Source: Paenibacillus sp. BIC5C1
Lineage (GTDB): Bacteria > Bacillota > Bacilli > Paenibacillales > Paenibacillaceae
DNA length: 64,000 nt
Assembly (NCBI RefSeq): GCF_032399705.1
Contig: NZ_CP135922.1
Location: forward strand, 6,820,001 to 6,884,000
Reading direction: 5' to 3'
Shown: one piece after another, positions 1 to 64,000 of the stretch
Layout: each line of letters opens with the position of its first letter
How positions within the stretch are numbered: the first letter of the stretch is position 1
Position numbers and translations under genes: made by a program
The notes under the pieces: generated by a model
The model's input: the letters and a program-made list of their open reading frames with translations, nothing else
Databases searched by the model: none
What the model was told of the DNA's origin: nothing

Positions 1-895
1 TTGCGCCTTCACCCTTAAGCATGTAATTGCTGATTGTTGGCGTGCTGTCTTTCATATATAGAGACTCGGCAAATTTCACGATGAAATCCGAGTTCATGTT
101 GGTTGTAAAATTCGATCCGGCAATCTGGATAACGTCCGGGATCTTGGTCAGATTTTTGACCTCAAGCGCACGATTCATGAAGGCACTTAAAAAAAGACGG
201 TGCCGCATCGTCCGATTGAAATCGGAATCTTCCCGGTAACGCACATAGCCCAGCGCTTCTTCGCCGCTGTATATCGGTTTGTTCGCTTCAACAAACAGCT
301 TCTCATGTGCTTTCGATTTGTTCTCAATATTTTTCTTGATCGGCAATTCAACACCGCCAACCGCATCAACAATATCCTTGAGTCCGTTAAAATTAATCGC
401 GGCATAGAAATCGACTTTGTTTTCCAACAGATGCTCCACAGTATCCATCGCCATCTTTGCTTCACCATGCGCATAGGCTGAGTTAATCTTCGACTTCACA
501 TCCCGGCCGATAATATCGGTATAGGAGTCACGCGGAATGGACAGCAGCAACACTTTATTTTCTTCCGGACGCACAACAGAATAGATCATGGTATCCGATC
601 GGCTTGGTTCGTTATCCCGTTGGTCAATTCCTAGCAACAACAGCGAGAATGGATCGGTATGTTCTACAACGGGTGCATCCTTATCGCCAACAGGCTTGAA
701 GGATTCATCGAGCGTTTCCTTTACGGTTTCCGAAGCAAACAGATTAAATGCAAACACAACGAGTTGCTTTTGATAGATAAATCCGAGTCCCCCCAGCACA
801 ATCAAAGTACTCAGGATGATAATCAAAGGTTTCTTCCATCTCTTCTTCGGTTTCTTCGGCTTCCGTCTGGTTAAATGTGCAGCACTGTTCTCCAT
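1..895 (-). CDS. LytR-CpsA-Psr (LCP) family cell-wall ligase, C-terminus missing
   Basis: LCP proteins are membrane-anchored phosphotransferases that join teichoic acids or other glycopolymers to peptidoglycan outside the cell. The translation opens with a basic cytoplasmic tail rich in KKPKK, one membrane segment (about residues 25-45), then the extracellular LCP domain. Visible family motifs are LLLLGIDQR, RSDTM, SIPRDSY, KINSAYAHG, VGGVEL, GEEALGYVRYR and DFNRTMRHR. The Arg and Asp residues in these motifs bind the pyrophosphate of the lipid carrier. The reading frame runs off the left edge, so the end is not seen. Two ATGs are adjacent (898 and 895). I chose 895 because it gives about five bases after AAAGGAG. 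It is divergent from the aldo/keto reductase. Confidence 0.9.
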   Translation of the reverse strand, partial: MENSAAHLTRRKPKKPKKRWKKPLIIILSTLIVLGGLGFIYQKQLVVFAFNLFASETVKETLDESFKPVGDKDAPVVEHTDPFSLLLLGIDQRDNEPSRSDTMIYSVVRPEENKVLLLSIPRDSYTDIIGRDVKSKINSAYAHGEAKMAMDTVEHLLENKVDFYAAINFNGLKDIVDAVGGVELPIKKNIENKSKAHEKLFVEANKPIYSGEEALGYVRYREDSDFNRTMRHRLFLSAFMNRALEVKNLTKIPDVIQIAGSNFTTNMNSDFIVKFAESLYMKDSTPTISNYMLKGEGA

Positions 896-1008
896 CATAT
901 CTCCTTTAATAACGGTCTTAGAATCATTTAACTATATTAATAACACGTTTTCAATAGATTACGTTATAATCTGCTATACAAGAAATGACACAGAAGGAGC
1001 GATGAACG

Positions 1009-1983
1009 ATGGAATATCGACGTTTGGGGAATAGCGGTCTGCGCGTTTCCTCACTTGGACTGGGCACCAATGCCTTTGGTAAACGGGCGGATGACCCAAC
1101 TTCTATCCGCATTATTCATGCGGCACTGGATCAAGGAATCAATTTTATCGATACCGCCAACATCTACGCCGGAACGGAATCGGAGCGGATTATCGGACAA
1201 GCCCTGGCAGGCAGACGTGAAAACGCTGTGCTTGCTACCAAAGCCGGTCTCCCCCGGCACGAGGGTCCCAATGGGCGCGGTTCATCCCGCTATCATTTGC
1301 AGCAAGAGCTTGAACATAGCCTGCGGCGTCTGCAAACGGACTATGTGGATCTGTATCAGATCCATACCTTTGATCCGCACACACCACTGGATGAGACACT
1401 GCGCACATTGGACGATATGGTCACTTCCGGCAAAGTCCGCTATATCGGAGCTTCCAACTATGTAGCCTGGGAGCTGATGAAAGCTCTGGGTACCAGCGAG
1501 CTAAAAGGATATGTACGTTATATCTCGACCCAAACCAGCTACTCGCTGGCTGATCGCACACCTGAGCTTGAACTTGTACCGCTGTGCCTTGATCAAGGCG
1601 TCGGCATCATTCCATATTTCCCGCTGGCTGGCGGCATTCTAACAGGTAAATACAATGGCGAAGCTGGCGTGCCTTCCGGTTCCAGAGCGGATACTGATCC
1701 GGCCTTCAATCGTTTCTTGTTGGAACATAATATTAAATTAGGTGAGCAAGTCAGTGAAAAGGCATCGGCGTATGGCTGCTCCCCAAGTGTCCTGTCGCTC
1801 GCCTGGCTGTTGGCACGCCCTGCTGTTTCGACGGTTATCGTTGGTGCAACGAGCACCGAACAGCTGGAGCATAATCTGGCTAGCGTGGACATGAAACTAA
1901 CCAATGATATGATTTCCGAGCTCGACCAACTCAGCGACTCTTTCCGCTATGGTAAGCCATTTGCGACTTATCGGATTGATTGA
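1009..1983 (+). CDS. Aldo/keto reductase
   Basis: This is an NADPH-dependent carbonyl reductase of the aldo/keto reductase superfamily, 324 residues, cytoplasmic. The N-terminus RRLGNSGLRVSSLGLG is the usual first strand. The catalytic Asp-Tyr pair lies in DTANIYAG (near residue 50), Lys in LATKAG, and the IHTFDP histidine completes the tetrad. The late VIVGATSTEQL segment binds the cofactor phosphate. It belongs to the YghZ/YhdN-like group rather than the shorter AKR5 group to which the neighbour at 5273 belongs. The substrate cannot be read from sequence. The start is the ATG at 1009, nine bases after AAGGAG. A nearer ATG at 1002 is out of frame and quickly stops. It is transcribed alone. 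Confidence 0.9.
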   Translation: MEYRRLGNSGLRVSSLGLGTNAFGKRADDPTSIRIIHAALDQGINFIDTANIYAGTESERIIGQALAGRRENAVLATKAGLPRHEGPNGRGSSRYHLQQELEHSLRRLQTDYVDLYQIHTFDPHTPLDETLRTLDDMVTSGKVRYIGASNYVAWELMKALGTSELKGYVRYISTQTSYSLADRTPELELVPLCLDQGVGIIPYFPLAGGILTGKYNGEAGVPSGSRADTDPAFNRFLLEHNIKLGEQVSEKASAYGCSPSVLSLAWLLARPAVSTVIVGATSTEQLEHNLASVDMKLTNDMISELDQLSDSFRYGKPFATYRID

Positions 1984-1991
1984 ATCAACAC

Positions 1992-2022
1992 AAAAAACCT
2001 CCCGGCTAAAAAGCCCGGGAGG
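1992..2022 (-). terminator. Rho-independent terminator of the MarR gene
   Basis: The hairpin has arms CCTCCCGG and CCGGGAGG around a short AT loop. Read on the minus strand it is followed by a run of six T, so it mainly ends the MarR transcript. On the plus strand there is no T-run, although the stem could still slow the convergent reductase transcript. Confidence 0.8.
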
Positions 2023-2078
2023 TACAAATCCACTACACATTGTAGTCTAATAAACCATAGAAAAATTCTTTCTATGCA

Positions 2079-2540
2079 TTAAACATCTGTTTTATATCGA
2101 ATAAATTCCTGCATGATTTCCATGTATTCGTCCTTACGGTCACTTAACACATCAAAGAACACCTTGTCCGCAGCTTCAACAAGATGAATACCTTCAAGCG
2201 CCAAGCGGGTTCCTTCCGGCGTTGTTGTAATAATATTCGCACGGGTATCGGTAAGATGACGCTTGCGAGTTATCAACTCTCTCTTTTCAAGAGCACGGAG
2301 AACTTGAGAAGTAACGTTAACATCCACATTGGCAAATTGCGCAAGCTGGACCTGAGTTACTCCTTTACCCTCGTTGTCGCGTTCATTGAGCCACACACAG
2401 GCATGTAATAATACAAATTGGGGTTGTGTTAATTCCAAAGGCTCGAGCACCCTGCGTATTTCCTTTTGCCACATCGTAGTAACCTGCCATAGCAGATAAC
2501 CCGGACTTTCCTGAGCATTTTTATATCGTGAGCTTTCCAT
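2079..2540 (-). CDS. MarR family transcriptional regulator
   Basis: Winged-helix DNA-binding repressor of the MarR family, 153 residues. The central region VTQVQLAQFANVDVNV followed by VLRALEKRELI is the helix-turn-helix and recognition helix. RKRHLTDTRAN is the wing with the conserved Asp-x-Arg. Flanking helices would form the dimer interface. The start ATG follows GGAGGT with good spacing. The gene stands alone between convergent or unrelated genes, so its target is not obvious. It could control itself or the AIM24/HxlR unit upstream. No clear palindrome was found in the 99 bases before it. The ligand is unknown. Confidence 0.85.
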   Translation of the reverse strand: MESSRYKNAQESPGYLLWQVTTMWQKEIRRVLEPLELTQPQFVLLHACVWLNERDNEGKGVTQVQLAQFANVDVNVTSQVLRALEKRELITRKRHLTDTRANIITTTPEGTRLALEGIHLVEAADKVFFDVLSDRKDEYMEIMQEFIRYKTDV

Positions 2541-2639
2541 CTCAATATACCTCCATCATTACACCTTGAGCTTCATCTTTTCTTATAACGTTTGTCGGAA
2601 CGCATGTGTTTCAACGTAGTACATTTTCAGCGGAAAACA

Positions 2640-3317
2640 TTAACGCGAAGGAATAAATTGCTTGACCCATTGGCCAAATCCATGCGGATTACGACTCTGA
2701 ATCAGGACTGTCCCTTCACCCCGAAATCGGCATACTAGCCCTTCTCCACTGGTCACGCTGGATAACCAGCCTTGTGATGCTTTCTCAATACGATAATCCA
2801 TATAATTGGGCCATGCCACCAAATGGGCATTATCTACGATTACTTCTTCACCCGCAGCCAGATTGATCGCATGGATTGCACCATAGGATGATAGGAACAC
2901 GGTTCCTTGCCCACTGATCTCTATAATAAAGAAACCCTCTCCCGAGAAGAGACCTTTCTTCAAGTTTTGCATTTTGGTATTCACCTGGATGCCTTCGGTT
3001 CCGGCCAGAAATCCATCTTTCTGTACGTAGAGTGAATAGGAACCATCCAGTTCAATCGCCTCCACATCCCCCATGCTGGAGGGTGACAACAGAATTTCCG
3101 CAGATCCGCCTGTAGCCGTTAATTCCTGAAAAAAGAATTTCTCGCCACTGATCATCCGTCCGAATCCGGCAAACATACCGCCTTCAGCCGATCCCTTCAA
3201 GTCAACAGTTGGTGTCATGGATACCATGGCCCCGCTTTCTGCCTTGAACCGTTCTCCCCGTTGCAATTGCACTTTAAGCATAGCAAATGCACCATCATAT
3301 AGAATTTCATAGTTCAT
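2640..3317 (-). CDS. AIM24 / TIGR00266 family protein
   Basis: This 225-residue protein belongs to the AIM24 (TIGR00266) family, whose members fold as a beta-rich trimeric barrel of unknown biochemical role. The mitochondrial member AIM24 affects inner-membrane organisation. Visible family features are the early LKVQLQRGERFKAESGAM, the glycine-rich AEGGMFAGFGRMISGE segment, the FFQELTATG repeat, and the terminal GEGLVCRFRGEGTVLIQSR. There is no signal peptide and no membrane helix. Its start overlaps the stop of the HxlR gene by four bases (ATGA), so the two are translationally coupled. Function is unassigned. The coupling suggests the protein is part of the HxlR response. Confidence 0.85.
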   Translation of the reverse strand: MNYEILYDGAFAMLKVQLQRGERFKAESGAMVSMTPTVDLKGSAEGGMFAGFGRMISGEKFFFQELTATGGSAEILLSPSSMGDVEAIELDGSYSLYVQKDGFLAGTEGIQVNTKMQNLKKGLFSGEGFFIIEISGQGTVFLSSYGAIHAINLAAGEEVIVDNAHLVAWPNYMDYRIEKASQGWLSSVTSGEGLVCRFRGEGTVLIQSRNPHGFGQWVKQFIPSR

Positions 3318-3709
3318 GGCTTCATCAGCTCCTTGTTGTCCGTGTTAAAATCATTTAACCCATTATCCTCCAACACGGAAGATTTGTCTCCGTATTCCTT
3401 AATAATATGTTGATCTCCCCAGTTACATAGCGCATTCAGAATCGGTTCCAAACTTCGCCCATAGTCACTCAGTTCATACTCCACCTTGGGAGGTACCTGA
3501 TTGTACACAATGCGGTTCACGATCCCGTCATCTTCAAGCTCTCTCAGCTGCTGCGTTAACATTTTCTGCGTAATTGCGGGCATAATACGCTTAAGATCAC
3601 TGGTCCGTTTCTTCCCATGTGTCAGATGGCAGAGAATGACGCACTTCCACTTGCCGCCAATGACCTCAAGCGTCGCTTCAACTGAAATATTATACTTCTT
3701 TCTGATCAT
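3314..3709 (-). CDS. HxlR family transcriptional regulator
   Basis: HxlR proteins are small dimeric winged-helix regulators, often sensing electrophiles or aldehydes. The key family signature is visible: VIGGKWKCVILCHL near the N-terminus, then a helix-turn-helix around RIMPAITQKMLTQQLRELEDDGIV, then the wing with PPKVEYELSDYG. I moved the start from an upstream GTG/ATG to the ATG at 3709 (131 residues), because GGGAGG lies nine bases before it and the family begins there. A cysteine near the signature could be redox active as in YodB-type members, but that is inference. Two tandem copies of a 15-base word sit upstream and are the probable operator. The gene is divergent from an MFS pump and coupled to the AIM24 gene. 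Confidence 0.88.
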   Translation of the reverse strand: MIRKKYNISVEATLEVIGGKWKCVILCHLTHGKKRTSDLKRIMPAITQKMLTQQLRELEDDGIVNRIVYNQVPPKVEYELSDYGRSLEPILNALCNWGDQHIIKEYGDKSSVLEDNGLNDFNTDNKELMKP

Positions 3710-3761
3710 GCTGCATGTCCTCCCTGGAATTCTTTTTTCGAAAAGCAATTGCTATATAGGC

Positions 3762-3795
3762 ACTAAAAAGTACGTAGGGTACTAAAAAGTACGTA
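3762..3795. promoter_or_regulatory. Tandem direct-repeat operator for HxlR
   Basis: The word ACTAAAAAGTACGTA occurs twice (3762-3776 and 3781-3795) with a 19-base period, in the divergent region between the HxlR gene and the MFS pump. The second copy extends to the perfect palindrome AGTACGTACT. HxlR of B. subtilis is known to bind tandem direct repeats, which supports the reading. Confidence 0.6.
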
Positions 3796-3872
3796 CTATT
3801 CATTTTATGTCGAATAACTCATAATAGCATTTGCCGGTACGCAAATCTACATTCTGGGGAGTTGAATAAGAC

Positions 3873-5072
3873 ATGCTACAAGATTCAAAACGCAGTACCT
3901 GGGCACTGCTGGCGCTGGCAATCAGTGCGTTTGCCATCGGCACCACTGAATTTATCAGCGTTGGACTGCTGCCCCTTATTGCAGATGACCTGGGCATTTC
4001 CGTAACGACAGCGGGACTGACCGTTACTTTATATGCATTAGGCGTAACCTTCGGGGCACCAATTCTGACCTCATTAACGTCAACGGTGTCACGCAAGACG
4101 CTGCTGCTTGCCATTATGGTTGTTTTTATCGCTGGTAACACCATGGCGGCGCTCTCGAGTGGAATTACCATGCTGCTCATTGCTCGAATTGTCTCCGCTC
4201 TGGCACACGGCGTATTCATGTCCATTGGTTCCACCATTGCGGCAGACCTGGTTCCTGCAAACCGCCGGGCGAGCGCCATTGCCATCATGTTCTCTGGCTT
4301 GACCATTGCTACCGTAACCGGTGTACCGCTGGGTACACTCATCGGTCAAAACTGGGGCTGGCGCGCAGCTTTCATTCTTATCGTTGTCGTAGGTGTTGTG
4401 GCCTTCATTGGCAACATGCTTCTCGTCCCATCCACGTTGCAACGTGGAACGCGAACTGCATTCCGAGAACAACTGAAGCTGGTGACAGGCGGACGGTTGC
4501 TGCTGGCTTTTGCCATTACCGCTGTGGGATATGGGGGAACGTTTGTGGTATTCACTTACCTGTCCCCACTATTGCATGATATCAGCGGATATTCCGAGAA
4601 AACGGTCGCGGGAATTCTGCTGCTGTACGGAATCGCCATTGCTATCGGTAATATTATTGGAGGGAAAGCCGCCAACCGCAATCCACTCCGAGCACTCTTC
4701 TATATGTTTATCATTCAGACCGTCATTCTGGGCATACTGTATTTCACCGTTCCATTTAAGCTGGCAGCATTACTCACCATACTCGGCATGGGTCTGCTTG
4801 CCTTCATGAATGTGCCAGGGCTTCAGATGTACGTCGTAACACTCGCAGAACGATATGCTCCACAAGCCAAAGACGTCGCCTCCGCCTTCAACATCGCAGC
4901 CTTTAACGCAGGTATCGCAATCGGGGCATATTTGGGCGGTGTAATCACGGACTCCATCGGTCTAATTCATACCACATGGGTTGGTGCAATTATGGTTCTT
5001 GCCGCTGTTCTTCTGACTGGCTGGGCAAGAGTGCTTGATCGTAAAGATCCCTATTCTCCTTCTGAGATGTAA
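3873..5072 (+). CDS. MFS efflux transporter, DHA1 family
   Basis: A twelve-helix major facilitator of the DHA1 drug/metabolite:proton antiporter type (399 residues), resembling AraJ, YdhP and PbuE. The start of TM1 carries AIGTTEFISVGLLP, typical of this subgroup. The cytoplasmic loop between TM2 and TM3 and the RRASAIAIMFSGLTIATVTGVPLGT motif C region of TM5 mark an exporter. The substrate is not predictable. It could be a purine, a sugar or a drug. The gene is divergent from the HxlR regulator, whose direct-repeat operator lies in the shared promoter region, so it is probably a target induced with the regulator's signal. No obvious partner follows it. Confidence 0.85.
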   Translation: MLQDSKRSTWALLALAISAFAIGTTEFISVGLLPLIADDLGISVTTAGLTVTLYALGVTFGAPILTSLTSTVSRKTLLLAIMVVFIAGNTMAALSSGITMLLIARIVSALAHGVFMSIGSTIAADLVPANRRASAIAIMFSGLTIATVTGVPLGTLIGQNWGWRAAFILIVVVGVVAFIGNMLLVPSTLQRGTRTAFREQLKLVTGGRLLLAFAITAVGYGGTFVVFTYLSPLLHDISGYSEKTVAGILLLYGIAIAIGNIIGGKAANRNPLRALFYMFIIQTVILGILYFTVPFKLAALLTILGMGLLAFMNVPGLQMYVVTLAERYAPQAKDVASAFNIAAFNAGIAIGAYLGGVITDSIGLIHTTWVGAIMVLAAVLLTGWARVLDRKDPYSPSEM

Positions 5073-5272
5073 GACAGGACCGTCAGAAATCAGCCAAAAC
5101 ATGCGTCTTTCCAGCGTTAAAGTTACAACTCGGAACCGGTTTCGCCCTTTATTTTAATCTAGTATAATACGTTAATTCGAATTTAATCTACTATGACTTA
5201 ATGAAGGATATCAGGAGTTATCGTTTCACATCGTTACTACCATTTTGATTCATAATATGAGGAGGACTTCAC

Positions 5273-6118
5273 ATGACAGCACAACATTTACAATCTACAG
5301 TAGCTTTAAATAACGGCGTTCATATGCCTTGGTTCGGACTTGGTGTATTTCAGGTAGAAGAAGGATCTGAATTAATCGAGGCCGTCAAACAAGCGATTGC
5401 TCACGGTTACCGCAGCATTGATACAGCCGCTATTTATGGCAACGAATCCGGTGTAGGACAAGCCATTGCCGAGGCATTGAAAGAGAATAATCTGAAACGT
5501 GAAGAACTGTTCATTACGTCCAAAGTGTGGAATGCAGACCTCGGATACGAGGAAACTCTTGCTGCTTTTGATGTCACGCTGAACAAACTGGGACTGGAAT
5601 ATCTGGACCTGTATCTGATTCACTGGCCAAAAGCAGGCAAATATAAAGGCGCATGGAAAGCGATGGAGGAGCTGTACAAAGCAGGTCGAATTAAAGCCAT
5701 TGGCGTCAGCAACTTCCAGATTCATCACCTTGAAGATCTGTTGCAGGATGCTGAAGTGAGGCCAGCAATTAATCAGGTGGAGTACCACCCTCGTCTGACT
5801 CAAGCTCCGCTCAAAGCATTCTGTGAGAAAAACGGAATTCAATTGGAGGCTTGGTCCCCGTTGATGCAGGGTCAACTTCTGGATAATCCGGTTCTGACCG
5901 AGATTGCCACTGCGAAAGGTAAATCGGTAGCACAAGTCATCCTGCGCTGGGACTTGCAGAACGGTGTCATCACCATTCCGAAGTCTACGAAGGAAAAACG
6001 TATCGTCGAGAACTCTTCCATCTTCGACTTTGAATTGTCCAATGATGAGATGGAGCGTATTAGGGCTCTGAACGAAGATGTTCGCGTTGGACCTGATCCT
6101 GACAACTTTGATTTCTAA
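5273..6118 (+). CDS. yvgN: Aldo/keto reductase, YvgN-type (methyl)glyoxal reductase
   Basis: This 281-residue AKR5-group enzyme closely matches the B. subtilis YvgN/YtbE pattern: NGVHMPWFGLGVF, RSIDTAAIYGNE (catalytic Asp and Tyr), FITSKVWN (Lys), LYLIHWP (His), GVSNFQIHHLEDLL, NQVEYHPRL, EAWSPLMQGQLLDN and VITIPKSTKEKR, which grips the NADPH phosphate. YvgN reduces glyoxal and methylglyoxal and other aldehydes in the cytoplasm, so a role in detoxifying reactive carbonyls is likely. The ATG follows GAGGAGG with good spacing. It forms a single-gene unit ended by a strong bidirectional hairpin shared with the chitinase operon. Confidence 0.92.
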   Translation: MTAQHLQSTVALNNGVHMPWFGLGVFQVEEGSELIEAVKQAIAHGYRSIDTAAIYGNESGVGQAIAEALKENNLKREELFITSKVWNADLGYEETLAAFDVTLNKLGLEYLDLYLIHWPKAGKYKGAWKAMEELYKAGRIKAIGVSNFQIHHLEDLLQDAEVRPAINQVEYHPRLTQAPLKAFCEKNGIQLEAWSPLMQGQLLDNPVLTEIATAKGKSVAQVILRWDLQNGVITIPKSTKEKRIVENSSIFDFELSNDEMERIRALNEDVRVGPDPDNFDF

Positions 6119-6206
6119 TTGAAGATTGAAATTATGTAGGTGTAAATTTCCAGATGAAATTTAGAAGGGCAAATCCTTTTTGGAGCCTGCTTTAACATGC
6201 AATTGC

Positions 6207-6242
6207 CAAAAACCGCCGGATCAAGATCCGGTGGTTTTTGGT
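6207..6242. terminator. Bidirectional terminator between yvgN and chiA1
   Basis: Near-perfect hairpin with arms CCAAAAACCGCCGGATC and GATCCGGTGGTTTTTGG. T-runs occur in both orientations, so it serves the two convergent transcripts. Confidence 0.85.
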
Positions 6243-6369
6243 CTTCCCTTTTCTTATTTTCTTCTGTTTTAGCGCCGAGAAAAAATCCATGTGTCATATT
6301 CTCTTTCCACTAAACTAATCTCGCCAACACTGCACGCTTCAATTAAAAATGTTGTAATTAAATTTTTAA

Positions 6370-8469
6370 CTATTGAAGCTGCCACAAGGCAGGAACGTTG
6401 GATGGTTCCCACCCTGCCAAGGAGGTATGGGGCTGCAAACATTTATACGTCTTGCCGCTATATGTGACCAGTTGTCCCGCAGTATAAGCTGTGTTGACCT
6501 GCCATGCGGATACACCAGGATTCGTCGTTTCGGCGGCTGTCTTCACACTTACCGCGTTGCTCGCTGCAGACACGTTGCCTGCCGCATCCTTTGCTTTTAT
6601 CGTAAATGTATACGAGGTATCCGCCGTAAGCCCGCTGATTGTTGCCGTCGTACCGGTTACCGTTGTTGCCAGTGATGTTCCGTTGTACACATCATAAGCC
6701 GTTACACCCACATTGTCAGTGGATGCCGTCCAGCTCAGCGTTATGCTGGATGTGGTTTGAGCAGTCGATGCAAGGTTCGTTGGTGCAGTTGGCGCTTGCG
6801 TATCGCCTCCCGGCTGAGCCGTTGTGCTTACGGTTACAGCATTACTGGCTGCAGACAGATTACCTGCCGCATCTTTTGCTTTTACCGTGAAGGTATATGA
6901 AGTCCCCGCTGTAAGTCCACTAATTGTTGCAGTCGTTCCGGTGACGGATGTCGCAAGATTAGCGCCATTATAGACGTTATAACCGGTAACGCCTACATTA
7001 TCCGTTGATGCGTTCCAGGCCAGTGTCACCGAGTTTGCTGTCACGCCTGTCGAGCGGGCATTCCCGGGTACGCTTGGTGCCGTCGTATCTACTGGAGGCA
7101 CTGTACCCCCGGTAGGCAGATCGGCTTTCAGTTTGTTTTGAAGTGTTTTGTTACGGTCACCGCTGAGCTCCCAGAACATCGCTCCGCCGAGCCCTTTGCT
7201 CTTGATATAAGCCGTTTTGTAACCAACGGACTCCGCATCGTCATAACTGATAAAGCGCTTGTTGGACGCATTATAGAGATATGGCACTTTAGCCGTGTCA
7301 TTCCAGTAACGCGTGTATCCGTTTTTGTTGATGTAATTGGCCTCTAAATCATAGAAGTCGAAGGAGCCTGCTTCCCATGTTCCAACGGAAGAACCACCTG
7401 AACACGTCTGATACTGTCCGTTGCCTGCCTGTGCGCATCCATCCCAGCCACGACCGTAGAATGGAACACCAAGCACGAGTTTAGCGGCCGGTACGCCTGC
7501 ATCCAGATGCCCTTGTGCTCCGGCTGCGACATTAAATGTATTGGCATCTGGCACGCCAGCAGCTGAAGCCGCAGGATCATAGTTCAATGGCGCATTATGT
7601 GCGCTGATCTTTTGCCATGCGCCGTTAAAATCGTATGTCATAATGTTAATCCAGTCCACGATGGCAGCAATTTTTGCAAGCTCCGTATTGGCTGCATAGG
7701 TCGCAGACGCACCGCTTGCAATCGTAAGCAGATACTTCTTGCCGTCCACAGCTCCCGCTGCATCCAATTTTTCACGAATTTTGCTCAGGAGCAATGTGTA
7801 GTTTTGCTTATCTTCAGGACGTTTGCTGTTACCATCGAGTCCGCCTGATACCGGGTACTCCCAGTCCAGATCTACCCCGTCAAAATTATACTTTCGCAGG
7901 AAATCGACAGCAGAGTTTGCAAAGACCTCTCGAGTTGCAGCAGTCGCGGCTACATCGGAGAAGCGGTTGGACCACGTCCATCCTCCAACGGAGATAATAG
8001 TCTTCAGGTTAGGATTGGTTTGTTTCAGCTTGTTCAGCTGATTGATATTGCCTGCAATGGGTTGATCCCACGTATCCCCTGCAAATGTCTTGCCCGTATC
8101 GATCCATGGATCGCCGAGCACGATTGTTCCGTTCGGTACATTGATCGTTTGGCTTTTTTCATTCTGACAGGTCCAGGTTACAGGATTGGGGCCCGAAGGA
8201 TCCGGATTTCCATGAATGCCGTTCCAGCAAATATCTGCAAAAGCATAGTTGATATGTGTCACTTTGGTCGGGTCGATATCGGCTACATTATAGTTTCTCC
8301 CGTACGCAGCCCAGGACGGGTAGTACCCAACAATTTTATAAGAATCTGCCGCTTCGGCCGTAGCAGGTTGGAGCGCAAAGGAAGGAACGATGACGGATAA
8401 GAGCAGGGACAGACCAAGGAAAAACTTTGCAGTCTTCTTAAAAGCAGTGCGTTTATTTAAATTTATCAT
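6370..8469 (-). CDS. chiA1: Chitinase A1-type GH18 chitinase
   Basis: A secreted endo/processive chitinase of 699 residues, the same length and architecture as ChiA1 of B. circulans WL-12. A signal peptide ends near AEAA (residue 41). The GH18 TIM barrel spans about 44-455 with SVGGW and the catalytic [10 protein letters not shown], the proton donor being Glu204. Two fibronectin type III domains follow (about 465-550 and 558-645), then a C-terminal chitin-binding domain (about 655-699) with [12 protein letters not shown] and [13 protein letters not shown]. The substrate-assisted mechanism hydrolyses crystalline chitin outside the cell. The ATG immediately follows the TAA stop of chiD and its GAGGAGG lies inside the end of chiD, so the two are one operon. 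Confidence 0.97.
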
Positions 8470-10041
8470 TTAATACACAACCTCCTCTGTCTTTTGCGTG
8501 CTAAGTCCATTCAGGAATGGACGATGTGCGTTCGAGAACTGGTTATTCGTATACGCGTCCCAGTTGATTGACCAGGTCATAATGCCTCTGAGACCGGCAT
8601 AGCCCGCAGGCTGGCGCAAGGTATAGGAACCGCCGTATGATACTCCTTTGATCAGATAGTTCAATGCCTTCTGCAGCTCGGCTGGCGCTGTATAGCCACC
8701 TCCAGCCGCCTGCTGGGAAGCCGGTACACCAATCGCAATCTGGTCCGGTCGCAGAGGGCTAAAGAATGGACCCGAGCTTCCGCCTACGTTAAAACCTTGA
8801 AGCAGCATTTCAGCCATGGCGACATGGAAATCGGCTGTTCCTTGAGCGTAAGATCGTCCATCCAGCCCCACCATCGAACCGGTGTTATAGTGCTGCACAT
8901 GCAGCAAGGTCAGATCATTGCGCAAGGCATGAATCACTGGAAGATACGCCCCCCAAGGACCACCATAGTTCAGATATCCGCCCTGTACATAAGCCGTTTC
9001 CGGCGCAGCCGTCAGGATAAAATTGGCGCCAAAGTGCGATTTAAGCGCTTTCACGCCGTTAATCAGGTTAACGATCTTCGGAGTCGTTGGACTGCGGAAG
9101 TCGGTATCGCCTGCATTTAAAGACAGGGAGCTTCCTTCAAGATCGATGTCGAGGCCATTGAATCCGTAAGTCGAAATGATGGATTTTAGGGAATCCTCGA
9201 ACTGTTGTCTCTTGGTTGCATCCGTGAGCTCAATCGTGCCATTGGCTCCTCCCATGGAAATCAGTACCTTCTTCCCTTGGCTTTGAAGGTATGCAATGTC
9301 CGACTTGAACTCTTCTACCGTAGCGTTATACGGAGTAAAAGCGAGCGTTCCGCTGCCGGGTGAAATCGGCTCGGCAAAGGAGACATTAATAACATCATAG
9401 GCTGTTGAAACGTTGCGCAGTTTAATGTTGGTAGAGCCATTATCGAAGTTGTGCCAGTAGCCGATCAGCCATTTGCTGCCGCTAGGCCCAGGATTCGAAG
9501 ATCCGGTGGAAGTGGTAACGCTGAGAGAGGCGCTTGCTGCGGACAGATTGCCTGCCGCATCTTTTGCTTTGACAGTAAAAACATATGTGGTGCCAGCTGA
9601 CAGTCCTGTTACTACAGCCGTAGTTGTTGAAGTGTTCGCCGCGAGAGTACCGTTCCGGTACACTTCATATCCGGTTACGCCCACATTATCTGTGGATGCG
9701 TTCCAGGTAAGATTGATCGATGTCTCCGTGACGAAGGATGAGGTTAAACCTGCAGGAACAGATGGTGGTGTCGTATCTGGAGTCGGAGTCCCCCCTCCAG
9801 TACCTTCCCCCACGTATTTCCACAATGCAGGCACATTTGAGGGCTCCCATCCGGTCAAAGCCGTATGGGGCTGAATACATTCATAATCTTTATTTAAATA
9901 GGTTACTAGATCCCCTTTTTTGTATGCGGTGCCTGCCTGCCACTGGGCAGCGGCGTCTGCTCTTGGTACAAACCACGTAATAATCAGAAGAAATGCCAAA
10001 ACGAATGTAATGACCGGGCGGAATCGAACAGCTTGATTCAA
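8470..10041 (-). CDS. chiD: Chitinase D-type GH18 chitinase
   Basis: A secreted GH18 chitinase of 523 residues with the reverse module order of its neighbour. It has a signal peptide (about 1-31), an N-terminal chitin-binding domain (about 32-76, QWQAGTAYKKGD and [10 protein letters not shown]), one fibronectin type III domain (about 92-178), then the catalytic barrel with ISMGGANG and NGLDIDLEG, the acid being Glu302. ChiD enzymes release chitobiose and many are strong transglycosylators. In B. circulans WL-12 chiD also lies directly upstream of the A1 gene, so this is conserved linkage. The start is TTG at 10041, seven bases after AGGAGGG. The gene ends with EEVVY and its last codons contain the ribosome binding site for chiA1. 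Confidence 0.95.
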   Translation of the reverse strand: MNQAVRFRPVITFVLAFLLIITWFVPRADAAAQWQAGTAYKKGDLVTYLNKDYECIQPHTALTGWEPSNVPALWKYVGEGTGGGTPTPDTTPPSVPAGLTSSFVTETSINLTWNASTDNVGVTGYEVYRNGTLAANTSTTTAVVTGLSAGTTYVFTVKAKDAAGNLSAASASLSVTTSTGSSNPGPSGSKWLIGYWHNFDNGSTNIKLRNVSTAYDVINVSFAEPISPGSGTLAFTPYNATVEEFKSDIAYLQSQGKKVLISMGGANGTIELTDATKRQQFEDSLKSIISTYGFNGLDIDLEGSSLSLNAGDTDFRSPTTPKIVNLINGVKALKSHFGANFILTAAPETAYVQGGYLNYGGPWGAYLPVIHALRNDLTLLHVQHYNTGSMVGLDGRSYAQGTADFHVAMAEMLLQGFNVGGSSGPFFSPLRPDQIAIGVPASQQAAGGGYTAPAELQKALNYLIKGVSYGGSYTLRQPAGYAGLRGIMTWSINWDAYTNNQFSNAHRPFLNGLSTQKTEEVVY

Positions 10042-10330
10042 GCAAAATCCCTCCTGTATTCAGATTATTTTCACCTTGCAAACAACGCTTCACTGGTGCA
10101 CTTACATGTGATCCGCGATCTTAGAGCTTATAAAGCCGTCTGACGATGAGCGTCGCTTCACTCCCTTCCCTTATCAAAATGGACCTTCCCTCTCGTTTTC
10201 TTTTTCTGCAGACATCATCCAAATTTTACAGGGAATTTACAGATCCTCACCCTGTATTTAATCAGTAAAATGCAATTGAGATAAGGGATAAATTATTTCT
10301 ATAGGGGGCGAAAAATGTAATATACCGCGC
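10042..10330 (-). promoter_or_regulatory. Untranslated region upstream of chiD
   Basis: About 290 bases with no open frame of note. It must hold the promoter of the chiD-chiA1 operon. I could not fix a convincing sigma-A -35/-10 pair, and no cre or DasR-type palindrome was recognised. The minus strand contains a short direct repeat, CTGTAAATT followed closely by CTGTAAAATT, near 10216-10240. Confidence 0.4.
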
Positions 10331-10382
10331 AAAAAGGCCGTCTATCAGGTCATTAAGAGACTTGATAGACAGCCTTTTTTTA
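10331..10382. terminator. Terminator of the pectin operon
   Basis: Strong hairpin, arms near AAAAGGCCGTCTATCA and TGATAGACAGCCTTTTTT, with T-runs in both orientations. It lies just beyond the pectin methylesterase stop, ending the six-gene operon and insulating chiD from it. Confidence 0.85.
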
Positions 10383-10412
10383 TTTTCATTTTATAAATTA
10401 ACGGATGTATTA

Positions 10413-11507
10413 CTAAGTTTGTTTCAACTCCGAGGAGGCTAGTTCAAATGACAGCATACCTTCAAAAGGTTCCCACCCATCCTCACCAGATAAAATAATA
10501 GGTACAGCATATTCAGCCGCTTCCTGCTCACTGAGTATTTTTGCCCACGGAACTCTCCCCATCACACTTCCAGCCCCAGGTCCGGCACTGTTATATTCGG
10601 CATACACAACTGTTGCTTCCGCATCGGTCTTGTTCCAATTATGCCAGCCCTCCTGCTTCACATGCACCCCCATCCAGCAGTTCAGGAAGCAGACTTTGGC
10701 ATGATTACGCCACGGTCTGCCTAGATATACAGACTGAGCGGGAGCGTTGCTGGTTAGGTCACAATCGATAAACACATAGCCATATCGTGCATCCTCTGGT
10801 GTGGAAGCAGCCGTTATCCAACCATTCACTTCTCCCTCAGCAGCAGCAGTATCGCTCAAGCGATTCTTCGCAAAGATCTCACAGCCCTGGAACACCGCAG
10901 TAGCTGAGCCAAAAATAAAATCCACATCGCCCTCAATGTAACAGTCCTCATAATATTGGCGCAGCTTTCGCCGCTCTGCACCATCACGCGGCCCCCCGAA
11001 GAAACTCCGGTCCATCGGCTGCTCGGGCAGCGGTCCGGTAAAGATCGTGTCCTGGTGACCTATAAATCGGCAATGCCGGAAGGCTGCCCGATCCCCATCC
11101 ACGTAAACGGCCAATGCCTGACCGACCTCACGACCAGGTCCAGCCGAGTTGATGAAGGAAAGTCCTTCAGCGGTGAAATCATCTGCACCAATAAAGGCCG
11201 TGTACGAATGAAAGGTATGATACAACTCCCCGTTCGGGAACTTCTTGAGCGCATAATCATCATACGTGATGATGGTCTGATCGGCTCCCGCACCGACGAG
11301 GTGGACCATCGATTTCTCGATATGCAGTTTTTCAACATAGGTGCCTGGCTTGATGCGAATCGTATACTTTTCAGTACAGTCGGCCGGGATCGCATCGAGA
11401 GCAGCCTGAATAGAGGGGAAATCGCCGCTTCCATCTAGAGCAACCAGGTAACCATTCCTGAACAGATCAAGATCCAGATCTGACCCGTGTGACAGAGGTT
11501 TGTTCAT
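10413..11507 (-). CDS. Pectin methylesterase (CE8), cytosolic type
   Basis: Carbohydrate esterase family 8, 364 residues, which removes methyl groups from galacturonate units. The family signatures are clear: DGSGDFPSIQAALDAIP, QALAVYVDGDRAAF, CRFIGHQDT, then CYIEGDVDFIFGSATAVF with the catalytic Asp, and LGRPWR with the catalytic-site Arg. There is no signal peptide: the N-terminus MNKPLSHGSDLD is polar. The enzyme therefore most likely works inside the cell on imported oligogalacturonides rather than on polymeric pectin. Its start overlaps the GH105 stop by four bases (ATGA). It is the last gene of the operon and is followed by a strong terminator. Confidence 0.93.
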   Translation of the reverse strand: MNKPLSHGSDLDLDLFRNGYLVALDGSGDFPSIQAALDAIPADCTEKYTIRIKPGTYVEKLHIEKSMVHLVGAGADQTIITYDDYALKKFPNGELYHTFHSYTAFIGADDFTAEGLSFINSAGPGREVGQALAVYVDGDRAAFRHCRFIGHQDTIFTGPLPEQPMDRSFFGGPRDGAERRKLRQYYEDCYIEGDVDFIFGSATAVFQGCEIFAKNRLSDTAAAEGEVNGWITAASTPEDARYGYVFIDCDLTSNAPAQSVYLGRPWRNHAKVCFLNCWMGVHVKQEGWHNWNKTDAEATVVYAEYNSAGPGAGSVMGRVPWAKILSEQEAAEYAVPIILSGEDGWEPFEGMLSFELASSELKQT

Positions 11508-12616
11508 GGCAATCGCTCCATTTCCAGCGCGGCCAGCAGGAGCGGTGCCATACCCATGAACGAGTCACTCACAATCTGCTCGCCGACATAATAACTGTAT
11601 GAACCATCCCGATCCAGACTGAGTCCTGCCCCGTGACAAATCGCGTTCAGCTTCACGCCTTCCTCCGTTTCTTCCATCAAACGGGCCGTCAGTCCATGCC
11701 ATCCCTTCTCTGCGGCCTGTCTGAAATGCGGCTCAAGATAACGCAAGCGAACGCCCTTCGCCAAGGCATACACAAACATGCTTGAACCGGAAGCTTCCAG
11801 ATAATTGCCCTTGCGGAACCCCTGATCCAGCACCTGGAACCAGAGCCCGCTCTTCTGCTCCTGTACACGTACCAAGGCATTACACATGCGCTCGAAGATG
11901 CCAATGATTGTGCCCCGTTTCGGATGATGGATCGGGAAGTACTCCAGACTATCTACGATCGCCATCACATACCATCCCATCGCCCGGCTCCAGAAGTGTG
12001 CGGAACATCCAGTTACGGAGTCGGCCCAGATCTGCTCCTTCGATTCATCCCAGCCATGATAGAGCAGACCTGTGCGCGGATCACGTGTCTTGCGTTCAAT
12101 TAACAAAATCTGATGAGCTACTTCATCCCACAGATCAGGTCGATCGAACGTCTTAGCATATTGCGCCAGAAATGGCGACGACATATACAATCCATCCAGC
12201 CACATCTGAAACGGATAGATTTTTTTGTGCCAAAATCCGCCCTCCGACGTTCGGGGTTGTCCTGCGAGCTGGGCTGCGAGCAAATGAGCGGCCTCAGCGT
12301 ATCGTTGATCCCCTGTGGTATCCAACAGTTCGAACAGGTTCTTGCCCTGATTGATCTGATCCAGGTTGTACTCTTCCAGGGAATACGTTCCGATGGAACC
12401 ATCCTCCTGAACATACAGATCCATATGTCTTTTCATAAAAGAAACATACTCGTCCTTGCCGTATTGCTTGCCAGTGCGTGACATTGCCATTAACGTCATC
12501 CCCTGAACATATGCCCAACGTTCCGAAGGAAACACATGATAGCCCTCTCCATCGCATTGCCGGAAAATCATTTCTGCTATTCGCTCCGACCAAGATAACT
12601 GCGTCTGTACCTGCAT
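11504..12616 (-). CDS. GH105 unsaturated rhamnogalacturonyl hydrolase (YteR/YesR-like)
   Basis: A 370-residue glycoside hydrolase family 105 protein with the alpha/alpha six-barrel. These enzymes hydrolyse the terminal unsaturated galacturonate from lyase-generated rhamnogalacturonan disaccharides in the cytoplasm. Visible family sequence includes ERWAYVQGMTLMAM, GTYSLEEYNLDQINQG, WHKKIYPFQMWLDGLYM with the catalytic Asp, WDESKEQIWAD, and FWSRAMGWYVMAIVD. There is no signal peptide. The ATG follows GGGAGGG. It lies 44 bases after the LacI regulator and overlaps the methylesterase downstream, consistent with intracellular breakdown of sugars brought in by the adjacent importer. Confidence 0.93.
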   Translation of the reverse strand: MQVQTQLSWSERIAEMIFRQCDGEGYHVFPSERWAYVQGMTLMAMSRTGKQYGKDEYVSFMKRHMDLYVQEDGSIGTYSLEEYNLDQINQGKNLFELLDTTGDQRYAEAAHLLAAQLAGQPRTSEGGFWHKKIYPFQMWLDGLYMSSPFLAQYAKTFDRPDLWDEVAHQILLIERKTRDPRTGLLYHGWDESKEQIWADSVTGCSAHFWSRAMGWYVMAIVDSLEYFPIHHPKRGTIIGIFERMCNALVRVQEQKSGLWFQVLDQGFRKGNYLEASGSSMFVYALAKGVRLRYLEPHFRQAAEKGWHGLTARLMEETEEGVKLNAICHGAGLSLDRDGSYSYYVGEQIVSDSFMGMAPLLLAALEMERLP

Positions 12617-12660
12617 AAAAGAACCCTCCCTGGACCTTGAATGTTGTACTCAGCCTATCA

Positions 12661-13650
12661 TTAATGCTCAGACACCCGCTGCCGACAAATCGCTGTCGAA
12701 TTGCGATGATTCAGCTTCGGTTGGATAATCACCGGATAATCCACCTGCTCATCACGGATCAGCGATACGATCAACTCTGCTGCCTGTGCTGCCAGTTCAT
12801 CCAGCGGTGGGCCAATGGTTGTTAGCGCCACCTCGGCATACTGCATATCCGGCAGATCATCATAACCGATTAACGAAATATCATTCGGCACACTGTAGCC
12901 TGCTTCCAGCAAAGCCCGCAATGCACCTCGAGTTACCAGGTTGTTTAAACCAATAAACGCCGTTGGTGAGTCGGGTTCAAACGTATAATTCCGAATAGCA
13001 AAATATCCGTCCTCCCAGGAGGAATATGCAGGCAGCACATGGCGTTGATCAAAATCAAGGCCTGTGCGCTGCAAAGCTTCCCGATATCCTTCAAGCTTGA
13101 TATTTTGGGAGTTTCCAATGAAACCAATTCGGCGATGTCCCAGTGACTTCAGGTGCTCAACCGCTTTATATATGCCCTCTTTCCGGTCAATCTTGATGTA
13201 TGGGGAGTTCGGAGCCTCATCTGTACCAAGCACAAAACATGGCATGTTGAGTGTCGCGAACTTTTTCCAGAAGGCATCTCGATTGTCCAGCGCATAATCC
13301 CACAGGATACATCCATCCACGCGAAGCTGGCTGAAGACATCCAGCCCATCATCCGCGACGACCAAAATCATCTGATATCCCCGCTTCTTCAGCTCCGCGT
13401 GCAGATTGCCCGAAATATTCGAGAACAATGGATTGCTCAGTTCATCAAGAACAAAGCCGATAATGTTGCTTCTGCCGGTGGAAAGCTGCTGAGCCATAAT
13501 GTTTTTTCGATATTGATGCTTCTCCGCAACTGCGAGCACCTTCTGCCGCGTCGCCGGTTTGATGCGGGGATCACCGTTGAGCGCCTTGGATACCGTGCTG
13601 TAGCTCACTCCCGCCAGTTTGGCAATGTCCTTAATGGTTATCAAAATCAA
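12661..13650 (-). CDS. LacI family transcriptional regulator
   Basis: A LacI/GalR-type repressor, 329 residues. The N-terminal DNA-binding domain reads TIKDIAKLAGVSYSTVSKALNG with the hinge helix near IMAQQLSTGRSN, followed by a periplasmic-binding-protein-like effector domain (about 60-325) containing FVLDELSNPLFS, HLKSLGHRRIGFIG and ISLIGYDD. It probably senses a pectin-derived oligosaccharide and controls its own operon. Two LacI-type palindromes upstream of the first permease gene fit that. The start is TTG at 13650 after GAGAGGTG, with a second in-frame TTG at 13644 that is also possible. It sits within the operon, between the binding protein and GH105 genes. Confidence 0.92.
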   Translation of the reverse strand: MILITIKDIAKLAGVSYSTVSKALNGDPRIKPATRQKVLAVAEKHQYRKNIMAQQLSTGRSNIIGFVLDELSNPLFSNISGNLHAELKKRGYQMILVVADDGLDVFSQLRVDGCILWDYALDNRDAFWKKFATLNMPCFVLGTDEAPNSPYIKIDRKEGIYKAVEHLKSLGHRRIGFIGNSQNIKLEGYREALQRTGLDFDQRHVLPAYSSWEDGYFAIRNYTFEPDSPTAFIGLNNLVTRGALRALLEAGYSVPNDISLIGYDDLPDMQYAEVALTTIGPPLDELAAQAAELIVSLIRDEQVDYPVIIQPKLNHRNSTAICRQRVSEH

Positions 13651-13676
13651 TCAACACCTCTCAACCCTTGGGAAAC

Positions 13677-15272
13677 TTATTGCTGTGCAGCCTTATACCG
13701 GTCATATTGCGCCTGTCTGCCGGCAATAACCTGCTCAATGTTCATTTTTTTCAAAGTCTCAATATAACTGTCAAACTGATCCAGACTGGCATCTCCGCTT
13801 ATAAATTTGAAGTTCATCTCTTCCACATACGTTGTAATATCCGGCATGGACATGCTCTCGACACTCGCCTCATCCGGCAGAGCGTATACAAACGGGAACG
13901 GCTCGTGGATATAAGGCTCCAATTCCTTGTCGAGCTTGGCATGCCATTCCGCCACAACCGAATCAGCAGAATCCGTTGACTGAATGTTCGGCAGATTCAC
14001 GGGACCAATGCCGAGCTTCTGAATGTAGTCGTTATCCTTGCCTTTGTCCGTAAACGTCTTCACGCCATTCTCTTCGGTGTACGTATCATCCTTGATACCC
14101 CACGTATAATATGTCTGCGCTTCTTCACTCACCGCGTAATCCAGGAATCGGAAGGCGAGCTCCGGATTTTTGCTGTCCTTGGAGATTCCAAAAATGCCGC
14201 TCACCGGTGTACGTCCAATATAGAACTGGTCACCATGCGGTCCTTTCAATGGCAGAATGCCTTTGAAGATGGGCTCCGCCGGATCATAATCCTTGAACAG
14301 CGGGCTGTAGACCATGGACATGTACCAGCTAAAATTAAACGTGGCTCCGGTTACATCCTGCGAGATGCGAGAGGTCACCTGATCACTTGTGGTACTGGCA
14401 TAGTCAACCCCGAGCAGGCCTTCTTTGTACAGCCCGTTCAGGTACGACAGATATTCCTTGTAGGCAGGCTCATAATAGCTGAAATGCACCTTACCCTGGT
14501 CATCCGCATAGAACTGATTGGACAGATCCAGGCCAAAAGCAGGGCCAAATGCCATCGGCACAAACTTGGATTCCATGGACAACGGTATTTCATCCGCCTT
14601 GCCGTTACCGTTCGGGTCGTCTGTCTTGAATTTGCGCAGCATCGCTGTGAACTCATCCAGTGTCGTTGGTTCGTTCAGTCCCAGCTTCTTCAACCAGCGT
14701 TCATTCACCATAAACAAGGGCATGTAGTTTTTCGTAAGCGTTTGCTGCGGAACATAATACATTTTACCATCTGGCGTCGTTAAACTGGCTTTGACGGATG
14801 GGGATTCGTCGTATATTTTTTTGAGATTCACACCATACTTCTCCACCAGATCATTCAGCGGAATAAACAGACCACTGTTAATGTATTTCATGAGCTGATC
14901 CTGATCCGGCAGATAGACGATATCCGGCAATCCCGTTCCGGCCGCAAGCCTTGGATTCACCGCATCCGCGTAATTCTGCGGCGGAATGAGATCCCAATCG
15001 ACTGTTACCCCGGCATTACTTTCAATTTTCTTCACAATCTCGGCAGTAGAGAGATCCACGTTGGTCGTCCATGCGTTGGTCCCGAGAATCGATAGCTTGG
15101 CATCTTTCTGGTCGGTTACCGGACCTGCTCCCGTGTAGTTGAACGTTGGCTCCGAGCTCGGTGGGACACTTCCCTTATCTCCCCCCGCTCCTGTACTGCT
15201 GCTGCATCCGGCGAGACTGATAGCAAGAATCACCGCGAGCACACTTTTTCTTCCTGCCCCTCTGATTATCAT
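13677..15272 (-). CDS. Carbohydrate ABC transporter substrate-binding lipoprotein (YtcQ/LplA-like)
   Basis: A 531-residue extracellular solute-binding protein, family 1, of the large LplA/YtcQ class used for oligosaccharide import in Paenibacillus. The lipobox LAGC puts the acylated cysteine at about residue 23. A serine-rich linker follows, and then the two-lobe binding domain with PDIVYLPDQDQLM, NDLVEKYGVN and YYVPQQT. Together with the two permeases it would capture pectin or rhamnogalacturonan fragments at the membrane. No ATPase is encoded in the operon; systems of this class in B. subtilis share the general ATPase MsmX. The ATG follows GGAGG at good spacing. Confidence 0.93.
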   Translation of the reverse strand: MIIRGAGRKSVLAVILAISLAGCSSSTGAGGDKGSVPPSSEPTFNYTGAGPVTDQKDAKLSILGTNAWTTNVDLSTAEIVKKIESNAGVTVDWDLIPPQNYADAVNPRLAAGTGLPDIVYLPDQDQLMKYINSGLFIPLNDLVEKYGVNLKKIYDESPSVKASLTTPDGKMYYVPQQTLTKNYMPLFMVNERWLKKLGLNEPTTLDEFTAMLRKFKTDDPNGNGKADEIPLSMESKFVPMAFGPAFGLDLSNQFYADDQGKVHFSYYEPAYKEYLSYLNGLYKEGLLGVDYASTTSDQVTSRISQDVTGATFNFSWYMSMVYSPLFKDYDPAEPIFKGILPLKGPHGDQFYIGRTPVSGIFGISKDSKNPELAFRFLDYAVSEEAQTYYTWGIKDDTYTEENGVKTFTDKGKDNDYIQKLGIGPVNLPNIQSTDSADSVVAEWHAKLDKELEPYIHEPFPFVYALPDEASVESMSMPDITTYVEEMNFKFISGDASLDQFDSYIETLKKMNIEQVIAGRQAQYDRYKAAQQ

Positions 15273-15327
15273 CCGTTATTCCTCCTTGTTATGAACAACC
15301 TTGGGTGATGCATGGTGATCAATAAGG

Positions 15328-16209
15328 CTATCCTTTCACGGCTCCGAGGGTAATCCCTTTGACGAAGTACCGCTGGATAAAAGGGTAAATCGTAACGATT
15401 GGCAGGATGCTGACCACAATCGACACATACCGAACCTGAAGAGTGGATACCGCAAGCGCGCCCGTGGTCATCGTACCACCCATTTTTTGCATGACCTCCG
15501 GTGATGCCATGATCAGCACCCTCCGCAGGAACATTTGCAAGGGCTGCATATCCTGTTTGCCCAGATATAGCAGGGCTGAGAAAAAGTTGTTCCAGTGGAA
15601 TACGGCGTAATATAACGTCAGCACGGCAAGCGTTGGCTTGATAATGGGTATCGCCAGGCGATACAGCATCGTTAGTTCATTGGCCCCGTCTATGCTTGCA
15701 CTTTCGAAGATTTCATTTGGAATACCCTCGAAGGCCGAGCGGCAAATCATGACATTAAACGTAATGACCAGCACAGGAAGCACCATCACCCAGCGGGTGT
15801 TATATAGACCCAGTGACGTAATCAGCATGTAGACCGGAATGAGTCCACCCGAGAAATACATGGTGAAGGCGATGAAAAAGTTCAGCTTTCTGCGCAGGAA
15901 AAATTGCTGTCTGGATAACGGAAATGCAGCGATGCAGGTAGCTACAATATTCATCAGAGTACCTATAACGGTGTACCAGAGGGTGTTATAGAAGGACAGC
16001 CATAACTCCCGGTATTGCAGCACCATCTGGTACCCGGACAAGGTGAATCCTACCGGCCACAACGCAACCTTTTGTTTGTCGATCGCATCAACTGAACTGA
16101 ATGAAATGCTGATCACGTACAGAAAAGGATACAGCGTAACGACGACTGCCAATATGGTCAGCAGGTAGACAAATCCATAGAATAACCGGTCACTTCTTGA
16201 TTTTTGCAT
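15328..16209 (-). CDS. Carbohydrate ABC transporter permease (LplC/YtcP-like)
   Basis: A 293-residue inner-membrane permease with six predicted helices, of the CUT1 subfamily. The cytoplasmic EAA loop that docks the ATPase reads EIFESASIDGANELTMLYRLAIPIIKP. The end, PFIQRYFVKGITLGAVKG, is typical of LplC/YtcP proteins. The start ATG follows AAAGGAG. It is 29 bases after the other permease and 55 bases before the binding lipoprotein, in the order seen for yteP-ytcP-ytcQ in B. subtilis. Confidence 0.92.
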   Translation of the reverse strand: MQKSRSDRLFYGFVYLLTILAVVVTLYPFLYVISISFSSVDAIDKQKVALWPVGFTLSGYQMVLQYRELWLSFYNTLWYTVIGTLMNIVATCIAAFPLSRQQFFLRRKLNFFIAFTMYFSGGLIPVYMLITSLGLYNTRWVMVLPVLVITFNVMICRSAFEGIPNEIFESASIDGANELTMLYRLAIPIIKPTLAVLTLYYAVFHWNNFFSALLYLGKQDMQPLQMFLRRVLIMASPEVMQKMGGTMTTGALAVSTLQVRYVSIVVSILPIVTIYPFIQRYFVKGITLGAVKG

Positions 16210-16238
16210 ACAGGTCTCCTTTGGGTCGGGATGTGGTC

Positions 16239-17156
16239 TTACCAGAGTGACATCTTGGTCAGACGTCGGGTCATCGTATTAGCCGCGAACACAAGCACAA
16301 AGGTAATAATAGAGTTGAACAGGCCGACGGCTGTGGCAAATCCGTAGTTCTGCCCTTCAATCCCCATCCGGTACACGTAGGTGGATAACACGTCTGCAGT
16401 CTCATAGGTAGCGCCATTATAGAGCAGATATACTTTCTCGAAGCCTACACTCATAATGCCGCCAAGCGACAGGAGCAGCAGGATGACAATCGTTGGTTTG
16501 ATGCTGGGAAGCGTCAGGTGCCATAGCTCCTGGAATTTGTTGACGCCGTCAATTTTGCCGGAATCGTACATTTCGGGGTCAATGCCCATAATGGCTGCAA
16601 TGTAGATAATGGAGCTGAAGCCAAAGCTCTGCCAGATATCGGAGCTGGTGAATATCGTTCGGAACCATCCGGCGTCCATCATGAAGTTCACTTTCTCCAT
16701 GCCGAGCTTGGCAATCAGGGTGTTCACGATCCCGTCCGTGGGTGATAAGAAGTTAATAATCATGCCAGCGACAACGACGGTCGAGATGAAATGCGGAAGG
16801 TAGGTGACGGTCTGGGCGAAACGCTTGAAAGTCTGATTCTTGATCTCTACAATACAGACGGCGAACAGAATGGGGATGGAGAAGCCAAACAGGAGCGGCA
16901 GGAATGCGAGCAAAAACGTATTGCGCAGCAGCCTCCAGAAGTAGATGGAATTCACGAACTGATCAAACCACCTCAGCCCCACCCATTCCCCGCTGAACAT
17001 TCCCTGCCCAGGCATGAAATTGCGGAAGGCCAGCAGCATGCCCGGCATGGGAACATACATGAAGATGACGTAATACAGAAAAATGGGTGAGAACATCAGC
17101 AGCAAATATTTATCCCGTTTGATCAGGCTGAACAGCGTGGACATGCGATTTTTCAA
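16239..17156 (-). CDS. Carbohydrate ABC transporter permease (LplB/YteP-like)
   Basis: First gene of the pectin operon, a 305-residue CUT1 permease with six predicted helices. The EAA loop reads EMYDSGKIDGVNKFQELWHLTLPSIKP. The family N-terminal pattern MFSPIFLYYVIFMYVPMPG and the FRNFMPGQG loop mark the LplB/YteP group. The start is TTG at 17156, nine bases after GGGGAG. An ATG slightly upstream is out of frame and stops at once. It pairs with the following permease to form the channel of the importer. Confidence 0.92.
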   Translation of the reverse strand: MKNRMSTLFSLIKRDKYLLLMFSPIFLYYVIFMYVPMPGMLLAFRNFMPGQGMFSGEWVGLRWFDQFVNSIYFWRLLRNTFLLAFLPLLFGFSIPILFAVCIVEIKNQTFKRFAQTVTYLPHFISTVVVAGMIINFLSPTDGIVNTLIAKLGMEKVNFMMDAGWFRTIFTSSDIWQSFGFSSIIYIAAIMGIDPEMYDSGKIDGVNKFQELWHLTLPSIKPTIVILLLLSLGGIMSVGFEKVYLLYNGATYETADVLSTYVYRMGIEGQNYGFATAVGLFNSIITFVLVFAANTMTRRLTKMSLW

Positions 17157-17182
17157 TTCATAGCACTCCCCTTCACATTAAA

Positions 17183-17200
17183 ATTACAACGTTTGAATTC
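17183..17200. promoter_or_regulatory. LacI-type operator, proximal
   Basis: Imperfect palindrome AATTACAACGTTTGAATT with the central CG typical of LacI-family sites. It lies about 30 bases upstream of the first permease start and shares ATTACAACGTT with the perfect site at 17335. Confidence 0.5.
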
Positions 17201-17334
17201 TTAAACAAAAACATGCCCCATCATTCTTAATTCAGATCATCCCCTTATATAAAAAACCATAACCTACCTTTACAAAAGGGATATTACGACAGTTAATAAA
17301 CGATTGAATACGTAGATTTAAACACAGAACCATA

Positions 17335-17350
17335 ATTACAACGTTGTAAT
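17335..17350. promoter_or_regulatory. LacI-type operator, distal
   Basis: Perfect 16-base palindrome ATTACAACGTTGTAAT, upstream of the pectin operon and about 150 bases from the proximal site. The pair would allow repression with DNA looping. The presumed regulator is the LacI protein encoded in the operon. Confidence 0.65.
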
Positions 17351-17361
17351 TTATCCCTAAA

Positions 17362-17375
17362 TGTATACGCTTACA
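17362..17375 (-). promoter_or_regulatory. cre-like site for CcpA
   Basis: Read on the minus strand the sequence is TGTAAGCGTATACA, which differs from the cre consensus TGWAANCGNTNWCA at one position. It lies just beyond the distal LacI operator, so the pectin operon is probably under carbon catabolite control. Confidence 0.5.
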
Positions 17376-17630
17376 CAAACTATTTTTCCCATCTTAGCAA
17401 AGACCATCTGGTTTGGCAACAACAAAAATCAGTGTTTGCTTGCGAAGAGATCTACATGCTTTTACCGATCTGGGAGACATGTTAGCGGGCAAAAAAGGCG
17501 CGAAAAAAGGGCAATGAACGTATCCCTTTCGTTCTGCCCGGTTCTTGTCCTGCCTACGCCAGCGTTCTGGCGCAGCGCAGGATTGTTCTATTTTTGAAAC
17601 GTGTACCTGGAGCTTCAATCTCTTCGAATT
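17376..17630. other. Untranslated stretch with two tandem hairpins
   Basis: No convincing gene. Two consecutive hairpins are present: GGGCA-GAACG pairing with CGTTC-TGCCC (about 17509-17541), and a longer stem starting TCCTGC and ending GCAGGA (17548-17583), followed on the plus strand by TTGTTCTATTTTT. The second looks like a plus-strand terminator although no plus-strand gene precedes it, so a small RNA is possible. Confidence 0.35.
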
Positions 17631-18524
17631 CTACATCTGGTTTCGATACTCCATCGGTGTTACACCCGTCACGCGCTGAAACGCCCTGTAGAACTGACTG
17701 ACATTGGAGAATCCCAGCCCAAAGCTGATGGTGGTCACTGAATCTGTTGTATGGCGCAGTCGTCGGGTGGCTTCCTCCACACGCAAATTCAGCACGTACT
17801 GATACGGCGTTGAACCTGTCAGTGCCTTGAAAGAACGCATAAAGTGATATCTGCTCTGGTGCGCAACCGCCGCCATCGATTCAATGTCCATTGGACTTGT
17901 ATAGTCACTGTGTATATACTCCAACACGCGCCGCAGATGGGGGTCGATGAACGCACCGCCGTTGCTGCCTGATCGCTGAAGCAGATTCGAAAGCTGCCCG
18001 CAAACCAGACCGGCCCCCACGCTCCCAGCTACACCTGTTCCTGCCGTTTCCAGCGTAAGGTTACTTCCAATCGGTGGACCAGCCAGCATCCGTCCAAGAT
18101 ATGTCTCTACCGCAAGCTCCGTTTCCTGTATCTGCAATGGTTCAGGCGCATCGTCCAGCAAAATGGCGTTCCAGCCTCGAAATAGTCTGCTAATTTCAGC
18201 AGGATCGAAGGTTTGTGTGGTCCGAAATTCGGTCTGCGCCCCTTGCCTTCCTGAATCCGCCAAGCCGCCAACAGGCGGATTACGAAACTTGATCACAATA
18301 ACCGCCGAATCCGAACCAATCTCGAAAAAGTGCTCCATCCGGGGATGCGCAATAATTCCCAGTCCTGCTTGCAGTGGATAAGTCTGCTGTTCCTGCACCA
18401 GATGGCATTGTCCTCTGACAGGCAACGTAACCTGATACCAGTCATCATGCACATGGGGTTCATTGGCGAATCCGCCAGAAGCCTTCCACAATTCCAATCC
18501 ATTCAGCATCATGTTTAATTCCAT
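17631..18524 (-). CDS. AraC family transcriptional regulator with cupin sensor
   Basis: About 297 residues. The N-terminal half is a cupin-like sensor (HVHDDWYQVTLPVRGQC, then a PLQAG turn and HPRMEHFF). The C-terminal half holds the two AraC helix-turn-helix motifs, the first around MDIESMAAVAHQSRYHFMRSF and the second around VTTISFGLGFSNVSQFYRAF, ending with GVTPMEYRNQ. I moved the start to the ATG at 18524, because AGGTGAGG lies five bases before it. A longer frame begins seven codons upstream without a ribosome binding site. It is divergent from the Fsr-type MFS gene, which is its most likely target. The inducer is unknown. Confidence 0.9.
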   Translation of the reverse strand: MELNMMLNGLELWKASGGFANEPHVHDDWYQVTLPVRGQCHLVQEQQTYPLQAGLGIIAHPRMEHFFEIGSDSAVIVIKFRNPPVGGLADSGRQGAQTEFRTTQTFDPAEISRLFRGWNAILLDDAPEPLQIQETELAVETYLGRMLAGPPIGSNLTLETAGTGVAGSVGAGLVCGQLSNLLQRSGSNGGAFIDPHLRRVLEYIHSDYTSPMDIESMAAVAHQSRYHFMRSFKALTGSTPYQYVLNLRVEEATRRLRHTTDSVTTISFGLGFSNVSQFYRAFQRVTGVTPMEYRNQM

Positions 18525-18642
18525 CGTTTCCTCACCTGCTGACATTATAGCAAATCGTGCTCACTTTCCAAGCACTTTTCACAAAGACAATATCTATCCG
18601 TATCTTTTATCATGGTAAAAAAATAAATCGAGGTGATCTCCC

Positions 18643-19869
18643 GTGGCACAAGCCGCTGTAAGCAAAATGCAAATCAATCATTCCGCCAATTGGGCGCTTG
18701 CCGGAGTCAGCTTCGCCCATTTGCTGAATGATGCGATGCAGACTGTTGTTCCGTCTGCTTTTCCGCTGTTCCAGCAGACCATGCAGCTCAGTTTCGCCCA
18801 GATGGGCTGGATTGCCTTCACATTAAATATTACCGCATCGGTCCTTCAGCCGTTGGTCGGTTATATGTCTGATCGCAAGCCCATGCCGATCCTTCTGCCT
18901 GGTGGCATGTTATTCTCCCTGATCGGTGTTCTCGGCTTTGCCTTGTCTTCCGAGTTATGGATGCTGCTTGTCTCCGCAGCATTGATCGGTATAGGCTCGT
19001 CCATCCTGCATCCTGAATCCTCACGCGTCGCCCATCTGGCGGCAGGTCGAGGACGTGGAATGGCACAGTCCATCTTCCAGGTAGGTGGCAACACAGGTCA
19101 GGCTCTCGCCCCATTGCTGGTTGCCTTTATCCTGCTCCCGCATGGACAGCTTAGTTTTCTGTGGCTCATGGCTTTTGCCCTAATCGGGATCATTATCCAG
19201 TCTTCCGTTAGCCGTTGGTATAGAGACAAATTGGCGGATAATCGCAGCCGTCAGCAACAGTCTGTACAGGCAAATGGCATTGCGCAGCCTGCTGCCCAGC
19301 CTTTAAGTCGGGGGTTTATCGCTTTTACAATGGGAATCCTCATCCTGCTGCTGTTTTCCAAATTCGTGTATATTGCCGGTATGACCGGATACTATGCCTT
19401 TTATTACGCGGATGCGTATAATCTGCCTCTCTCGCAGGCCCAGATCTGCCTGTTCGTTCTGCAATTTGCGGGCATGGTTGGAACCTTGCTCGGCGGCCCA
19501 CTGGCTGACCGTTATGGACGCAAACCGATGATCTGGTTCTCCATCGCGGGTACTGCACCATTTTCACTGCTGCTGCCTTATGCGGGACCTGCTCTATCCA
19601 TGGTACTGTGCGGCATCATCGGTTTGATTCTGATGTCCGGCTTCAGTGTCATCATTGTCTACGCACAGGAATTGCTGCCACGTCATATTGGGACAGTATC
19701 GGGATTGTTCTTCGGCCTGTCATTCGGCATGGCGGGACTCGGCTCGGTTGTGCTCGGTTCATTGATTGATGTGACCAGCATTTCATTCGTCATCAAGCTA
19801 TGTTCTTTTTTGCCGCTGCTCGGGGTATGTGCCGTATTCCTGCGCCGGGATCGCCCAAGAAACGCCTAA
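18643..19869 (+). CDS. MFS transporter, fosmidomycin resistance (Fsr) type
   Basis: A 408-residue twelve-helix major facilitator of the Fsr family, named for the E. coli fosmidomycin exporter. Typical features are FAHLLNDAMQTVVPSAFPLF in TM1, QPLVGYMSDRKPMP at the TM2-3 loop, and the HPESSRVAHLAAGRGRGMAQSIFQVGGNTGQA segment, which is very characteristic of the family. The second half has GGPLADRYGRKPMIWF. The start is GTG at 18643, after GAGGTGATC. It is divergent from the AraC regulator, and an ABC ATPase gene follows 85 bases later on the same strand. The natural substrate is unknown. Confidence 0.9.
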   Translation: MAQAAVSKMQINHSANWALAGVSFAHLLNDAMQTVVPSAFPLFQQTMQLSFAQMGWIAFTLNITASVLQPLVGYMSDRKPMPILLPGGMLFSLIGVLGFALSSELWMLLVSAALIGIGSSILHPESSRVAHLAAGRGRGMAQSIFQVGGNTGQALAPLLVAFILLPHGQLSFLWLMAFALIGIIIQSSVSRWYRDKLADNRSRQQQSVQANGIAQPAAQPLSRGFIAFTMGILILLLFSKFVYIAGMTGYYAFYYADAYNLPLSQAQICLFVLQFAGMVGTLLGGPLADRYGRKPMIWFSIAGTAPFSLLLPYAGPALSMVLCGIIGLILMSGFSVIIVYAQELLPRHIGTVSGLFFGLSFGMAGLGSVVLGSLIDVTSISFVIKLCSFLPLLGVCAVFLRRDRPRNA

Positions 19870-19954
19870 TATGCATTGAAACGTCCGTCGTTTTGTGACT
19901 ACAATAAGGTCAGAATAATGAAGACAGAGGCTAAACAGAAGGAAGGAATAACCC

Positions 19955-20734
19955 ATGATCATTGATGTACAGCATGTTACTTGGAACAGGGGACCGATCA
20001 CCCTGTTGAACGATGTCAGCTGGCGTGTAAACGAAGGCGAACATTGGGCATTGCTCGGCCTGAATGGTTCCGGTAAAACCACACTCTTGAACATGATCAC
20101 CGGATATCTCTGGCCCACAGAAGGTACGATATCCGTGCTCGGACACCGTTACGGGGATGTGGATTTGCGAGAGCTGCGGAAGTCGATTGGATGGGTCAGC
20201 TCCTCCCTTCAGGAGAAATTGTATGGCACCGACCGCACCCAGTATGTCGTGATCAGCGGTAAACACGCCACGATCGGACTGTACGATAAACTGTCAGACG
20301 AGGATCTGGATCAGGCACGGGAATTGATGCATACGCTCGGCTGTCAGCATCTGTGGGATCGCGAATACCGTACCTGCTCTCAGGGGGAGAAGCAGAAGCT
20401 GCTCATTGCCCGGGCCCTGATGGCCAACCCACGTGTACTCATTCTGGACGAACCCTGCAATGGACTTGATCTGTTCTCCAGAGAGCGGCTGCTGGAAAGT
20501 ATCAGTGAGCTGACGCAGAAACCGGATACACCTTCGCTCATCTACGTGACTCATCATACGGAGGAAATATTGCCTGTGTTCAGTCACAGCCTGCTGCTCC
20601 GACGGGGCGAGATCGTGAATAGCGGATTGACCAGTGAGTTGATGAACAGAGATGTACTGAGTAACTTTTTTGAATCACCAGTGGATGTGGATCGGCATGG
20701 AGAACGTGTCTATGTCAGAGCATCGGATAAATAA
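19955..20734 (+). CDS. ABC transporter ATP-binding protein, YlmA/ModF-like
   Basis: A 259-residue ATPase domain. Walker A is GLNGSGKTT (about residue 34), the signature motif is CSQGEKQ, Walker B is VLILDEP, and the H-loop is YVTHHTEE. The sequence resembles single-domain proteins of the YlmA type, for which no membrane partner is encoded beside them. None is seen here either. The WVSSSLQEKLYG Q-loop segment is typical of that group. It may act with a distant permease or in a non-transport role. The gene is co-directional with the Fsr transporter but has its own ribosome binding site and probably its own promoter. Confidence 0.88.
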   Translation: MIIDVQHVTWNRGPITLLNDVSWRVNEGEHWALLGLNGSGKTTLLNMITGYLWPTEGTISVLGHRYGDVDLRELRKSIGWVSSSLQEKLYGTDRTQYVVISGKHATIGLYDKLSDEDLDQARELMHTLGCQHLWDREYRTCSQGEKQKLLIARALMANPRVLILDEPCNGLDLFSRERLLESISELTQKPDTPSLIYVTHHTEEILPVFSHSLLLRRGEIVNSGLTSELMNRDVLSNFFESPVDVDRHGERVYVRASDK

Positions 20735-20770
20735 TTTTCTATATCTATTCACAGTCGGAACAGTCAAAGT

Positions 20771-20810
20771 AGCCCAAAATCTTATCCACATGTGGACAGG
20801 TTTTTGGGCT
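20771..20810. terminator. Long hairpin between convergent genes, containing a DnaA box
   Basis: Arms AGCCCAAAA and TTTTTGGGCT flank an inner palindrome, TCCACATGTGGA. It probably terminates the ABC ATPase transcript and may serve the convergent methyltransferase. T-runs are short. The left half of the inner palindrome is part of a TTATCCACA box. Confidence 0.55.
20782..20790 (+). promoter_or_regulatory. Consensus DnaA box
   Basis: TTATCCACA, an exact match to the DnaA box consensus TTATNCACA, in the intergenic hairpin downstream of the ABC ATPase gene. A second exact copy lies 47 bases away at 20829. Confidence 0.5.
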
Positions 20811-20828
20811 GTTTGGCTATATGATGAA

Positions 20829-20837
20829 TTATCCACA
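20829..20837 (+). promoter_or_regulatory. Consensus DnaA box
   Basis: TTATCCACA again, followed by a small CACAG-CTGTG stem just before the methyltransferase stop codon. With the copy at 20782 it forms an isolated pair outside any origin-like context. Confidence 0.5.
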
Positions 20838-20849
20838 GTTTTCTGTGTA

Positions 20850-21578
20850 TTATTTCCGGGCAGAGAGGAATAAAAACAACGGAATGCGCTGTCTGCGCAG
20901 GTACGTCTCCTCGTTTACAAAATACTGACGCTGAGGCGCCGATTCCCTTAGATGCTGAACTTGAAATCCTGCTTGCTGTAATGCCATATAGTAGGATTCT
21001 ATGGAGCGATGCATTTTTTTCACCGTACCTCCAAGCCATTGCTGCTCCCGAAATCCCTCCACAAAATACCGATCGACGACCCAGTTGGTTCGGACCCCCG
21101 AAGGCTGCAACGTCGACGTGATCACAGGATGTTCTAACGAAAATACGAATGTGCCATTCTCTTTTAACGTGCGGTATACCTTGCGGAACAGGCTGTCCAC
21201 ATCCTCAATATAATGAATCGCCAGTCTGGATATGACCAGATCATATGTATCCGCAGGATAGCTCCAATCTTCCATATACGCTTGCTCGATCTGGGCGTTC
21301 TGACCCTTTATCGATTCATTGGCAGCCTGAATCATATTCACTGAGCCTTCAATTCCTGTGTAACTGCCACCACGATGTTCAGGACCCAACAGTTCTGCTC
21401 CGAACCTCGCATCCCCACAGCCGAGATCTAATATGCTCTTGCCCTCAACGTCTCCGAGTAGCTCCAGCATTACTGGCTTCTCCAACGTATCATTGGCATT
21501 CTCCTGCCATTGCCGGCGTTCCATATACTTTTCGAAATTAGCCCCATCGTCGTAAAAATCCGATCCCCGTTCGCTCAT
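20850..21578 (-). CDS. Class I SAM-dependent methyltransferase
   Basis: A 242-residue cytoplasmic methyltransferase. The SAM-binding motif I is SILDLGCGDARFG (about residues 48-60), followed by an acidic strand end at YTGIEGS, motif II/III DLVISRLAIHYIED, and KENGTFVFSLEHPV as post-III. The C-terminal part (WVVDRYFVEGFREQQW) resembles small-molecule methyltransferases of the UbiE/Tam type. The substrate is not known. It is convergent with the ABC ATPase and stands alone. The ATG has an adequate upstream purine-rich site. Confidence 0.87.
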   Translation of the reverse strand: MSERGSDFYDDGANFEKYMERRQWQENANDTLEKPVMLELLGDVEGKSILDLGCGDARFGAELLGPEHRGGSYTGIEGSVNMIQAANESIKGQNAQIEQAYMEDWSYPADTYDLVISRLAIHYIEDVDSLFRKVYRTLKENGTFVFSLEHPVITSTLQPSGVRTNWVVDRYFVEGFREQQWLGGTVKKMHRSIESYYMALQQAGFQVQHLRESAPQRQYFVNEETYLRRQRIPLFLFLSARK

Positions 21579-21723
21579 TGCGCAACCCCTCCGTTACTGT
21601 AAATAAGCTCAGCTCTAATATTCAGCCTGCAAGATTATACAGAAAATCGGCATAGGTTTCTACAGCAAAAAGGCTGTCACCCGAAATAATCCAGCAAACA
21701 GCCCTACGCATTAGAAGTAAGTT

Positions 21724-22200
21724 TCATTCAGATTGATCCATATAAGGCCGGCGGCCACCTTTTTTGACGAATTTCCAATCCACTTCAATGTTGTTACGCA
21801 TCCGGCGCAGAAGCTTAATCGCAATATCGATCTCTTTCTCCGTTAAGCCCTCCAGCGTTACCTGGTCCGAATGAACACCCTCCCTGCGAATAAAATCCCA
21901 AGCTTCCAGACCAGCATCCGTCGGATATAACAGCTTATTCTTTTTATTACCCATTGCCGACTGTTTGACGACAAACCCATCCGCTTCCAGTTTGCTAATG
22001 GCTCTAGCCGCAGTGGTACGATCAACTTTGATTAATTCAGCGAGCTGGTTGGGGATAATACCAGGATTCTCACATATGCGATAAAGATACAAATACTGTC
22101 CACGAGACAAGTTTAAATGTTGAAATTCAACGTTGCTGATTGAATCCAGACAGCGGGCAATCATGCCGATTTCACGCAACACTTCTTTTTTTTCAGTCAA
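21724..22200 (-). CDS. MarR family transcriptional regulator
   Basis: A MarR-type winged-helix regulator of about 158 residues. The helix-turn-helix is IIPNQLAELIKVDRTTAARAISKLEADGFV and the wing is KQSAMGNKKNKLLYPTDAG. I moved the start from an upstream ATG at 22239 to TTG at 22200: it has GAGGGGTGA at good spacing, and the upstream extension overlaps a 16-base palindrome that is probably its operator. The gene is divergent from a GNAT acetyltransferase, so it likely represses itself and that gene. Its C-terminus (KFVKKGGRRPYMDQSE) is basic and extended beyond the usual family end. Confidence 0.85.
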   Translation of the reverse strand: MTEKKEVLREIGMIARCLDSISNVEFQHLNLSRGQYLYLYRICENPGIIPNQLAELIKVDRTTAARAISKLEADGFVVKQSAMGNKKNKLLYPTDAGLEAWDFIRREGVHSDQVTLEGLTEKEIDIAIKLLRRMRNNIEVDWKFVKKGGRRPYMDQSE

Positions 22201-22222
22201 TGTATTCACCCCTCTATAAAAT

Positions 22223-22238
22223 TGTTGCATTCGCAACA
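22223..22238. promoter_or_regulatory. Palindromic operator between MarR and GNAT genes
   Basis: TGTTGCATTCGCAACA is an exact inverted repeat of TGTTGC with a four-base spacer, placed just upstream of the MarR TTG start and in the divergent region. Size and place fit a MarR dimer site. Confidence 0.6.
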
Positions 22239-22371
22239 TAATTGATGATATAACTGAATTAAACGAGTTTAAATCTTAACCATGATAACACATGGAACAG
22301 GGATACGTTTATGCTATCTACCAGTTTACCATGCCAGAATAGAATTACTATTGACCAAAGGAGAAACATTC

Positions 22372-22812
22372 ATGAATACAACTATTGTTGAAGCTAATAA
22401 CCAGGAATTACTCGACGCCTGCTTCGCCATTCGTACCGCTATTTTTGTTGAGGAGCAAGGGGTGCCGGCTGAGGATGAATTTGATGCCTATGATGCACTG
22501 GAGACGGAAGCAAAACATATTCTGCTCTACGTAGAAGGTGTTCCAGCTGCTTCATCCAGACTACGTGTGGTCGAAAATGTTGCCAAATTGGAACGGATCT
22601 GTGTCATGATCGATTATCGGAAACATGGACTTGGTCGTGTGCTGATCGATAAACTGGAGCAGATGGCTCTCGCTCAAGGACTTGAGAAGGCCAAGCTGCA
22701 CGCACAGGTACAAGCCTCAGGGTTCTACGAACGTCTCGGATACACGGCGGCCTCGGACGTATTCATGGAAGATGGTATTCCTCATCTGCTGATGACCAAG
22801 AAATTGAATTGA
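22372..22812 (+). CDS. GNAT family N-acetyltransferase, YjcF-like
   Basis: A 146-residue acetyl-CoA-dependent acyltransferase. The YjcF/ElaA-type features are FAIRTAIFVEEQGVPAEDEFD near the N-terminus, LERICVMIDYRKHGLGRVLID (motif A with the pyrophosphate loop), and a C-terminal HAQVQASGFYERLGYTA (motif B). A longer frame starts at 22282, but the ATG at 22372 follows AAAGGAG with good spacing and matches the family length. It is divergent from a MarR regulator and ended by a hairpin. The acceptor is unknown. Confidence 0.9.
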   Translation: MNTTIVEANNQELLDACFAIRTAIFVEEQGVPAEDEFDAYDALETEAKHILLYVEGVPAASSRLRVVENVAKLERICVMIDYRKHGLGRVLIDKLEQMALAQGLEKAKLHAQVQASGFYERLGYTAASDVFMEDGIPHLLMTKKLN

Positions 22813-22829
22813 ATTTGAGAAGGGCAAAG

Positions 22830-22875
22830 AGAGCACCCTCCAAAGTCAGGAACACGACTTGAGGATGCTCTTTTG
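22830..22875 (+). terminator. Terminator of the GNAT gene
   Basis: Hairpin with arms AGAGCACCCTCCAAAGTC and GACTTGAGGATGCTCT followed by TTTT. One or two bulges interrupt the stem. Confidence 0.8.
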
Positions 22876-22929
22876 AGTTCTAAGGACCCCGCAAGCGCTA
22901 TTCAGGGAGATTCAACCGCTTTGAAAATG

Positions 22930-23072
22930 TAACGAACCGTACACACCTTATTTTCTCTTTAACAGCCTAAAATGCACTTTCTTATGCGCCTTTTACTGCA
23001 ATAACGCGGCTGACATTCGTTAGAATTTCTAATTCGTGCATTTTGCCACAATAAGGTGTGTTGTGTTCGTTA
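22930..23072. repeat. 143-bp imperfect palindromic intergenic element
   Basis: The left end TAACGAACCGTACACACCTTATT and the right end AATAAGGTGTGTTGTGTTCGTTA are near-exact inverted copies. A second inner pair (TAAAATGCAC and GTGCATTTTG) continues the stem, and a smaller TTAGAA-TTCTAA repeat lies near the centre. No frame is open. It looks like a non-autonomous palindromic repeat of the MITE or REP kind, or a long RNA hairpin, lying between the GNAT and rlmN terminators. No second copy was seen in the window. Confidence 0.6.
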
Positions 23073-23162
23073 GATGTAGCGCCACATGGGGGGGTTAGTT
23101 AATTTGTTCTGCTAACAGGAGCTAACCTCTACTCCAGCCTGTTCAAACACCTGGGCAAAACC

Positions 23163-23201
23163 AAAAAAAACGCGCCACCCCATACGTGGATGGGCGGCGC
23201 G
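23163..23201 (-). terminator. Terminator of rlmN
   Basis: GC-rich hairpin (CGCGCC and GGCGCG arms) followed on the minus strand by eight T. A strong intrinsic terminator. Confidence 0.9.
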
Positions 23202-23252
23202 AGTTTCACCTAACAGAAGCCAGGCGTTAACCTGACTTCTGCTCTTGGTCCC

Positions 23253-24347
23253 TTATCCCAAAGCCAGACGGCCTGGCTGAGATTCGGCGGCGTTATTTTT
23301 CATCTGTTTACTGCGCAATTGTCCGCAGGCCGCATCAATATCGGTACCATGTTCCATGCGTACAGTGGCGTTAATGTTGTTCTTTTTCAATGTATCATAG
23401 AAGCCCAGAATGGACTCTTCCGTACTCCGCTGATACTGACTGTGCTCATCCACCGGATTGTACGGAATCAGATTGATACTGACCATACTCTTGCGGCTGG
23501 ACAACAGTTCAGCCAGTTCTGCCGCATGTTCCCGCTGATCGTTGACGTCCCGAAGCAAAATATATTCAAACATAATACGCTTGTTCGTCGTAGCCAGGTA
23601 ATAATCCACCGCGTCCATCAATTGTTCAATCGGGAACGCCCGGTTGATCTTCATAATTTGCGTACGCAGCTCGTTATTTGGTGCGTGCAATGAAATCGCC
23701 AGGTTCACCTGCAAACTGCTATCTGCAAATTCCTTGATCTTGTCAGGCAGTCCGCTCGTGGATACGGTAATCCGTTTGGCCGCAAGTGCCAGACCTTTAC
23801 GATGCTTGATCACTTCAATAAAATCAGTCATGTTCTGGAAATTGTCAAACGGCTCACCAATTCCCATCACGACCACGTTAGTTACCCGCTCACCTTGACC
23901 AGCCGCATCAAGATACTGTTGTACATGCATAATCTGTTCTACAATCTCACCACCGGACAGATCACGGCTCTTCTTAATCAGCCCGCTCGCGCAGAAACTG
24001 CAACCAATGTTACATCCCACTTGAGTGGTTACACATACAGTGAGACCGTATTTTTGGCGCATTAAAACTGTTTCAATCAGATTTCCGTCCTGCATACGCA
24101 GCAAAAATTTCACCGTGCCGTCAGCGGATTCCTGCTTCACATGTTCACTCAGCGAGTTCATGGTGAAATGCTCGGAAATGACATCCAGACATTCCTGACG
24201 CACGTCTGTCATATCTGTAAAATCATGCACACGCTCCTGATATAACCATTCCCAGATGCGGGAAGCACGGGATTTCTTCTGTCCGTGCTCCGGCAGCCAG
24301 TCACGTAGTTGCTCTAATGTTAATCCATATATGGATGATTTAATCAT
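23253..24347 (-). CDS. rlmN: 23S rRNA (adenine-2503-C2)-methyltransferase RlmN
   Basis: A radical-SAM methyltransferase that methylates A2503 of 23S rRNA and A37 of some tRNAs. The iron-sulfur triad is CNIGCSFC (about residues 115-122). MGIGEPFDN, the RITVSTSG segment, [10 protein letters not shown] and the C-terminal [13 protein letters not shown] with the methyl-carrying cysteine are all present, and a conserved first cysteine motif segment precedes them. I chose the ATG at 24347 (364 residues), because GAGGAC lies just upstream and homologues begin near [13 protein letters not shown]. The frame could start seven codons earlier at a TTG. It is a single-gene unit with its own terminator. Confidence 0.95.
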
Positions 24348-24522
24348 GTTATTGTCCTCTTTTCGCAAAAAGCATATGGCTCATCGGTTTATCGAAAAAA
24401 CCTCTACTCTGTATTGTCCCAAAATTGACGAGGGAACACAAGGGCTTTTGCATTTCTTCCAAGAGGTTTTATCAATGGCAAATCTGCACAGTAAATTACT
24501 TCTCCACTTCAATTCCAATCGT

Positions 24523-25878
24523 TTAGAAGTGAATAATACCTGAGGTGTGCAGCAGAACCAGAAGCACCAGGATTGGCGCTACGTAGCGCAGCATGAACAG
24601 CCATACCCGGAACCAGCCTGCACGCAGGCCGGATGCTTCGGCAGCCTTTTTCCAGAAGTATCCGGCAAAAATAGTAACCAGCAATCCACCAATCGGAAGC
24701 AAAATGTTGGATGCTACAAAGTCCATCCAGTCGAACACACTCTTCGAGCCAATCGTCCATTCAGGGAACAATCCGAGCGACAATACCGAAGGAAGCCCAA
24801 CGATGAAGACGGCAAGTGAGATGGTCCATACCGAGCGACTCCGGCTCCAGGATAGTCTCTCCATGAAATATTTCACCGGAACTTCCAGCAAGGATACCGC
24901 CGATGTTAACGCCGCAATCGCCAGAAGCACGAAGAACAATCCGCCAAACACGAAGCCCAGCGGCATGGCTGAAAAGGCTGCCGGTAGAGCCACAAAGATC
25001 AGCGATGGACCCTGATCCGGTGCAATCCCGAAGGAGAAGGTCGTTGGGAAAATGATCAGACCTGCAATGAACGCATAAATCAGGTCACCCGCACCTACAG
25101 CAACGGTTGCTGCACCAAGTGATTGATTTTTATCAACATACGAACCGTATGTCACAAGAATACCCATACCCAGCGATAGGGAGAAGAACGCATGTCCAAG
25201 CGCAACCAGCGCAGATTCGGTCGTAAGCTGCGAGAAGTCCGGATTCAGGAAGAAGGAAACTCCTGCACCAGCTCCTGGCAAAGTCACTGCACGAACCATC
25301 AGGATAATGAGCAGAACCAGCATCGCTGGAATCAGTACCTTGTTAAACTTCTCAATCCCATTCGATACTCCTTTGGCTACGATCCAGCCTGTGATCAGGA
25401 CTGAAATCAACTGCCATACAATCGGCATATAGCCGCCTACAAAATCACCGAACTGCCCAGCATAGTCAGGATTGTTATACAGCGTGCCGCTGAATGACGT
25501 CACTGCATATTGCAGCGTCCAGCCTGCAATGATGACATAAAAGGAAAGAATGATAAACGGCGTCAATACTTGCAGCAGACCAGCCGCAAGCCACCCTTTT
25601 TGCCCACCCGCTTTAATAAAGGCCGTAGCCGCGCTTCCTCTGCCGCTGCGACCAATCGCAAGTTCAGCCAGCAATACGGGTAGACCGATCAACAGGAGAC
25701 AAACGATAAAGAGCAGGAAAAACGCGGCTCCCCCGTTCTCTCCCGTAATATAAGGAAACTTCCACATGTTGCCCAGACCCACTGAACTACCAATGGCAGC
25801 CAGGATAAATCCGGCCTGCGAGAAGCGTTCACCTTTGTTGGGTCCGTCTTGATCCAGATTAGGCTTACTAAAATTCAT
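24523..25878 (-). CDS. Sodium-dependent transporter, neurotransmitter:sodium symporter family
   Basis: An NSS-family symporter of 451 residues with eleven to twelve membrane segments. TM1 contains the family signature AAIGSSVGLGNMWKFPYITGENGGAAFFLLF with the unwound sodium-binding centre, and GLPVLLAELAIGRSGRG follows in TM2. SFFSLSLGMGILVTYGSYV is the TM6 region. Bacterial members import amino acids with sodium. The substrate here is not predictable. The ATG follows GGAG at good spacing. It lies upstream of rlmN on the same strand, about 175 bases apart, with a long-loop hairpin between. Confidence 0.9.
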   Translation of the reverse strand: MNFSKPNLDQDGPNKGERFSQAGFILAAIGSSVGLGNMWKFPYITGENGGAAFFLLFIVCLLLIGLPVLLAELAIGRSGRGSAATAFIKAGGQKGWLAAGLLQVLTPFIILSFYVIIAGWTLQYAVTSFSGTLYNNPDYAGQFGDFVGGYMPIVWQLISVLITGWIVAKGVSNGIEKFNKVLIPAMLVLLIILMVRAVTLPGAGAGVSFFLNPDFSQLTTESALVALGHAFFSLSLGMGILVTYGSYVDKNQSLGAATVAVGAGDLIYAFIAGLIIFPTTFSFGIAPDQGPSLIFVALPAAFSAMPLGFVFGGLFFVLLAIAALTSAVSLLEVPVKYFMERLSWSRSRSVWTISLAVFIVGLPSVLSLGLFPEWTIGSKSVFDWMDFVASNILLPIGGLLVTIFAGYFWKKAAEASGLRAGWFRVWLFMLRYVAPILVLLVLLHTSGIIHF

Positions 25879-26233
25879 CGTATCTACTCCATCACTTTAA
25901 AGTTTTCCCGTAATTATATACTACTCCACCTGTCAGGTCATTCGAAAATCGAAATTTGTCGAAATGTTATTTACTTACAAGTATGTGTTTATTAAATAGG
26001 TTGGCCTTTCCTTCTTCGTTTAACATAGAAAACACCAGGGGACGTGTAGTCTACTGAACTCCTAATATACAGTATGTGATAAAAAGAAGCATGCCAACCC
26101 TGCCCTGTCGTTCGGTAATTCCGCAGATGGCTGTGATCCATATCGTGGATTCTGCTCTGGATTTTTAAATGCCCTGACCCTTGAATTTCTGAATGGACGG
26201 AAGAAACGTAGCTGAATATGATTCTGCAAGAAT
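25879..26233. other. Untranslated region between greA and the symporter
   Basis: Includes the promoter region of the symporter near 25879-25960. I see no supported gene, repeat or regulatory motif in the remainder. A 49-codon minus-strand frame ending at 25992 lacks a ribosome binding site and is not called. Confidence 0.4.
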
Positions 26234-26283
26234 AAAAAAAGAGGCGCTCCAGCAACCATTTACATGGTTACCGAAACACCTCT
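26234..26283 (-). terminator. Terminator of greA
   Basis: Hairpin with arms AGAGGTGTTTC and GGAGCGCCTCT and an inner GGTAACCAT-ATGGTTGC stem, followed on the minus strand by seven T. Confidence 0.85.
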
Positions 26284-26290
26284 ATTTCGA

Positions 26291-26767
26291 TTAAATTTTA
26301 ATTTCAAGCAATTCATATTTGATAACGCCCATTGGCGCATTGACATGAATGACACTGCCTACTTCTTTGCCCATCAGTTCTTTGCCAAGCGGGCTTTCAT
26401 ACGATATTTTGTTATCAGCAACATCCGCCTCGGCTGGACCAACCAGCATGTATTCAATCTTCTCGGCGAATTCAATATCATTAAGCAGAATGGTTGAGCC
26501 AATGCTTACTTTGTTTGAGTCGATATTGTCCGAAGTGATGACTCTTGCTTTGGTCAGCATTTTCTCCAGAATCAAAATGCGTGTTTCCATAAAAGCCTGA
26601 TCATCTTTGGCTGAATGATACTCACTATTTTCCTTCAGGTCACCGTAACTGATCGCGAGTTTCAGACGCGCTGCCAGTTCCTTACGCTTCACCGTCTTTA
26701 ATTCCCTCAGTTCGTCCTCCAGCTTTTCCAAGCCTTCCTGTGTCAAAATCACTTCATCATTAGCCAT
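26291..26767 (-). CDS. greA: Transcription elongation factor GreA
   Basis: A 158-residue Gre factor, which enters the secondary channel of RNA polymerase and stimulates cleavage of backtracked transcripts. The N-terminal coiled coil (about 10-75) carries LTQEGLEKLEDELREL and the tip SYGDLKENSEYHSAKDDQAF with the two acidic residues essential for cleavage. The C-terminal FKBP-like domain has VGSTILL, SPLGKELMGKEVG and the terminal YELLEIKI. I chose the ATG at 26767, which follows GGAG by eight bases and gives the standard GreA length. The upstream in-frame ATG overlaps that site. Monocistronic. Confidence 0.95.
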   Translation of the reverse strand: MANDEVILTQEGLEKLEDELRELKTVKRKELAARLKLAISYGDLKENSEYHSAKDDQAFMETRILILEKMLTKARVITSDNIDSNKVSIGSTILLNDIEFAEKIEYMLVGPAEADVADNKISYESPLGKELMGKEVGSVIHVNAPMGVIKYELLEIKI

Positions 26768-26893
26768 TTTTTCCATCTCCTAATCCTGCTTTCTATCTAT
26801 ATTCTAACCTATATCCACTCCAAACGGTTAACATACCAAGAAAAAGAAATAAGGCTCCCATTCATGGAAAGATGTGTATATGCCTCCTTAGAC

Positions 26894-26905
26894 TGTACCG
26901 GTACA
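26894..26905. promoter_or_regulatory. TGTACCGGTACA palindrome upstream of the acetyltransferase gene
   Basis: A perfect 12-base palindrome in the 230-base gap between greA and the arylamine acetyltransferase gene. It may be an operator for an unidentified regulator. No regulator gene is adjacent. Confidence 0.4.
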
Positions 26906-27005
26906 ATTAAAGTAAACTAGTATATTCATTTCATCCTTTCACTTTTAGAATGAATTCAGGGCAGCAGTTTATAACAAGTCCACTACATGACTCGAGGTGA
27001 TCTGG

Positions 27006-27878
27006 ATGAATGTTACATTGAATCCATCTGAAATACAGGCCTATCTGAAACGGATAGGCATTCATGATATCAAAGAACCCACACTGGCATTCCTATCTGA
27101 AATCCAGCAGGCACATGTGCATTATCTATCCTGGCAAACGGTCGATATTTTTGCAGGTCAGCCTGCGGGCATTGATCTTCAAGAATCGATCCAGCTTATA
27201 TTGCAGGGCCGCAGTGGTTACTGTTTTCATCTAAATGGGGCTTTCAGCGTTCTGCTTCGTTCTCTGGGATTTACGGTGCATTGGCATCGTGCCGGGGTTC
27301 AGCCATACGGAGAGCAGCCACGTGTGAACTCGTTCCATCTCGGTCTGTCCGTCTCTTTGCCAGATGCAGACCCGAATGTGGAACGTTGGATTGTGGACGT
27401 CGGTCTGGGCGGCATGCCCTTTGAACCGCTTCCCCTTCGTTATGGAACCTACGGATCGGCCCCGTTTACGTATACATTAATGCCTTCATCCGTTGCTCCT
27501 GGCGGATGGAGACTTGAATATGAGCCGAACGGGCCAAGTGAGGGTGTCGACTTCGCTCCCGAAGAGCTTACCAGCCTGGAAGAGTTCATTCCCAAGCATG
27601 AATTCTACAGCCAGTCAGCCGATTCGCCTTGGTATAACGCATTTTTGCTCCGTCAAAGGCATGCTCTCCAAAGCAGCGAACTACGTGGATGTATGCTCCG
27701 GACGCATGACCGCGATGGTATTCGCAAAATGGAGATTCAAACCTACACTGAGTGGAAAGACGTATTGGCTGAGAAGTTCTATGAACCGTTGTTGAATTAC
27801 ACAGAACTTGAACGTAAAGAAATGTGGGAACGGGTACAAGCTGCACATGAAGAATGGAAAAGAACACAGCAGGTATGA
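27006..27878 (+). CDS. Arylamine N-acetyltransferase
   Basis: A cytoplasmic acetyl-CoA-dependent NAT of about 290 residues. The cysteine-protease-like triad is visible: Cys in GRSGYCFHLNGAF (about residue 72), His in NSFHLGLSV, and Asp in WIVDVGLGGMPFEP. The N-terminal three-helix bundle begins AYLKRIGIH. The start ATG is at 27006, shortly after GAGGTGA. A GTG nine bases upstream is part of the ribosome binding site. These enzymes acetylate arylamines and hydrazines, and some take part in natural-product assembly. An Sfp-type gene follows 81 bases later on the same strand, but a joint function is only inference. Confidence 0.93.
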   Translation: MNVTLNPSEIQAYLKRIGIHDIKEPTLAFLSEIQQAHVHYLSWQTVDIFAGQPAGIDLQESIQLILQGRSGYCFHLNGAFSVLLRSLGFTVHWHRAGVQPYGEQPRVNSFHLGLSVSLPDADPNVERWIVDVGLGGMPFEPLPLRYGTYGSAPFTYTLMPSSVAPGGWRLEYEPNGPSEGVDFAPEELTSLEEFIPKHEFYSQSADSPWYNAFLLRQRHALQSSELRGCMLRTHDRDGIRKMEIQTYTEWKDVLAEKFYEPLLNYTELERKEMWERVQAAHEEWKRTQQV

Positions 27879-27959
27879 AGCGGCACGGGCAGACCCAATA
27901 AACCGATGATTATAAAGGAAAGTATGCAATCCATGCCGAATACATCGGTCAGGTGATAA

Positions 27960-28652
27960 ATGATGATAACTATTCAAGTTCTTCAAGTTCCGGCACAACT
28001 GCCGGAGTCATACTGGAATCTTTTTCTGTCGCGAGTATCTGAGGAAAGACGAGGACAAGCTGCACGTTTTGTACATCAGGCGGACGCCTATCGCTCTGTT
28101 CTGGGCGAAGTGTTGACCCGTGTGACGCTAAGCAAGTTGACTGGCCTAAAGCCGGGAGATCTTTCCTATACACGTAACCAATACGGCAAACCTTCCCTCA
28201 ATCTCAGTCACCATGCTGGTGTTCAATTTAATGTCTCGCACTCTGGCGATTGGATTGCATTAATCTCTGGCGGTGACGCTGATCTGGGTGTGGATGTGGA
28301 AAAAATAGCGCCCATCGATATGAAGATTGCAGAGCGTTTCTTCTCTCTCACAGAGAGCGGATTTCTGGCTGAGGAGCCTGCCGAGATGCAGCTGGAGACC
28401 TTCTACCGTTTATGGACGCTGAAGGAAAGCTACATCAAGGCCGCAGGCATGGGCCTGTCCATGCCTCTTGATTCATTCTCCATGATCCGTAATGCTCCTG
28501 GTAACTGGCACTCCCCAGAAGCAGCCGCTTATGCATTCCTCAGCCTGCGACTGGATCACGGGCATATGTTAGCCGCATGTTCCGCAGGAGAAGATTTACC
28601 TGCCCAGCCGGATGTCATCACAATCGAAGAGTTGTATCAGGCATTATTATGA
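27960..28652 (+). CDS. sfp: 4'-phosphopantetheinyl transferase, Sfp type
   Basis: A 230-residue Sfp-class PPTase, which loads the phosphopantetheine arm from coenzyme A onto carrier domains. The core motifs are FNVSHSGDWIAL, LGVDVEKI (magnesium-binding Asp and Glu) and FYRLWTLKESYIKAAGMGL (the third acidic residue and the catalytic-site Lys). The size matches the pseudo-dimeric Sfp class. It is needed to activate the aryl carrier domain of DhbB and the two carrier domains of DhbF, whose operon begins on the other strand just downstream. Two adjacent ATGs (27960 and 27963) follow AGGTGATAA. It is ended by a hairpin. Confidence 0.93.
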   Translation: MMITIQVLQVPAQLPESYWNLFLSRVSEERRGQAARFVHQADAYRSVLGEVLTRVTLSKLTGLKPGDLSYTRNQYGKPSLNLSHHAGVQFNVSHSGDWIALISGGDADLGVDVEKIAPIDMKIAERFFSLTESGFLAEEPAEMQLETFYRLWTLKESYIKAAGMGLSMPLDSFSMIRNAPGNWHSPEAAAYAFLSLRLDHGHMLAACSAGEDLPAQPDVITIEELYQALL

Positions 28653-28696
28653 AGGAGGGGTTACAAACCCCTCTCTTCCAATAACAATCATGCTTA

Positions 28697-28727
28697 AAAT
28701 CCCTGGCGAGCCCGCCAGGGATTTTTT
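28697..28727. terminator. Bidirectional terminator between sfp and the siderophore operon
   Basis: Perfect stem AAAATCCCTGGC and GCCAGGGATTTT with a T-run in both directions. It separates the convergent sfp and MFS genes. Confidence 0.88.
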
Positions 28728-28739
28728 CAAAACTTGGGA

Positions 28740-30206
28740 CTATTGTGATTCCTGCGTCAATGATGGAGATTTCTTTTGCCTCCGAAAGAGACTCTGACCG
28801 CTGTTTTTCCGTATCGTTGCAGCCGCATCAGCATCACTGATTTTAAGGGCAAAGCATAGGCCAATCAACAAAAACGTAGCAGCCCCCAGCAAAGCCAACC
28901 GGTAAGCCAGCATATTGGGCTCCATCGCTCCAGCCGCAGTAACCGTCGTTGTACCCACGCCAGCCAGAACAGCAGACAATAACGCCATTCCGATCGCGGA
29001 ACCCATCCGATTTTGCACCGTGAACCAGGTGGAGGCACGTCCCATGGAAGGGGGCGGGATTTGGGCAAATGAAGCAATCTGTACCGCGCCTACCGTCTGC
29101 CCCAGGAAGATCCCCACTCCGAACAATAATGAACGAATGAACCACGGATTCGTATCCACTGTAATCTGACTAAGCGTAATGAAAATCACAGCCGTGCAGA
29201 TCAAACCCATGGATATCAGCTTACGCGGACCCAGCCGCGGATAGGTCCAGGGCACAAGCTGCGAAGCGATCATAAGTCCCAAAGCTTCCGGAAATGTGGT
29301 TAGCCCTGTCTCCAGCGCAGAGGCGTTTAGCACGTTTTGATACATCAACGGAAATACATACAACATGCCCAGCAGACCCGCTGCTCCGCATACGGATACC
29401 AGACCCGAATAGCGGAATAAACGGTCTCTCAGCAAACGCAGATCAAGCAAAGGCTGCTTCGCGCGCAGTTCGGCAAACACGAGCAACGTGAGCAGGATGA
29501 TCCCTGTAAGGCCGGCTCCAATAATAAGAGGGGAAGTCCACCCTCGCAGCGGACCCTGACTAAGAGCGTACATCGTCAGGGCGAGTCCTGGGGCAGATAA
29601 TAACCACCCCGGTACATCCAGTCGACCGGCTCCCTGTTCTCTGTGCTCCTTCAGATACAGCATTCCGAAGATCACCGCCGGAATGCCGACGGGCAGATTT
29701 ACATAGAAGATCCATCGCCAAGAAAGCTGGTCCACAATTAATCCGCTCACAATCGGCCCCAGGGCCGGGGCCAGCGCGATGGGCAGTACGAGCATTCGGG
29801 ATACCTTGGCCCGTTCCTGGGGAGGAAAGGTTCGAAACAGCATCGCCATCCCTACAGGAGTGAGCAGACCACCCCCTGCACCCTGCAAAATGCGAAAGAA
29901 TGTCAGCGTACTTAATTGATCGGCCGTTGCACAGAGTGCAGAGGATATCGTAAATAGTGCCAGTGCAGATAAGAAAACTCGTTTCGTTCCCCAGCGATCA
30001 CCAAGCCATCCTGCAACAGGCAGGAATACAGCCAAACTCACCAGATAACCCACATTCAAGGTACCCGAGGCAGCCGGGGGAATCCCCAGCTCCTCACTGA
30101 TGGTTCGTAACGCTACGTTCAAGACCGTTCCATCCATGGCTACCATAAACATCGCCAGTACGTAGACAATGCTCACGATGACCTTGGGATTCAGACTGAA
30201 TTTCAT
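28740..30206 (-). CDS. MFS transporter, DHA2 (EmrB/QacA) type, probable siderophore exporter
   Basis: A 488-residue, fourteen-helix drug:proton antiporter of the DHA2 family. TM1 carries FMVAMDGTVLNVALRTI, motif A reads GWLGDRWGTKRVF, and motif C reads ALAPALGPIVSGLI. It is the last gene of the siderophore operon, overlapping the MbtH-like gene by four bases (ATGA), so the most likely role is export of the finished catecholate siderophore. B. subtilis uses an MFS protein, YmfE (now BbxE-like exporters), for the same purpose, but this protein need not be its orthologue. Substrate assignment rests on context. Confidence 0.88.
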   Translation of the reverse strand: MKFSLNPKVIVSIVYVLAMFMVAMDGTVLNVALRTISEELGIPPAASGTLNVGYLVSLAVFLPVAGWLGDRWGTKRVFLSALALFTISSALCATADQLSTLTFFRILQGAGGGLLTPVGMAMLFRTFPPQERAKVSRMLVLPIALAPALGPIVSGLIVDQLSWRWIFYVNLPVGIPAVIFGMLYLKEHREQGAGRLDVPGWLLSAPGLALTMYALSQGPLRGWTSPLIIGAGLTGIILLTLLVFAELRAKQPLLDLRLLRDRLFRYSGLVSVCGAAGLLGMLYVFPLMYQNVLNASALETGLTTFPEALGLMIASQLVPWTYPRLGPRKLISMGLICTAVIFITLSQITVDTNPWFIRSLLFGVGIFLGQTVGAVQIASFAQIPPPSMGRASTWFTVQNRMGSAIGMALLSAVLAGVGTTTVTAAGAMEPNMLAYRLALLGAATFLLIGLCFALKISDADAAATIRKNSGQSLFRRQKKSPSLTQESQ

Positions 30207-30439
30207 CTGCTAGCCTCATGAACAGCCCCAGGCATACCGATTTCATCACAAAGACTTAACGGTTTCAGGTCTGTCCATTGCTCGGCGATGTAATCGAGGC
30301 ATACCCGGCGCTTGGCTTTGCTTAGCATTACAGTCCAACCCGCGGGTACTGCAAGAGATGCAGGCCAGAGGGAGTACTGCCCCTCCTCATTGATTAACAC
30401 CAGATAGTTGCTGTCTTCATATTCAAATGGGTTGCTCAT
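30203..30439 (-). CDS. MbtH family NRPS accessory protein
   Basis: A 78-residue MbtH-like protein. These small proteins bind NRPS adenylation domains and raise their solubility and activity. The family signature is present: NPFEYEDSNYLVLINEEGQYSLWPA, VPAGWTV, CLDYIAEQWTDLKP. The conserved Trp residues that grip the adenylation domain are kept. The ATG follows AGGAGG and lies 12 bases after the dhbF stop. The gene ends in a four-base overlap with the exporter. It is probably the chaperone for one or both DhbF adenylation domains. Confidence 0.95.
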   Translation of the reverse strand: MSNPFEYEDSNYLVLINEEGQYSLWPASLAVPAGWTVMLSKAKRRVCLDYIAEQWTDLKPLSLCDEIGMPGAVHEASR

Positions 30440-30451
30440 CGCCTTATCCTC

Positions 30452-33400
30452 CTATTTATGTTGAATTTCGCGCTGATTCAGCTCCTCCAGCTTGGCGGCC
30501 AGTGTTCGGCAGATTTCCTCCAGCGGTCCAGGCTGACAGAGGTCTTTGTGACGGCAAGCGATATCATGCCGTTCCAATTGGCCTCCGATATACGCATTCC
30601 ACATTTCCGGTTCAATCGGGTCAAACCAGTCCGGAATAATGGTGGAACGGAAGAAGATCAGATCCCCCTCGAATCGGGATGGCGTATAGGCCCCCAAGAT
30701 CCGTACGGAATTTTCATAGGTTTTCCGCAGCTTCATGATTGTCTCTTCATCCAAACTTGCCAGTGCACTGCCCTCACTGCGCAATATGCGCATAGCCGTT
30801 GCCATATCCAGCGGTCCATCCCCAATGCTGTCCGGATCATAACCACCCAGTGCAAGCAATGCCGTTAACGCTTCTTCCTCATCCGGTTCTCCGCGAATCG
30901 GCAGATAGTGGCTCGGATACGCATCCAGCATGGCGAGAAACTCCACTTCTTCCCCTTCCGATTGCAGCTGCACCGCCATGGCATGCGCAACATTGCCTCC
31001 GAGGGACCAGCCCAGCAGGCGGTAAGGCCCCTCAGGCTGTACAATGCGGATATGATGGATGTAGTCTGCTGTCATATCTTCCAGTGTAGACGGAAGTTCC
31101 TCAACCTCAGCAATTCCTCTGGCCTGTAACCCGTAGAGCGGATACTCCATGCCCAGATGTTTCATCAGCCCGGCATAACACCAGCTAAGTCCTCCTGCGG
31201 GATGGACACAGAATACAGGTAGATGCTCCCCATGCGTTCTGAGCGGCAACAGCACCTGAAGCGAGCTTTTTCCGGAATCCGAATCCATCTCCAATCGCTC
31301 CGCCAGTCCCGCTACCGTAGCTGTTTCGAACAAAATGCCGATGCCCGGCTCCCGTCCCATCGCTTCACGAATGCGGCTCATCAAGCGAACAGCCAGCAGC
31401 GAATGGCCACCCAGCTCGAAGAAACTGTCGTCAATGCTCACACTCCGCATGCCCAATACTTCGGCAAACAAATCACAGAGGATCTGCTCCTGCGGGTTGC
31501 GAGGCGCTCTGCCACCTGTCGTTAATTGCATGTCCGGTGCGGGCAGTACCTTGCGATCCAGCTTGCCATTCGGTGTAAGCGGCAGGCTCTCCATCGCTAC
31601 AACCGCAGATGGAACCATATAATCGGGAAGACTGGCAGACGCATGACGACGCAAGGCCGTCGATTCCGATATCATCCCTGTGTCCGAAGCCGGAACGATA
31701 TAAGCTACAAGACGCTGATCTCCCGGCTGGTCCTCACGGACGATTACAGCAGCCTGGGCCACGCTTGGATGCCTTGCCAGCACTGCTTCAATCTCGCCAA
31801 GCTCAATGCGGAATCCCCGAATTTTCACCTGCTGATCCGCCCGGCCCAAATAATCGAGCGAGCCATCATGCAGACGCTTCGCCAAATCTCCTGTCCGGTA
31901 CATACGATTACCTGGCGGACCGTATGGATCAGCAACGAATCGCTCAGCTGTAAGATCAGGTCGATTCCAATAACCACGAGCCAGACCTGCCCCGGATACA
32001 TACATCTCTCCGGTTACTCCTGTCGGCACAGGCTCCAGTTGATTATCCAGCACGTATACCCGCAGATCCGGTATGGCGCATCCAATCCAGCTGCTTGCAC
32101 CTTCGGTAGAACTACCTGCATGCAGTTCCTTGTAGCTGACGTGAACCGTTGTCTCGGTGATGCCATACATATTGATGAGTTTTGGCGCATCATCAGCATG
32201 GCGCTCGTACCAATCATCCAAGCGGCCCAGCTCCAGTGCTTCGCCTCCAAAAACGACATAACGAAGTGCGAGCTGCTGTCCCCAGACCGGATTTTCCCGG
32301 TCAGCCTGCATAAGTTGGTAGAACGCAGATGGCGTCTGGTTCAATACGGTCACCTTTTGCTCAGCGAGCAATTCCAGGAACGCTCCAGGTGAACGGCTGA
32401 TTTCATGAGGAACAACGACTAATCGCCCTCCATGCAGCAGCGGCCCCCAGATTTCCCAGACGGAGAAGTCAAATGCATAAGAGTGGAACAAGGTCCACAC
32501 ATCACTCGCGTCAAAGTGGAACCAGTGCTGCGTGGCATCCAATAAACGGATGACATTGGCATGCGGAATCACGACCCCTTTGGGCTTGCCTGTCGAACCT
32601 GAGGTATAGATCATGTAAGCCGGACTCAGTGGTGTTACACGCCCATTGCGTTCACGATCCGCAGGGTTTCGATCATCCAGCATCCCCAATTGCTGCAAAG
32701 TATGCGAATCGTCCATATTAATACACTGAATTTCCGATACCTGTGGAAGCAAGGTGAATACCTCTGTACTCGTTACCATGACTTTCGGTGCTGCATCTGT
32801 CAGCATATGTGTCAACCGATCTGCCGGATAATTGGGGTCGAGCGGCAGATAAGCGGCTCCTGCTTTTAACACAGCGAGAATGCCCACAACCATTTCAACG
32901 GAGCGAGGTAAGGCCAGCGCTACCATATGCTCGGGTCCCACGCCTTGAGCGATCAGTAATCTGGCAAGCTGATTGGCTCTTGCATTCAGCTCCCTGTAAT
33001 TCAAGGTAATATCCCCACAGGTCATGGCAGTCGCACCCGGATGAGCCGCTGCTTGTATTTCAAAGCGCTCGGCTATGGTCAGTTGTGCATCCTCACTCAG
33101 CGTAAAGGACCATTCTTTTTCAAGCTGTGCCTGCTCTGTCGGGGTCACGACATGAAATCTGCTGATTCGTTCATCCAACTGCTGCACGGCATCTTCAAGC
33201 ACCTGCATCAATCGAATCACAAGTTCACCTGCAGTAGATTCCCGGAAGAGATCCGAACTATATTCCAGCACACCTTCAATTCCGCCTGGAGATCCGTTAT
33301 GCTGACGCTGCTCTGTCAGCTCAAGGGTTAGATCAAATTTGGATGATCCCACACCATGCATGCGGGTTTCCGCCGCAATACCCGGCAGTTCAAGACGAAT

Positions 33401-36400
33401 ATCCGGTGTATTTTGCAGCACAAGCATCACTTGGAAGAGCGGATGTTTGGAACGGGATCGAGGCGGATTTAACACTTCAACCAACCGTTCAAAGGGTAGA
33501 TCCTGATGTTCATATGCAGCCAGGTCGACTTCCCGCACACGGGCCAGCAGTTCGCGGAATGTTGGATCACCTGAAATGTCGGTACGCAGTACAAGAGTGT
33601 TAATGAACATTCCGACGACTTCATCCAGCGCATCATCGCTCCGTCCGGCAATCGGTGTTCCTATCGCGATATCCGTTCCTGCTCCCATTCGGGTAAGCAG
33701 CAAGGACAGTGCCGAGTGCAGCACCATGAATAGGCTGACTTTATTCTCACGTGCGATGACCATCAATTGCTCATGCAAACGTTGACTGATCGTAAAAGGC
33801 ACCGACCCACCGCGATAACTGGACACGACTGGACGGGCGTAATCTGTAGGGAATGTAACCTGCTCTGGTAAATTGGCCAGCTGGTTACTCCAGAATTCCA
33901 TCTGTCTTGCAATCAGACTGTCCTGCTGTTTCTCATCCCCTAGCAATCTCTCCTGCCACACCGCATAGTCGGCATATTGAATGCGCAGCGGCTCCCAGGT
34001 AGGTGAAACACTCCGCAAGCGTGACGCATAAGCCTCCGACAGATCGCGGATGAGCGGTGACAATGACCATCCATCCCCTGCAATATGATGCAGCAGCAAC
34101 AGCAGCACATGCTCATCCGGGCCAGTTCTGAACAACTCGGCACGGATGCCTGGTTCCGTGGATAGCTGGAAGCTGTAGCGTGACGCTTCTGTCAGAAGCT
34201 CGGGAAGCTCCCGCTCCGCAGCAGCGGTTATATTCAATTTCACTTTGACGTCAGCAGCATTCAGAATATGCTGGCTCGCAGAACCCATTTCAGGCGGATA
34301 CAACGTTCGTAATGTCTCATGACGGTCTACAATATCCTGCAGGGCGTTCTCCAGAGCATCCGTATCCAGCCTCCCGGCCAACCGGGCAACCAGCGGAATG
34401 TTATACGTCGGATTGGCGCCTTCCAGACAATACATAAACCACAATCTTCGCTGGGCAAAGGAGAGCGGAAGCTCCCCCTGACGTGGAACAGGCTGAATAA
34501 CAGGTCTCACCGATTTTGCCTGATCCAATCGTTTGGCCAGGCCTGCGGCGGTTGGAGCTTCAAACACACTGCCAATGGTCAGATCTGCACCGAATACATC
34601 ACGGATACGTGCTGTAATTCGTCCAGCCAGCAGGGAGTGCCCACCCAGTTCAAAGAAATCATCGTCAATGCCCACACGACCAACACCAAGAATCTCGGCA
34701 AACAGACTGCACAGAATTTCCTCCTGTGGTGTGCGCGCCTCCCGCCCAGTGGCATTGGACTGCAAAGTAGGTACAGGAAGCCGTTTGCGATCAATCTTTT
34801 TATTCGGTGTCAGCGGCATCTCGGGCAGTAGCGTGAATGCAGAAGGCACCATGTAATCCGGCAATGCATCCGCCACGTAAGCTCTTAGTTCTGCCAGATC
34901 CATACGATTCTCGGGTTCAGACTCAGCCACTACATACGCAGCCAGTCGCTGGTTTCCCGGTTGGTCCTCGCGAGCCATGACCGTGACCTGAGCTATACCT
35001 GGATATCTGTAGATTACCGATTCAATCTCGCCCAGTTCTATCCGGAAACCTCTAATTTTGATCTGATGATCAGCACGACCCAAATAATCGATGGAACCAT
35101 CCGGCAGCCATTTCGCCAAATCTCCTGTACGGTACATCCGACTGCCTGGCTGACCGAAGGGATTGGCTACAAAGCGTTCTGCGGTCAGATCAGGCCTGCC
35201 CAAATACCCGCGCGCAAGCCCTTCGCCTGCGATATACAGTTCCCCTGCTACACCCGAAGGTACTGGCTTCAACCCTTGATCCAGCACATATAGCTGCGTG
35301 TTGCGAACCGGACCACCAATCGACGGTTTCCCCATCGCCCCTCTGTCGAACGAAGCAGCCGTGGAATAAATGGTCGTCTCGGTCGGACCGTACTGGTTAT
35401 TGACGTGACACCCCAGCTCCTGCAAAGAAAGCCTCAGTTCCTCCGTCAGCGCCTCTCCTCCGGTAATCACGGTTAGCCCATCGAATCGCCCTGGCCGGCT
35501 CGTCACCAAAGACTGCCATAACGTAGGCGTAGCCTGCATGATGGTCGTTCCCAGCTCTCTCATTTTCCCAGCGAGAGCTACCGGATCAAGAATCGTCTCT
35601 TTATGCGCAATATCCAGCCGGGCACCCGTCGTTAGCGGCAGGAAGACTTCCAGCACGGATATATCAAAAGCAATCGTGGTCACCGACAGCCAGTGATCCT
35701 TCGGAGCCACTTGTAGTCTCGTCTTCATATCCTCAAGCAGATTCGCCAGTCCCAGATGGGTTACGGCTACGCCCTTGGGCTTACCGGTAGAACCTGAAGT
35801 GTAGATAATATACGAAGGATTGAGCAGAGAAGCTGTATTTGTCAGATCATCACTTTCGGGATTACTTCCAGGCTGGCGACTCACTGCTGTAGCAGTATTC
35901 GGTTCATCCAAGACCATCATCGGTACACTGGATGTTGTCGGCAAACTGGAAACCTGGTTCATTACCGTCACCACACAAGCAGGATTGGCATCCTCCAACA
36001 TGTAGGTCAAACGCTCTTCGGGGTAATCAGGGTCAAGCGGCAGATAAGCGGCGCCCGTTTTGTGGACAGCCACAATGGCAATGACCACTTCAAGCGAACG
36101 AGGCAGAGCAATGGCCACCCGTTGTTCCGGTCCTGCCTGATATCGTTGTATTAATTCATGAGCCAACTGATTCGCCCGTTCATTCAGCTCTGCATACGTC
36201 AGGGACGCCCCTTCGAATGTCAGCGCCGTTGCGGAAGGCGTGCGGCGGACCTGCTGTTCAAACAGTGCTGCCGAATTGCTATCGGCTGTCACCTGTCCCG
36301 TTCCATTCCATGTCACCAATACTTGCTCACGTTCGGCAGGGAGCAGCAATTCCAGTCGCCCCACCGTTCCCGTCTCCATCCCCTCCTGCATCACCAGGTT

Positions 36401-37690
36401 CAGCAGCTGCATATAACGAAGCTGATGGTTCAGCAGTTCGGAATCATTGTAGATGGACGGATTCGCGTCAAAATCAATACTCAGCCCGTGACCATGCCCT
36501 TGGTCTACAACATGGATGGACAGATCGTCCACCGGGCCCGTGGACAGGTTGTGAATCATGCCGCGCTGCCCCGCAAAGTTCAATTCATGGTGGAATGGCA
36601 TGACATTAATCATGGGTCCGAACAGGCGGCGATTCTCTCCAAGCAGCTTCAGATCACGCCGCAGATCCTGGTGCCGATAGCGTTGATGTTTGCGTACCGT
36701 CCGAATCTCCTGCACAACCTGTTTCAGCAACTCGGACACGGTCAGATCCGACTCTACGTTGAGACGCAGCGGAAGCACATTCATGACCATACCCGGAACC
36801 CGCAGGGATGTTGATCCCAAACGGCACATCACGGGCAGGGCCAGCACAATATCGGTCACCCCTGTCATTCGGTGTACGTAAATGGCCGTTGCCGCTACAA
36901 ACAAATCCGGCCAAGTCACACCGAACCTTGCCGCTGCCGCCTGCAATTGCTCGCGCTGCGGCTGTGTTAGCAGTCCGCTCTGTCTCAGGAAATAGGTCGA
37001 GGTTCGCGGAGCCCGTTCCCCCAGGCTGACAACATCCGGTTCATCTGCATACCGATCCATCCAGAACTGACGATCCTGCTCTTTGTCCACCGAGCCAAGA
37101 TAAGCCTCGTCTTCCTGAAGAACGGCCGTCAACGAGCCAAACGACGCCCCCTGCTGCACTTGATCTACAGCTTCTCCTCTTACACTTGTAGAATATAGAC
37201 TGGCCACCCTGCGGGTAATCAGCGAAACGCCATATCCATCAATCGCGATATGATGGATGCGCTGATACCAGTAATAACAATCATGGCTTACCTGGAACAA
37301 GGCCTCCGTGAAGAGTGGACCTGTCGCCAGATTGACGGGATTGGCCAGATCTTTTTTCATCCAGGCCAGTGCTGCTGTGTGGGGTTCCGGCTCCTCCCTT
37401 ACGTCGATGACATGAAATGTCCAATGATTCGGGTTGTTGTTCAAAGACTGCCATGGACCTCGTTCATTTTCGCCATAAACCATATTCAGCGATTCTGCTT
37501 CCGAGACGGTCTGTCGCACACTTTCTTCGAAGCGTCCGGTGTCTACGCTACCCTCGATGACCACATACTCGGCGGTATTGTACATCGGATTGTCCGGATT
37601 CAACTGCTGAGCGAACCAGATGCCAGACTGTGCAGCGGACAGGGGCCAAGACGTGTTCCGACTATGCGACGTATGCACGGCCCCGCTCAA
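30452..37690 (-). CDS. dhbF: Dimodular NRPS DhbF of the siderophore pathway
   Basis: A 2412-residue NRPS with the order C-A-PCP-C-A-PCP-TE. Condensation domain 1 has HHIAIDG (about residue 150) and domain 2 has HHIAGDG. The carrier serines are in LGGHSLLAG (about 1017) and LGGHSLLAV (about 2097). The thioesterase has GWSLGG (about 2230). By hand alignment the second adenylation domain has code D-F-W-N-V-G-M-V-H-K, nearly the threonine code. The first reads D-I-L-Q-I-G-Q-I-Y-K, which begins like glycine but differs later. The enzyme condenses dihydroxybenzoate from DhbB with a small amino acid and threonine, and the thioesterase trimerises and cyclises the product. The start is TTG overlapping the dhbB stop. 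Confidence 0.95.
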   Translation of the reverse strand: MSGAVHTSHSRNTSWPLSAAQSGIWFAQQLNPDNPMYNTAEYVVIEGSVDTGRFEESVRQTVSEAESLNMVYGENERGPWQSLNNNPNHWTFHVIDVREEPEPHTAALAWMKKDLANPVNLATGPLFTEALFQVSHDCYYWYQRIHHIAIDGYGVSLITRRVASLYSTSVRGEAVDQVQQGASFGSLTAVLQEDEAYLGSVDKEQDRQFWMDRYADEPDVVSLGERAPRTSTYFLRQSGLLTQPQREQLQAAAARFGVTWPDLFVAATAIYVHRMTGVTDIVLALPVMCRLGSTSLRVPGMVMNVLPLRLNVESDLTVSELLKQVVQEIRTVRKHQRYRHQDLRRDLKLLGENRRLFGPMINVMPFHHELNFAGQRGMIHNLSTGPVDDLSIHVVDQGHGHGLSIDFDANPSIYNDSELLNHQLRYMQLLNLVMQEGMETGTVGRLELLLPAEREQVLVTWNGTGQVTADSNSAALFEQQVRRTPSATALTFEGASLTYAELNERANQLAHELIQRYQAGPEQRVAIALPRSLEVVIAIVAVHKTGAAYLPLDPDYPEERLTYMLEDANPACVVTVMNQVSSLPTTSSVPMMVLDEPNTATAVSRQPGSNPESDDLTNTASLLNPSYIIYTSGSTGKPKGVAVTHLGLANLLEDMKTRLQVAPKDHWLSVTTIAFDISVLEVFLPLTTGARLDIAHKETILDPVALAGKMRELGTTIMQATPTLWQSLVTSRPGRFDGLTVITGGEALTEELRLSLQELGCHVNNQYGPTETTIYSTAASFDRGAMGKPSIGGPVRNTQLYVLDQGLKPVPSGVAGELYIAGEGLARGYLGRPDLTAERFVANPFGQPGSRMYRTGDLAKWLPDGSIDYLGRADHQIKIRGFRIELGEIESVIYRYPGIAQVTVMAREDQPGNQRLAAYVVAESEPENRMDLAELRAYVADALPDYMVPSAFTLLPEMPLTPNKKIDRKRLPVPTLQSNATGREARTPQEEILCSLFAEILGVGRVGIDDDFFELGGHSLLAGRITARIRDVFGADLTIGSVFEAPTAAGLAKRLDQAKSVRPVIQPVPRQGELPLSFAQRRLWFMYCLEGANPTYNIPLVARLAGRLDTDALENALQDIVDRHETLRTLYPPEMGSASQHILNAADVKVKLNITAAAERELPELLTEASRYSFQLSTEPGIRAELFRTGPDEHVLLLLLHHIAGDGWSLSPLIRDLSEAYASRLRSVSPTWEPLRIQYADYAVWQERLLGDEKQQDSLIARQMEFWSNQLANLPEQVTFPTDYARPVVSSYRGGSVPFTISQRLHEQLMVIARENKVSLFMVLHSALSLLLTRMGAGTDIAIGTPIAGRSDDALDEVVGMFINTLVLRTDISGDPTFRELLARVREVDLAAYEHQDLPFERLVEVLNPPRSRSKHPLFQVMLVLQNTPDIRLELPGIAAETRMHGVGSSKFDLTLELTEQRQHNGSPGGIEGVLEYSSDLFRESTAGELVIRLMQVLEDAVQQLDERISRFHVVTPTEQAQLEKEWSFTLSEDAQLTIAERFEIQAAAHPGATAMTCGDITLNYRELNARANQLARLLIAQGVGPEHMVALALPRSVEMVVGILAVLKAGAAYLPLDPNYPADRLTHMLTDAAPKVMVTSTEVFTLLPQVSEIQCINMDDSHTLQQLGMLDDRNPADRERNGRVTPLSPAYMIYTSGSTGKPKGVVIPHANVIRLLDATQHWFHFDASDVWTLFHSYAFDFSVWEIWGPLLHGGRLVVVPHEISRSPGAFLELLAEQKVTVLNQTPSAFYQLMQADRENPVWGQQLALRYVVFGGEALELGRLDDWYERHADDAPKLINMYGITETTVHVSYKELHAGSSTEGASSWIGCAIPDLRVYVLDNQLEPVPTGVTGEMYVSGAGLARGYWNRPDLTAERFVADPYGPPGNRMYRTGDLAKRLHDGSLDYLGRADQQVKIRGFRIELGEIEAVLARHPSVAQAAVIVREDQPGDQRLVAYIVPASDTGMISESTALRRHASASLPDYMVPSAVVAMESLPLTPNGKLDRKVLPAPDMQLTTGGRAPRNPQEQILCDLFAEVLGMRSVSIDDSFFELGGHSLLAVRLMSRIREAMGREPGIGILFETATVAGLAERLEMDSDSGKSSLQVLLPLRTHGEHLPVFCVHPAGGLSWCYAGLMKHLGMEYPLYGLQARGIAEVEELPSTLEDMTADYIHHIRIVQPEGPYRLLGWSLGGNVAHAMAVQLQSEGEEVEFLAMLDAYPSHYLPIRGEPDEEEALTALLALGGYDPDSIGDGPLDMATAMRILRSEGSALASLDEETIMKLRKTYENSVRILGAYTPSRFEGDLIFFRSTIIPDWFDPIEPEMWNAYIGGQLERHDIACRHKDLCQPGPLEEICRTLAAKLEELNQREIQHK

Positions 37691-38736
37691 AAGTAGTCTC
37701 CGTTCGGGAGCACCTTATTTTTGGCCTTGTCCAGCAACGCTGCCCAAGCAGCCAATGTAGGCTGCTCCGCCAGATCCACGAACGTTACCCCCGCGCCTTC
37801 CACACGAAAGCGCTCAGCCAGACTCATAATACGAATGGAATCCAGTCCCCAGTTTTGGATCAAATCATCGTGCTCCCCAATGTTACCAGGCTGCTCCTGG
37901 AGCATCTCGCCGACCTGATTTCTTAATGCTTCCAATGTCACATGGTCAACGCTATCATGTCCGTTTTGGAGCTTACCCGCTGCGGATGCCGTTTGCTGCT
38001 CAGCCTGTAATACATTCACTTGAGCGGGTGTAGCAGAGGCTTGTTCACCTTGTTTACCTGCATCCGACTTTACTGTTCCTTTAATTACGCCTTCGGCCGT
38101 GACATGTAGCGACTCAAGCAAACGCCCGGTTGTCAGTGTCACCGCGCACCGTTCTGCTGCATAAGTCAGGGCCATGCGATGTTTTTCCGCCGAGAAATCA
38201 GCTACTGCATCCGCCACCAGGAATGCCTGAATGTCTCTCATAAAGGCTTCGCAGGAGGTCATCAGACATCCGATATGAGCATAAATGCCGCAGACGATCA
38301 GTTGATCGCGACCATCCCGCTGCATTAGTTCAAACAGTTCTGTCTTCTGGAAGGCGCTGTATCGCCATTTGGTCATGAATGTATCCTGCGGGGCAGGTGC
38401 GAGTGCATCAATAATTTCTTTTTGTACAGGTCCTCCATCAATTCCTGCACCCCAAAAGTCCAGCTGTAACCCGCGCTGCTCCGGAGTCTGTCCGCCCGGT
38501 TGAGCAGAGTAAACCACCGGAATGCCAAGCTCATGACACTTCGCACGAAGCTGTGAAATATGATCGATCAGCTCCACAACAGGGGATTGTCCTGCCGTAA
38601 AGGCGTTCATAAAATATTGCTGCATATCATGGATCAGGAGTACCGACCGCTTCGCATCCGGTGTCCACGTTACCTTGTTGACGGGAAGCTCCGACTCTAC
38701 AGGCATTGCATAGGGTTGAATCTTTGGAAGTGCCAT
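37687..38736 (-). CDS. dhbB: Isochorismatase with aryl carrier domain
   Basis: A bifunctional 349-residue protein. The N-terminal isochorismatase (about 1-215) has SVLLIHDMQQYF with the catalytic Asp, KWRYSAF with Lys, and VCGIYAHIGCLMT with the nucleophile region. It converts isochorismate to 2,3-dihydro-2,3-dihydroxybenzoate and pyruvate. The C-terminal aryl carrier domain (about 265-345) carries the phosphopantetheine serine in NWGLDSIRIM and receives dihydroxybenzoate from DhbE. A low-complexity linker (about 220-260) separates them and is longer than usual. It overlaps dhbF by four bases. The ATG follows GAGGGA. Confidence 0.96.
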   Translation of the reverse strand: MALPKIQPYAMPVESELPVNKVTWTPDAKRSVLLIHDMQQYFMNAFTAGQSPVVELIDHISQLRAKCHELGIPVVYSAQPGGQTPEQRGLQLDFWGAGIDGGPVQKEIIDALAPAPQDTFMTKWRYSAFQKTELFELMQRDGRDQLIVCGIYAHIGCLMTSCEAFMRDIQAFLVADAVADFSAEKHRMALTYAAERCAVTLTTGRLLESLHVTAEGVIKGTVKSDAGKQGEQASATPAQVNVLQAEQQTASAAGKLQNGHDSVDHVTLEALRNQVGEMLQEQPGNIGEHDDLIQNWGLDSIRIMSLAERFRVEGAGVTFVDLAEQPTLAAWAALLDKAKNKVLPNGDYF

Positions 38737-38813
38737 GAATATCCCTCTTTTCAGCTTTATTGATCACAATCAAGTTCATCACTGTGTGTAGTGCTATCTA
38801 TCCGAAATAACAA

Positions 38814-40427
38814 TCAGGATATGGGCTGTTTGGCCGTAATCATCTCGCGCAACGCTTTTTTGCTTACTTTGCCAACTTGAGTTTTGGGAAAAGACTGCAC
38901 AAACTCAATCCGATCCGGTATTTTATAGCTCGCAAGCCCCCGATTACGCAGAAAAGATTTCACTTCGGCAGCTGACGGAGCTTCACCGCTCGGCACGATA
39001 AATGCACAGGAGCGCTCGCCCAAATATTCATCCGGCATGGATACCAATGCCGCATCATGTACGGAAGGATGGGCAAGCAGATGATTTTCCACTTCCTCGG
39101 CTGCCACTTTATCGCCGCCACGGTTAATTTGATCCTTCGCCCGTCCTTCCACAACGAGATATCCATCAGCGGTAAGACTGGCAATATCTCCTGTACGATA
39201 GAAACCGTCTGTGGTAAACGATCTGGCATTATGCTCCCCAGCCTTGTAATAACCTCGAATCGTATAAGGCCCTCGTGTCAGTAAATGCCCCGATTGTCCC
39301 TGTTCCACATCCATGTCCTCGTCATCCACAATTCGTACTTCGTCATACGGAGACATCGGCTTACCCTGAGTGTTAACGATGACATGCAGCGGATCATCCA
39401 GACGGGTGTAGTTCACCAGTCCCTCCGCCATGCCGAACACTTGCTGCAAAGTGCAACCCAGGACGGGTTGGACACGTGCAGCCACCTCGGCGCTGAATTT
39501 GGCTCCACCAACTTGAAGCACCTCAAGTGAGGGAAGTTTAATTCCCCGGGTCGCCGCCGCATTTAACCATATAAGCGCGAGTGGCGGTACAAGAGACGTT
39601 ATGGTCACCTGATGACGCAAAATGAGAGGAAAAGCTTCATCGGGACTGGACCCGCGTGACAGTACAATGGTTCCACCCGCATACAGCGTACCCAGAAAGC
39701 CCGGGGAGCTCATCGGATAATTGTGTGCTATAGGCAGAACGGCCAAGTAAACACTCTCTGGGGTAAGTCCACAGACCTCCACACTTCTTCGCAAACTGTA
39801 GATGTAGTCATCATGGGTGCGGGGAATCATTTTGGACAGACCAGTACTCCCGCCAGACAACTGAAGAAAAGCAACGTCCGAAGAAATTGGCTCATACGGC
39901 AGGGTGATTGGTGCTGCATAGACATCTTCCACAGCCGTGAATCGCCCCGCTTCTCCCGCCACGAATACTTGCCGAAGTCCCGGAACCTCTGCCTGAACCT
40001 CTTCTGCCAGCGTGCGGTAATCAAACCCTCCATCCTGATCAGGTATCACGTATGCTACAGCCTCAGAGAAACGGGCAAAATACGTAATCTCACTCTTCCG
40101 GTGCAAGGGCAGGGCGTATACCGGCAGTGCACCAATGCGGAATAAGGCAAAACACACCTCAATAAATGCCGTAATATTGGGCAGCTGGATAATAACCCGA
40201 TCATGCTGTCGTATTCCCTTGGCATGTAAGCCAGCGGCCAGACGATCCACCCGGTCGTTCAGCTCAGTGTAGGTTAATTGTTGTTCGCCACTGATAACGG
40301 CTACCCGATTGCCATATAGATCAGCACGCTGGCGGAGCATTTCTCCAAACGTAATTCCTTCCCAGCAGCCTTCCTGACGATAACGTTCGGCAATTTCCTC
40401 AGGCCAGGCCTGAAATCCTGACAGCAT
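38814..40427 (-). CDS. dhbE: 2,3-dihydroxybenzoate-AMP ligase
   Basis: A 537-residue stand-alone adenylating enzyme that activates 2,3-dihydroxybenzoate and loads it onto the DhbB carrier domain. Visible motifs are [21 protein letters not shown] (P-loop region), [48 protein letters not shown] and [19 protein letters not shown], with the late Lys in [14 protein letters not shown]. The start at the ATG 40427 is eight bases after GGAGG. A GTG codon immediately before it is in frame but badly spaced. The gene abuts the dhbC stop and precedes dhbB by 77 bases. Confidence 0.96.
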
Positions 40428-40430
40428 CAC

Positions 40431-41765
40431 TCATTCCTCCTTTATACTGGACACAGATGAATCCAAACCCATGGCGAGCAGCATTGTTCCGAATTTCGCT
40501 GAGGTCTCTGCCAGCTCCGCTTCTGCTGTAGAACCTGCCACAATACCCGCGCCAGCGAACAGTTTAAGCGTATCGCCTTCCACTTCCGCACAGCGGATCG
40601 TTACAGCCCACTCGCCGTCACCGTCACTGTCACACCATCCCACCATGCCAGTGAATAATCCCCGTTCAAACGGTTCCTGTTCTCGGATGGCTTCCCGAGC
40701 GGCCTGTACAGGTGTTCCACAGATTGCTGGTGTAGGATGAAGAGCAAAGGCAAGTTCCAGTGATGATGTGTTCACATCAGCAAGCTCTCCGTGAATTTCC
40801 GTGGATAAGTGCCACATGGTCCGTGTCTGGATCAAGGAAGGTTCGGCCGGGACGGATAGCTGCTTGCACAGCGGACGCAGTGCTTCCGCCACAGCCTCAA
40901 TGACTACTGCATGTTCATGGCGATCTTTTGCTGAAGCCAGCAGTGCTTCTGCACGGCGGCGGTCTTCAGCCGGATCTTCACTCCGGGCAGCAGACCCGGC
41001 GAGTGGATTGGCTCTCACTTTGGATCCTTTCCGGGTAACCAGCAATTCGGGACTCGCTCCGACATACGTCCGATGGGTGTCATTTCCCTCCTCAACAACA
41101 GCGCGATTATTCGTTGTTATATCACCTTTCAATTGAGATAGCTTCGTCATTGGAACTGCAAATGTATATCCGTGTGTGTTATCCCTGAACAAATTACGGA
41201 GTAACTGATGCGTGTTCACTAACGCCTGTGAAGTCACATGAAGTGTACGAGATAACACAACTTTGTGGAGATCGCCTTGATTCAGATTCAATAAAACGTT
41301 GTTTACGCTTTGTTGGAACATGGCTCCGGCAGGTTCTTCACGTACCTCACAATCCACCGCGGCTGGATATTTTCCCACCAATGCTCTGGCGTCCGGGGAT
41401 AAGGGCTCAGCCCATTGGATCTTCTCTGGCACGAATAGCTCAGCAGAAGAATGTATCGGATCGAACGGAATGGCGCCAACCACAATCGGTTTCGGTTGGC
41501 CCAAGCGTCTCGCCTTTTCCATCAGCTGCTCCATCCGGTGAATGAAAAGCTGCGTTGCTTCATTACGCTTTTGTTCGTTAATACTAACCGCGCCCATGGA
41601 ATCAGGTGTATTCTCTTCTGATACCTCCATGGCAGACCATCGAATCTGTTCCCCTTGAGCTAACAGGGTATGTTGCGGTGAAGACCAGAAAAAGGACGTC
41701 CCCTCCCGATATTGTTCCAGAAGGTGTAAGGCGGAAGTTGCAGCAACCGTACCCGCTTTTGACAT
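40431..41765 (-). CDS. dhbC: Isochorismate synthase
   Basis: A 444-residue chorismate-utilising enzyme that converts chorismate to isochorismate, the first step toward dihydroxybenzoate. The C-terminal catalytic domain has [51 protein letters not shown], and [10 protein letters not shown] followed by [28 protein letters not shown], the classic magnesium-binding region. The start at 41765 follows AAGGAGATG. A longer frame reaches back 19 codons but overlaps the end of dhbA. It lies 23 bases after dhbA and abuts dhbE. Confidence 0.95.
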
Positions 41766-41788
41766 GATTATCATCTCCTTATCTTGAT

Positions 41789-42574
41789 TCAGGCACCTAA
41801 CGTGGCGCCTCCGTCCACACACAAGTTATGCATCGTAATATGTCTAGCCTGATCCGATACCAAAAAAAGCACACTATCCGCGATATCCGATGGCAACGCC
41901 AGCCTGTTCAGTGGTATGCCCAGTCGATAAGCTTGCGGAGAACCCGCGATAACGGCCTGTGCTCCATGCTCATCCACCCACAATGCACGCTGCATATCGG
42001 TATCCGTCGAACCTGGAGATACAATGTTACAGCGGATATGGTCTGAGGCGTATTCAAGCGCCAAACATTTGGTGAACATGGTTGAAGCCGCTTTGGAAGC
42101 TACGTAAGCAGACATGTGCATCCGGGGCACGCCAGAAGCATTTGAACCGACAGTAACAATCGCTCCTGATTGACGTTCGGCCATGTATCGCACCACAGCA
42201 CGGGACATGTAAAATACACCATGTGTATTCACATCAAAAGTTCTTGTCCATTCTTCATCACGGAGCTCACTCACAGCCCCTGTGTATAGTACTCCCGCTG
42301 CATTCACCAGAATGCCAATCGGACCTAATGTCTTCTCAATACGCTGGATTGCATCTTCAACGGATTGACGGTTAGATATATCCATAGGACAGGCTGTTGC
42401 CTGATGACCCTGACTATGCAGATCTGTGACCAGTTGATTCAACTGATCCTCACGTACGTCGAAAGCTGCAACAATAGCGCCCTGCTCGGCAAGCAACCTT
42501 GCCACGGCTTCACCGATGCCTTGCGCAGCCCCGGTGACTACGGCTACTTTTCCATCAATCCCTGTGTAACTCAC
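41789..42574 (-). CDS. dhbA: 2,3-dihydro-2,3-dihydroxybenzoate dehydrogenase
   Basis: A 261-residue short-chain dehydrogenase which oxidises the DhbB product to 2,3-dihydroxybenzoate with NAD. The cofactor motif is VTGAAQGIG (about residue 13), followed by NAAGVL, the catalytic Ser in [10 protein letters not shown], and the YVASKAAS Tyr-Lys pair. The [13 protein letters not shown] end is typical of EntA/DhbA. The start is GTG at 42574 after GGGAGG. The gene lies 165 bases after the esterase gene, and no separate Fur box was seen in that gap, so it is probably read from the esterase promoter. Confidence 0.95.
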
Positions 42575-42739
42575 TCCTGTTCCTCCCTTGCATTACTGCT
42601 CCCTCTCCTGTTGGAGAGATATGTTAGCCTGCTGAACCTGATTGGATCATCCGTAAATCCATAACATTTCACTCCGCTTGTCTTTCGCCCAATCTCCCTA
42701 CCGATACGTCAGATTAAAAATACTGTCGCCTCTTTCCTT

Positions 42740-43600
42740 CTACGACTCCGGGCTGCAGGCAAAACGCATCGTACGACTAATCAGAAACGGCAATACGGAT
42801 ACATGGTTTTCTTCTTCAAACTCGGTATATTTAATGTCCAGACCCGGCTGATTCAGCGCCGATAACCGTTCTGTAAGACTCGAAGCCTTATCGTTGTTGC
42901 GGGCAGGATGCGTCTTCTCCTGTTCACCCATGCCAATCCACACCTTGACGTTCACGGGATGCTGCTCCAGCCGTGCGACAAACTCCTGTTCCTCCGCCTG
43001 CATGACGTTCTGATTCCAGTGAAGGGAAGGACTGCCGGCAATGTAATAGCGGAAAGCTTCCGGTTTCTTGAACAACGTATGCAAAACGAACAATCCACCA
43101 AGGGAATGACCAAAAATAGCCTGTCTGCTCCGGTCAATCCGGAACTGCTGTTCCATATCCGGCTTCAGCTCTTCTTCAATAAACTGCAAGAATTCATCGG
43201 CTCCACCCTGCTTCGGTAAAGGCGTTCCATCCGAATTCTGTGTATATTCTGTTGTCGCTTGCGGGGTAAAGTCATAGTAACGGTGCGGTGAAAAAGGGCC
43301 CGCCGTTGGATACCCGATGCCAACAACAATGGCCGGAAGTGCTCCGGTCTTCTCCGGTCTGCGGCCCTGTACACGAACGGCCTCCACCATGGTGCCAAAC
43401 ACCGAGTTGGCATCCAACAGGTAGATCACCGGATATCCTGATGGCGGTGGCGCTTCTGCCGGTTGGAATACCATGATCTGATAGGCATGATTGCCGCTCT
43501 GTGATTTCATGGTCCATTGTTCGGCACGTGGAATCTGTACGGTACTGCGTGCGATATGTTCAAGGGTGCCAGATGCGGGTTGATTGGGCTGAAACTTCAT
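42740..43600 (-). CDS. besA: Siderophore trilactone esterase, BesA-like
   Basis: An alpha/beta-hydrolase of the Fes/IroE/BesA type, about 286 residues, without signal peptide. The oxyanion strand reads YPVIYLLDANSVFGTM, the nucleophile elbow is IFGHSLGGLFVLH, and a late His lies in EEENHVSVLPFL. BesA hydrolyses ferric bacillibactin in the cytoplasm to release iron. As first gene of the biosynthetic operon it links iron recovery to synthesis. I moved the start to the ATG at 43600, after GGAGG, because the longer frame includes the Fur box and non-conserved sequence. A Fur box lies 65 bases upstream. Confidence 0.92.
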   Translation of the reverse strand: MKFQPNQPASGTLEHIARSTVQIPRAEQWTMKSQSGNHAYQIMVFQPAEAPPPSGYPVIYLLDANSVFGTMVEAVRVQGRRPEKTGALPAIVVGIGYPTAGPFSPHRYYDFTPQATTEYTQNSDGTPLPKQGGADEFLQFIEEELKPDMEQQFRIDRSRQAIFGHSLGGLFVLHTLFKKPEAFRYYIAGSPSLHWNQNVMQAEEQEFVARLEQHPVNVKVWIGMGEQEKTHPARNNDKASSLTERLSALNQPGLDIKYTEFEEENHVSVLPFLISRTMRFACSPES

Positions 43601-43664
43601 TACGGATGGTTCCTCCTCGTTGTTCTGCGTATATAAGATGAATACTGAACTACACATATTTGTA

Positions 43665-43679
43665 TGAGATTGATTCTCA
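43665..43679. promoter_or_regulatory. Fur box of the siderophore operon
   Basis: TGAGATTGATTCTCA matches the 7-1-7 Fur consensus TGATAATNATTATCA at 12 of 14 positions. It lies upstream of besA and so ahead of the whole besA-dhb operon, predicting derepression by iron starvation. Confidence 0.8.
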
Positions 43680-43792
43680 TTACCAATTATAAGAGAGTCC
43701 ATCCTGCTGTCCCATGGACGATATCCAGAAATGGTTTTGATTATCTCCATATTTCCACATTTCTGTAACTTGCCTGGTTACCCCTAAAAATA

Positions 43793-43863
43793 AAAAAACT
43801 CCCTCACGAAATACCTGAAACGCTGGAATTTTTCCAGTTGTTTCTGGCACTCCGTAGGGAGCT
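43793..43863 (-). terminator. Terminator of the siderophore receptor gene
   Basis: Long interrupted hairpin beginning AGCTCCCTACGG and ending CGTGAGGGAGT, with an inner CTGGAA-TTCCAG stem, followed on the minus strand by seven T and then ATTTTT. It separates the receptor gene from the besA promoter. Confidence 0.8.
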
Positions 43864-43906
43864 ACATTTCTCATATTGTGATCAATACATCAATAGATTG
43901 TCTCTA

Positions 43907-44953
43907 TTATTGCGTTAACGCCTTCAGCGTGTCGTCAATGACATGACCGTAAGCAATCAATCCGCCGCCCAGCCACGGAGCTGGCTCCACTGCGTATACA
44001 TGTCCAGCTTTAACGGCTGGCATGCTATTCCATACTTTCGTATCCGTCATTTCCTTCATGCTCCCAGGACCCTGTTCCACCGTGAAAATAAAGTCGGCGT
44101 CAATCTCAGGCAACACCTCGGTCGATACCGTTGCGCTGTTCTCCGTTTGCACCAGTGTTGGCTTGCCAAGTCCCAATTGCTGATATACCACGTAACCACT
44201 AAAGTAGTTACCACCCATCATACTGATCCCACGAGGTGCAAAACGAATAATCGCTGCTTTCTTGCCCTCGGTCACTTTGGCGAGCTTGGCCTTGGCATCA
44301 TCTACCTTGGCATGATACGTTTCAATGGCTTTTTCGGCCTCGGCCGTTTTGCCCAGCAGATCACCAATTACCTGCAAAGACTTCTCGACATCACCCGAAG
44401 CATTCGTAAATACGTAGGTTGGTGCAATTTTCGAATAACTCTCATATACACCGTTCTCGGCATATTGGGCCGTGTGTAGAATAATGAAATCCGGATTGTA
44501 CGCCATCAGTGCTTCAGGAGAAGGCAATCCACTGGAGAAATCCAGTGTTGGCACTCCGCTTAACTGATCCTGAAGGTAAACATGGCCTTGCGTACCACTC
44601 GCCCACTGAGCTACCGGTTTAACGCCTAGTGTCAGCAGAGAGTCTTCCAGATAAGGTGCAAAAACACGCTCTGTATGCTCAGGAACGATAACATCATGTC
44701 CCAGATCGTCTTTGACAGTTCGTTCACCTTTGGTTTCTTCCGTGTTCTCTTCGGATACAGCAGTCCCTGATGAGGCCGTAGTCGAAGCCTCCGTTGTTGG
44801 CTGCTCTTTCTGTGCTTCTCCCTCATTTTCTGATTTTGAGCCACAGGCTGATAGCAGACCCGTAATCAATACCAGTACGAGCAAGGCCGAGAAACCGGCA
44901 CTACGAAATGGACGAACGGAACGGTGTCCGTTACCTTTTTTCTGTTGAAACAT
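43907..44953 (-). CDS. Iron-siderophore ABC transporter substrate-binding lipoprotein (FeuA-like)
   Basis: A 348-residue class III binding protein of the BtuF/FhuD/FeuA fold. The signal peptide ends at the lipobox LSAC (Cys near residue 37). A Ser/Thr/Glu-rich linker follows, then the domain opening TVKDDLGHDVIVPEHTERVFAP, with the long backbone helix around residues 200-225. It would bind ferric siderophore at the cell surface. A Fur box lies just upstream, between it and the btr-like gene. The cognate permease and ATPase are not in this window, so they must lie elsewhere. FeuA itself binds bacillibactin, and the assignment here rests on context. Confidence 0.9.
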   Translation of the reverse strand: MFQQKKGNGHRSVRPFRSAGFSALLVLVLITGLLSACGSKSENEGEAQKEQPTTEASTTASSGTAVSEENTEETKGERTVKDDLGHDVIVPEHTERVFAPYLEDSLLTLGVKPVAQWASGTQGHVYLQDQLSGVPTLDFSSGLPSPEALMAYNPDFIILHTAQYAENGVYESYSKIAPTYVFTNASGDVEKSLQVIGDLLGKTAEAEKAIETYHAKVDDAKAKLAKVTEGKKAAIIRFAPRGISMMGGNYFSGYVVYQQLGLGKPTLVQTENSATVSTEVLPEIDADFIFTVEQGPGSMKEMTDTKVWNSMPAVKAGHVYAVEPAPWLGGGLIAYGHVIDDTLKALTQ

Positions 44954-44966
44954 GACATATCCCCCT

Positions 44967-44981
44967 TGATAAACATTCTCA
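44967..44981. promoter_or_regulatory. Fur box upstream of the receptor gene
   Basis: TGATAAACATTCTCA matches the Fur 7-1-7 consensus at 12 of 14 positions. It lies in the short gap between the btr-like stop and the receptor start. Confidence 0.75.
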
Positions 44982-45002
44982 TTTAGATAGATGGATTATA
45001 TG

Positions 45003-46220
45003 TCATGTAGCCTGGGAATCACCATGGACGTTATCCAGATATACATTTGGACAATATCCCGTGAAAATCAGCAGCGCTTCATCCAGCATGCGCATCACAC
45101 CTACGGCAGAGTAGTCAAACCAGGGATCACCTGTAATTAGATGAATCTGGTACTGCCTTACTGCCTTAAGCTGACGCCATACTGGCGAGTGTTGCAGACT
45201 GAGCCAGTAGGCACGTGATGCAGCTTCAGGACACACCATAACAAGAATCCGATCTGGATTTAGCGCAGCCAGTTGTTCCAAGGTTAACTGTGTGTTGGCC
45301 TGAACATCAGGGAACGTCTCCAGTTGTAATCCATTATTGTACAAGACTTCTTCAATGCCGGGATTTCGATACAAATACAGGTGCTGACCATACACTCGGA
45401 CAACGATGACCTTCTCTCGGCCCACTTTCTGCTTTACGGAATCCCGTGCCTTCTCGACTCGCTGACTGTATACGCTAATCCACTGCTCTGCCTGTTCCTC
45501 CCGTTCCAGAAAAGCAGCAATCATGCGTAACTGCGCACGCCAATCCAAGTGATACTTCGGTACAAAACAACATGGTGCAATCTCAGCCAGCTTGGCCTGA
45601 TCCTGTTCACCGATCTGGTCGGTACCCACAATAGCGTCCGGCCGAATATGAACCAACCGCTCCACGTTGGCTTCAAATCTCAAGCTGGTATAAGGGTCGG
45701 TCAGTCTCAGATGAGACTGAATCTCTGTCCGGTGCACGTTATAATAATAAGCGGTCCATTTGGGATCAATCGGCGCAGCGACAGGCATGACATTAAGCGC
45801 CAGCAGCTGTCCAATGATACTGGAGGAGCAGGTGGCGATTCGTTTCCTCGCATTTTTGGCATAATCCGAAGGAGATACGCCCACTTCCTTTTTAAATTTG
45901 CGGCTAAAATAATACTCATCGCTATAGCCTACTCTCAGTGCGATTTCACGGAGCTTGTACCCTGTTTCTTTCAGGTATCGTTTCGCACGATTAATGCGAA
46001 GATCGGTCAGATATTCCATTGCACTCTGTCCGTAGGTTTTCTTGAACAGATCCACGAAATATTTCGCACTGATATTGGCTTTGTGGGCGAGATCGGCAAT
46101 AGACAATGGTTCGTCATAGTGCTCGTCCATATATACTTTTACCTTGGCAAGATCCGTCTTGGGACTGCGGCCGGTAACGGGCAAGTGCGCAGAGGTCTGC
46201 GAATCATTTTCCAGTAACAT
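45003..46220 (-). CDS. btr: AraC family activator with siderophore-binding domain (Btr-like)
   Basis: A 405-residue regulator combining an AraC DNA-binding domain with a ferric-siderophore binding domain, as in B. subtilis Btr, which activates the feu transport genes when it binds bacillibactin. Here the AraC domain is near the N-terminus (about 28-125: LSIADLAHKANISAKYFVDLFKKTYG, then REIALRVGYSDEYYFSRKFKKEVG). The binding domain fills the rest (about 135-395: LALNVMPVAAPID, RPDAIVGTDQIGEQDQAKL, NPDRILVMV). B. subtilis Btr has an additional N-terminal region that is absent here. It likely activates the receptor gene downstream and perhaps the operon. A perfect Fur box lies upstream. Confidence 0.9.
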   Translation of the reverse strand: MLLENDSQTSAHLPVTGRSPKTDLAKVKVYMDEHYDEPLSIADLAHKANISAKYFVDLFKKTYGQSAMEYLTDLRINRAKRYLKETGYKLREIALRVGYSDEYYFSRKFKKEVGVSPSDYAKNARKRIATCSSSIIGQLLALNVMPVAAPIDPKWTAYYYNVHRTEIQSHLRLTDPYTSLRFEANVERLVHIRPDAIVGTDQIGEQDQAKLAEIAPCCFVPKYHLDWRAQLRMIAAFLEREEQAEQWISVYSQRVEKARDSVKQKVGREKVIVVRVYGQHLYLYRNPGIEEVLYNNGLQLETFPDVQANTQLTLEQLAALNPDRILVMVCPEAASRAYWLSLQHSPVWRQLKAVRQYQIHLITGDPWFDYSAVGVMRMLDEALLIFTGYCPNVYLDNVHGDSQAT

Positions 46221-46306
46221 AAGGCCACTCCTTTCGATCTGCTTGATCGGTTTGATATGAAAATGTACAGGGCATTACAGCCGGTACTATATTAGACTAA
46301 CGAAAA

Positions 46307-46321
46307 TGATAATCATTATCA
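46307..46321. promoter_or_regulatory. Perfect Fur box upstream of the btr-like gene
   Basis: TGATAATCATTATCA equals the 7-1-7 Fur consensus exactly, 87 bases upstream of the btr-like ATG. Confidence 0.9.
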
Positions 46322-46408
46322 ATTAAAATATCACATTCTTTTCCATTCAGTCAATCCATATATGGAAGAATGTACACAGTTCGATGTTATGACTATCCCG
46401 TAAAAGGC

Positions 46409-46448
46409 AAAAAAGCTAACTGCGTGTTTTGAGCACGAGTTAGCTTTT
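46409..46448 (-). terminator. Terminator of the Bax inhibitor-like gene
   Basis: Hairpin with AAAAGCTAACT and AGTTAGCTTTT arms and an inner CGTG-CACG pairing, with a run of six T on the minus strand. Confidence 0.85.
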
Positions 46449-46491
46449 GAAGAGATAATATATGATTAGGTTTGAAGAATTTTGAATTGAA

Positions 46492-47241
46492 TTAATCCCG
46501 GCTCCGCAGCTTCCCAAGCAAACGAATAATTTCAATATACAGCCATACCAGCGTAACCATTAATCCAAATGCACCGTACCACTCCATATATTTCGGAGCA
46601 CCGTTGTCGGCACCACTTTCAATAAAGTCGAAATCAAGTACCAGATTCAGTGCGGCCACAATAACGATGACGACAGAAATCCCGATTCCGATCAGGCTGT
46701 TGTCATGCAGATAGGGAACGGTAATCCCGAACAAACCAAGAACAAAACTGAGGAGATACATAATCATGATGCCTCCGGTTGCCGCGACAACCCCCAGCTT
46801 GAAATTCTCCGTAGCTTTGATCAGTCTAGTCTTGTATGCCATCAGCAGAGCAATAAAGACAGCCATGGTCAGCAATGCAGCTTGCAGCGTAATGCCGTTG
46901 TACAAGTATTCATATGTAGCCGAGAGGGCACCGAGGAACATCCCTTCAGCCACGGCATAGATCGGCACAAGGTAAGGCGCTGCAACAGGTTTAAATGAAA
47001 TAATCAATGCGAGGATAAATCCGACGATTGCCCCTCCATATGCAAGAGGAAGCACTTCCTGCCCATTGAAAAACATCATCCAGGATGCAAATGCACTGCC
47101 CAGCAGAATTACCAGCGTAATAAACGCCTTGTTTACCGTACCGTTGATCGTCATTCTGGTCTGATACCGGTCATCTCCATAACCTCTGGAGTCTTCAAAC
47201 GTACTATCTTTGAGTGTAGGGTTACCGCTACGTCCGATCAA
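46492..47241 (-). CDS. Bax inhibitor-1/YccA family membrane protein
   Basis: About 249 residues with a polar N-terminal tail (SGNPTLKDSTFEDSRGYGDD) and seven predicted membrane helices from about residue 35. The family consensus is visible in MYLLSFVLGLFG, ALNLVLDFDFIESG and KYMEWYGAFGLMVTLVWLYIEIIRLL. Members are putative calcium or proton leak channels, and the bacterial role is poorly known. I chose TTG at 47241 as start, six bases after GAGGTG. The frame's first possible start (GTG, three codons earlier) is part of that ribosome binding site. It is transcribed alone. Confidence 0.88.
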   Translation of the reverse strand: MIGRSGNPTLKDSTFEDSRGYGDDRYQTRMTINGTVNKAFITLVILLGSAFASWMMFFNGQEVLPLAYGGAIVGFILALIISFKPVAAPYLVPIYAVAEGMFLGALSATYEYLYNGITLQAALLTMAVFIALLMAYKTRLIKATENFKLGVVAATGGIMIMYLLSFVLGLFGITVPYLHDNSLIGIGISVVIVIVAALNLVLDFDFIESGADNGAPKYMEWYGAFGLMVTLVWLYIEIIRLLGKLRSRD

Positions 47242-47521
47242 AGCAATCACCTCTTCTATGTATTTGGTTAATCCTGTATTACCATCTCTACGTTCTACAT
47301 TGCCATTTCTACGAACTACATATTAAATTGCATATTGAAAAATAAAAATTCTAATGCTTCCAAGCAGACGTGGGATGCAATCCGCAGATCACACCCTTGT
47401 CTGTTGACGCAAGGCATAGGCTATATGTCCCAAAACTTTGCGAAAAATACTTTACACTTTATTCAGTACATTCCATCATTTGATTCCCATTCTTATCGCT
47501 CTTGGGGCACATTCGAGATAC

Positions 47522-47878
47522 TTATTTGTACAACACTTTATCTACATTGTATTTCGCACGCATCGTGTTGATGATATAGGTCTCGTAAATTTCGCGATCC
47601 ACCGGATCTTCAATAACGCACACTTCAATGGTGGTTACTTCCTCGCGGTGTGACTTCATTGGTGATACGGTATCTTCAAAATGCTTCTTGATGCGCGGTC
47701 TTAATTTTCGTGCTTTCCCGACAAATAACAACTCATCATCGGCATTGTAAAACATAAAGATACCGCCCTTTTCCCGCGTAATCAGGTGGAAATCGGTGAA
47801 TCCATAAATGTGGCTAAGCTGTGGATCAGCCTGCTTCGTGATAATGACATCTGGTGTTGGCACAGTAATATTAATCAA
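47522..47878 (-). CDS. GIY-YIG domain nuclease-like protein
   Basis: A small protein of about 118 residues with a GIY-YIG-type catalytic fold: GGIFMFYNADDELLFVGKARKLRPRIKKHF is the motif region (about 38-67), where the first half is GIFMFY and the second LLFVGKA with the conserved Arg in LRPRI, and a Glu lies in DPVDREIYETYIIN. The domain resembles the one in UvrC and Cho, but there is no other UvrC segment. I set the start at TTG 47878, ten bases after GAGGA. Longer frames back to ATG 47920 lack a site. Function is unassigned, perhaps DNA repair or nucleic acid cleavage. Confidence 0.75.
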   Translation of the reverse strand: MINITVPTPDVIITKQADPQLSHIYGFTDFHLITREKGGIFMFYNADDELLFVGKARKLRPRIKKHFEDTVSPMKSHREEVTTIEVCVIEDPVDREIYETYIINTMRAKYNVDKVLYK

Positions 47879-48040
47879 TAGGTTCACTTCCTCATTATCT
47901 ATAGGTTTACATCCTATCATATATTATAAAGGGAAACCATTTCATTAATAAGAAGCAAGATTCAAGCTTTTTTCAACTATTACGACAAATATTTCAAAAA
48001 AAAGGTTAACTTCCCTGATTCAAAGTGGTACTATAGGGGT

Positions 48041-48445
48041 ATGAGGAAGAATTTGGGCACTAAGACATATGTCTTTATATCTACTTCCGTCTATTGTACC
48101 CTATGATTGATCATCTTTTTCATACTGAATTCTGTTACGCGCGCACGACAAGAGTACAGTTAGCAAGAACTTAGCCTTATAGCTTTAAGATTCATCATCT
48201 AATCGACCCTTGCAGCAAGCAAACGTAGAAAGATCCTAGATTTACGAAGCTAGTATAGAATTGGATTGACCTAGAAAGCCTGCAATTATAGCCGTACGAG
48301 AGTAAATAGACACACGTAGAAGGACAGACAGCTATCGATCCTAGAGAGACTAGTCATGCAACGCCAACCTAGAAAGTTATAGCAGCAGCACTATAAAAGA
48401 TGGATCACGTTTCACCCCAGCCCGGCATGATGCCAGGGCTTTTTT
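48041..48445 (+). ncRNA. Candidate structured non-coding RNA of about 400 nt with internal repeats
   Basis: A 600-base gap has no open frame of useful length on either strand before the MocR gene. A possible promoter (TTAACT at 48006, 17 bases, TACTAT at 48029) and an intrinsic terminator at 48419-48445 bound about 400 nt. Inside are an exact palindrome AAGACATATGTCTT (48062-48075) and two imperfect copies of a 70-base unit (48223-48292 and 48314-48383), each with the ordered boxes ACGTAGAA, GATCCTAGA, CTAGT, ACCTAGAAAG and TTATAGC. A TTATAG-CTATAA hairpin precedes the terminator. CTAG, usually rare in bacteria, occurs six times. No known RNA class was recognised. Confidence 0.45.
48419..48445 (+). 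terminator. Terminator of the candidate RNA
   Basis: AGCCCGGCAT and ATGCCAGGGCT arms, then TTTTTT. No plus-strand coding gene precedes it, which is the main sign of a non-coding transcript or leader. Confidence 0.7.
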
Positions 48446-48471
48446 ACGTTTTGCCCAAACAACTAACCACT

Positions 48472-48519
48472 CCCGCAGGGAAACAGAGGTATCGTGGTTC
48501 TTTCTGCGGGGGTTATAAT
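48472..48519 (+). promoter_or_regulatory. Inverted repeat and promoter of the MocR-ddl operon
   Basis: CCCGCAG at 48472 and CTGCGGG at 48504 form an inverted repeat with 25 bases between. TATAAT at 48514 is a perfect -10 with only a weak -35 upstream, as expected for an activator-dependent promoter. The arms probably bind the MocR-type regulator. Confidence 0.45.
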
Positions 48520-48550
48520 ATGGCAAGATAGCAAATAAGGGAGTGATGGG

Positions 48551-50002
48551 ATGTATTCCGATCTGCAATTGACGGAGGACCGCCCTGTATATATACAAGT
48601 CAAAGATTATATGAAGCGATTGATGCTCAAAGGCGGCCTGCAAGCCAAACAAAAGCTTCCTTCTACCCGCGAACTCAGTACACTCATGAAAGTAAGCCGC
48701 AGCACGATTCTGCTGGCCTATGCTGAATTGGAGGAAGAAGGCCTGATCTACGCGGTCAAAGGAAAAGGCAATTACGTTAGTTCAACCATTGATGCACCTG
48801 AGGCAACGTCCGGGTGGCAGCTGGACTGGAACGAACGTGTCAGTGACTACGCAATTCAGGCGGAGCAATATGATCTGATGAAGCATGGCTCAGGATCGGA
48901 GCGCGGTGAGATTTCATTTACCAGCATTGCGCCCGATGAGAAGCTGTTCGACATGCACAATGTAAAAAGAGCCTTTCTCGACCGGATGTCGCTTGAAGGT
49001 GAAGTGCTGTTGAATTACGGATATGCGCAAGGCTACAGGCCTCTTATGAAGTATCTGCTGCAATATATGGAAAATAAAGGTGTTGACCTGACCGGCAAGG
49101 ATATTCTGATTACCAACGGATTTACGGAAGGTTTTGATCTGGTACTGGGTGCACTTCGCAAAAAAAGCGGTAGGGCCCTGTGCGAAAACCCGACACACCA
49201 TACCGCTGTTAAAAATCTGAGGCTTCATCAATTCCATCTCACCGGTGTGGATATGGAATCAGATGGTCTGAATCTGCGGCAGCTGGAACGGGAACTTGAA
49301 GCAAACCCGTATGATCTGGCCTATCTCGTACCCTCTTACCACAATCCAACCGGGATCGTCACATCACCTGCCAAACGGACAGAGATCATTCGGTTGATGA
49401 ACCAGTACCATGTGCCGATTATTGAAGACGGCTTTAACGAGGAATTGCGGTATTCCGGTTCCCATGTCTCCCCTCTGATTGCCAGTGTGGGCAAAGGGAA
49501 CGGACTCGTATATCTGGGTAGCTTCTCCAAGGTTTTGTTTCCGGGACTGCGCGTAGGCTGGGTCATTGCGGATGCGGCGCTGATTGATTATCTGGAAAGC
49601 ATGAAACGGGCGCGCAGCATTCATACCTCGACGCTGGATCAGTCACTGCTTTATCAATATCTGAGCAACGGCAATTTCGAGAAATACTTGAAGCGTGCCC
49701 GCACGGAGTACAAGCGAAAATATGAGCTGGTCGTTCGCTGCTTGCGGCAGTATCTGCCGATGTGCCGGGTTTCCGGTGAAGGCGGCCTTCACCTGTTCGT
49801 ACAATTTCCATCAGAATACCGCACGAGGGAACTGCTGGCGGCTTGCAAGGTAAAAGGCGTTACCTTCATGCCCGGGGATACCTTTTATCTTGAACCGGGT
49901 CAGGGACAAAACACAATGCGTTTGGGCTTCTCCCGGGTCAGCGATGAGAACATTCGCAAAGGCATTCGCATCATTGGCGAGACGGTTGCTCAAATGAGAT
50001 GA
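48551..50002 (+). CDS. MocR/GabR-type PLP-dependent transcriptional regulator (DdlR-like)
   Basis: A 483-residue fusion of an N-terminal GntR winged helix (about 10-75, KLPSTRELSTLMKVSRSTILLAYAELEEEGLI) and a C-terminal fold-type I aminotransferase-like domain (about 110-480). The PLP lysine lies in YLGSFSKVLFPGLRVGW, and PSYHNPTG is the substrate-binding turn. MocR regulators sense amino acids through PLP. In Brevibacillus brevis the related DdlR regulates the D-alanine ligase gene. Here ddl follows directly and the two reading frames almost touch, so a DdlR-like role is likely. The ATG follows AAGGGAG. Confidence 0.9.
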   Translation: MYSDLQLTEDRPVYIQVKDYMKRLMLKGGLQAKQKLPSTRELSTLMKVSRSTILLAYAELEEEGLIYAVKGKGNYVSSTIDAPEATSGWQLDWNERVSDYAIQAEQYDLMKHGSGSERGEISFTSIAPDEKLFDMHNVKRAFLDRMSLEGEVLLNYGYAQGYRPLMKYLLQYMENKGVDLTGKDILITNGFTEGFDLVLGALRKKSGRALCENPTHHTAVKNLRLHQFHLTGVDMESDGLNLRQLERELEANPYDLAYLVPSYHNPTGIVTSPAKRTEIIRLMNQYHVPIIEDGFNEELRYSGSHVSPLIASVGKGNGLVYLGSFSKVLFPGLRVGWVIADAALIDYLESMKRARSIHTSTLDQSLLYQYLSNGNFEKYLKRARTEYKRKYELVVRCLRQYLPMCRVSGEGGLHLFVQFPSEYRTRELLAACKVKGVTFMPGDTFYLEPGQGQNTMRLGFSRVSDENIRKGIRIIGETVAQMR

Positions 50003-50013
50003 GGAGGATTCAC

Positions 50014-50934
50014 ATGAAAGTTGGCGTTATTATGGGTGGCACATCTTCGGAGCGGGATGTTTCCCTGCTCACCGGACAGGAGATGATCAACCATCTGGAT
50101 GGACAGAAGTATGAGGTTATTCCGGTGGAAATCAACAGCAAGCGTGATCTCATCGAGAAAGCCGCAGGATTGGATGTGGCACTGCTCGCTCTGCACGGCA
50201 AATACGGCGAGGATGGCACGATTCAAGGTACGTTAGAGTCGCTGGGCGTTCCTTATACAGGCTGTGGTGTACTCGCGAGCAGTGTATGCATGGACAAAGA
50301 TATGTCCAAACGGCTCATACAGCATGCGGGTATACCTACTGGCGAGTGGCTTCAGGTAAGCAGTCTGAATGAATTGTCATCAACCGCTGTGCAGCAGTTA
50401 ACATATCCCGTTGTGGTAAAGCCCAATTCAGGTGGTTCCAGCATCGGTACACAAGTGGTGCAGGAACCCTCGGCTCTTCATGCGGCTGTAGAAGCGGCTC
50501 TCGTTTGGGACGAAGTCGTCATGATCGAGCAATATATTGAGGGCGAAGAGATTACCTGCGCCGTTCTGGATGGTCAGATGCTTCCTGTTATCTCGATTCG
50601 TTCAAATGCCGATTTTTTCGATTACACCTCCAAATATAATGACTGCGGCGCTGAGGAGCAGGTCGTTCATTTGCCTGCCGATTTGCATAAACGTGTAGAA
50701 GCGGCGGCATTAACCTGTTACCGGGTGTTGAAATGCAGTGTATATGCTCGCGTGGACATGATGATTCGAGATGGCATGCCCTATGTGCTTGAGGTGAACA
50801 CGCTTCCGGGTCTTACCCGAAATAGCCTGCTGCCCAAAAGTGCAGCCGCTGCTGGTATCTCCTTTGCCAGTTTGCTGGATTCCATTATTGATCTCTCGTT
50901 AAAAGAACGTCAAAAGGAGGCAACGCGATCATGA
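50014..50934 (+). CDS. ddl: D-alanine--D-alanine ligase
   Basis: A 306-residue ATP-grasp enzyme that joins two D-alanines for peptidoglycan. Motifs are VIMGGTSSERDVSLLTGQ, ALLALHGKYGEDGTIQG, GVLASSVCMDK, VKPNSGGSSIG (ATP-binding), and RVDMMIRDGMPYVLEVNTLPGLT with the metal-binding acids and the terminal Ser-rich loop. The start ATG at 50014 follows GAGGAGG. The frame extends 5 codons further back into the MocR stop region. It overlaps the following GNAT gene by four bases. Whether the chromosome has another ddl copy cannot be told from this window. Confidence 0.95.
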   Translation: MKVGVIMGGTSSERDVSLLTGQEMINHLDGQKYEVIPVEINSKRDLIEKAAGLDVALLALHGKYGEDGTIQGTLESLGVPYTGCGVLASSVCMDKDMSKRLIQHAGIPTGEWLQVSSLNELSSTAVQQLTYPVVVKPNSGGSSIGTQVVQEPSALHAAVEAALVWDEVVMIEQYIEGEEITCAVLDGQMLPVISIRSNADFFDYTSKYNDCGAEEQVVHLPADLHKRVEAAALTCYRVLKCSVYARVDMMIRDGMPYVLEVNTLPGLTRNSLLPKSAAAAGISFASLLDSIIDLSLKERQKEATRS

Positions 50935-51389
50935 GTCTGAATGTATCGATTCGTAACAGTACCCCTGAAGATCTGCAGGATATGGTCATTCTTATGGATC
51001 AACTCGGTTATCCAACCACGTATGCCGAGATGAAGGTGCGTTATTCGCATATCGCTGCGGATTCAAACTTTGCAACGTTGGTTGCCGAAGTCCGTGGCCG
51101 TGTCGTTGGATTGATTGGTCTACAGACATCTTACCTATATGAAAAAAACGGAAGACACTGCCGCATCATGGCTCTCATCGTGCATGATCAGTTCAGAAGC
51201 TCCGGCATCGGTCGTCAGCTTATTCTGGAAGCAGAGCAGTGGGCAGCCACTCATGGCGTGGATTCCTTATCTCTAAACAGCGGTAATCGCCCGGATCGTG
51301 AAGCTGCGCATGAATTCTACCAACAGATGGGCTTTACCGCGGGAAGTACCGGATTTAGCAAAAAGCCTCAGGCTTTGCAGCATAGCTGA
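50931..51389 (+). CDS. GNAT family N-acetyltransferase
   Basis: A 152-residue acetyltransferase, with motif A at MALIVHDQFRSSGIGRQLILEAEQWA and motif B at NRPDREAAHEFYQQMGFT. The N-terminus SIRNSTPEDLQDMVILMDQLGYP is typical of this subgroup. It is translationally coupled to ddl by an ATGA overlap and is the last gene of the MocR-ddl operon, so the acceptor may be a D-amino acid or cell-wall intermediate, though this is only inference. A convergent hairpin terminates it. Confidence 0.88.
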   Translation: MSLNVSIRNSTPEDLQDMVILMDQLGYPTTYAEMKVRYSHIAADSNFATLVAEVRGRVVGLIGLQTSYLYEKNGRHCRIMALIVHDQFRSSGIGRQLILEAEQWAATHGVDSLSLNSGNRPDREAAHEFYQQMGFTAGSTGFSKKPQALQHS

Positions 51390-51408
51390 CTGTTTACAAC
51401 GTAACATC

Positions 51409-51451
51409 AAAAAAACGCCCATTTCCAACACAAAGGTCGGAAACGGGCGTT
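51409..51451. terminator. Bidirectional terminator between the two GNAT genes
   Basis: Stem AACGCCCATTTCC and GGAAACGGGCGTT. The minus strand shows a run of seven T. It serves the convergent transcripts. Confidence 0.85.
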
Positions 51452-51472
51452 CTCTATTTCGCTATAAGTAAT

Positions 51473-52942
51473 TTATCTTTTGGCCTTCATGGATTCATAC
51501 GCAGCAAGTAACTCCTCTATAGCCACTCCATTAATCTTCATTCCTGCCACCTGGCACCGTTCCAACTGTACGTCGGATAGATCACAGTCATTGAAATGAC
51601 TGCCCTTGAGATCACAATGCTCCCAACGCATGGGTACTCTGTCTTGGCCGAGATGTGTATCCTGAAATTGAACACCATCCAAAGCACAGAATTCAACCTT
51701 GCTATCTGTTAAACGTAAATCGGCCAGTAATATGCTGGTCATATTCAGATTGGTGAATTTACCCCCACTCAGGTTGCAATCGGTGATCCGGATATCCCGA
51801 AGATTGCTGGTGCTGAAGCGAAGTGAATCGAGATCAGCTTGGTAAAATTCATTAATCGACTCACCCTTAACGTTGGATAATTCCTCGGATGGGAGCTGGA
51901 TTACAGGCTCTATTGTTATGATTTTCTCATATCCATATTCATCTTCAGACGCATAGAGACAGACATAACCCATTTTCTCATAAAAATGATGATTATCCCG
52001 CTGTCTTCCCGAGGTCTCCAGCTTCCATACCCCAATCTCAGGGAATTCGGCCTCAACAAGCCTGATGACCTGAGATCCTATACCCCGACCATGACAAACG
52101 GGATCAATAAAGATTTTATCCAGCCTCGCATGCCTGCTTCCCAATACATTGACACTGACTCCACCAATGGTGCATCCATCCCATTCAATAACGTAATAGT
52201 CCCATTCACGGATCACGTAACTGTGCATACGAACAGACGAATAGCCTGGTGGACAAAGGTTGCTGTCCGGAACTGTGTCTCCCATAGCCCAGACCCTGAT
52301 CGCATGATCAAAGGCTCTGGTACATATCTCCGTAAGCACTTCAGCATCCTCTTGGCGTGCACGGCGAAGATGAACTTGAGATTGCAGCCCCAGTGAAGAT
52401 GCTGGTGCCGGCTGTACTTTATATCGTTCAAAATAATCGTAGTCAGCCTGATCCGAAAGTTTTCTGCGAGAGACATAACGAAATCCAGCATGTTCAAGCA
52501 CCTTGCGTGAAGGCTGGTTAAACGGCTTTACAATACCCACGATTCGATCCAACAGAGTATTCTCGAACAAGTATGTCGTTAAGGCATTCACTGCTTCTGT
52601 GACATACCCTTTATTCCGATAATCCCTTGAAATGGCGTAAGCCACTTCACGATCATTACTATCCAGCATGTCATTGGGAAACACACCACACCAGCCAATG
52701 ATTTGCTGATCTTTGTTGTGCACAACAGCCAGCATGACCCTTACATCTTTCGGGTCGAACTGCTCGTAACTGCCAACAACGAATTGCAGAAAACCATGCA
52801 GCTGTTCCTCTGTCATCCTCCATTCGGGAAGAATATCCGTGATTTCGGGTTGTCGGGTTAATGCATACAGTGCGTCCTGGTCTTCCAGCGTTAGTGGACG
52901 TAATGTAATCGAACTGGATTGGATGGTCAATTGACTTTTCAT
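51473..52942 (-). CDS. GNAT-GNAT-pentapeptide repeat fusion protein
   Basis: A 489-residue cytoplasmic protein with three parts. The first (about 1-175) is a RimJ/RimL-type acetyltransferase: SSITLRPLTLEDQDALYAL, REVAYAISRDYRNKGYVTEA, FNQPSRKVLEHAGFRYV. The second (about 190-330) is another GNAT: RRARQEDAEVLTEICTRAF, DKIFIDPVCHGRGIGSQVI, NHHFYEKMGYVCLY. The third (about 375-475) has pentapeptide-like repeats with A(N/D)LXX-type turns: DLDSLRFSTSNLRDI, CNLSGGKFTNLNM, CDLKGSHFNDCDLSDV. Such triple fusions are unusual, and the repeat helix may bind a nucleic acid or protein. The start at ATG 52942 is six bases after GAGGTG. Confidence 0.88.
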   Translation of the reverse strand: MKSQLTIQSSSITLRPLTLEDQDALYALTRQPEITDILPEWRMTEEQLHGFLQFVVGSYEQFDPKDVRVMLAVVHNKDQQIIGWCGVFPNDMLDSNDREVAYAISRDYRNKGYVTEAVNALTTYLFENTLLDRIVGIVKPFNQPSRKVLEHAGFRYVSRRKLSDQADYDYFERYKVQPAPASSLGLQSQVHLRRARQEDAEVLTEICTRAFDHAIRVWAMGDTVPDSNLCPPGYSSVRMHSYVIREWDYYVIEWDGCTIGGVSVNVLGSRHARLDKIFIDPVCHGRGIGSQVIRLVEAEFPEIGVWKLETSGRQRDNHHFYEKMGYVCLYASEDEYGYEKIITIEPVIQLPSEELSNVKGESINEFYQADLDSLRFSTSNLRDIRITDCNLSGGKFTNLNMTSILLADLRLTDSKVEFCALDGVQFQDTHLGQDRVPMRWEHCDLKGSHFNDCDLSDVQLERCQVAGMKINGVAIEELLAAYESMKAKR

Positions 52943-53187
52943 ATATAACACCTCTGGGGATATATTTGGGATGACACGACAAAGAGGAGCACCTCCAATA
53001 GAGGCACTCCCCGATTCGTTTCATCATTTCAGAAACGCCGAAGCTCCTCGTAATGGGTCAAAAAGGACACACGTATCCCGTTATTGGTCTAACGGAATTT
53101 TTTCGATGTGTTCTTTCATGATCATTACGAGAAATCTGGCATACTCTGAAATCCCCTCTCAACCTAAGGCTTACATACAAATCTTAC

Positions 53188-54693
53188 TTATGGCCGGTCA
53201 ATGAAAATCCAGCCTGTTTCTTTTTCCTTATCTACAGATGCCCCAAGAGACTCTGCCATAAAGCGCAGCGGGACATAGGTTTTGCCGTTTTTGCCTACAT
53301 AGGCGGGTTCAACCATCGTTACTTCCTTGCCTGCAACGGTTGCCTTCTTGGAACCTACAGTCAGGATAATCTCATCGCCAGTGATATCGTCAATAACGAC
53401 GATTTTATCCGACCCTTTGGTCCATTTCACTTCAGCATCCAATTCCTCGGACAGATAACGAAGAGGAACAAATGTTGTATTTTTAACAGTGATTGCACCA
53501 TAGGATTCGTCGTCCGGATACAACATGACATATTTACGGGTGATTCCCGCTTCATCCTTCAACAGCTGATACACAAGTGAATTGGAATCAAAATTGCGCA
53601 ACATCTGACCTGGCGTGATATCTCCCTGCATCAGATCAATTGCACCGTCCGTTTTGTCCACGGCATCCACAGTTACTGGTCCACCAATATTCCACAGTTC
53701 ACTGTCACCGTATACGGATACCGATTTGATCGGCAGATCTTCAGAAGCAGGCAACGCTACTTTGAAATCATAAATCTGTTTACGGATATTCAGCGCGCTG
53801 TCCAGATAAAAGTCCAATTTGAGATTGGTATCTGTTCCGAATACCGTCTTCAGTTCAGGTGTTTCGGTCAACAAGCTGGCTAGTTCCTTGTCGTAATTGG
53901 CAAGAATCTCGTCAAGACCGCCCTTAATCGTTTCGTACAATGAAGCAACTTCGGCATCCCGTGATTCGCTAATCGTAGACGGAAGGGCACTGCCGTCGCC
54001 ATTATCAACTGTGTTGATTGTAACGAGGATAGGGTAGAACACATCATACAGATCTCCAATCAGATCCTTGAGTCCTTGCTCGTCCTGAGCAACACTTGTC
54101 AGAAACGGTTTAACCATGGCAAGAAGCTCTTCTCCACTGATCTCCACATGCAGCTTGGAGAGACTCAGCGATTCACCGTTAACCGATTCCTGTACCGGGG
54201 TTACGGAAATATTTTTCGGGTTGGACAAATGCTTCAGCGCAAAGGTCAGCAATTTCGGGGAAAGCTCCTCAATCTGCTTCTCCAACGCCTTCGTATCTAG
54301 CATAGGAAGCGTGTCATCCTCCAAAGATATGTATAGAGGCTTTTGCGCTCCATCTACATCAATGACCATTTCCGATTTATCCATCGACAGATGGAAAGGC
54401 AATTTCTTTCCTTGCATACTTAGTGTCCCTTTGACAGACGCCGTGCTGGAGTCCTTCACTTTGGCATCTTCAATATCCAATGAAATGGAATTAATGAGTT
54501 CAATCATTTGAAGAGCATCCTCATCGACGAGGTTTGCTGTCGGTTCAATTTTTATATGCATGGACTGTTTGGATTCACCGGACTTGACGGTTGTACTGTT
54601 GACAACGGCTTTGCCAATATCTACGCCACCTACGGCTTGACATCCCGTAAGCGCAACCATCATCAAAACGAGTGGTACGGCAAGCCACTTCAC
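53188..54693 (-). CDS. Stalk domain lipoprotein (copper amine oxidase N-terminal-like domain)
   Basis: A 501-residue secreted lipoprotein. The signal peptide is followed by the lipobox LTGC. The long middle part has no clear family. The C-terminal about 115 residues hold the stalk domain common in Paenibacillus surface proteins: PLRYLSEELDAEVKWTKGSDKIVV and YVPLRFMAESLGASVDKEKETGWIFI. The start is uncertain. The first codon used is GTG at 54693, but the only ribosome binding site (AAGGAGG) lies about 24 bases upstream, just before ATC GTA TCA codons in frame. A non-standard start or unseen sequence variation is possible. Function is unknown. Confidence 0.8.
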   Translation of the reverse strand: MKWLAVPLVLMMVALTGCQAVGGVDIGKAVVNSTTVKSGESKQSMHIKIEPTANLVDEDALQMIELINSISLDIEDAKVKDSSTASVKGTLSMQGKKLPFHLSMDKSEMVIDVDGAQKPLYISLEDDTLPMLDTKALEKQIEELSPKLLTFALKHLSNPKNISVTPVQESVNGESLSLSKLHVEISGEELLAMVKPFLTSVAQDEQGLKDLIGDLYDVFYPILVTINTVDNGDGSALPSTISESRDAEVASLYETIKGGLDEILANYDKELASLLTETPELKTVFGTDTNLKLDFYLDSALNIRKQIYDFKVALPASEDLPIKSVSVYGDSELWNIGGPVTVDAVDKTDGAIDLMQGDITPGQMLRNFDSNSLVYQLLKDEAGITRKYVMLYPDDESYGAITVKNTTFVPLRYLSEELDAEVKWTKGSDKIVVIDDITGDEIILTVGSKKATVAGKEVTMVEPAYVGKNGKTYVPLRFMAESLGASVDKEKETGWIFIDRP

Positions 54694-54798
54694 TAGCTTG
54701 TGATTTTTGATACGATCTCCTCCTTAGGAAAAATGTGGTTCACTCCTATTATGAGGGTTATAGGTAATTGTTGTAAACCAGATCCATAAATAAATACC

Positions 54799-54825
54799 AA
54801 AAAAAGGCCGAACAAATGTCCGACC
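54799..54825 (-). terminator. Terminator of the small acidic gene
   Basis: Imperfect stem AGGTCGGACA and TGTTCGGCCT with seven T on the minus strand. Confidence 0.65.
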
Positions 54826-54905
54826 TCGGGTACGACGTATATTTAAATATTTGATGTAATTGGCTGCTATAACACTACGCCTATTCAAATCATAAACAGT
54901 TAAGT

Positions 54906-55037
54906 TTATTCTTTTTCTCTATCCTCTGCCTCTGTATCCTCATCCGATTCTTTACCATCGGTACGTGCAGGGGTTTCAAATTGATCCGGCTCGTCGTCTT
55001 GAATGGCTTTGTTCTCTTCATTCTGGTCCTGTGTCAT
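54906..55037 (-). CDS. Small acidic hypothetical protein (43 aa)
   Basis: ATG at 55037 follows AGAGAGGG with eight bases and opens a 43-codon frame, ending in a hairpin terminator. The product starts MTQDQNEENKAIQDDE and is almost all Asp, Glu, Gln, Asn and Lys, so it should be disordered and acidic. No family was recognised. Short acidic proteins are common in spore formers and are often annotated only as hypothetical. The clear ribosome binding site and dedicated terminator make it a real gene candidate. Confidence 0.65.
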   Translation of the reverse strand: MTQDQNEENKAIQDDEPDQFETPARTDGKESDEDTEAEDREKE

Positions 55038-55150
55038 ATCGTATTCCCTCTCTTCTACCGGATTTCAGGCACAGTCTGTGCCTTGTTTCTATCAATAACC
55101 GGAATTATGAAGAACTAAACAAACGTAGGTGCGAAATTTCAATTTAAAAT

Positions 55151-55618
55151 TTAGAAAATATAAAAGACAATCCCGTTCCCGCTTGCAGCCGTTGCCTGAA
55201 ATAAAGCCTGAACATCATTCAGTGCCTGAACGATCTCCTGGAATGTCTCCTCTGCGTCCCAATCATCCATGACAGGATACACGCCCTCAGCTACCATTTG
55301 TTCCAGGCTAAACCGTTTCTTCAATTCTTCAGGTGTCAGTTGTTCTAACGCCATGTACGCCTCAAGCACCTGTTCATTGTTCAGCAGGAACAGATCCATG
55401 TCTGAATAGTTGCCCAGATATTGTTCACCTGCCAAAGGGACCACATATCCCAGAGGAGGCTGCCCCTCTACCACTTCACCAGTCAACGTAAACTGTAGCA
55501 TCTGCCACATTTTATCGATATCCAGCTCGACCGAGCAATCATGTACACTGACTTCACCTGACTTAATGGATTCAACCAATTCATTGGTGACAACAAGATA
55601 TCTGCCGGACATGCCCAT
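55151..55618 (-). CDS. DUF1877 (YfbM-like) family protein
   Basis: A 155-residue cytoplasmic protein matching the DUF1877 pattern seen in E. coli YfbM: MGMSGRYLVVTNELVESI at the N-terminus, then LDIDKMWQMLQFTLTG and PPLGYVVPLAG. The tail is acidic, with no membrane segment. The family function is unknown. The ATG at 55618 follows AGGAGGG. It stands alone, divergent from the DUF4385 gene. Confidence 0.8.
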   Translation of the reverse strand: MGMSGRYLVVTNELVESIKSGEVSVHDCSVELDIDKMWQMLQFTLTGEVVEGQPPLGYVVPLAGEQYLGNYSDMDLFLLNNEQVLEAYMALEQLTPEELKKRFSLEQMVAEGVYPVMDDWDAEETFQEIVQALNDVQALFQATAASGNGIVFYIF

Positions 55619-55734
55619 ACCCTTATCCCTCCTATGTATATACTTCTCTTCCTTCCCATTAACCGTGCATGTTGTACAAGAATCGGGGTAAAGAGGTGGA
55701 AAGGAACAATAATCTTCAAGGAGGAGCGGAATCC

Positions 55735-56211
55735 ATGAAAAAGTTTGATTACAGCCTCAATTACGAGGAGCTTGATCTGCGCAAGCAGCCTGAACTGTAT
55801 ACCATTGGCCGGGGGGAACAAGGGGTATTAATGGTGGAGCCCTACAAAAGCGAGATTCTACCGCACTGGCGGTTCAAAACACCTGAAATTGCGAAAGAAT
55901 CCTCGCAGAAGATCTACGAACTATTTTTGGAGTATAAGAAAAGGGATGACTTTGTCGGTATGGATATGGCACGCAAGTTTTTGCAAATGGGTTATACGCG
56001 GGCAAGGCGGTATACGAATCATAAAGGCGGACGCAAATATTCGAAGGAGGACGGCTCCATCCTGCCTTATCAGAATGATAAGGTGAAGGCTGAATCAGCA
56101 GCCATTTTCAAAGCACAATGGGAGATTGCCAAAACGGACCGGGATTATGTGAAAATGAAGCAGGAGCACCGGGAAAAGTACGAGTCGGAGAACACGCAGG
56201 AGCATGGGTGA
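55735..56211 (+). CDS. DUF4385 family protein
   Basis: A 158-residue cytoplasmic protein matching DUF4385: FDYSLNYEELDLRKQPELY, GVLMVEPYKSEILPHWRFKTPEIA, DFVGMDMARKFLQMGYTRARRYTNHKGGRKY, then a charged tail. It is found in both bacteria and phages and has no known activity. I moved the start from an upstream frame extension to the ATG at 55735, which follows AAGGAGGAG. The upstream codons contain non-conserved sequence. It is divergent from the DUF1877 gene. Confidence 0.85.
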   Translation: MKKFDYSLNYEELDLRKQPELYTIGRGEQGVLMVEPYKSEILPHWRFKTPEIAKESSQKIYELFLEYKKRDDFVGMDMARKFLQMGYTRARRYTNHKGGRKYSKEDGSILPYQNDKVKAESAAIFKAQWEIAKTDRDYVKMKQEHREKYESENTQEHG

Positions 56212-56308
56212 AAATACATGATTCATGCAGATGTTCATTTTGATATAATGCAATACATCAAGCTTCATACACGAGATTAACGATGTACACCCATCCAAAG
56301 GAGCCCTC

Positions 56309-58072
56309 ATGAACCCACCTAGCCACCATTTCGTTCTGACGCTTGTTTGCATCACCCTGTGTCTGTTTATTCTGCTTCCTCTGCCTGCGTCTGCAGCCAA
56401 GTCTGAACTTGCCAGACAACATGAAATGACGGCCTTTGGTCCGCTACAAAGCGATGTTGACGGGATGCAGCCGGGATGGAACCTGGGAAATTCCCTGGAC
56501 ACGGTCGGACCTGATGAAACGTATTGGGGAAACCCGCGAGTTACCCGCGAACTGATACAGCAGATCGCTGCTAAGGGATACCGAAGTATTCGCATTCCCG
56601 TCACATGGGATGGGCATATTGGGGATGCACCAGACTATACTGTTGATCCAGCATACATGGCTCGTGTTCAGGAGGTTGTCCAATGGGCGCTGGAAACCAA
56701 TCTCTATGTCGTTGTGAACGTTCACCATGATTCCTATCTGTGGATTAGCCAACTGGAGACGGACCATGATCAGGTGCTTTCCCGTTATAAAGCAATATGG
56801 GCTCAGATTGCCACGCAGTTCAAAGATAAACCACGTAAGCTGATGTTTGAGAGTGTTAACGAACCGCGCTTTAACCGCGGAGCAACAAATGCAGGCGACA
56901 TGGGCTCAGGCAGCAATATTAATGAGGCACGGCAGCTGGAGCTTTTGCATGAATTAAACACTGCATTTGTTGAGCTGGTACGAGAAACGGGTGGAAATAA
57001 CAGCGAGCGCCCGTTAGTCCTGCCTACGCTGGAAAGTTCACCAACACAGGTGAGACTCGACAGTTTGAGGCAGACGATAGCCGGGCTGAAGGACCACAAC
57101 CTGATTGCTACGGTGCATTATTACGGATACTGGCCGTTCAGCGTCAACATTGCAGGACATACCACCTTCGACACGGATACGAAAAATGATGCGGCCAGCA
57201 CGTTCAACAATGTGTACAACACGCTGGTTGTTCAAGGTATTCCGGTTATTCTCGGTGAATACGGCCTGCTCGGTTTTGACAAACATACCGATGTCATCGA
57301 ACAGGGAGAGAAGCTGAAATATTTTGAATTCGTCGGCCATCAGTCAAAAGAAAAAAAGATCGCGTCCATGTTATGGGACAACGGTCAGCATCTGAATCGG
57401 CAAACATTCCAGTGGGCTGACCCGGATTTATTCCAGATGATCCAAGCTTCCTGGACAGGACGCTCTGCCATAGGTGAAAGCGATCTGCTCTATTTCAGAC
57501 AAGGTTCGCCTGTGGGAGACAGACAATTGACGATCAAGTTAAACGGAAACAAACTGGTTGCCCTGTATGCGAGTGATCAGATGCTGCAAGCTGGCACGGA
57601 TTATTCGTTCACTGGCAGCACGTTGACCGTCAAAGCCGCTGCGTTATCCCGGATGATCAGCTCAAGTCAGAAGCTTGGGAACAACGGGATACTCACAGCG
57701 AAATTCAATCAGGGGGCAGAATGGAACTGGAATGTGATTGTGTTTACGGAGCCTGAGTTGAGCGGCGCAACAGGTACGGTAGACTCCTTCTCCATTCCTA
57801 CCCAGTTTCAAGGTGATCAGCTTGCCACGATGGAGGCTGTGTATACATCTGGTGAGAATACCACGCCACAGGACTGGACACCGTATAAGGAATTCTTGAG
57901 TACATTTGCTCCTTCTTATGAAACGAATGAAATTAAACTACAGCCCGATTGGCTCAAAGAACTGCGCGACGGACAGATCGAGCTGACATTTCACTTCTGG
58001 AGTGGTGAGCTCATTCGCTACACTCTGATTAAGAACGGAAATCTGGTGACTGGCAAGGTACAAAATAATTGA
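56309..58072 (+). CDS. Secreted GH5 endoglucanase with CBM_X2 module
   Basis: A 587-residue secreted glycoside hydrolase. The signal peptide ends near SAAK (residue 30). The GH5 barrel (about 40-385) has GWNLGNSLD, RIPVTW, NVHHD, VNEPRF with acid Glu185, ATVHYYGYWPF, and ILGEYGL with nucleophile Glu317. A CBM_X2-type module follows (about 400-495, with TIKLNGNKLVAL), then a further beta-rich binding module (about 500-585, with YKEFLSTFAPSYETNEIKL). It probably cuts beta-1,4-glucans or mixed-linkage and xyloglucan chains. The ATG follows AAAGGAG. It is transcribed alone and ended by a hairpin. Confidence 0.92.
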   Translation: MNPPSHHFVLTLVCITLCLFILLPLPASAAKSELARQHEMTAFGPLQSDVDGMQPGWNLGNSLDTVGPDETYWGNPRVTRELIQQIAAKGYRSIRIPVTWDGHIGDAPDYTVDPAYMARVQEVVQWALETNLYVVVNVHHDSYLWISQLETDHDQVLSRYKAIWAQIATQFKDKPRKLMFESVNEPRFNRGATNAGDMGSGSNINEARQLELLHELNTAFVELVRETGGNNSERPLVLPTLESSPTQVRLDSLRQTIAGLKDHNLIATVHYYGYWPFSVNIAGHTTFDTDTKNDAASTFNNVYNTLVVQGIPVILGEYGLLGFDKHTDVIEQGEKLKYFEFVGHQSKEKKIASMLWDNGQHLNRQTFQWADPDLFQMIQASWTGRSAIGESDLLYFRQGSPVGDRQLTIKLNGNKLVALYASDQMLQAGTDYSFTGSTLTVKAAALSRMISSSQKLGNNGILTAKFNQGAEWNWNVIVFTEPELSGATGTVDSFSIPTQFQGDQLATMEAVYTSGENTTPQDWTPYKEFLSTFAPSYETNEIKLQPDWLKELRDGQIELTFHFWSGELIRYTLIKNGNLVTGKVQNN

Positions 58073-58165
58073 AACTGATCGCGGGTTGGGATTGTACGAC
58101 CCGTTGATTGCAATGGGCGCTGCTGGATGCAGCCTGACCTATGAAGTATTGAAGATTGTTCAAGT

Positions 58166-58206
58166 AAAGACGCTACCAGTGGGTAATCCCCGCTGGCAGC
58201 GTCTTT
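58166..58206 (+). terminator. Terminator of the GH5 gene
   Basis: Stem AAAGACGCTACCAG and CTGGCAGCGTCTTT followed by a few T. It lies between convergent genes. Confidence 0.8.
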
Positions 58207-58228
58207 CGGTTTGGTAAGTTTGGTATGG

Positions 58229-59044
58229 TTAAGCCTGTGCCTTTTGCGGCTTGCCGCTTTTCGAACGGGGCCGAAGCATGCCCCCTACGATGCGCAGCAT
58301 TTGTCTGCGCGGCATAAGGCGAGCAAACTGGGCCGTCCAGTAATTGGAGGCACCTGGCACAGCATACGGCTTGCCTGACGCCAACGCCTTCATCGCTACT
58401 TCCACAACATGCTCGGGCGTATCCCGTTTGCCTACCGAGGCCTCTTCGGCTCCTACTACGTCAAAGAATGAGGTATCGGTCGAGCCAGGGCATAGAGCCA
58501 AAAACTGAACGCCTCGCTTCCGGTTCTCTTCATACAACGCCTCTGTAAAAGAAAGAACGAAAGATTTCGTAGCCCCATATACAGCCATGTATGGGTCAGG
58601 TTGAAAAGCAGCCGTTGAAGAAACGTTGATGACGGTGCCGTTCCGTTTTTGCAGCATGCCTGGCAGGAAAAGATGGGTCATGTTCATGACTGCGAGTACA
58701 TTCAGCATAATCTCTTCCTGCTGCCGTGCACCATCCACCTGTTCAAACATTCCATGCGTGGCAAATCCCGCATTGTTGATTAATACATTAACCTGTATGC
58801 CCCGATTCATACATTCCTCATAAACGTGTTGTGGTGCATCCGCCTGGGATAGATCCGCTACAATTACTTCCGTCTTCACTTGATAGGTTCGCTCAATCCG
58901 TTCTGCCAGTTGACGCAATTTGGACTCTGTTCGAGCCACCAAGACCACATGTTTGCCTTTTGACGCCATCTCCAATGCAAAAGTCTGCCCAATTCCTGAA
59001 GAAGCCCCCGTAATGAGTACCCATTGATTTTGAACCTGCTTCAT
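58229..59044 (-). CDS. Short-chain dehydrogenase/reductase
   Basis: A 271-residue SDR of the classical DltE/YqjQ-like group. The cofactor motif is ITGASSGIG (about residue 11), NNAG follows at about 90, and the catalytic Ser-Tyr-Lys lies in NVSSTAAF and YGATKSF. An Arg after the first strand (VARTESKL) suggests NADPH. The C-terminus is basic (RRQMLRIVGGMLRPRSKSGKPQ), which could give membrane contact. The substrate is unknown. It is divergent from a TetR regulator, with one operator near its own start, so its transcription is probably repressed by that protein. Confidence 0.9.
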   Translation of the reverse strand: MKQVQNQWVLITGASSGIGQTFALEMASKGKHVVLVARTESKLRQLAERIERTYQVKTEVIVADLSQADAPQHVYEECMNRGIQVNVLINNAGFATHGMFEQVDGARQQEEIMLNVLAVMNMTHLFLPGMLQKRNGTVINVSSTAAFQPDPYMAVYGATKSFVLSFTEALYEENRKRGVQFLALCPGSTDTSFFDVVGAEEASVGKRDTPEHVVEVAMKALASGKPYAVPGASNYWTAQFARLMPRRQMLRIVGGMLRPRSKSGKPQKAQA

Positions 59045-59080
59045 ATCTCATCCACCTTTTTCGGACACTCGTTTTTTATT

Positions 59081-59095
59081 GGAAACACTGTTTCC
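59081..59095. promoter_or_regulatory. TetR operator, SDR side
   Basis: GGAAACACTGTTTCC is a perfect 7-1-7 palindrome in the SDR-TetR divergent region, 37 bases upstream of the SDR start. Confidence 0.65.
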
Positions 59096-59185
59096 TAATG
59101 AAATCATCGTACTCCCTTGTCTTCTTACTGTCAACTTCTTTTGATCATTTGACGATTTCCAACGTAAAACAGTAGAATGACGATA

Positions 59186-59200
59186 AGAAACACGGTTTCC
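59186..59200. promoter_or_regulatory. TetR operator, TetR side
   Basis: AGAAACACGGTTTCC matches the perfect site at 59081 in 13 of 15 positions and lies 37 bases before the TetR ATG. The two sites suggest control of both divergent promoters. Confidence 0.6.
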
Positions 59201-59236
59201 GTTAAACAACAATATGGATGTATGAGGATGAGATAG

Positions 59237-59896
59237 ATGAAAGATCACAATTCGGGTTCCAAAGAATCCGCTCACACAGTTACTACCTTTCAGGAAGCCA
59301 GACTCCAGCACTCCGAAAACCTGCGCCAAAATATTGTGCATGCCGCCGCATCCTTGCTGCAAGAGCACGGCCCCGAGGCCGTTACAGTTCGGCGCGTGGC
59401 AGAACGAATGGAGTGCTCCACCAAAATCATATATAACCTTTTTGGCAAGAAAGAAGGGTTAGCCAAATACCTATATATGGAGGGGTGCTCCCTCCTATCC
59501 CAATCGTTTGAATCCGTGCCTCAGCAAGCATCATTCGAGAATTATTTTCGCGATCTCGCTTATGCCTACTGGGATTTCGGAATTACACAATCCAGCTTCT
59601 ATCAGCTGATGTTTGGCGGTTCATTTGCAGAATTCAAACCAGATGCAGAGAGTCTGCAAGGAACAGCAACTGCTCTCAAACAAATTACGTCCCTGGTTGC
59701 GGCCTCAATTGAGCAGGGAATGCTTAAGGAGAACGATCTACTGCTTGCTGTCCGTATGATATGGGCCCCTCTACATGGTGTCATCCACCTGTACCTGGGA
59801 GGCCATATTGAGACTGAAGAGGCCGCGAAACGGCTATACGATCATACGTTGTCCATGGTTATTCTCTCCCTTGTTGGGGTATCTTCCAATGGCTAA
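59237..59896 (+). CDS. TetR family transcriptional regulator
   Basis: A 219-residue TetR-type repressor. The N-terminal helix-turn-helix is IVHAAASLLQEHGPEAVTVRRVAERMECSTKIIYNLFGKKEGL (about 34-76). The remainder is the helical ligand and dimer domain, which carries features of the WHG-domain type (RMIWAPLHGVIHLYLGG). The ATG at 59237 follows GAGGAT at acceptable spacing. It is divergent from the SDR gene. The two palindromes flanking the promoters are its probable operators. The inducer may be an SDR substrate. Confidence 0.9.
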   Translation: MKDHNSGSKESAHTVTTFQEARLQHSENLRQNIVHAAASLLQEHGPEAVTVRRVAERMECSTKIIYNLFGKKEGLAKYLYMEGCSLLSQSFESVPQQASFENYFRDLAYAYWDFGITQSSFYQLMFGGSFAEFKPDAESLQGTATALKQITSLVAASIEQGMLKENDLLLAVRMIWAPLHGVIHLYLGGHIETEEAAKRLYDHTLSMVILSLVGVSSNG

Positions 59897-59920
59897 GCCA
59901 TGAATTGATAAGGAAACGAA

Positions 59921-59968
59921 AGAAGGAGCAGGCACTTCATCGCTCGGATGAAGGACCTGCTCCTTCTT
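59921..59968. terminator. Terminator after the TetR gene
   Basis: Long stem AGAAGGAGCAGG and CCTGCTCCTTCT with an inner CTTCAT-ATGAAG stem. It lies between the convergent TetR and luciferase-like genes. Confidence 0.75.
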
Positions 59969-59999
59969 ATAATTATATATAAGGGATTACTATCGCTAA

Positions 60000-61061
60000 T
60001 TAACGTGCGGCTTCGTTCTCAGCTTCCCAACGCGAAATTTCAGCACGTACTTTGGGAGCGACTTCTTTGCCGAGCAGTTCAATAGCTTTCATCACTTCTT
60101 CATGCGGCATCGTACCGAGGGGAGTGTGTAACATGAAACGTGTGATACCCACCTCTTTGCGCAGATAGATAATCTTCTGAGCCACGGTATCTACATCACC
60201 CACATACAATGCGCCTTCCAGACTGCGTGCCGCGTCAAAGGTTGCACGGCTGTAGTGTCCCCAGCCGCGTTCACGGCCCAGTATGTTCATTACAGCCTGA
60301 GCTGGAGGGAAGAATTTCTCCACGGCTTCATCTGTTGTATCCGCAATGAACCCATGAGAGTGGGAAGCCACAGTCAGTTTGGATGCGTCGTGTCCTGCAT
60401 GTGCGGCTGCTTTTTTGTACAACTCCACCAGTGGTGCGAATTGAACGGGGCGTCCACCAATAATGGCGAGCACAAGTGGTAATCCAAGCAGACCTGCGCG
60501 GACAACCGATTCCTGGTTACCACCACTACCGATCCATACCGGAAGTTTTTCCTGTACCGGACGCGGGTAGATGCCCAGATTATTAAAGGAAGGGCGGTGT
60601 TTGCCTTCCCAAGTTACTTTTTCCGAATCACGCAGCTTTAAGAGTAGCTCCAATTTCTCGTCAAACAACTCATCATAGTCGTTCAGATCATAACCGAACA
60701 ATGGGAATGACTCAATGAATGATCCCCGCCCTGCCATAATCTCCGCACGCCCATTCGAAATGCCGTCCAGCGTTGCGAAATCCTGAAATACCCGTACCGG
60801 ATCAGCCGAAGATAGCACCGTTACAGCGCTGGTTAGGCGAATGCGTTTGGTCTGTGAAGCTGCGGCAGCCAGAATGACAGCTGGTGATGAAGCGGCATAG
60901 TCAGAACGATGGTGTTCTCCCACACCATACACATCCAGCCCCACCTGATCTGCCAAAACAATCTCTTCAACAACGTCGCGAATACGCTGCGCATGACTTA
61001 TAAGTTCTCCTGTGTTTACATCTGGGTTCGTTTCCACAAATGTACTGATTCCGATTTCCAT
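60000..61061 (-). CDS. LLM class flavin-dependent oxidoreductase
   Basis: A 353-residue luciferase-like FMN/F420-dependent monooxygenase family protein (TIM barrel). Visible motifs are VGEHHRSDYAASSPAV, SAVTVLSSADPVRVFQDFATLD, GRAEIMAGRGSF, PVWIGSGG (phosphate-binding loop) and GITRFMLHTPLG. It uses reduced flavin, and the substrate is unknown. In Paenibacillus it may be a nitroalkane- or alkanal-type oxidase, which cannot be settled here. The ATG follows a GGAGGA-type site. It is monocistronic. Confidence 0.88.
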   Translation of the reverse strand: MEIGISTFVETNPDVNTGELISHAQRIRDVVEEIVLADQVGLDVYGVGEHHRSDYAASSPAVILAAAASQTKRIRLTSAVTVLSSADPVRVFQDFATLDGISNGRAEIMAGRGSFIESFPLFGYDLNDYDELFDEKLELLLKLRDSEKVTWEGKHRPSFNNLGIYPRPVQEKLPVWIGSGGNQESVVRAGLLGLPLVLAIIGGRPVQFAPLVELYKKAAAHAGHDASKLTVASHSHGFIADTTDEAVEKFFPPAQAVMNILGRERGWGHYSRATFDAARSLEGALYVGDVDTVAQKIIYLRKEVGITRFMLHTPLGTMPHEEVMKAIELLGKEVAPKVRAEISRWEAENEAAR

Positions 61062-61168
61062 TGTCTATTCCTCCCTGTTATGAAGCGATCCGTCGTTTAT
61101 CTAACCTATTGTAAGTAGATCACCTTTTGTTATTTGTCTTAATATTGAACTATTTTGAGGAAAAATAC

Positions 61169-61197
61169 AAGTGCCCCCTGTTTTCCAGAGGGCACTT
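61169..61197 (-). terminator. Terminator of the T-box-linked methyltransferase gene
   Basis: Stem AAGTGCCCTC and GGGGGCACTT with a moderate T-rich tail on the minus strand. Confidence 0.7.
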
Positions 61198-61229
61198 TCG
61201 TGACATATTCTTATCAAAATCCAATGATT

Positions 61230-62048
61230 TCATGATGATTTCTTTTTCCCAATGTACAGCAGATGAGACGAGATTCCCAGTATTGACGGGTCTTTGGCCG
61301 CCTCAATCATATACTGGATCAACTCATCGTATTCCCCGCGTTCTTTCCAATATTGCTGCTGCTCTTCTGTGAGCATGGCTCTCAGACTGGACGATCCAAT
61401 CAGGTCTACCGTTTCGAATCCGTACTGCTCCATAAATGGGTTAATATCCTGTATATTAAAATAATACGCTCCCGTAAACCGTCCTTGATCCAGATGATCG
61501 AATGTCCCCTTTTCCACAAAAGACCGGATAGCTTCCATGTGGTCATGTGGTTTCCATTGCTGCGGGAATTGCAAAGAGGTAATGCCCATTCGCATCCGGC
61601 TCTGCATCGCTACAAACACAGTTCCCCCACGCTTGGTGACCCGATGCAGCTCCCGTACCGCAGCCACTCGCTCTTCTTCCGTCTGCAAATGATACAACGG
61701 TCCCAGCATCAGCGACGCATCATATGTCTCATCTGCAATACCGTCCAGATGGGTCGCATCCAACGCATAAAATCCTTCAAACTTCCGTGTCAAATCCAAT
61801 TCCTTTGCCTTCTGCTGAGCCATATCCACAGATGCAGGGGTCAGGTCTGACAGCGTGACATGGTATCCGAGCTTAGCAAGCTCCATCGCATATTTGCCTG
61901 GTCCTGCGCCATTATCAAGCACAAGTCCGGTTGCCGGAAGTGACTCTCGGATATAATGCATATTAATGATGAACTCCAGCGGTTCCCGGTCCAACCTTCC
62001 CCACTCGTCAAATCTGGAATAATACTCAATCACACGTGATCTTTCCAT
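61230..62048 (-). CDS. Class I SAM-dependent methyltransferase under T-box control
   Basis: A 272-residue cytoplasmic methyltransferase. Motif I reads VLDNGAGPGKYAMELAKLGY (about residue 43), motif II LSDLTPASVDMAQQKA, motif III YDASLMLGPLYHLQTEEERVAAVRELHRVTKRGGTVFVAM. The N-terminal RVIEYYSRFDEWGRLDREPLEF is typical of a small-molecule methyltransferase subgroup. I chose the ATG at 62048, because AGGTG lies seven bases before it. A longer frame reaches 62084 and runs into the T-box terminator. The gene is preceded by a full T-box riboswitch, which is unusual for a methyltransferase. The substrate is unknown. Confidence 0.87.
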   Translation of the reverse strand: MERSRVIEYYSRFDEWGRLDREPLEFIINMHYIRESLPATGLVLDNGAGPGKYAMELAKLGYHVTLSDLTPASVDMAQQKAKELDLTRKFEGFYALDATHLDGIADETYDASLMLGPLYHLQTEEERVAAVRELHRVTKRGGTVFVAMQSRMRMGITSLQFPQQWKPHDHMEAIRSFVEKGTFDHLDQGRFTGAYYFNIQDINPFMEQYGFETVDLIGSSSLRAMLTEEQQQYWKERGEYDELIQYMIEAAKDPSILGISSHLLYIGKKKSS

Positions 62049-62080
62049 AATTCTGCACCTGCCTTTTCTCAACATCAAGG

Positions 62081-62446
62081 CCATATAAAAAACAAAAAAC
62101 CTGCCGCCTCAACTAAGAGGCGACAGGTCTGACCTTCGCGGTACCACTCTTCTTGATCCATGAACAGGATTGGATACATCATGCTCCAACCTACCCTGCC
62201 ATAACATCTCAGGACCTGATGACGGAGGTTAACCGTCAGGATCTACATGAAGTCAGCGTATAGCATCATTTTTAACATCCAGCCCTTTGTGCGCTGAGCA
62301 ATGATGATATTCACGTAACTACGGTTCGATTCTGCTGCTCACAGGTGAGTTGGGGATAGGTTGGACTGCCTTGCACCATAGCGACAGTTCTCTGAACCAA
62401 ACCTTGTGCCTTAATACTCCTGGTCATTGCATGTGACTGTTAAATT
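62081..62446 (-). promoter_or_regulatory. T-box riboswitch, probable isoleucine specifier
   Basis: Read on the minus strand, this 365-nt leader holds a stem I (GCAATGA at 62424-62430 pairs with TCATTGC at 62298-62304), the AGTA motif at 62415-62418, an AGAGA-containing distal loop with GGTG, the T-box TGGTACCGCG at 62137-62146, and a terminator hairpin with T-run at 62088-62127. The 3-prime side of the specifier loop reads GTGAATATCA. AUC followed by A (62306-62308) is the best codon, giving Ile. TGGT would pair with a tRNA having A73. It reads through when that tRNA is uncharged. Confidence 0.88.
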
Positions 62447-62452
62447 TTATCC

Positions 62453-62482
62453 AGTATATTACTTCTAAATATTTCCTGTCAA
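62453..62482 (-). promoter_or_regulatory. Sigma-A promoter of the T-box transcript
   Basis: TTGACA and TATACT with an 18-base spacer, overlapping the stop of the upstream DUF4179-like gene. It gives the T-box transcript its own start. Confidence 0.75.
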
Positions 62483-64000
62483 TTCTTATTTTCCAGCTGC
62501 ACAGCTACTTCACGTTCCGGTTCTTCTGTGCTGTACATCCATGGATATACGGTTGCTGTATCCGATGTGTAATTATTATACCGATCAATACCCAGGTTTT
62601 TTCCGTCACCAGCAAATTGAGTTTTGGCCGGAGTACCATAACTTCGTTTGCCCTTTTGGATCGTATAGGTCTGATTAATTCCACCAAAATGTAGATCATC
62701 ACTATATCTCTCCACGTACAAATCACCATCCTTACGGTAATATGTCCAATGGATTGTAGAACCGCCCAGATTCGAATTAATGTATTGTGGTTTCTCCCCA
62801 ATCTCGGACAACGTAATCGGCTCAAATTCACCCTGAAAATAACTGACTTTATGGCGGGCATACAAGGTCATTGGGGTATCCTGATTAACTTCAAGACCAG
62901 AGGTCACTTCGAAGCGCAGTTCTGCTTCATGTGCCGGATCGTCCGACGGCCACACCCCTCCAATCAACTTGCTGCCATTTACATCAAGTGTGTATTGCAA
63001 ATATGGTAATTGCATGAAATATTCGCTATGAGTAACGATCAGCCTGATTTGGGTGGGTGTAATTATGGCTTCCTTGATGACTGCTCCATCCGACTGCTCC
63101 TCCAGAGGTATATTTAGCATCCTTGTGCTAGTACCACTGAGCATCTCTGTTTTATCCAGACGTATACCAATATCCAGTGGTTGGTCCATTTTGCTTTCTT
63201 CTTTGCTATAAGCCAGTACATAACTTGCTGCTTGTTGCTTCAACTTTTCTAAGTTATAGAACTGTTCCGATATATATTCACCATGTTCTCCTGGCTTTCC
63301 ATATATGCCTGCTGCATTCCCTTCCAGAATCTGTCCTTTCTGATCGTATATCTTTAAATACGGAAAAGCATAGTCACGAACCTCCGGTTGATCAAAGGTT
63401 AATGATGTAGACAACATAATCTTATTTTCCTTCTCGTTGAATGCGCTCACTACAAGTTCACCCAAACCATCCTTGTTGATATTGAACACCTGTGATTGCT
63501 GCTGTAAGGGATCTAGGGTAATTTCCTTTTCTTCCGGAACTAACACTTGGATTCCACCTACAGTGAATTCGACATTCGCTTCTTTTCCTGATGGTGTCCA
63601 CTCCGTCTCAAAGTACCCTTTAAACTTCCCATCGGTCTGATCAGGAACATGGTAATACCTGCCTTCGATCAGTTTGCCACTCTCATCCCGCATGCCAATA
63701 GAAGGGAATTGTAATGTATCACCTCTGTACTTACCAGGGTCCAATGTATACAAAATAACCGTGCGGTTATCATCGGAAAAGGCTGTATCTAAGGTTAAAG
63801 TCACCCCGTTGACCGTTACGGACTGATTCAGTTTCTGTCCAAGCTCCTTTTGCATGGCATTCTGGATACCACTACGGTCATTTAAAAGTTCACCCCAATT
63901 ATAGTGAACTGCTGCATATACTGGCGTCGCCATAAGAATAACTGCAGCGGTTCCTATCAGTGCAGTCTTTTTCCATTTGATCTGTTGCGGCATATGTTCT
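62479..64000 (-). CDS. DUF4179-like membrane protein, N-terminus beyond the window
   Basis: At least 504 residues, probably longer because the frame stays open to the right edge. It has a membrane segment (KKTALIGTAAVILMATPVYAA) followed by a large extracellular domain with the DUF4179/DUF5643-like pattern (VNGVTLTLDTAFSDDNRTVILYTL). Such proteins usually start with a cytoplasmic anti-sigma zinc-binding tail and are encoded after an ECF sigma factor gene, so an ECF sigma gene may lie to the right of the window. The ATG at 63993 is therefore probably internal. Function as anti-sigma factor is inference. Confidence 0.75.
   Translation of the reverse strand, partial: EHMPQQIKWKKTALIGTAAVILMATPVYAAVHYNWGELLNDRSGIQNAMQKELGQKLNQSVTVNGVTLTLDTAFSDDNRTVILYTLDPGKYRGDTLQFPSIGMRDESGKLIEGRYYHVPDQTDGKFKGYFETEWTPSGKEANVEFTVGGIQVLVPEEKEITLDPLQQQSQVFNINKDGLGELVVSAFNEKENKIMLSTSLTFDQPEVRDYAFPYLKIYDQKGQILEGNAAGIYGKPGEHGEYISEQFYNLEKLKQQAASYVLAYSKEESKMDQPLDIGIRLDKTEMLSGTSTRMLNIPLEEQSDGAVIKEAIITPTQIRLIVTHSEYFMQLPYLQYTLDVNGSKLIGGVWPSDDPAHEAELRFEVTSGLEVNQDTPMTLYARHKVSYFQGEFEPITLSEIGEKPQYINSNLGGSTIHWTYYRKDGDLYVERYSDDLHFGGINQTYTIQKGKRSYGTPAKTQFAGDGKNLGIDRYNNYTSDTATVYPWMYSTEEPEREVAVQLENKN

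Follow-up and report, generated by a model that had tools for sequence, protein, structure and literature searches.

What is encoded in the intergenic stretch 47921–48550 of Paenibacillus sp. BIC5C1, between a GIY-YIG gene and a MocR-type gene, and does it belong to either of these neighbours? The locus lies within the window, i.e. the whole 64,000-nt stretch of DNA that was analysed, and both genes were assigned with Pfam, as was the GNAT gene that follows next after the D-Ala-D-Ala ligase (ddl) gene. The initial annotation of this DNA had seen no credible gene here, and none emerged from the comparison of relatives: within 48036–48445 no open reading frame of at least 25 codons is common to all 11 representatives, and two short frames recur. 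A 91-codon frame with a TTG start (48377–48652, minus strand) runs opposite the 3′ end of the element and the start of MocR, and looks spurious.

A predicted RNA gene with its own promoter and terminator

Searches with Rfam 15 gave no match at the gathering score anywhere in the 64-kb window, in agreement with the initial annotation, which had recognised no known family. A relaxed search produced five sub-threshold matches at the element, all at chance level (E 1.9–6.2), the best of them with 16.2 bits against a gathering score of 56.4. The titles and abstract openings returned by a literature search do not mention this RNA. For P. riograndensis, 27 small RNAs are reported (PMC5670726).

The candidate promoter proposed at the outset, which a simple scan had left unlisted (it scores 8/12), is well conserved: TTAACT, a 17-nt spacer and TACTAT (48029–48034, preceded by the TG of an extended -10) lie in a stretch, 47981–48034, that is 89–100% identical in nine groups of sequences. 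Identity over the 48 loci is 0.75–0.81 in 47921–47980, compared with 0.97–0.99 in the adjoining A-rich stretch, and the 54 bases 47981–48034 as a whole are 0.96–1.00 identical in groups A–G and 0.89 in group H, a comparison that covered nine groups and 26 of the 48 sequences. For the flanks, identity in groups C–H is 54–80% upstream and 23–59% downstream, with gaps counted as mismatches. The promoter consensus given for P. riograndensis is ttgaca/TAtaaT (PMC5670726). The spacer (48012–48028) is itself nearly invariant across the clade, unlike those of ordinary sigma-A promoters, and a regulator site may overlap it. A SigB-like GGGTAT at 48037–48042 was set aside, being broken in loci L046 and L011.

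At the opposite end, the plus-strand terminator of the initial annotation folds in every representative tried, with hairpin energies of -12 to -17 kcal/mol, a bulged A having made a simple scan miss it. Its identity ranges from 0.79 to 1.00 by group, where that of the flanks drops to 0.23. The suggestion of an unrecognised independent RNA is thus supported, because conservation, a promoter and terminator of its own and the silence of Rfam coincide. We regard it as very probable, from sequence comparison, that the element is an independent RNA gene, which would be transcribed as such, with a predicted 5′ end at 48036–48041 (Table 1). Paenibacillus, a genus used in agriculture, would gain with it an RNA gene that matches no Rfam 15 family.

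Table 1. Coordinates of the genes, predicted RNA elements and signals at the locus (positions in the window)
Feature	Position	Strand	Basis or remark
GIY-YIG gene	47522–47920	-	Pfam
A-rich conserved stretch, UP-like element	47981–48005	+	Mean identity 0.97–0.99 over 48 loci
Promoter: -35 TTAACT (48006–48011), 17-nt spacer, extended -10 TGGTACTAT (48026–48034)	48006–48034	+	Read from sequence
Predicted RNA gene, about 405–410 nt	48036–48445	+	One copy each in 48/75 genus genomes
5′ domain closed by helix P1	48039–48125	+	Alignment A1, pair counts
Helix P1	48040–48050 with 48114–48124	+	Alignment, pair counts
21-codon frame at likely 5′ end, candidate leaderless peptide	48041–48106	+	ATG in 46/48
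Inner helix of 5′ domain	48054–48057 with 48080–48083	+	Alignment, pair counts
Hairpin of 5′ domain, AAGAC/GUCUU	48062–48066 with 48071–48075	+	Alignment, pair counts
Helix P2 (region 48125–48159)	48125–48132 with 48152–48159	+	Pair counts
Inner hairpin of P2	48138–48141 with 48144–48147	+	Pair counts
UAG array, 14 UAG in 250 nt, holding both 70-base units	48166–48415	+	12–17 UAG in about 250 nt in 25/25 homologues tested
Intrinsic terminator	48419–48445	+	Folds in 18/18 representatives tested
Separate MocR-ddl promoter (TATAAT 48514–48519) and AACCAC...GTGGTT dyad	48465–48519	+	Outside RNA; stays with displaced MocR
GntR/aminotransferase (MocR-type) gene	48551–50002		Pfam
D-Ala-D-Ala ligase (ddl) gene	49999–50934		After MocR-type gene; Pfam

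Distribution and relation to the neighbouring genes

Other Paenibacillus genomes, to which the initial annotation had pointed, do carry the element: a DNA query spanning 48021–48445 matched 48 of the 75 genomes of the genus, at a single place in each, with the match split into two pieces in four (G004, G030, G043 and G044). The same 48 were recovered among 394 genomes of the family by a BLAST-type query from the distant relative L047, and among 388 by R1, a covariance model with 132 positions that represents the 5′ domain (run with stricter filters, the best eight candidates being scored per genome). Applied to the 27 non-bearing members of the genus, R1 found nothing at E up to 1 in the best 125 candidates scored per genome, a limit by which strongly diverged copies may have been missed. 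Diverged copies were sought at the old neighbours with nhmmer in its maximum-sensitivity mode, and no match was obtained in 20 regions, ten of them upstream of MocR and ten upstream of GIY-YIG; 18 of these 27 genomes were covered in this way. The plasmids, phages and viral contigs searched likewise held no match to the RNA. An exact degenerate pattern, run against the named genomes of GTDB, matched 27 contigs, every title being Paenibacillus; amylolyticus, pabuli, xylanilyticus, xylanexedens, taichungensis, illinoisensis, barcinonensis and tundrae are represented, with others. One of the 27 is labelled P. polymyxa. The RNA is present in L111, from a genome labelled Paenibacillus polymyxa ISL-58, a label that may be wrong; G029 (L030) groups with the amylolyticus-like bearers.

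A FastTree phylogeny of MocR covered the 48 bearers, with partial sequences for L001–L030, together with 20 non-bearers; the other seven of the 27 gave no MocR match at E 1e-100. The bearers formed one clade with a support of 0.974, within which L047 and L048 branched first and the node uniting the other 46 was supported at 0.601. The simplest reading of these sequences is a single origin with no sampled loss, and with its sharp clade boundary the element would offer a clear example of an RNA gene that arose a single time and has persisted since. The copy in L011 (1499–1915, minus strand) is 89% identical to that of the window although the MocR gene is 94% identical; three of its P1 pairs are broken, and it is possibly a decaying copy.

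Besides an independent RNA, the initial annotation had considered a leader that attenuates the ddl operon. The gene order in most bearers is as expected for a leader or attenuator of MocR-ddl: in 44 of the 48 loci the RNA lies directly upstream of MocR, which starts approx. 100–340 nt past it, with the terminator in between. A leader would, however, be directly upstream and co-transcribed in all bearers, and in the remaining four loci (L035, L037, L038 and L039) MocR is displaced to approx. 1.7 kb from the RNA and keeps a conserved promoter of its own; in L038 the two are separated by a convergent, Pfam-confirmed MFS transporter gene. All four displaced loci have the TATAAT and the AACCAC...GTGGTT dyad directly before MocR, and TATAAT and GTGGTT also precede MocR in five other loci examined. 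The dyad, which travels with MocR, is likely a MocR operator. These four loci contradict the leader, which we now consider a very remote prospect. On the opposite side of the RNA, no GIY-YIG match at E 1e-5 was found in the available flanking DNA of L046–L048, and in L047 this side is occupied by a Pfam-confirmed short-chain dehydrogenase gene. With MocR displaced in four loci and GIY-YIG not found in the flanks of L046–L048, the RNA is therefore tied to neither neighbour.

The 5′ domain and the reading frame that overlaps it

The first 90 nt or so are highly conserved and, besides the terminator, are the best conserved transcribed part of the element. They belong to a predicted domain closed by pairing of GUAUGAGGAAGA with UCUUUUUCAUAC (48039–48050 with 48114–48125), which contains the perfect 14-base palindrome already seen in the initial annotation, AAGACATATGTCTT at 48062–48075, as a hairpin that is kept in 99.2% of alignment cells. 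In L046 one base is missing from each arm of P1 at partnered positions, so that the helix stays in register, and a G-C pair stands where other sequences have G-U; U-G replaces U-A in five of the 25 sequences, and one inner pair of P2 changes from C-G to U-A in four sequences and is unpaired in three. When all helices are taken together, 66 of 500 shuffles attain the observed covariation score, and 39 of 500 attain the observed percentage paired. Pairing was found in 97.3% of cells, and in at most 56.6% when the structure was slid along the alignment, the structure having been derived from the same sequences.

In folding energy, the 5′ domain has z-scores from -2.1 to 0.4 in 11 representatives; 48041–48445, folded alone on the plus strand, is no more stable than its shuffles (z 0.81), and the minus strand folds better (z -1.58). 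The earlier description of the element as structured is, in these models, plausible for the 5′ third, but it does not extend to the 3′ part, which folds less well than shuffles in nine of 11 representatives. The 5′ domain would fold round P1 and may serve to protect or position the RNA.

The conserved bases could also be explained by coding. An ATG at 48041 is found in 46 of 48 homologues, and in 37 of these 46 it opens a frame of exactly 21 codons, from which a near-leaderless peptide might be made by a coding or dual-function RNA. The first seven residues vary little, and minor alleles number 48, 39 and 87 by codon position, the third being approx. twice the first or second. Against this, variable columns are spread over the codon positions (10, 8 and 11), the frames of the other nine homologues are 17–62 codons long, and the ATG is lost in L011 and in L046, where the loss coincides with the matched deletion in both P1 arms. 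Helix P1 occupies the same bases and explains their conservation as well, and an upstream ribosome-binding site has no room if the predicted 5′ end is right. The frame weakly suggests such a peptide, but it may instead have arisen as a side effect of helix conservation, and a coding or dual-function RNA seems to us very improbable. A second frame, from a TTG at 48094, has its start codon in 43 of 48 homologues, is 1–69 codons long and is devoid of third-position bias.

The UAG array, its possible partners and known titration RNAs

The initial annotation had drawn attention to two 70-base units in the 3′ part (48223–48292 and 48314–48383). Their likeness is real in the window, where the alignment score of 17 exceeds the maximum of 11.5 in 1000 shuffles; in a best-pair control, 17 was reached in none of 60 shuffled regions and 15, the coarse-grid value, in one. 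It also holds in the close relatives L012, L029 and L031 (0–1 of 300 shuffles), but it is absent from seven representatives of groups D–H (L035, L038, L040, L042, L045, L046 and L047; 44–222 of 300 shuffles). The TTATAG/CTATAA hairpin (48377–48396) folds only in part of groups A–C. Six CTAG tetramers lie in 48166–48415 (vs 2.2 in shuffles); what relatives share is UAG.

UAG exceeds dinucleotide shuffles at p ≤0.03 in 24 of 25 sequences (p 0.10 in L045), whereas its complement CTA does so at p ≤0.05 in only one of the 25, i.e. the excess is strand-specific; the homologues are related by descent, and counts across them are not independent. By z, UAG is the most enriched trimer (159 vs 92.5 in 11 representatives, whose 5′ halves hold 0–2 UAG each). 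Over the 64 kb, 250 nt contain 1.5 UAG on average. Among 12,750 windows, the 25 richest in UAG all fall on the element, 20 on the plus strand (10–15 UAG) and five on the minus strand (nine each), the latter because CTAG is palindromic. The array is the densest UAG window in all 48 bearer loci (12–17), compared with 5–10 in 20 control loci of non-bearers, none of which contained a window of comparable density.

The positions of the triplets are less constant than their number. Seven aligned UAG positions are shared between L002 (14 UAG) and L042 (17), and three between L042 and L047 (14); to the extent that the alignment is reliable, the number of UAGs is kept while their positions shift. UAG positions were not conserved significantly better than those of other triplets, the observed value being reached in 306–1559 of 5000 permutations across five groupings. 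The triplets keep apart from one another, with gaps of 3–6 nt in 9 of 148 cases against a random mean of 34, a shortage that is significant in two of ten sequences taken singly; 554 of 698 spacings measure 7–19 nt. UAGs are predicted to be more unpaired than average in only four of 11 sequences.

Strand specificity, and number kept without position, would predict that the 3′ part captures a UAG-binding protein, the triplets acting as repeated sites that titrate it, as CsrB does with CsrA. As the main action of the RNA, such titration is a possibility that we raise with caution. The fuller account, in which a clade-specific RNA of approx. 405 nt, transcribed independently and with its 5′ domain closed by P1, titrates a UAG-binding protein, is offered tentatively as an explanation of the whole by analogy, one that could well be right without yet being the probable one.

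A different role would be that of a base-pairing RNA acting in trans, its 5′ domain reaching targets through conserved unpaired bases, e.g. around AAUUGGGCACUAA, with the 3′ part as a spacer or stabiliser. The high conservation of the 5′ domain fits such a role, as do invariant bases that reach beyond the helices; the strand-specific density of UAG, kept despite turnover, is left unexplained by it, and we find it rather unlikely. Pairing between UAGAAAG boxes and CUUUCUA, the free tail at the 3′ end of 16S rRNA, was weighed as well, TAGAA being the top 5-mer (50 vs 10.7) and the 16S gene examined reading CCTCCTTTCTA. Three of five sequences (L002, L012 and L035) exceed letter shuffles in windows at -6 kcal/mol or better, but L042 and L047 fall below them, in all five the strongest duplex that the 3′ part forms falls short of the average for shuffles, and UAGC is enriched too. 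We give this pairing hardly any credence.

To our knowledge, few bacterial RNA-binding proteins that recognise triplets are known. The HutP site of the hut leader is an antiterminator site recognised through UAG, and in this it resembles the array; unlike it, the bearers of the present RNA are without HutP, which is encoded in two of 75 genomes, both non-bearers, and in none of the 48 bearers. HutP was rejected as the partner. The other protein considered was TRAP (MtrB), the tryptophan regulator that binds (G/U)AG; the RNA might act as its decoy. As at the TRAP site of the trp leader, UAG triplets are repeated in an RNA of a Gram-positive organism; TRAP is encoded in all 75 genus genomes, and anti-TRAP is above the cut-off in six of them. 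A TRAP site is described as 11 GAG or UAG triplets with spacers of 2–3 nt (PMC3913778), i.e. one every 5–6 nt, whereas here UAGs are mostly 7–19 nt apart and spacings of 5–6 make up 17 of 698 (2.4%). Homologues hold at most 5–8 (G/U)AG in 53 nt, and their longest NAG chain with 2–3-nt spacers has 2–5 triplets vs the approx. 9–11 repeats required. GAG is outside the 12 most enriched trimers. Also against a decoy, the 27 non-bearers all encode TRAP too, and the six anti-TRAP genomes are all bearers, a pattern that gives no hint of the RNA standing in for anti-TRAP. A TRAP decoy is, in our estimate, highly improbable, slightly more so than the 21-codon peptide. With HutP absent from bearers and the spacing of TRAP sites not matched, another UAG-recognising partner is therefore proposed for titration by the array. 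The more specific statement, that the RNA titrates an undescribed UAG-binding regulator or antagonises TRAP, and that it was born once in the amylolyticus/pabuli/barcinonensis branch and kept in each of the 48 descendants sampled, is one that we put forward as doubtful.

The titration proposal is best seen beside CsrB, CsrC and RsmZ, which are standalone RNAs of a few hundred nucleotides. A single short motif recurs many times in each of them, and the number of motifs persists more than their exact place. The present element would likewise be a standalone transcript, a promoter and terminator of its own being recognised by sequence comparison. Unlike in those RNAs, where the motif is GGA, the repeated motif here is UAG: CsrA is encoded in the genome of the window, yet GGA is not the repeated motif of the RNA and is outside the 12 most enriched trimers, TGGA being twelfth among the 4-mers (12 vs 3.9). 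A motif that is repeated on one strand, and kept in number and not in place, nevertheless resembles the anatomy of the titration RNAs CsrB and CsrC, which are described as carrying 18 and 9 CsrA sites, respectively (PMC4347634).
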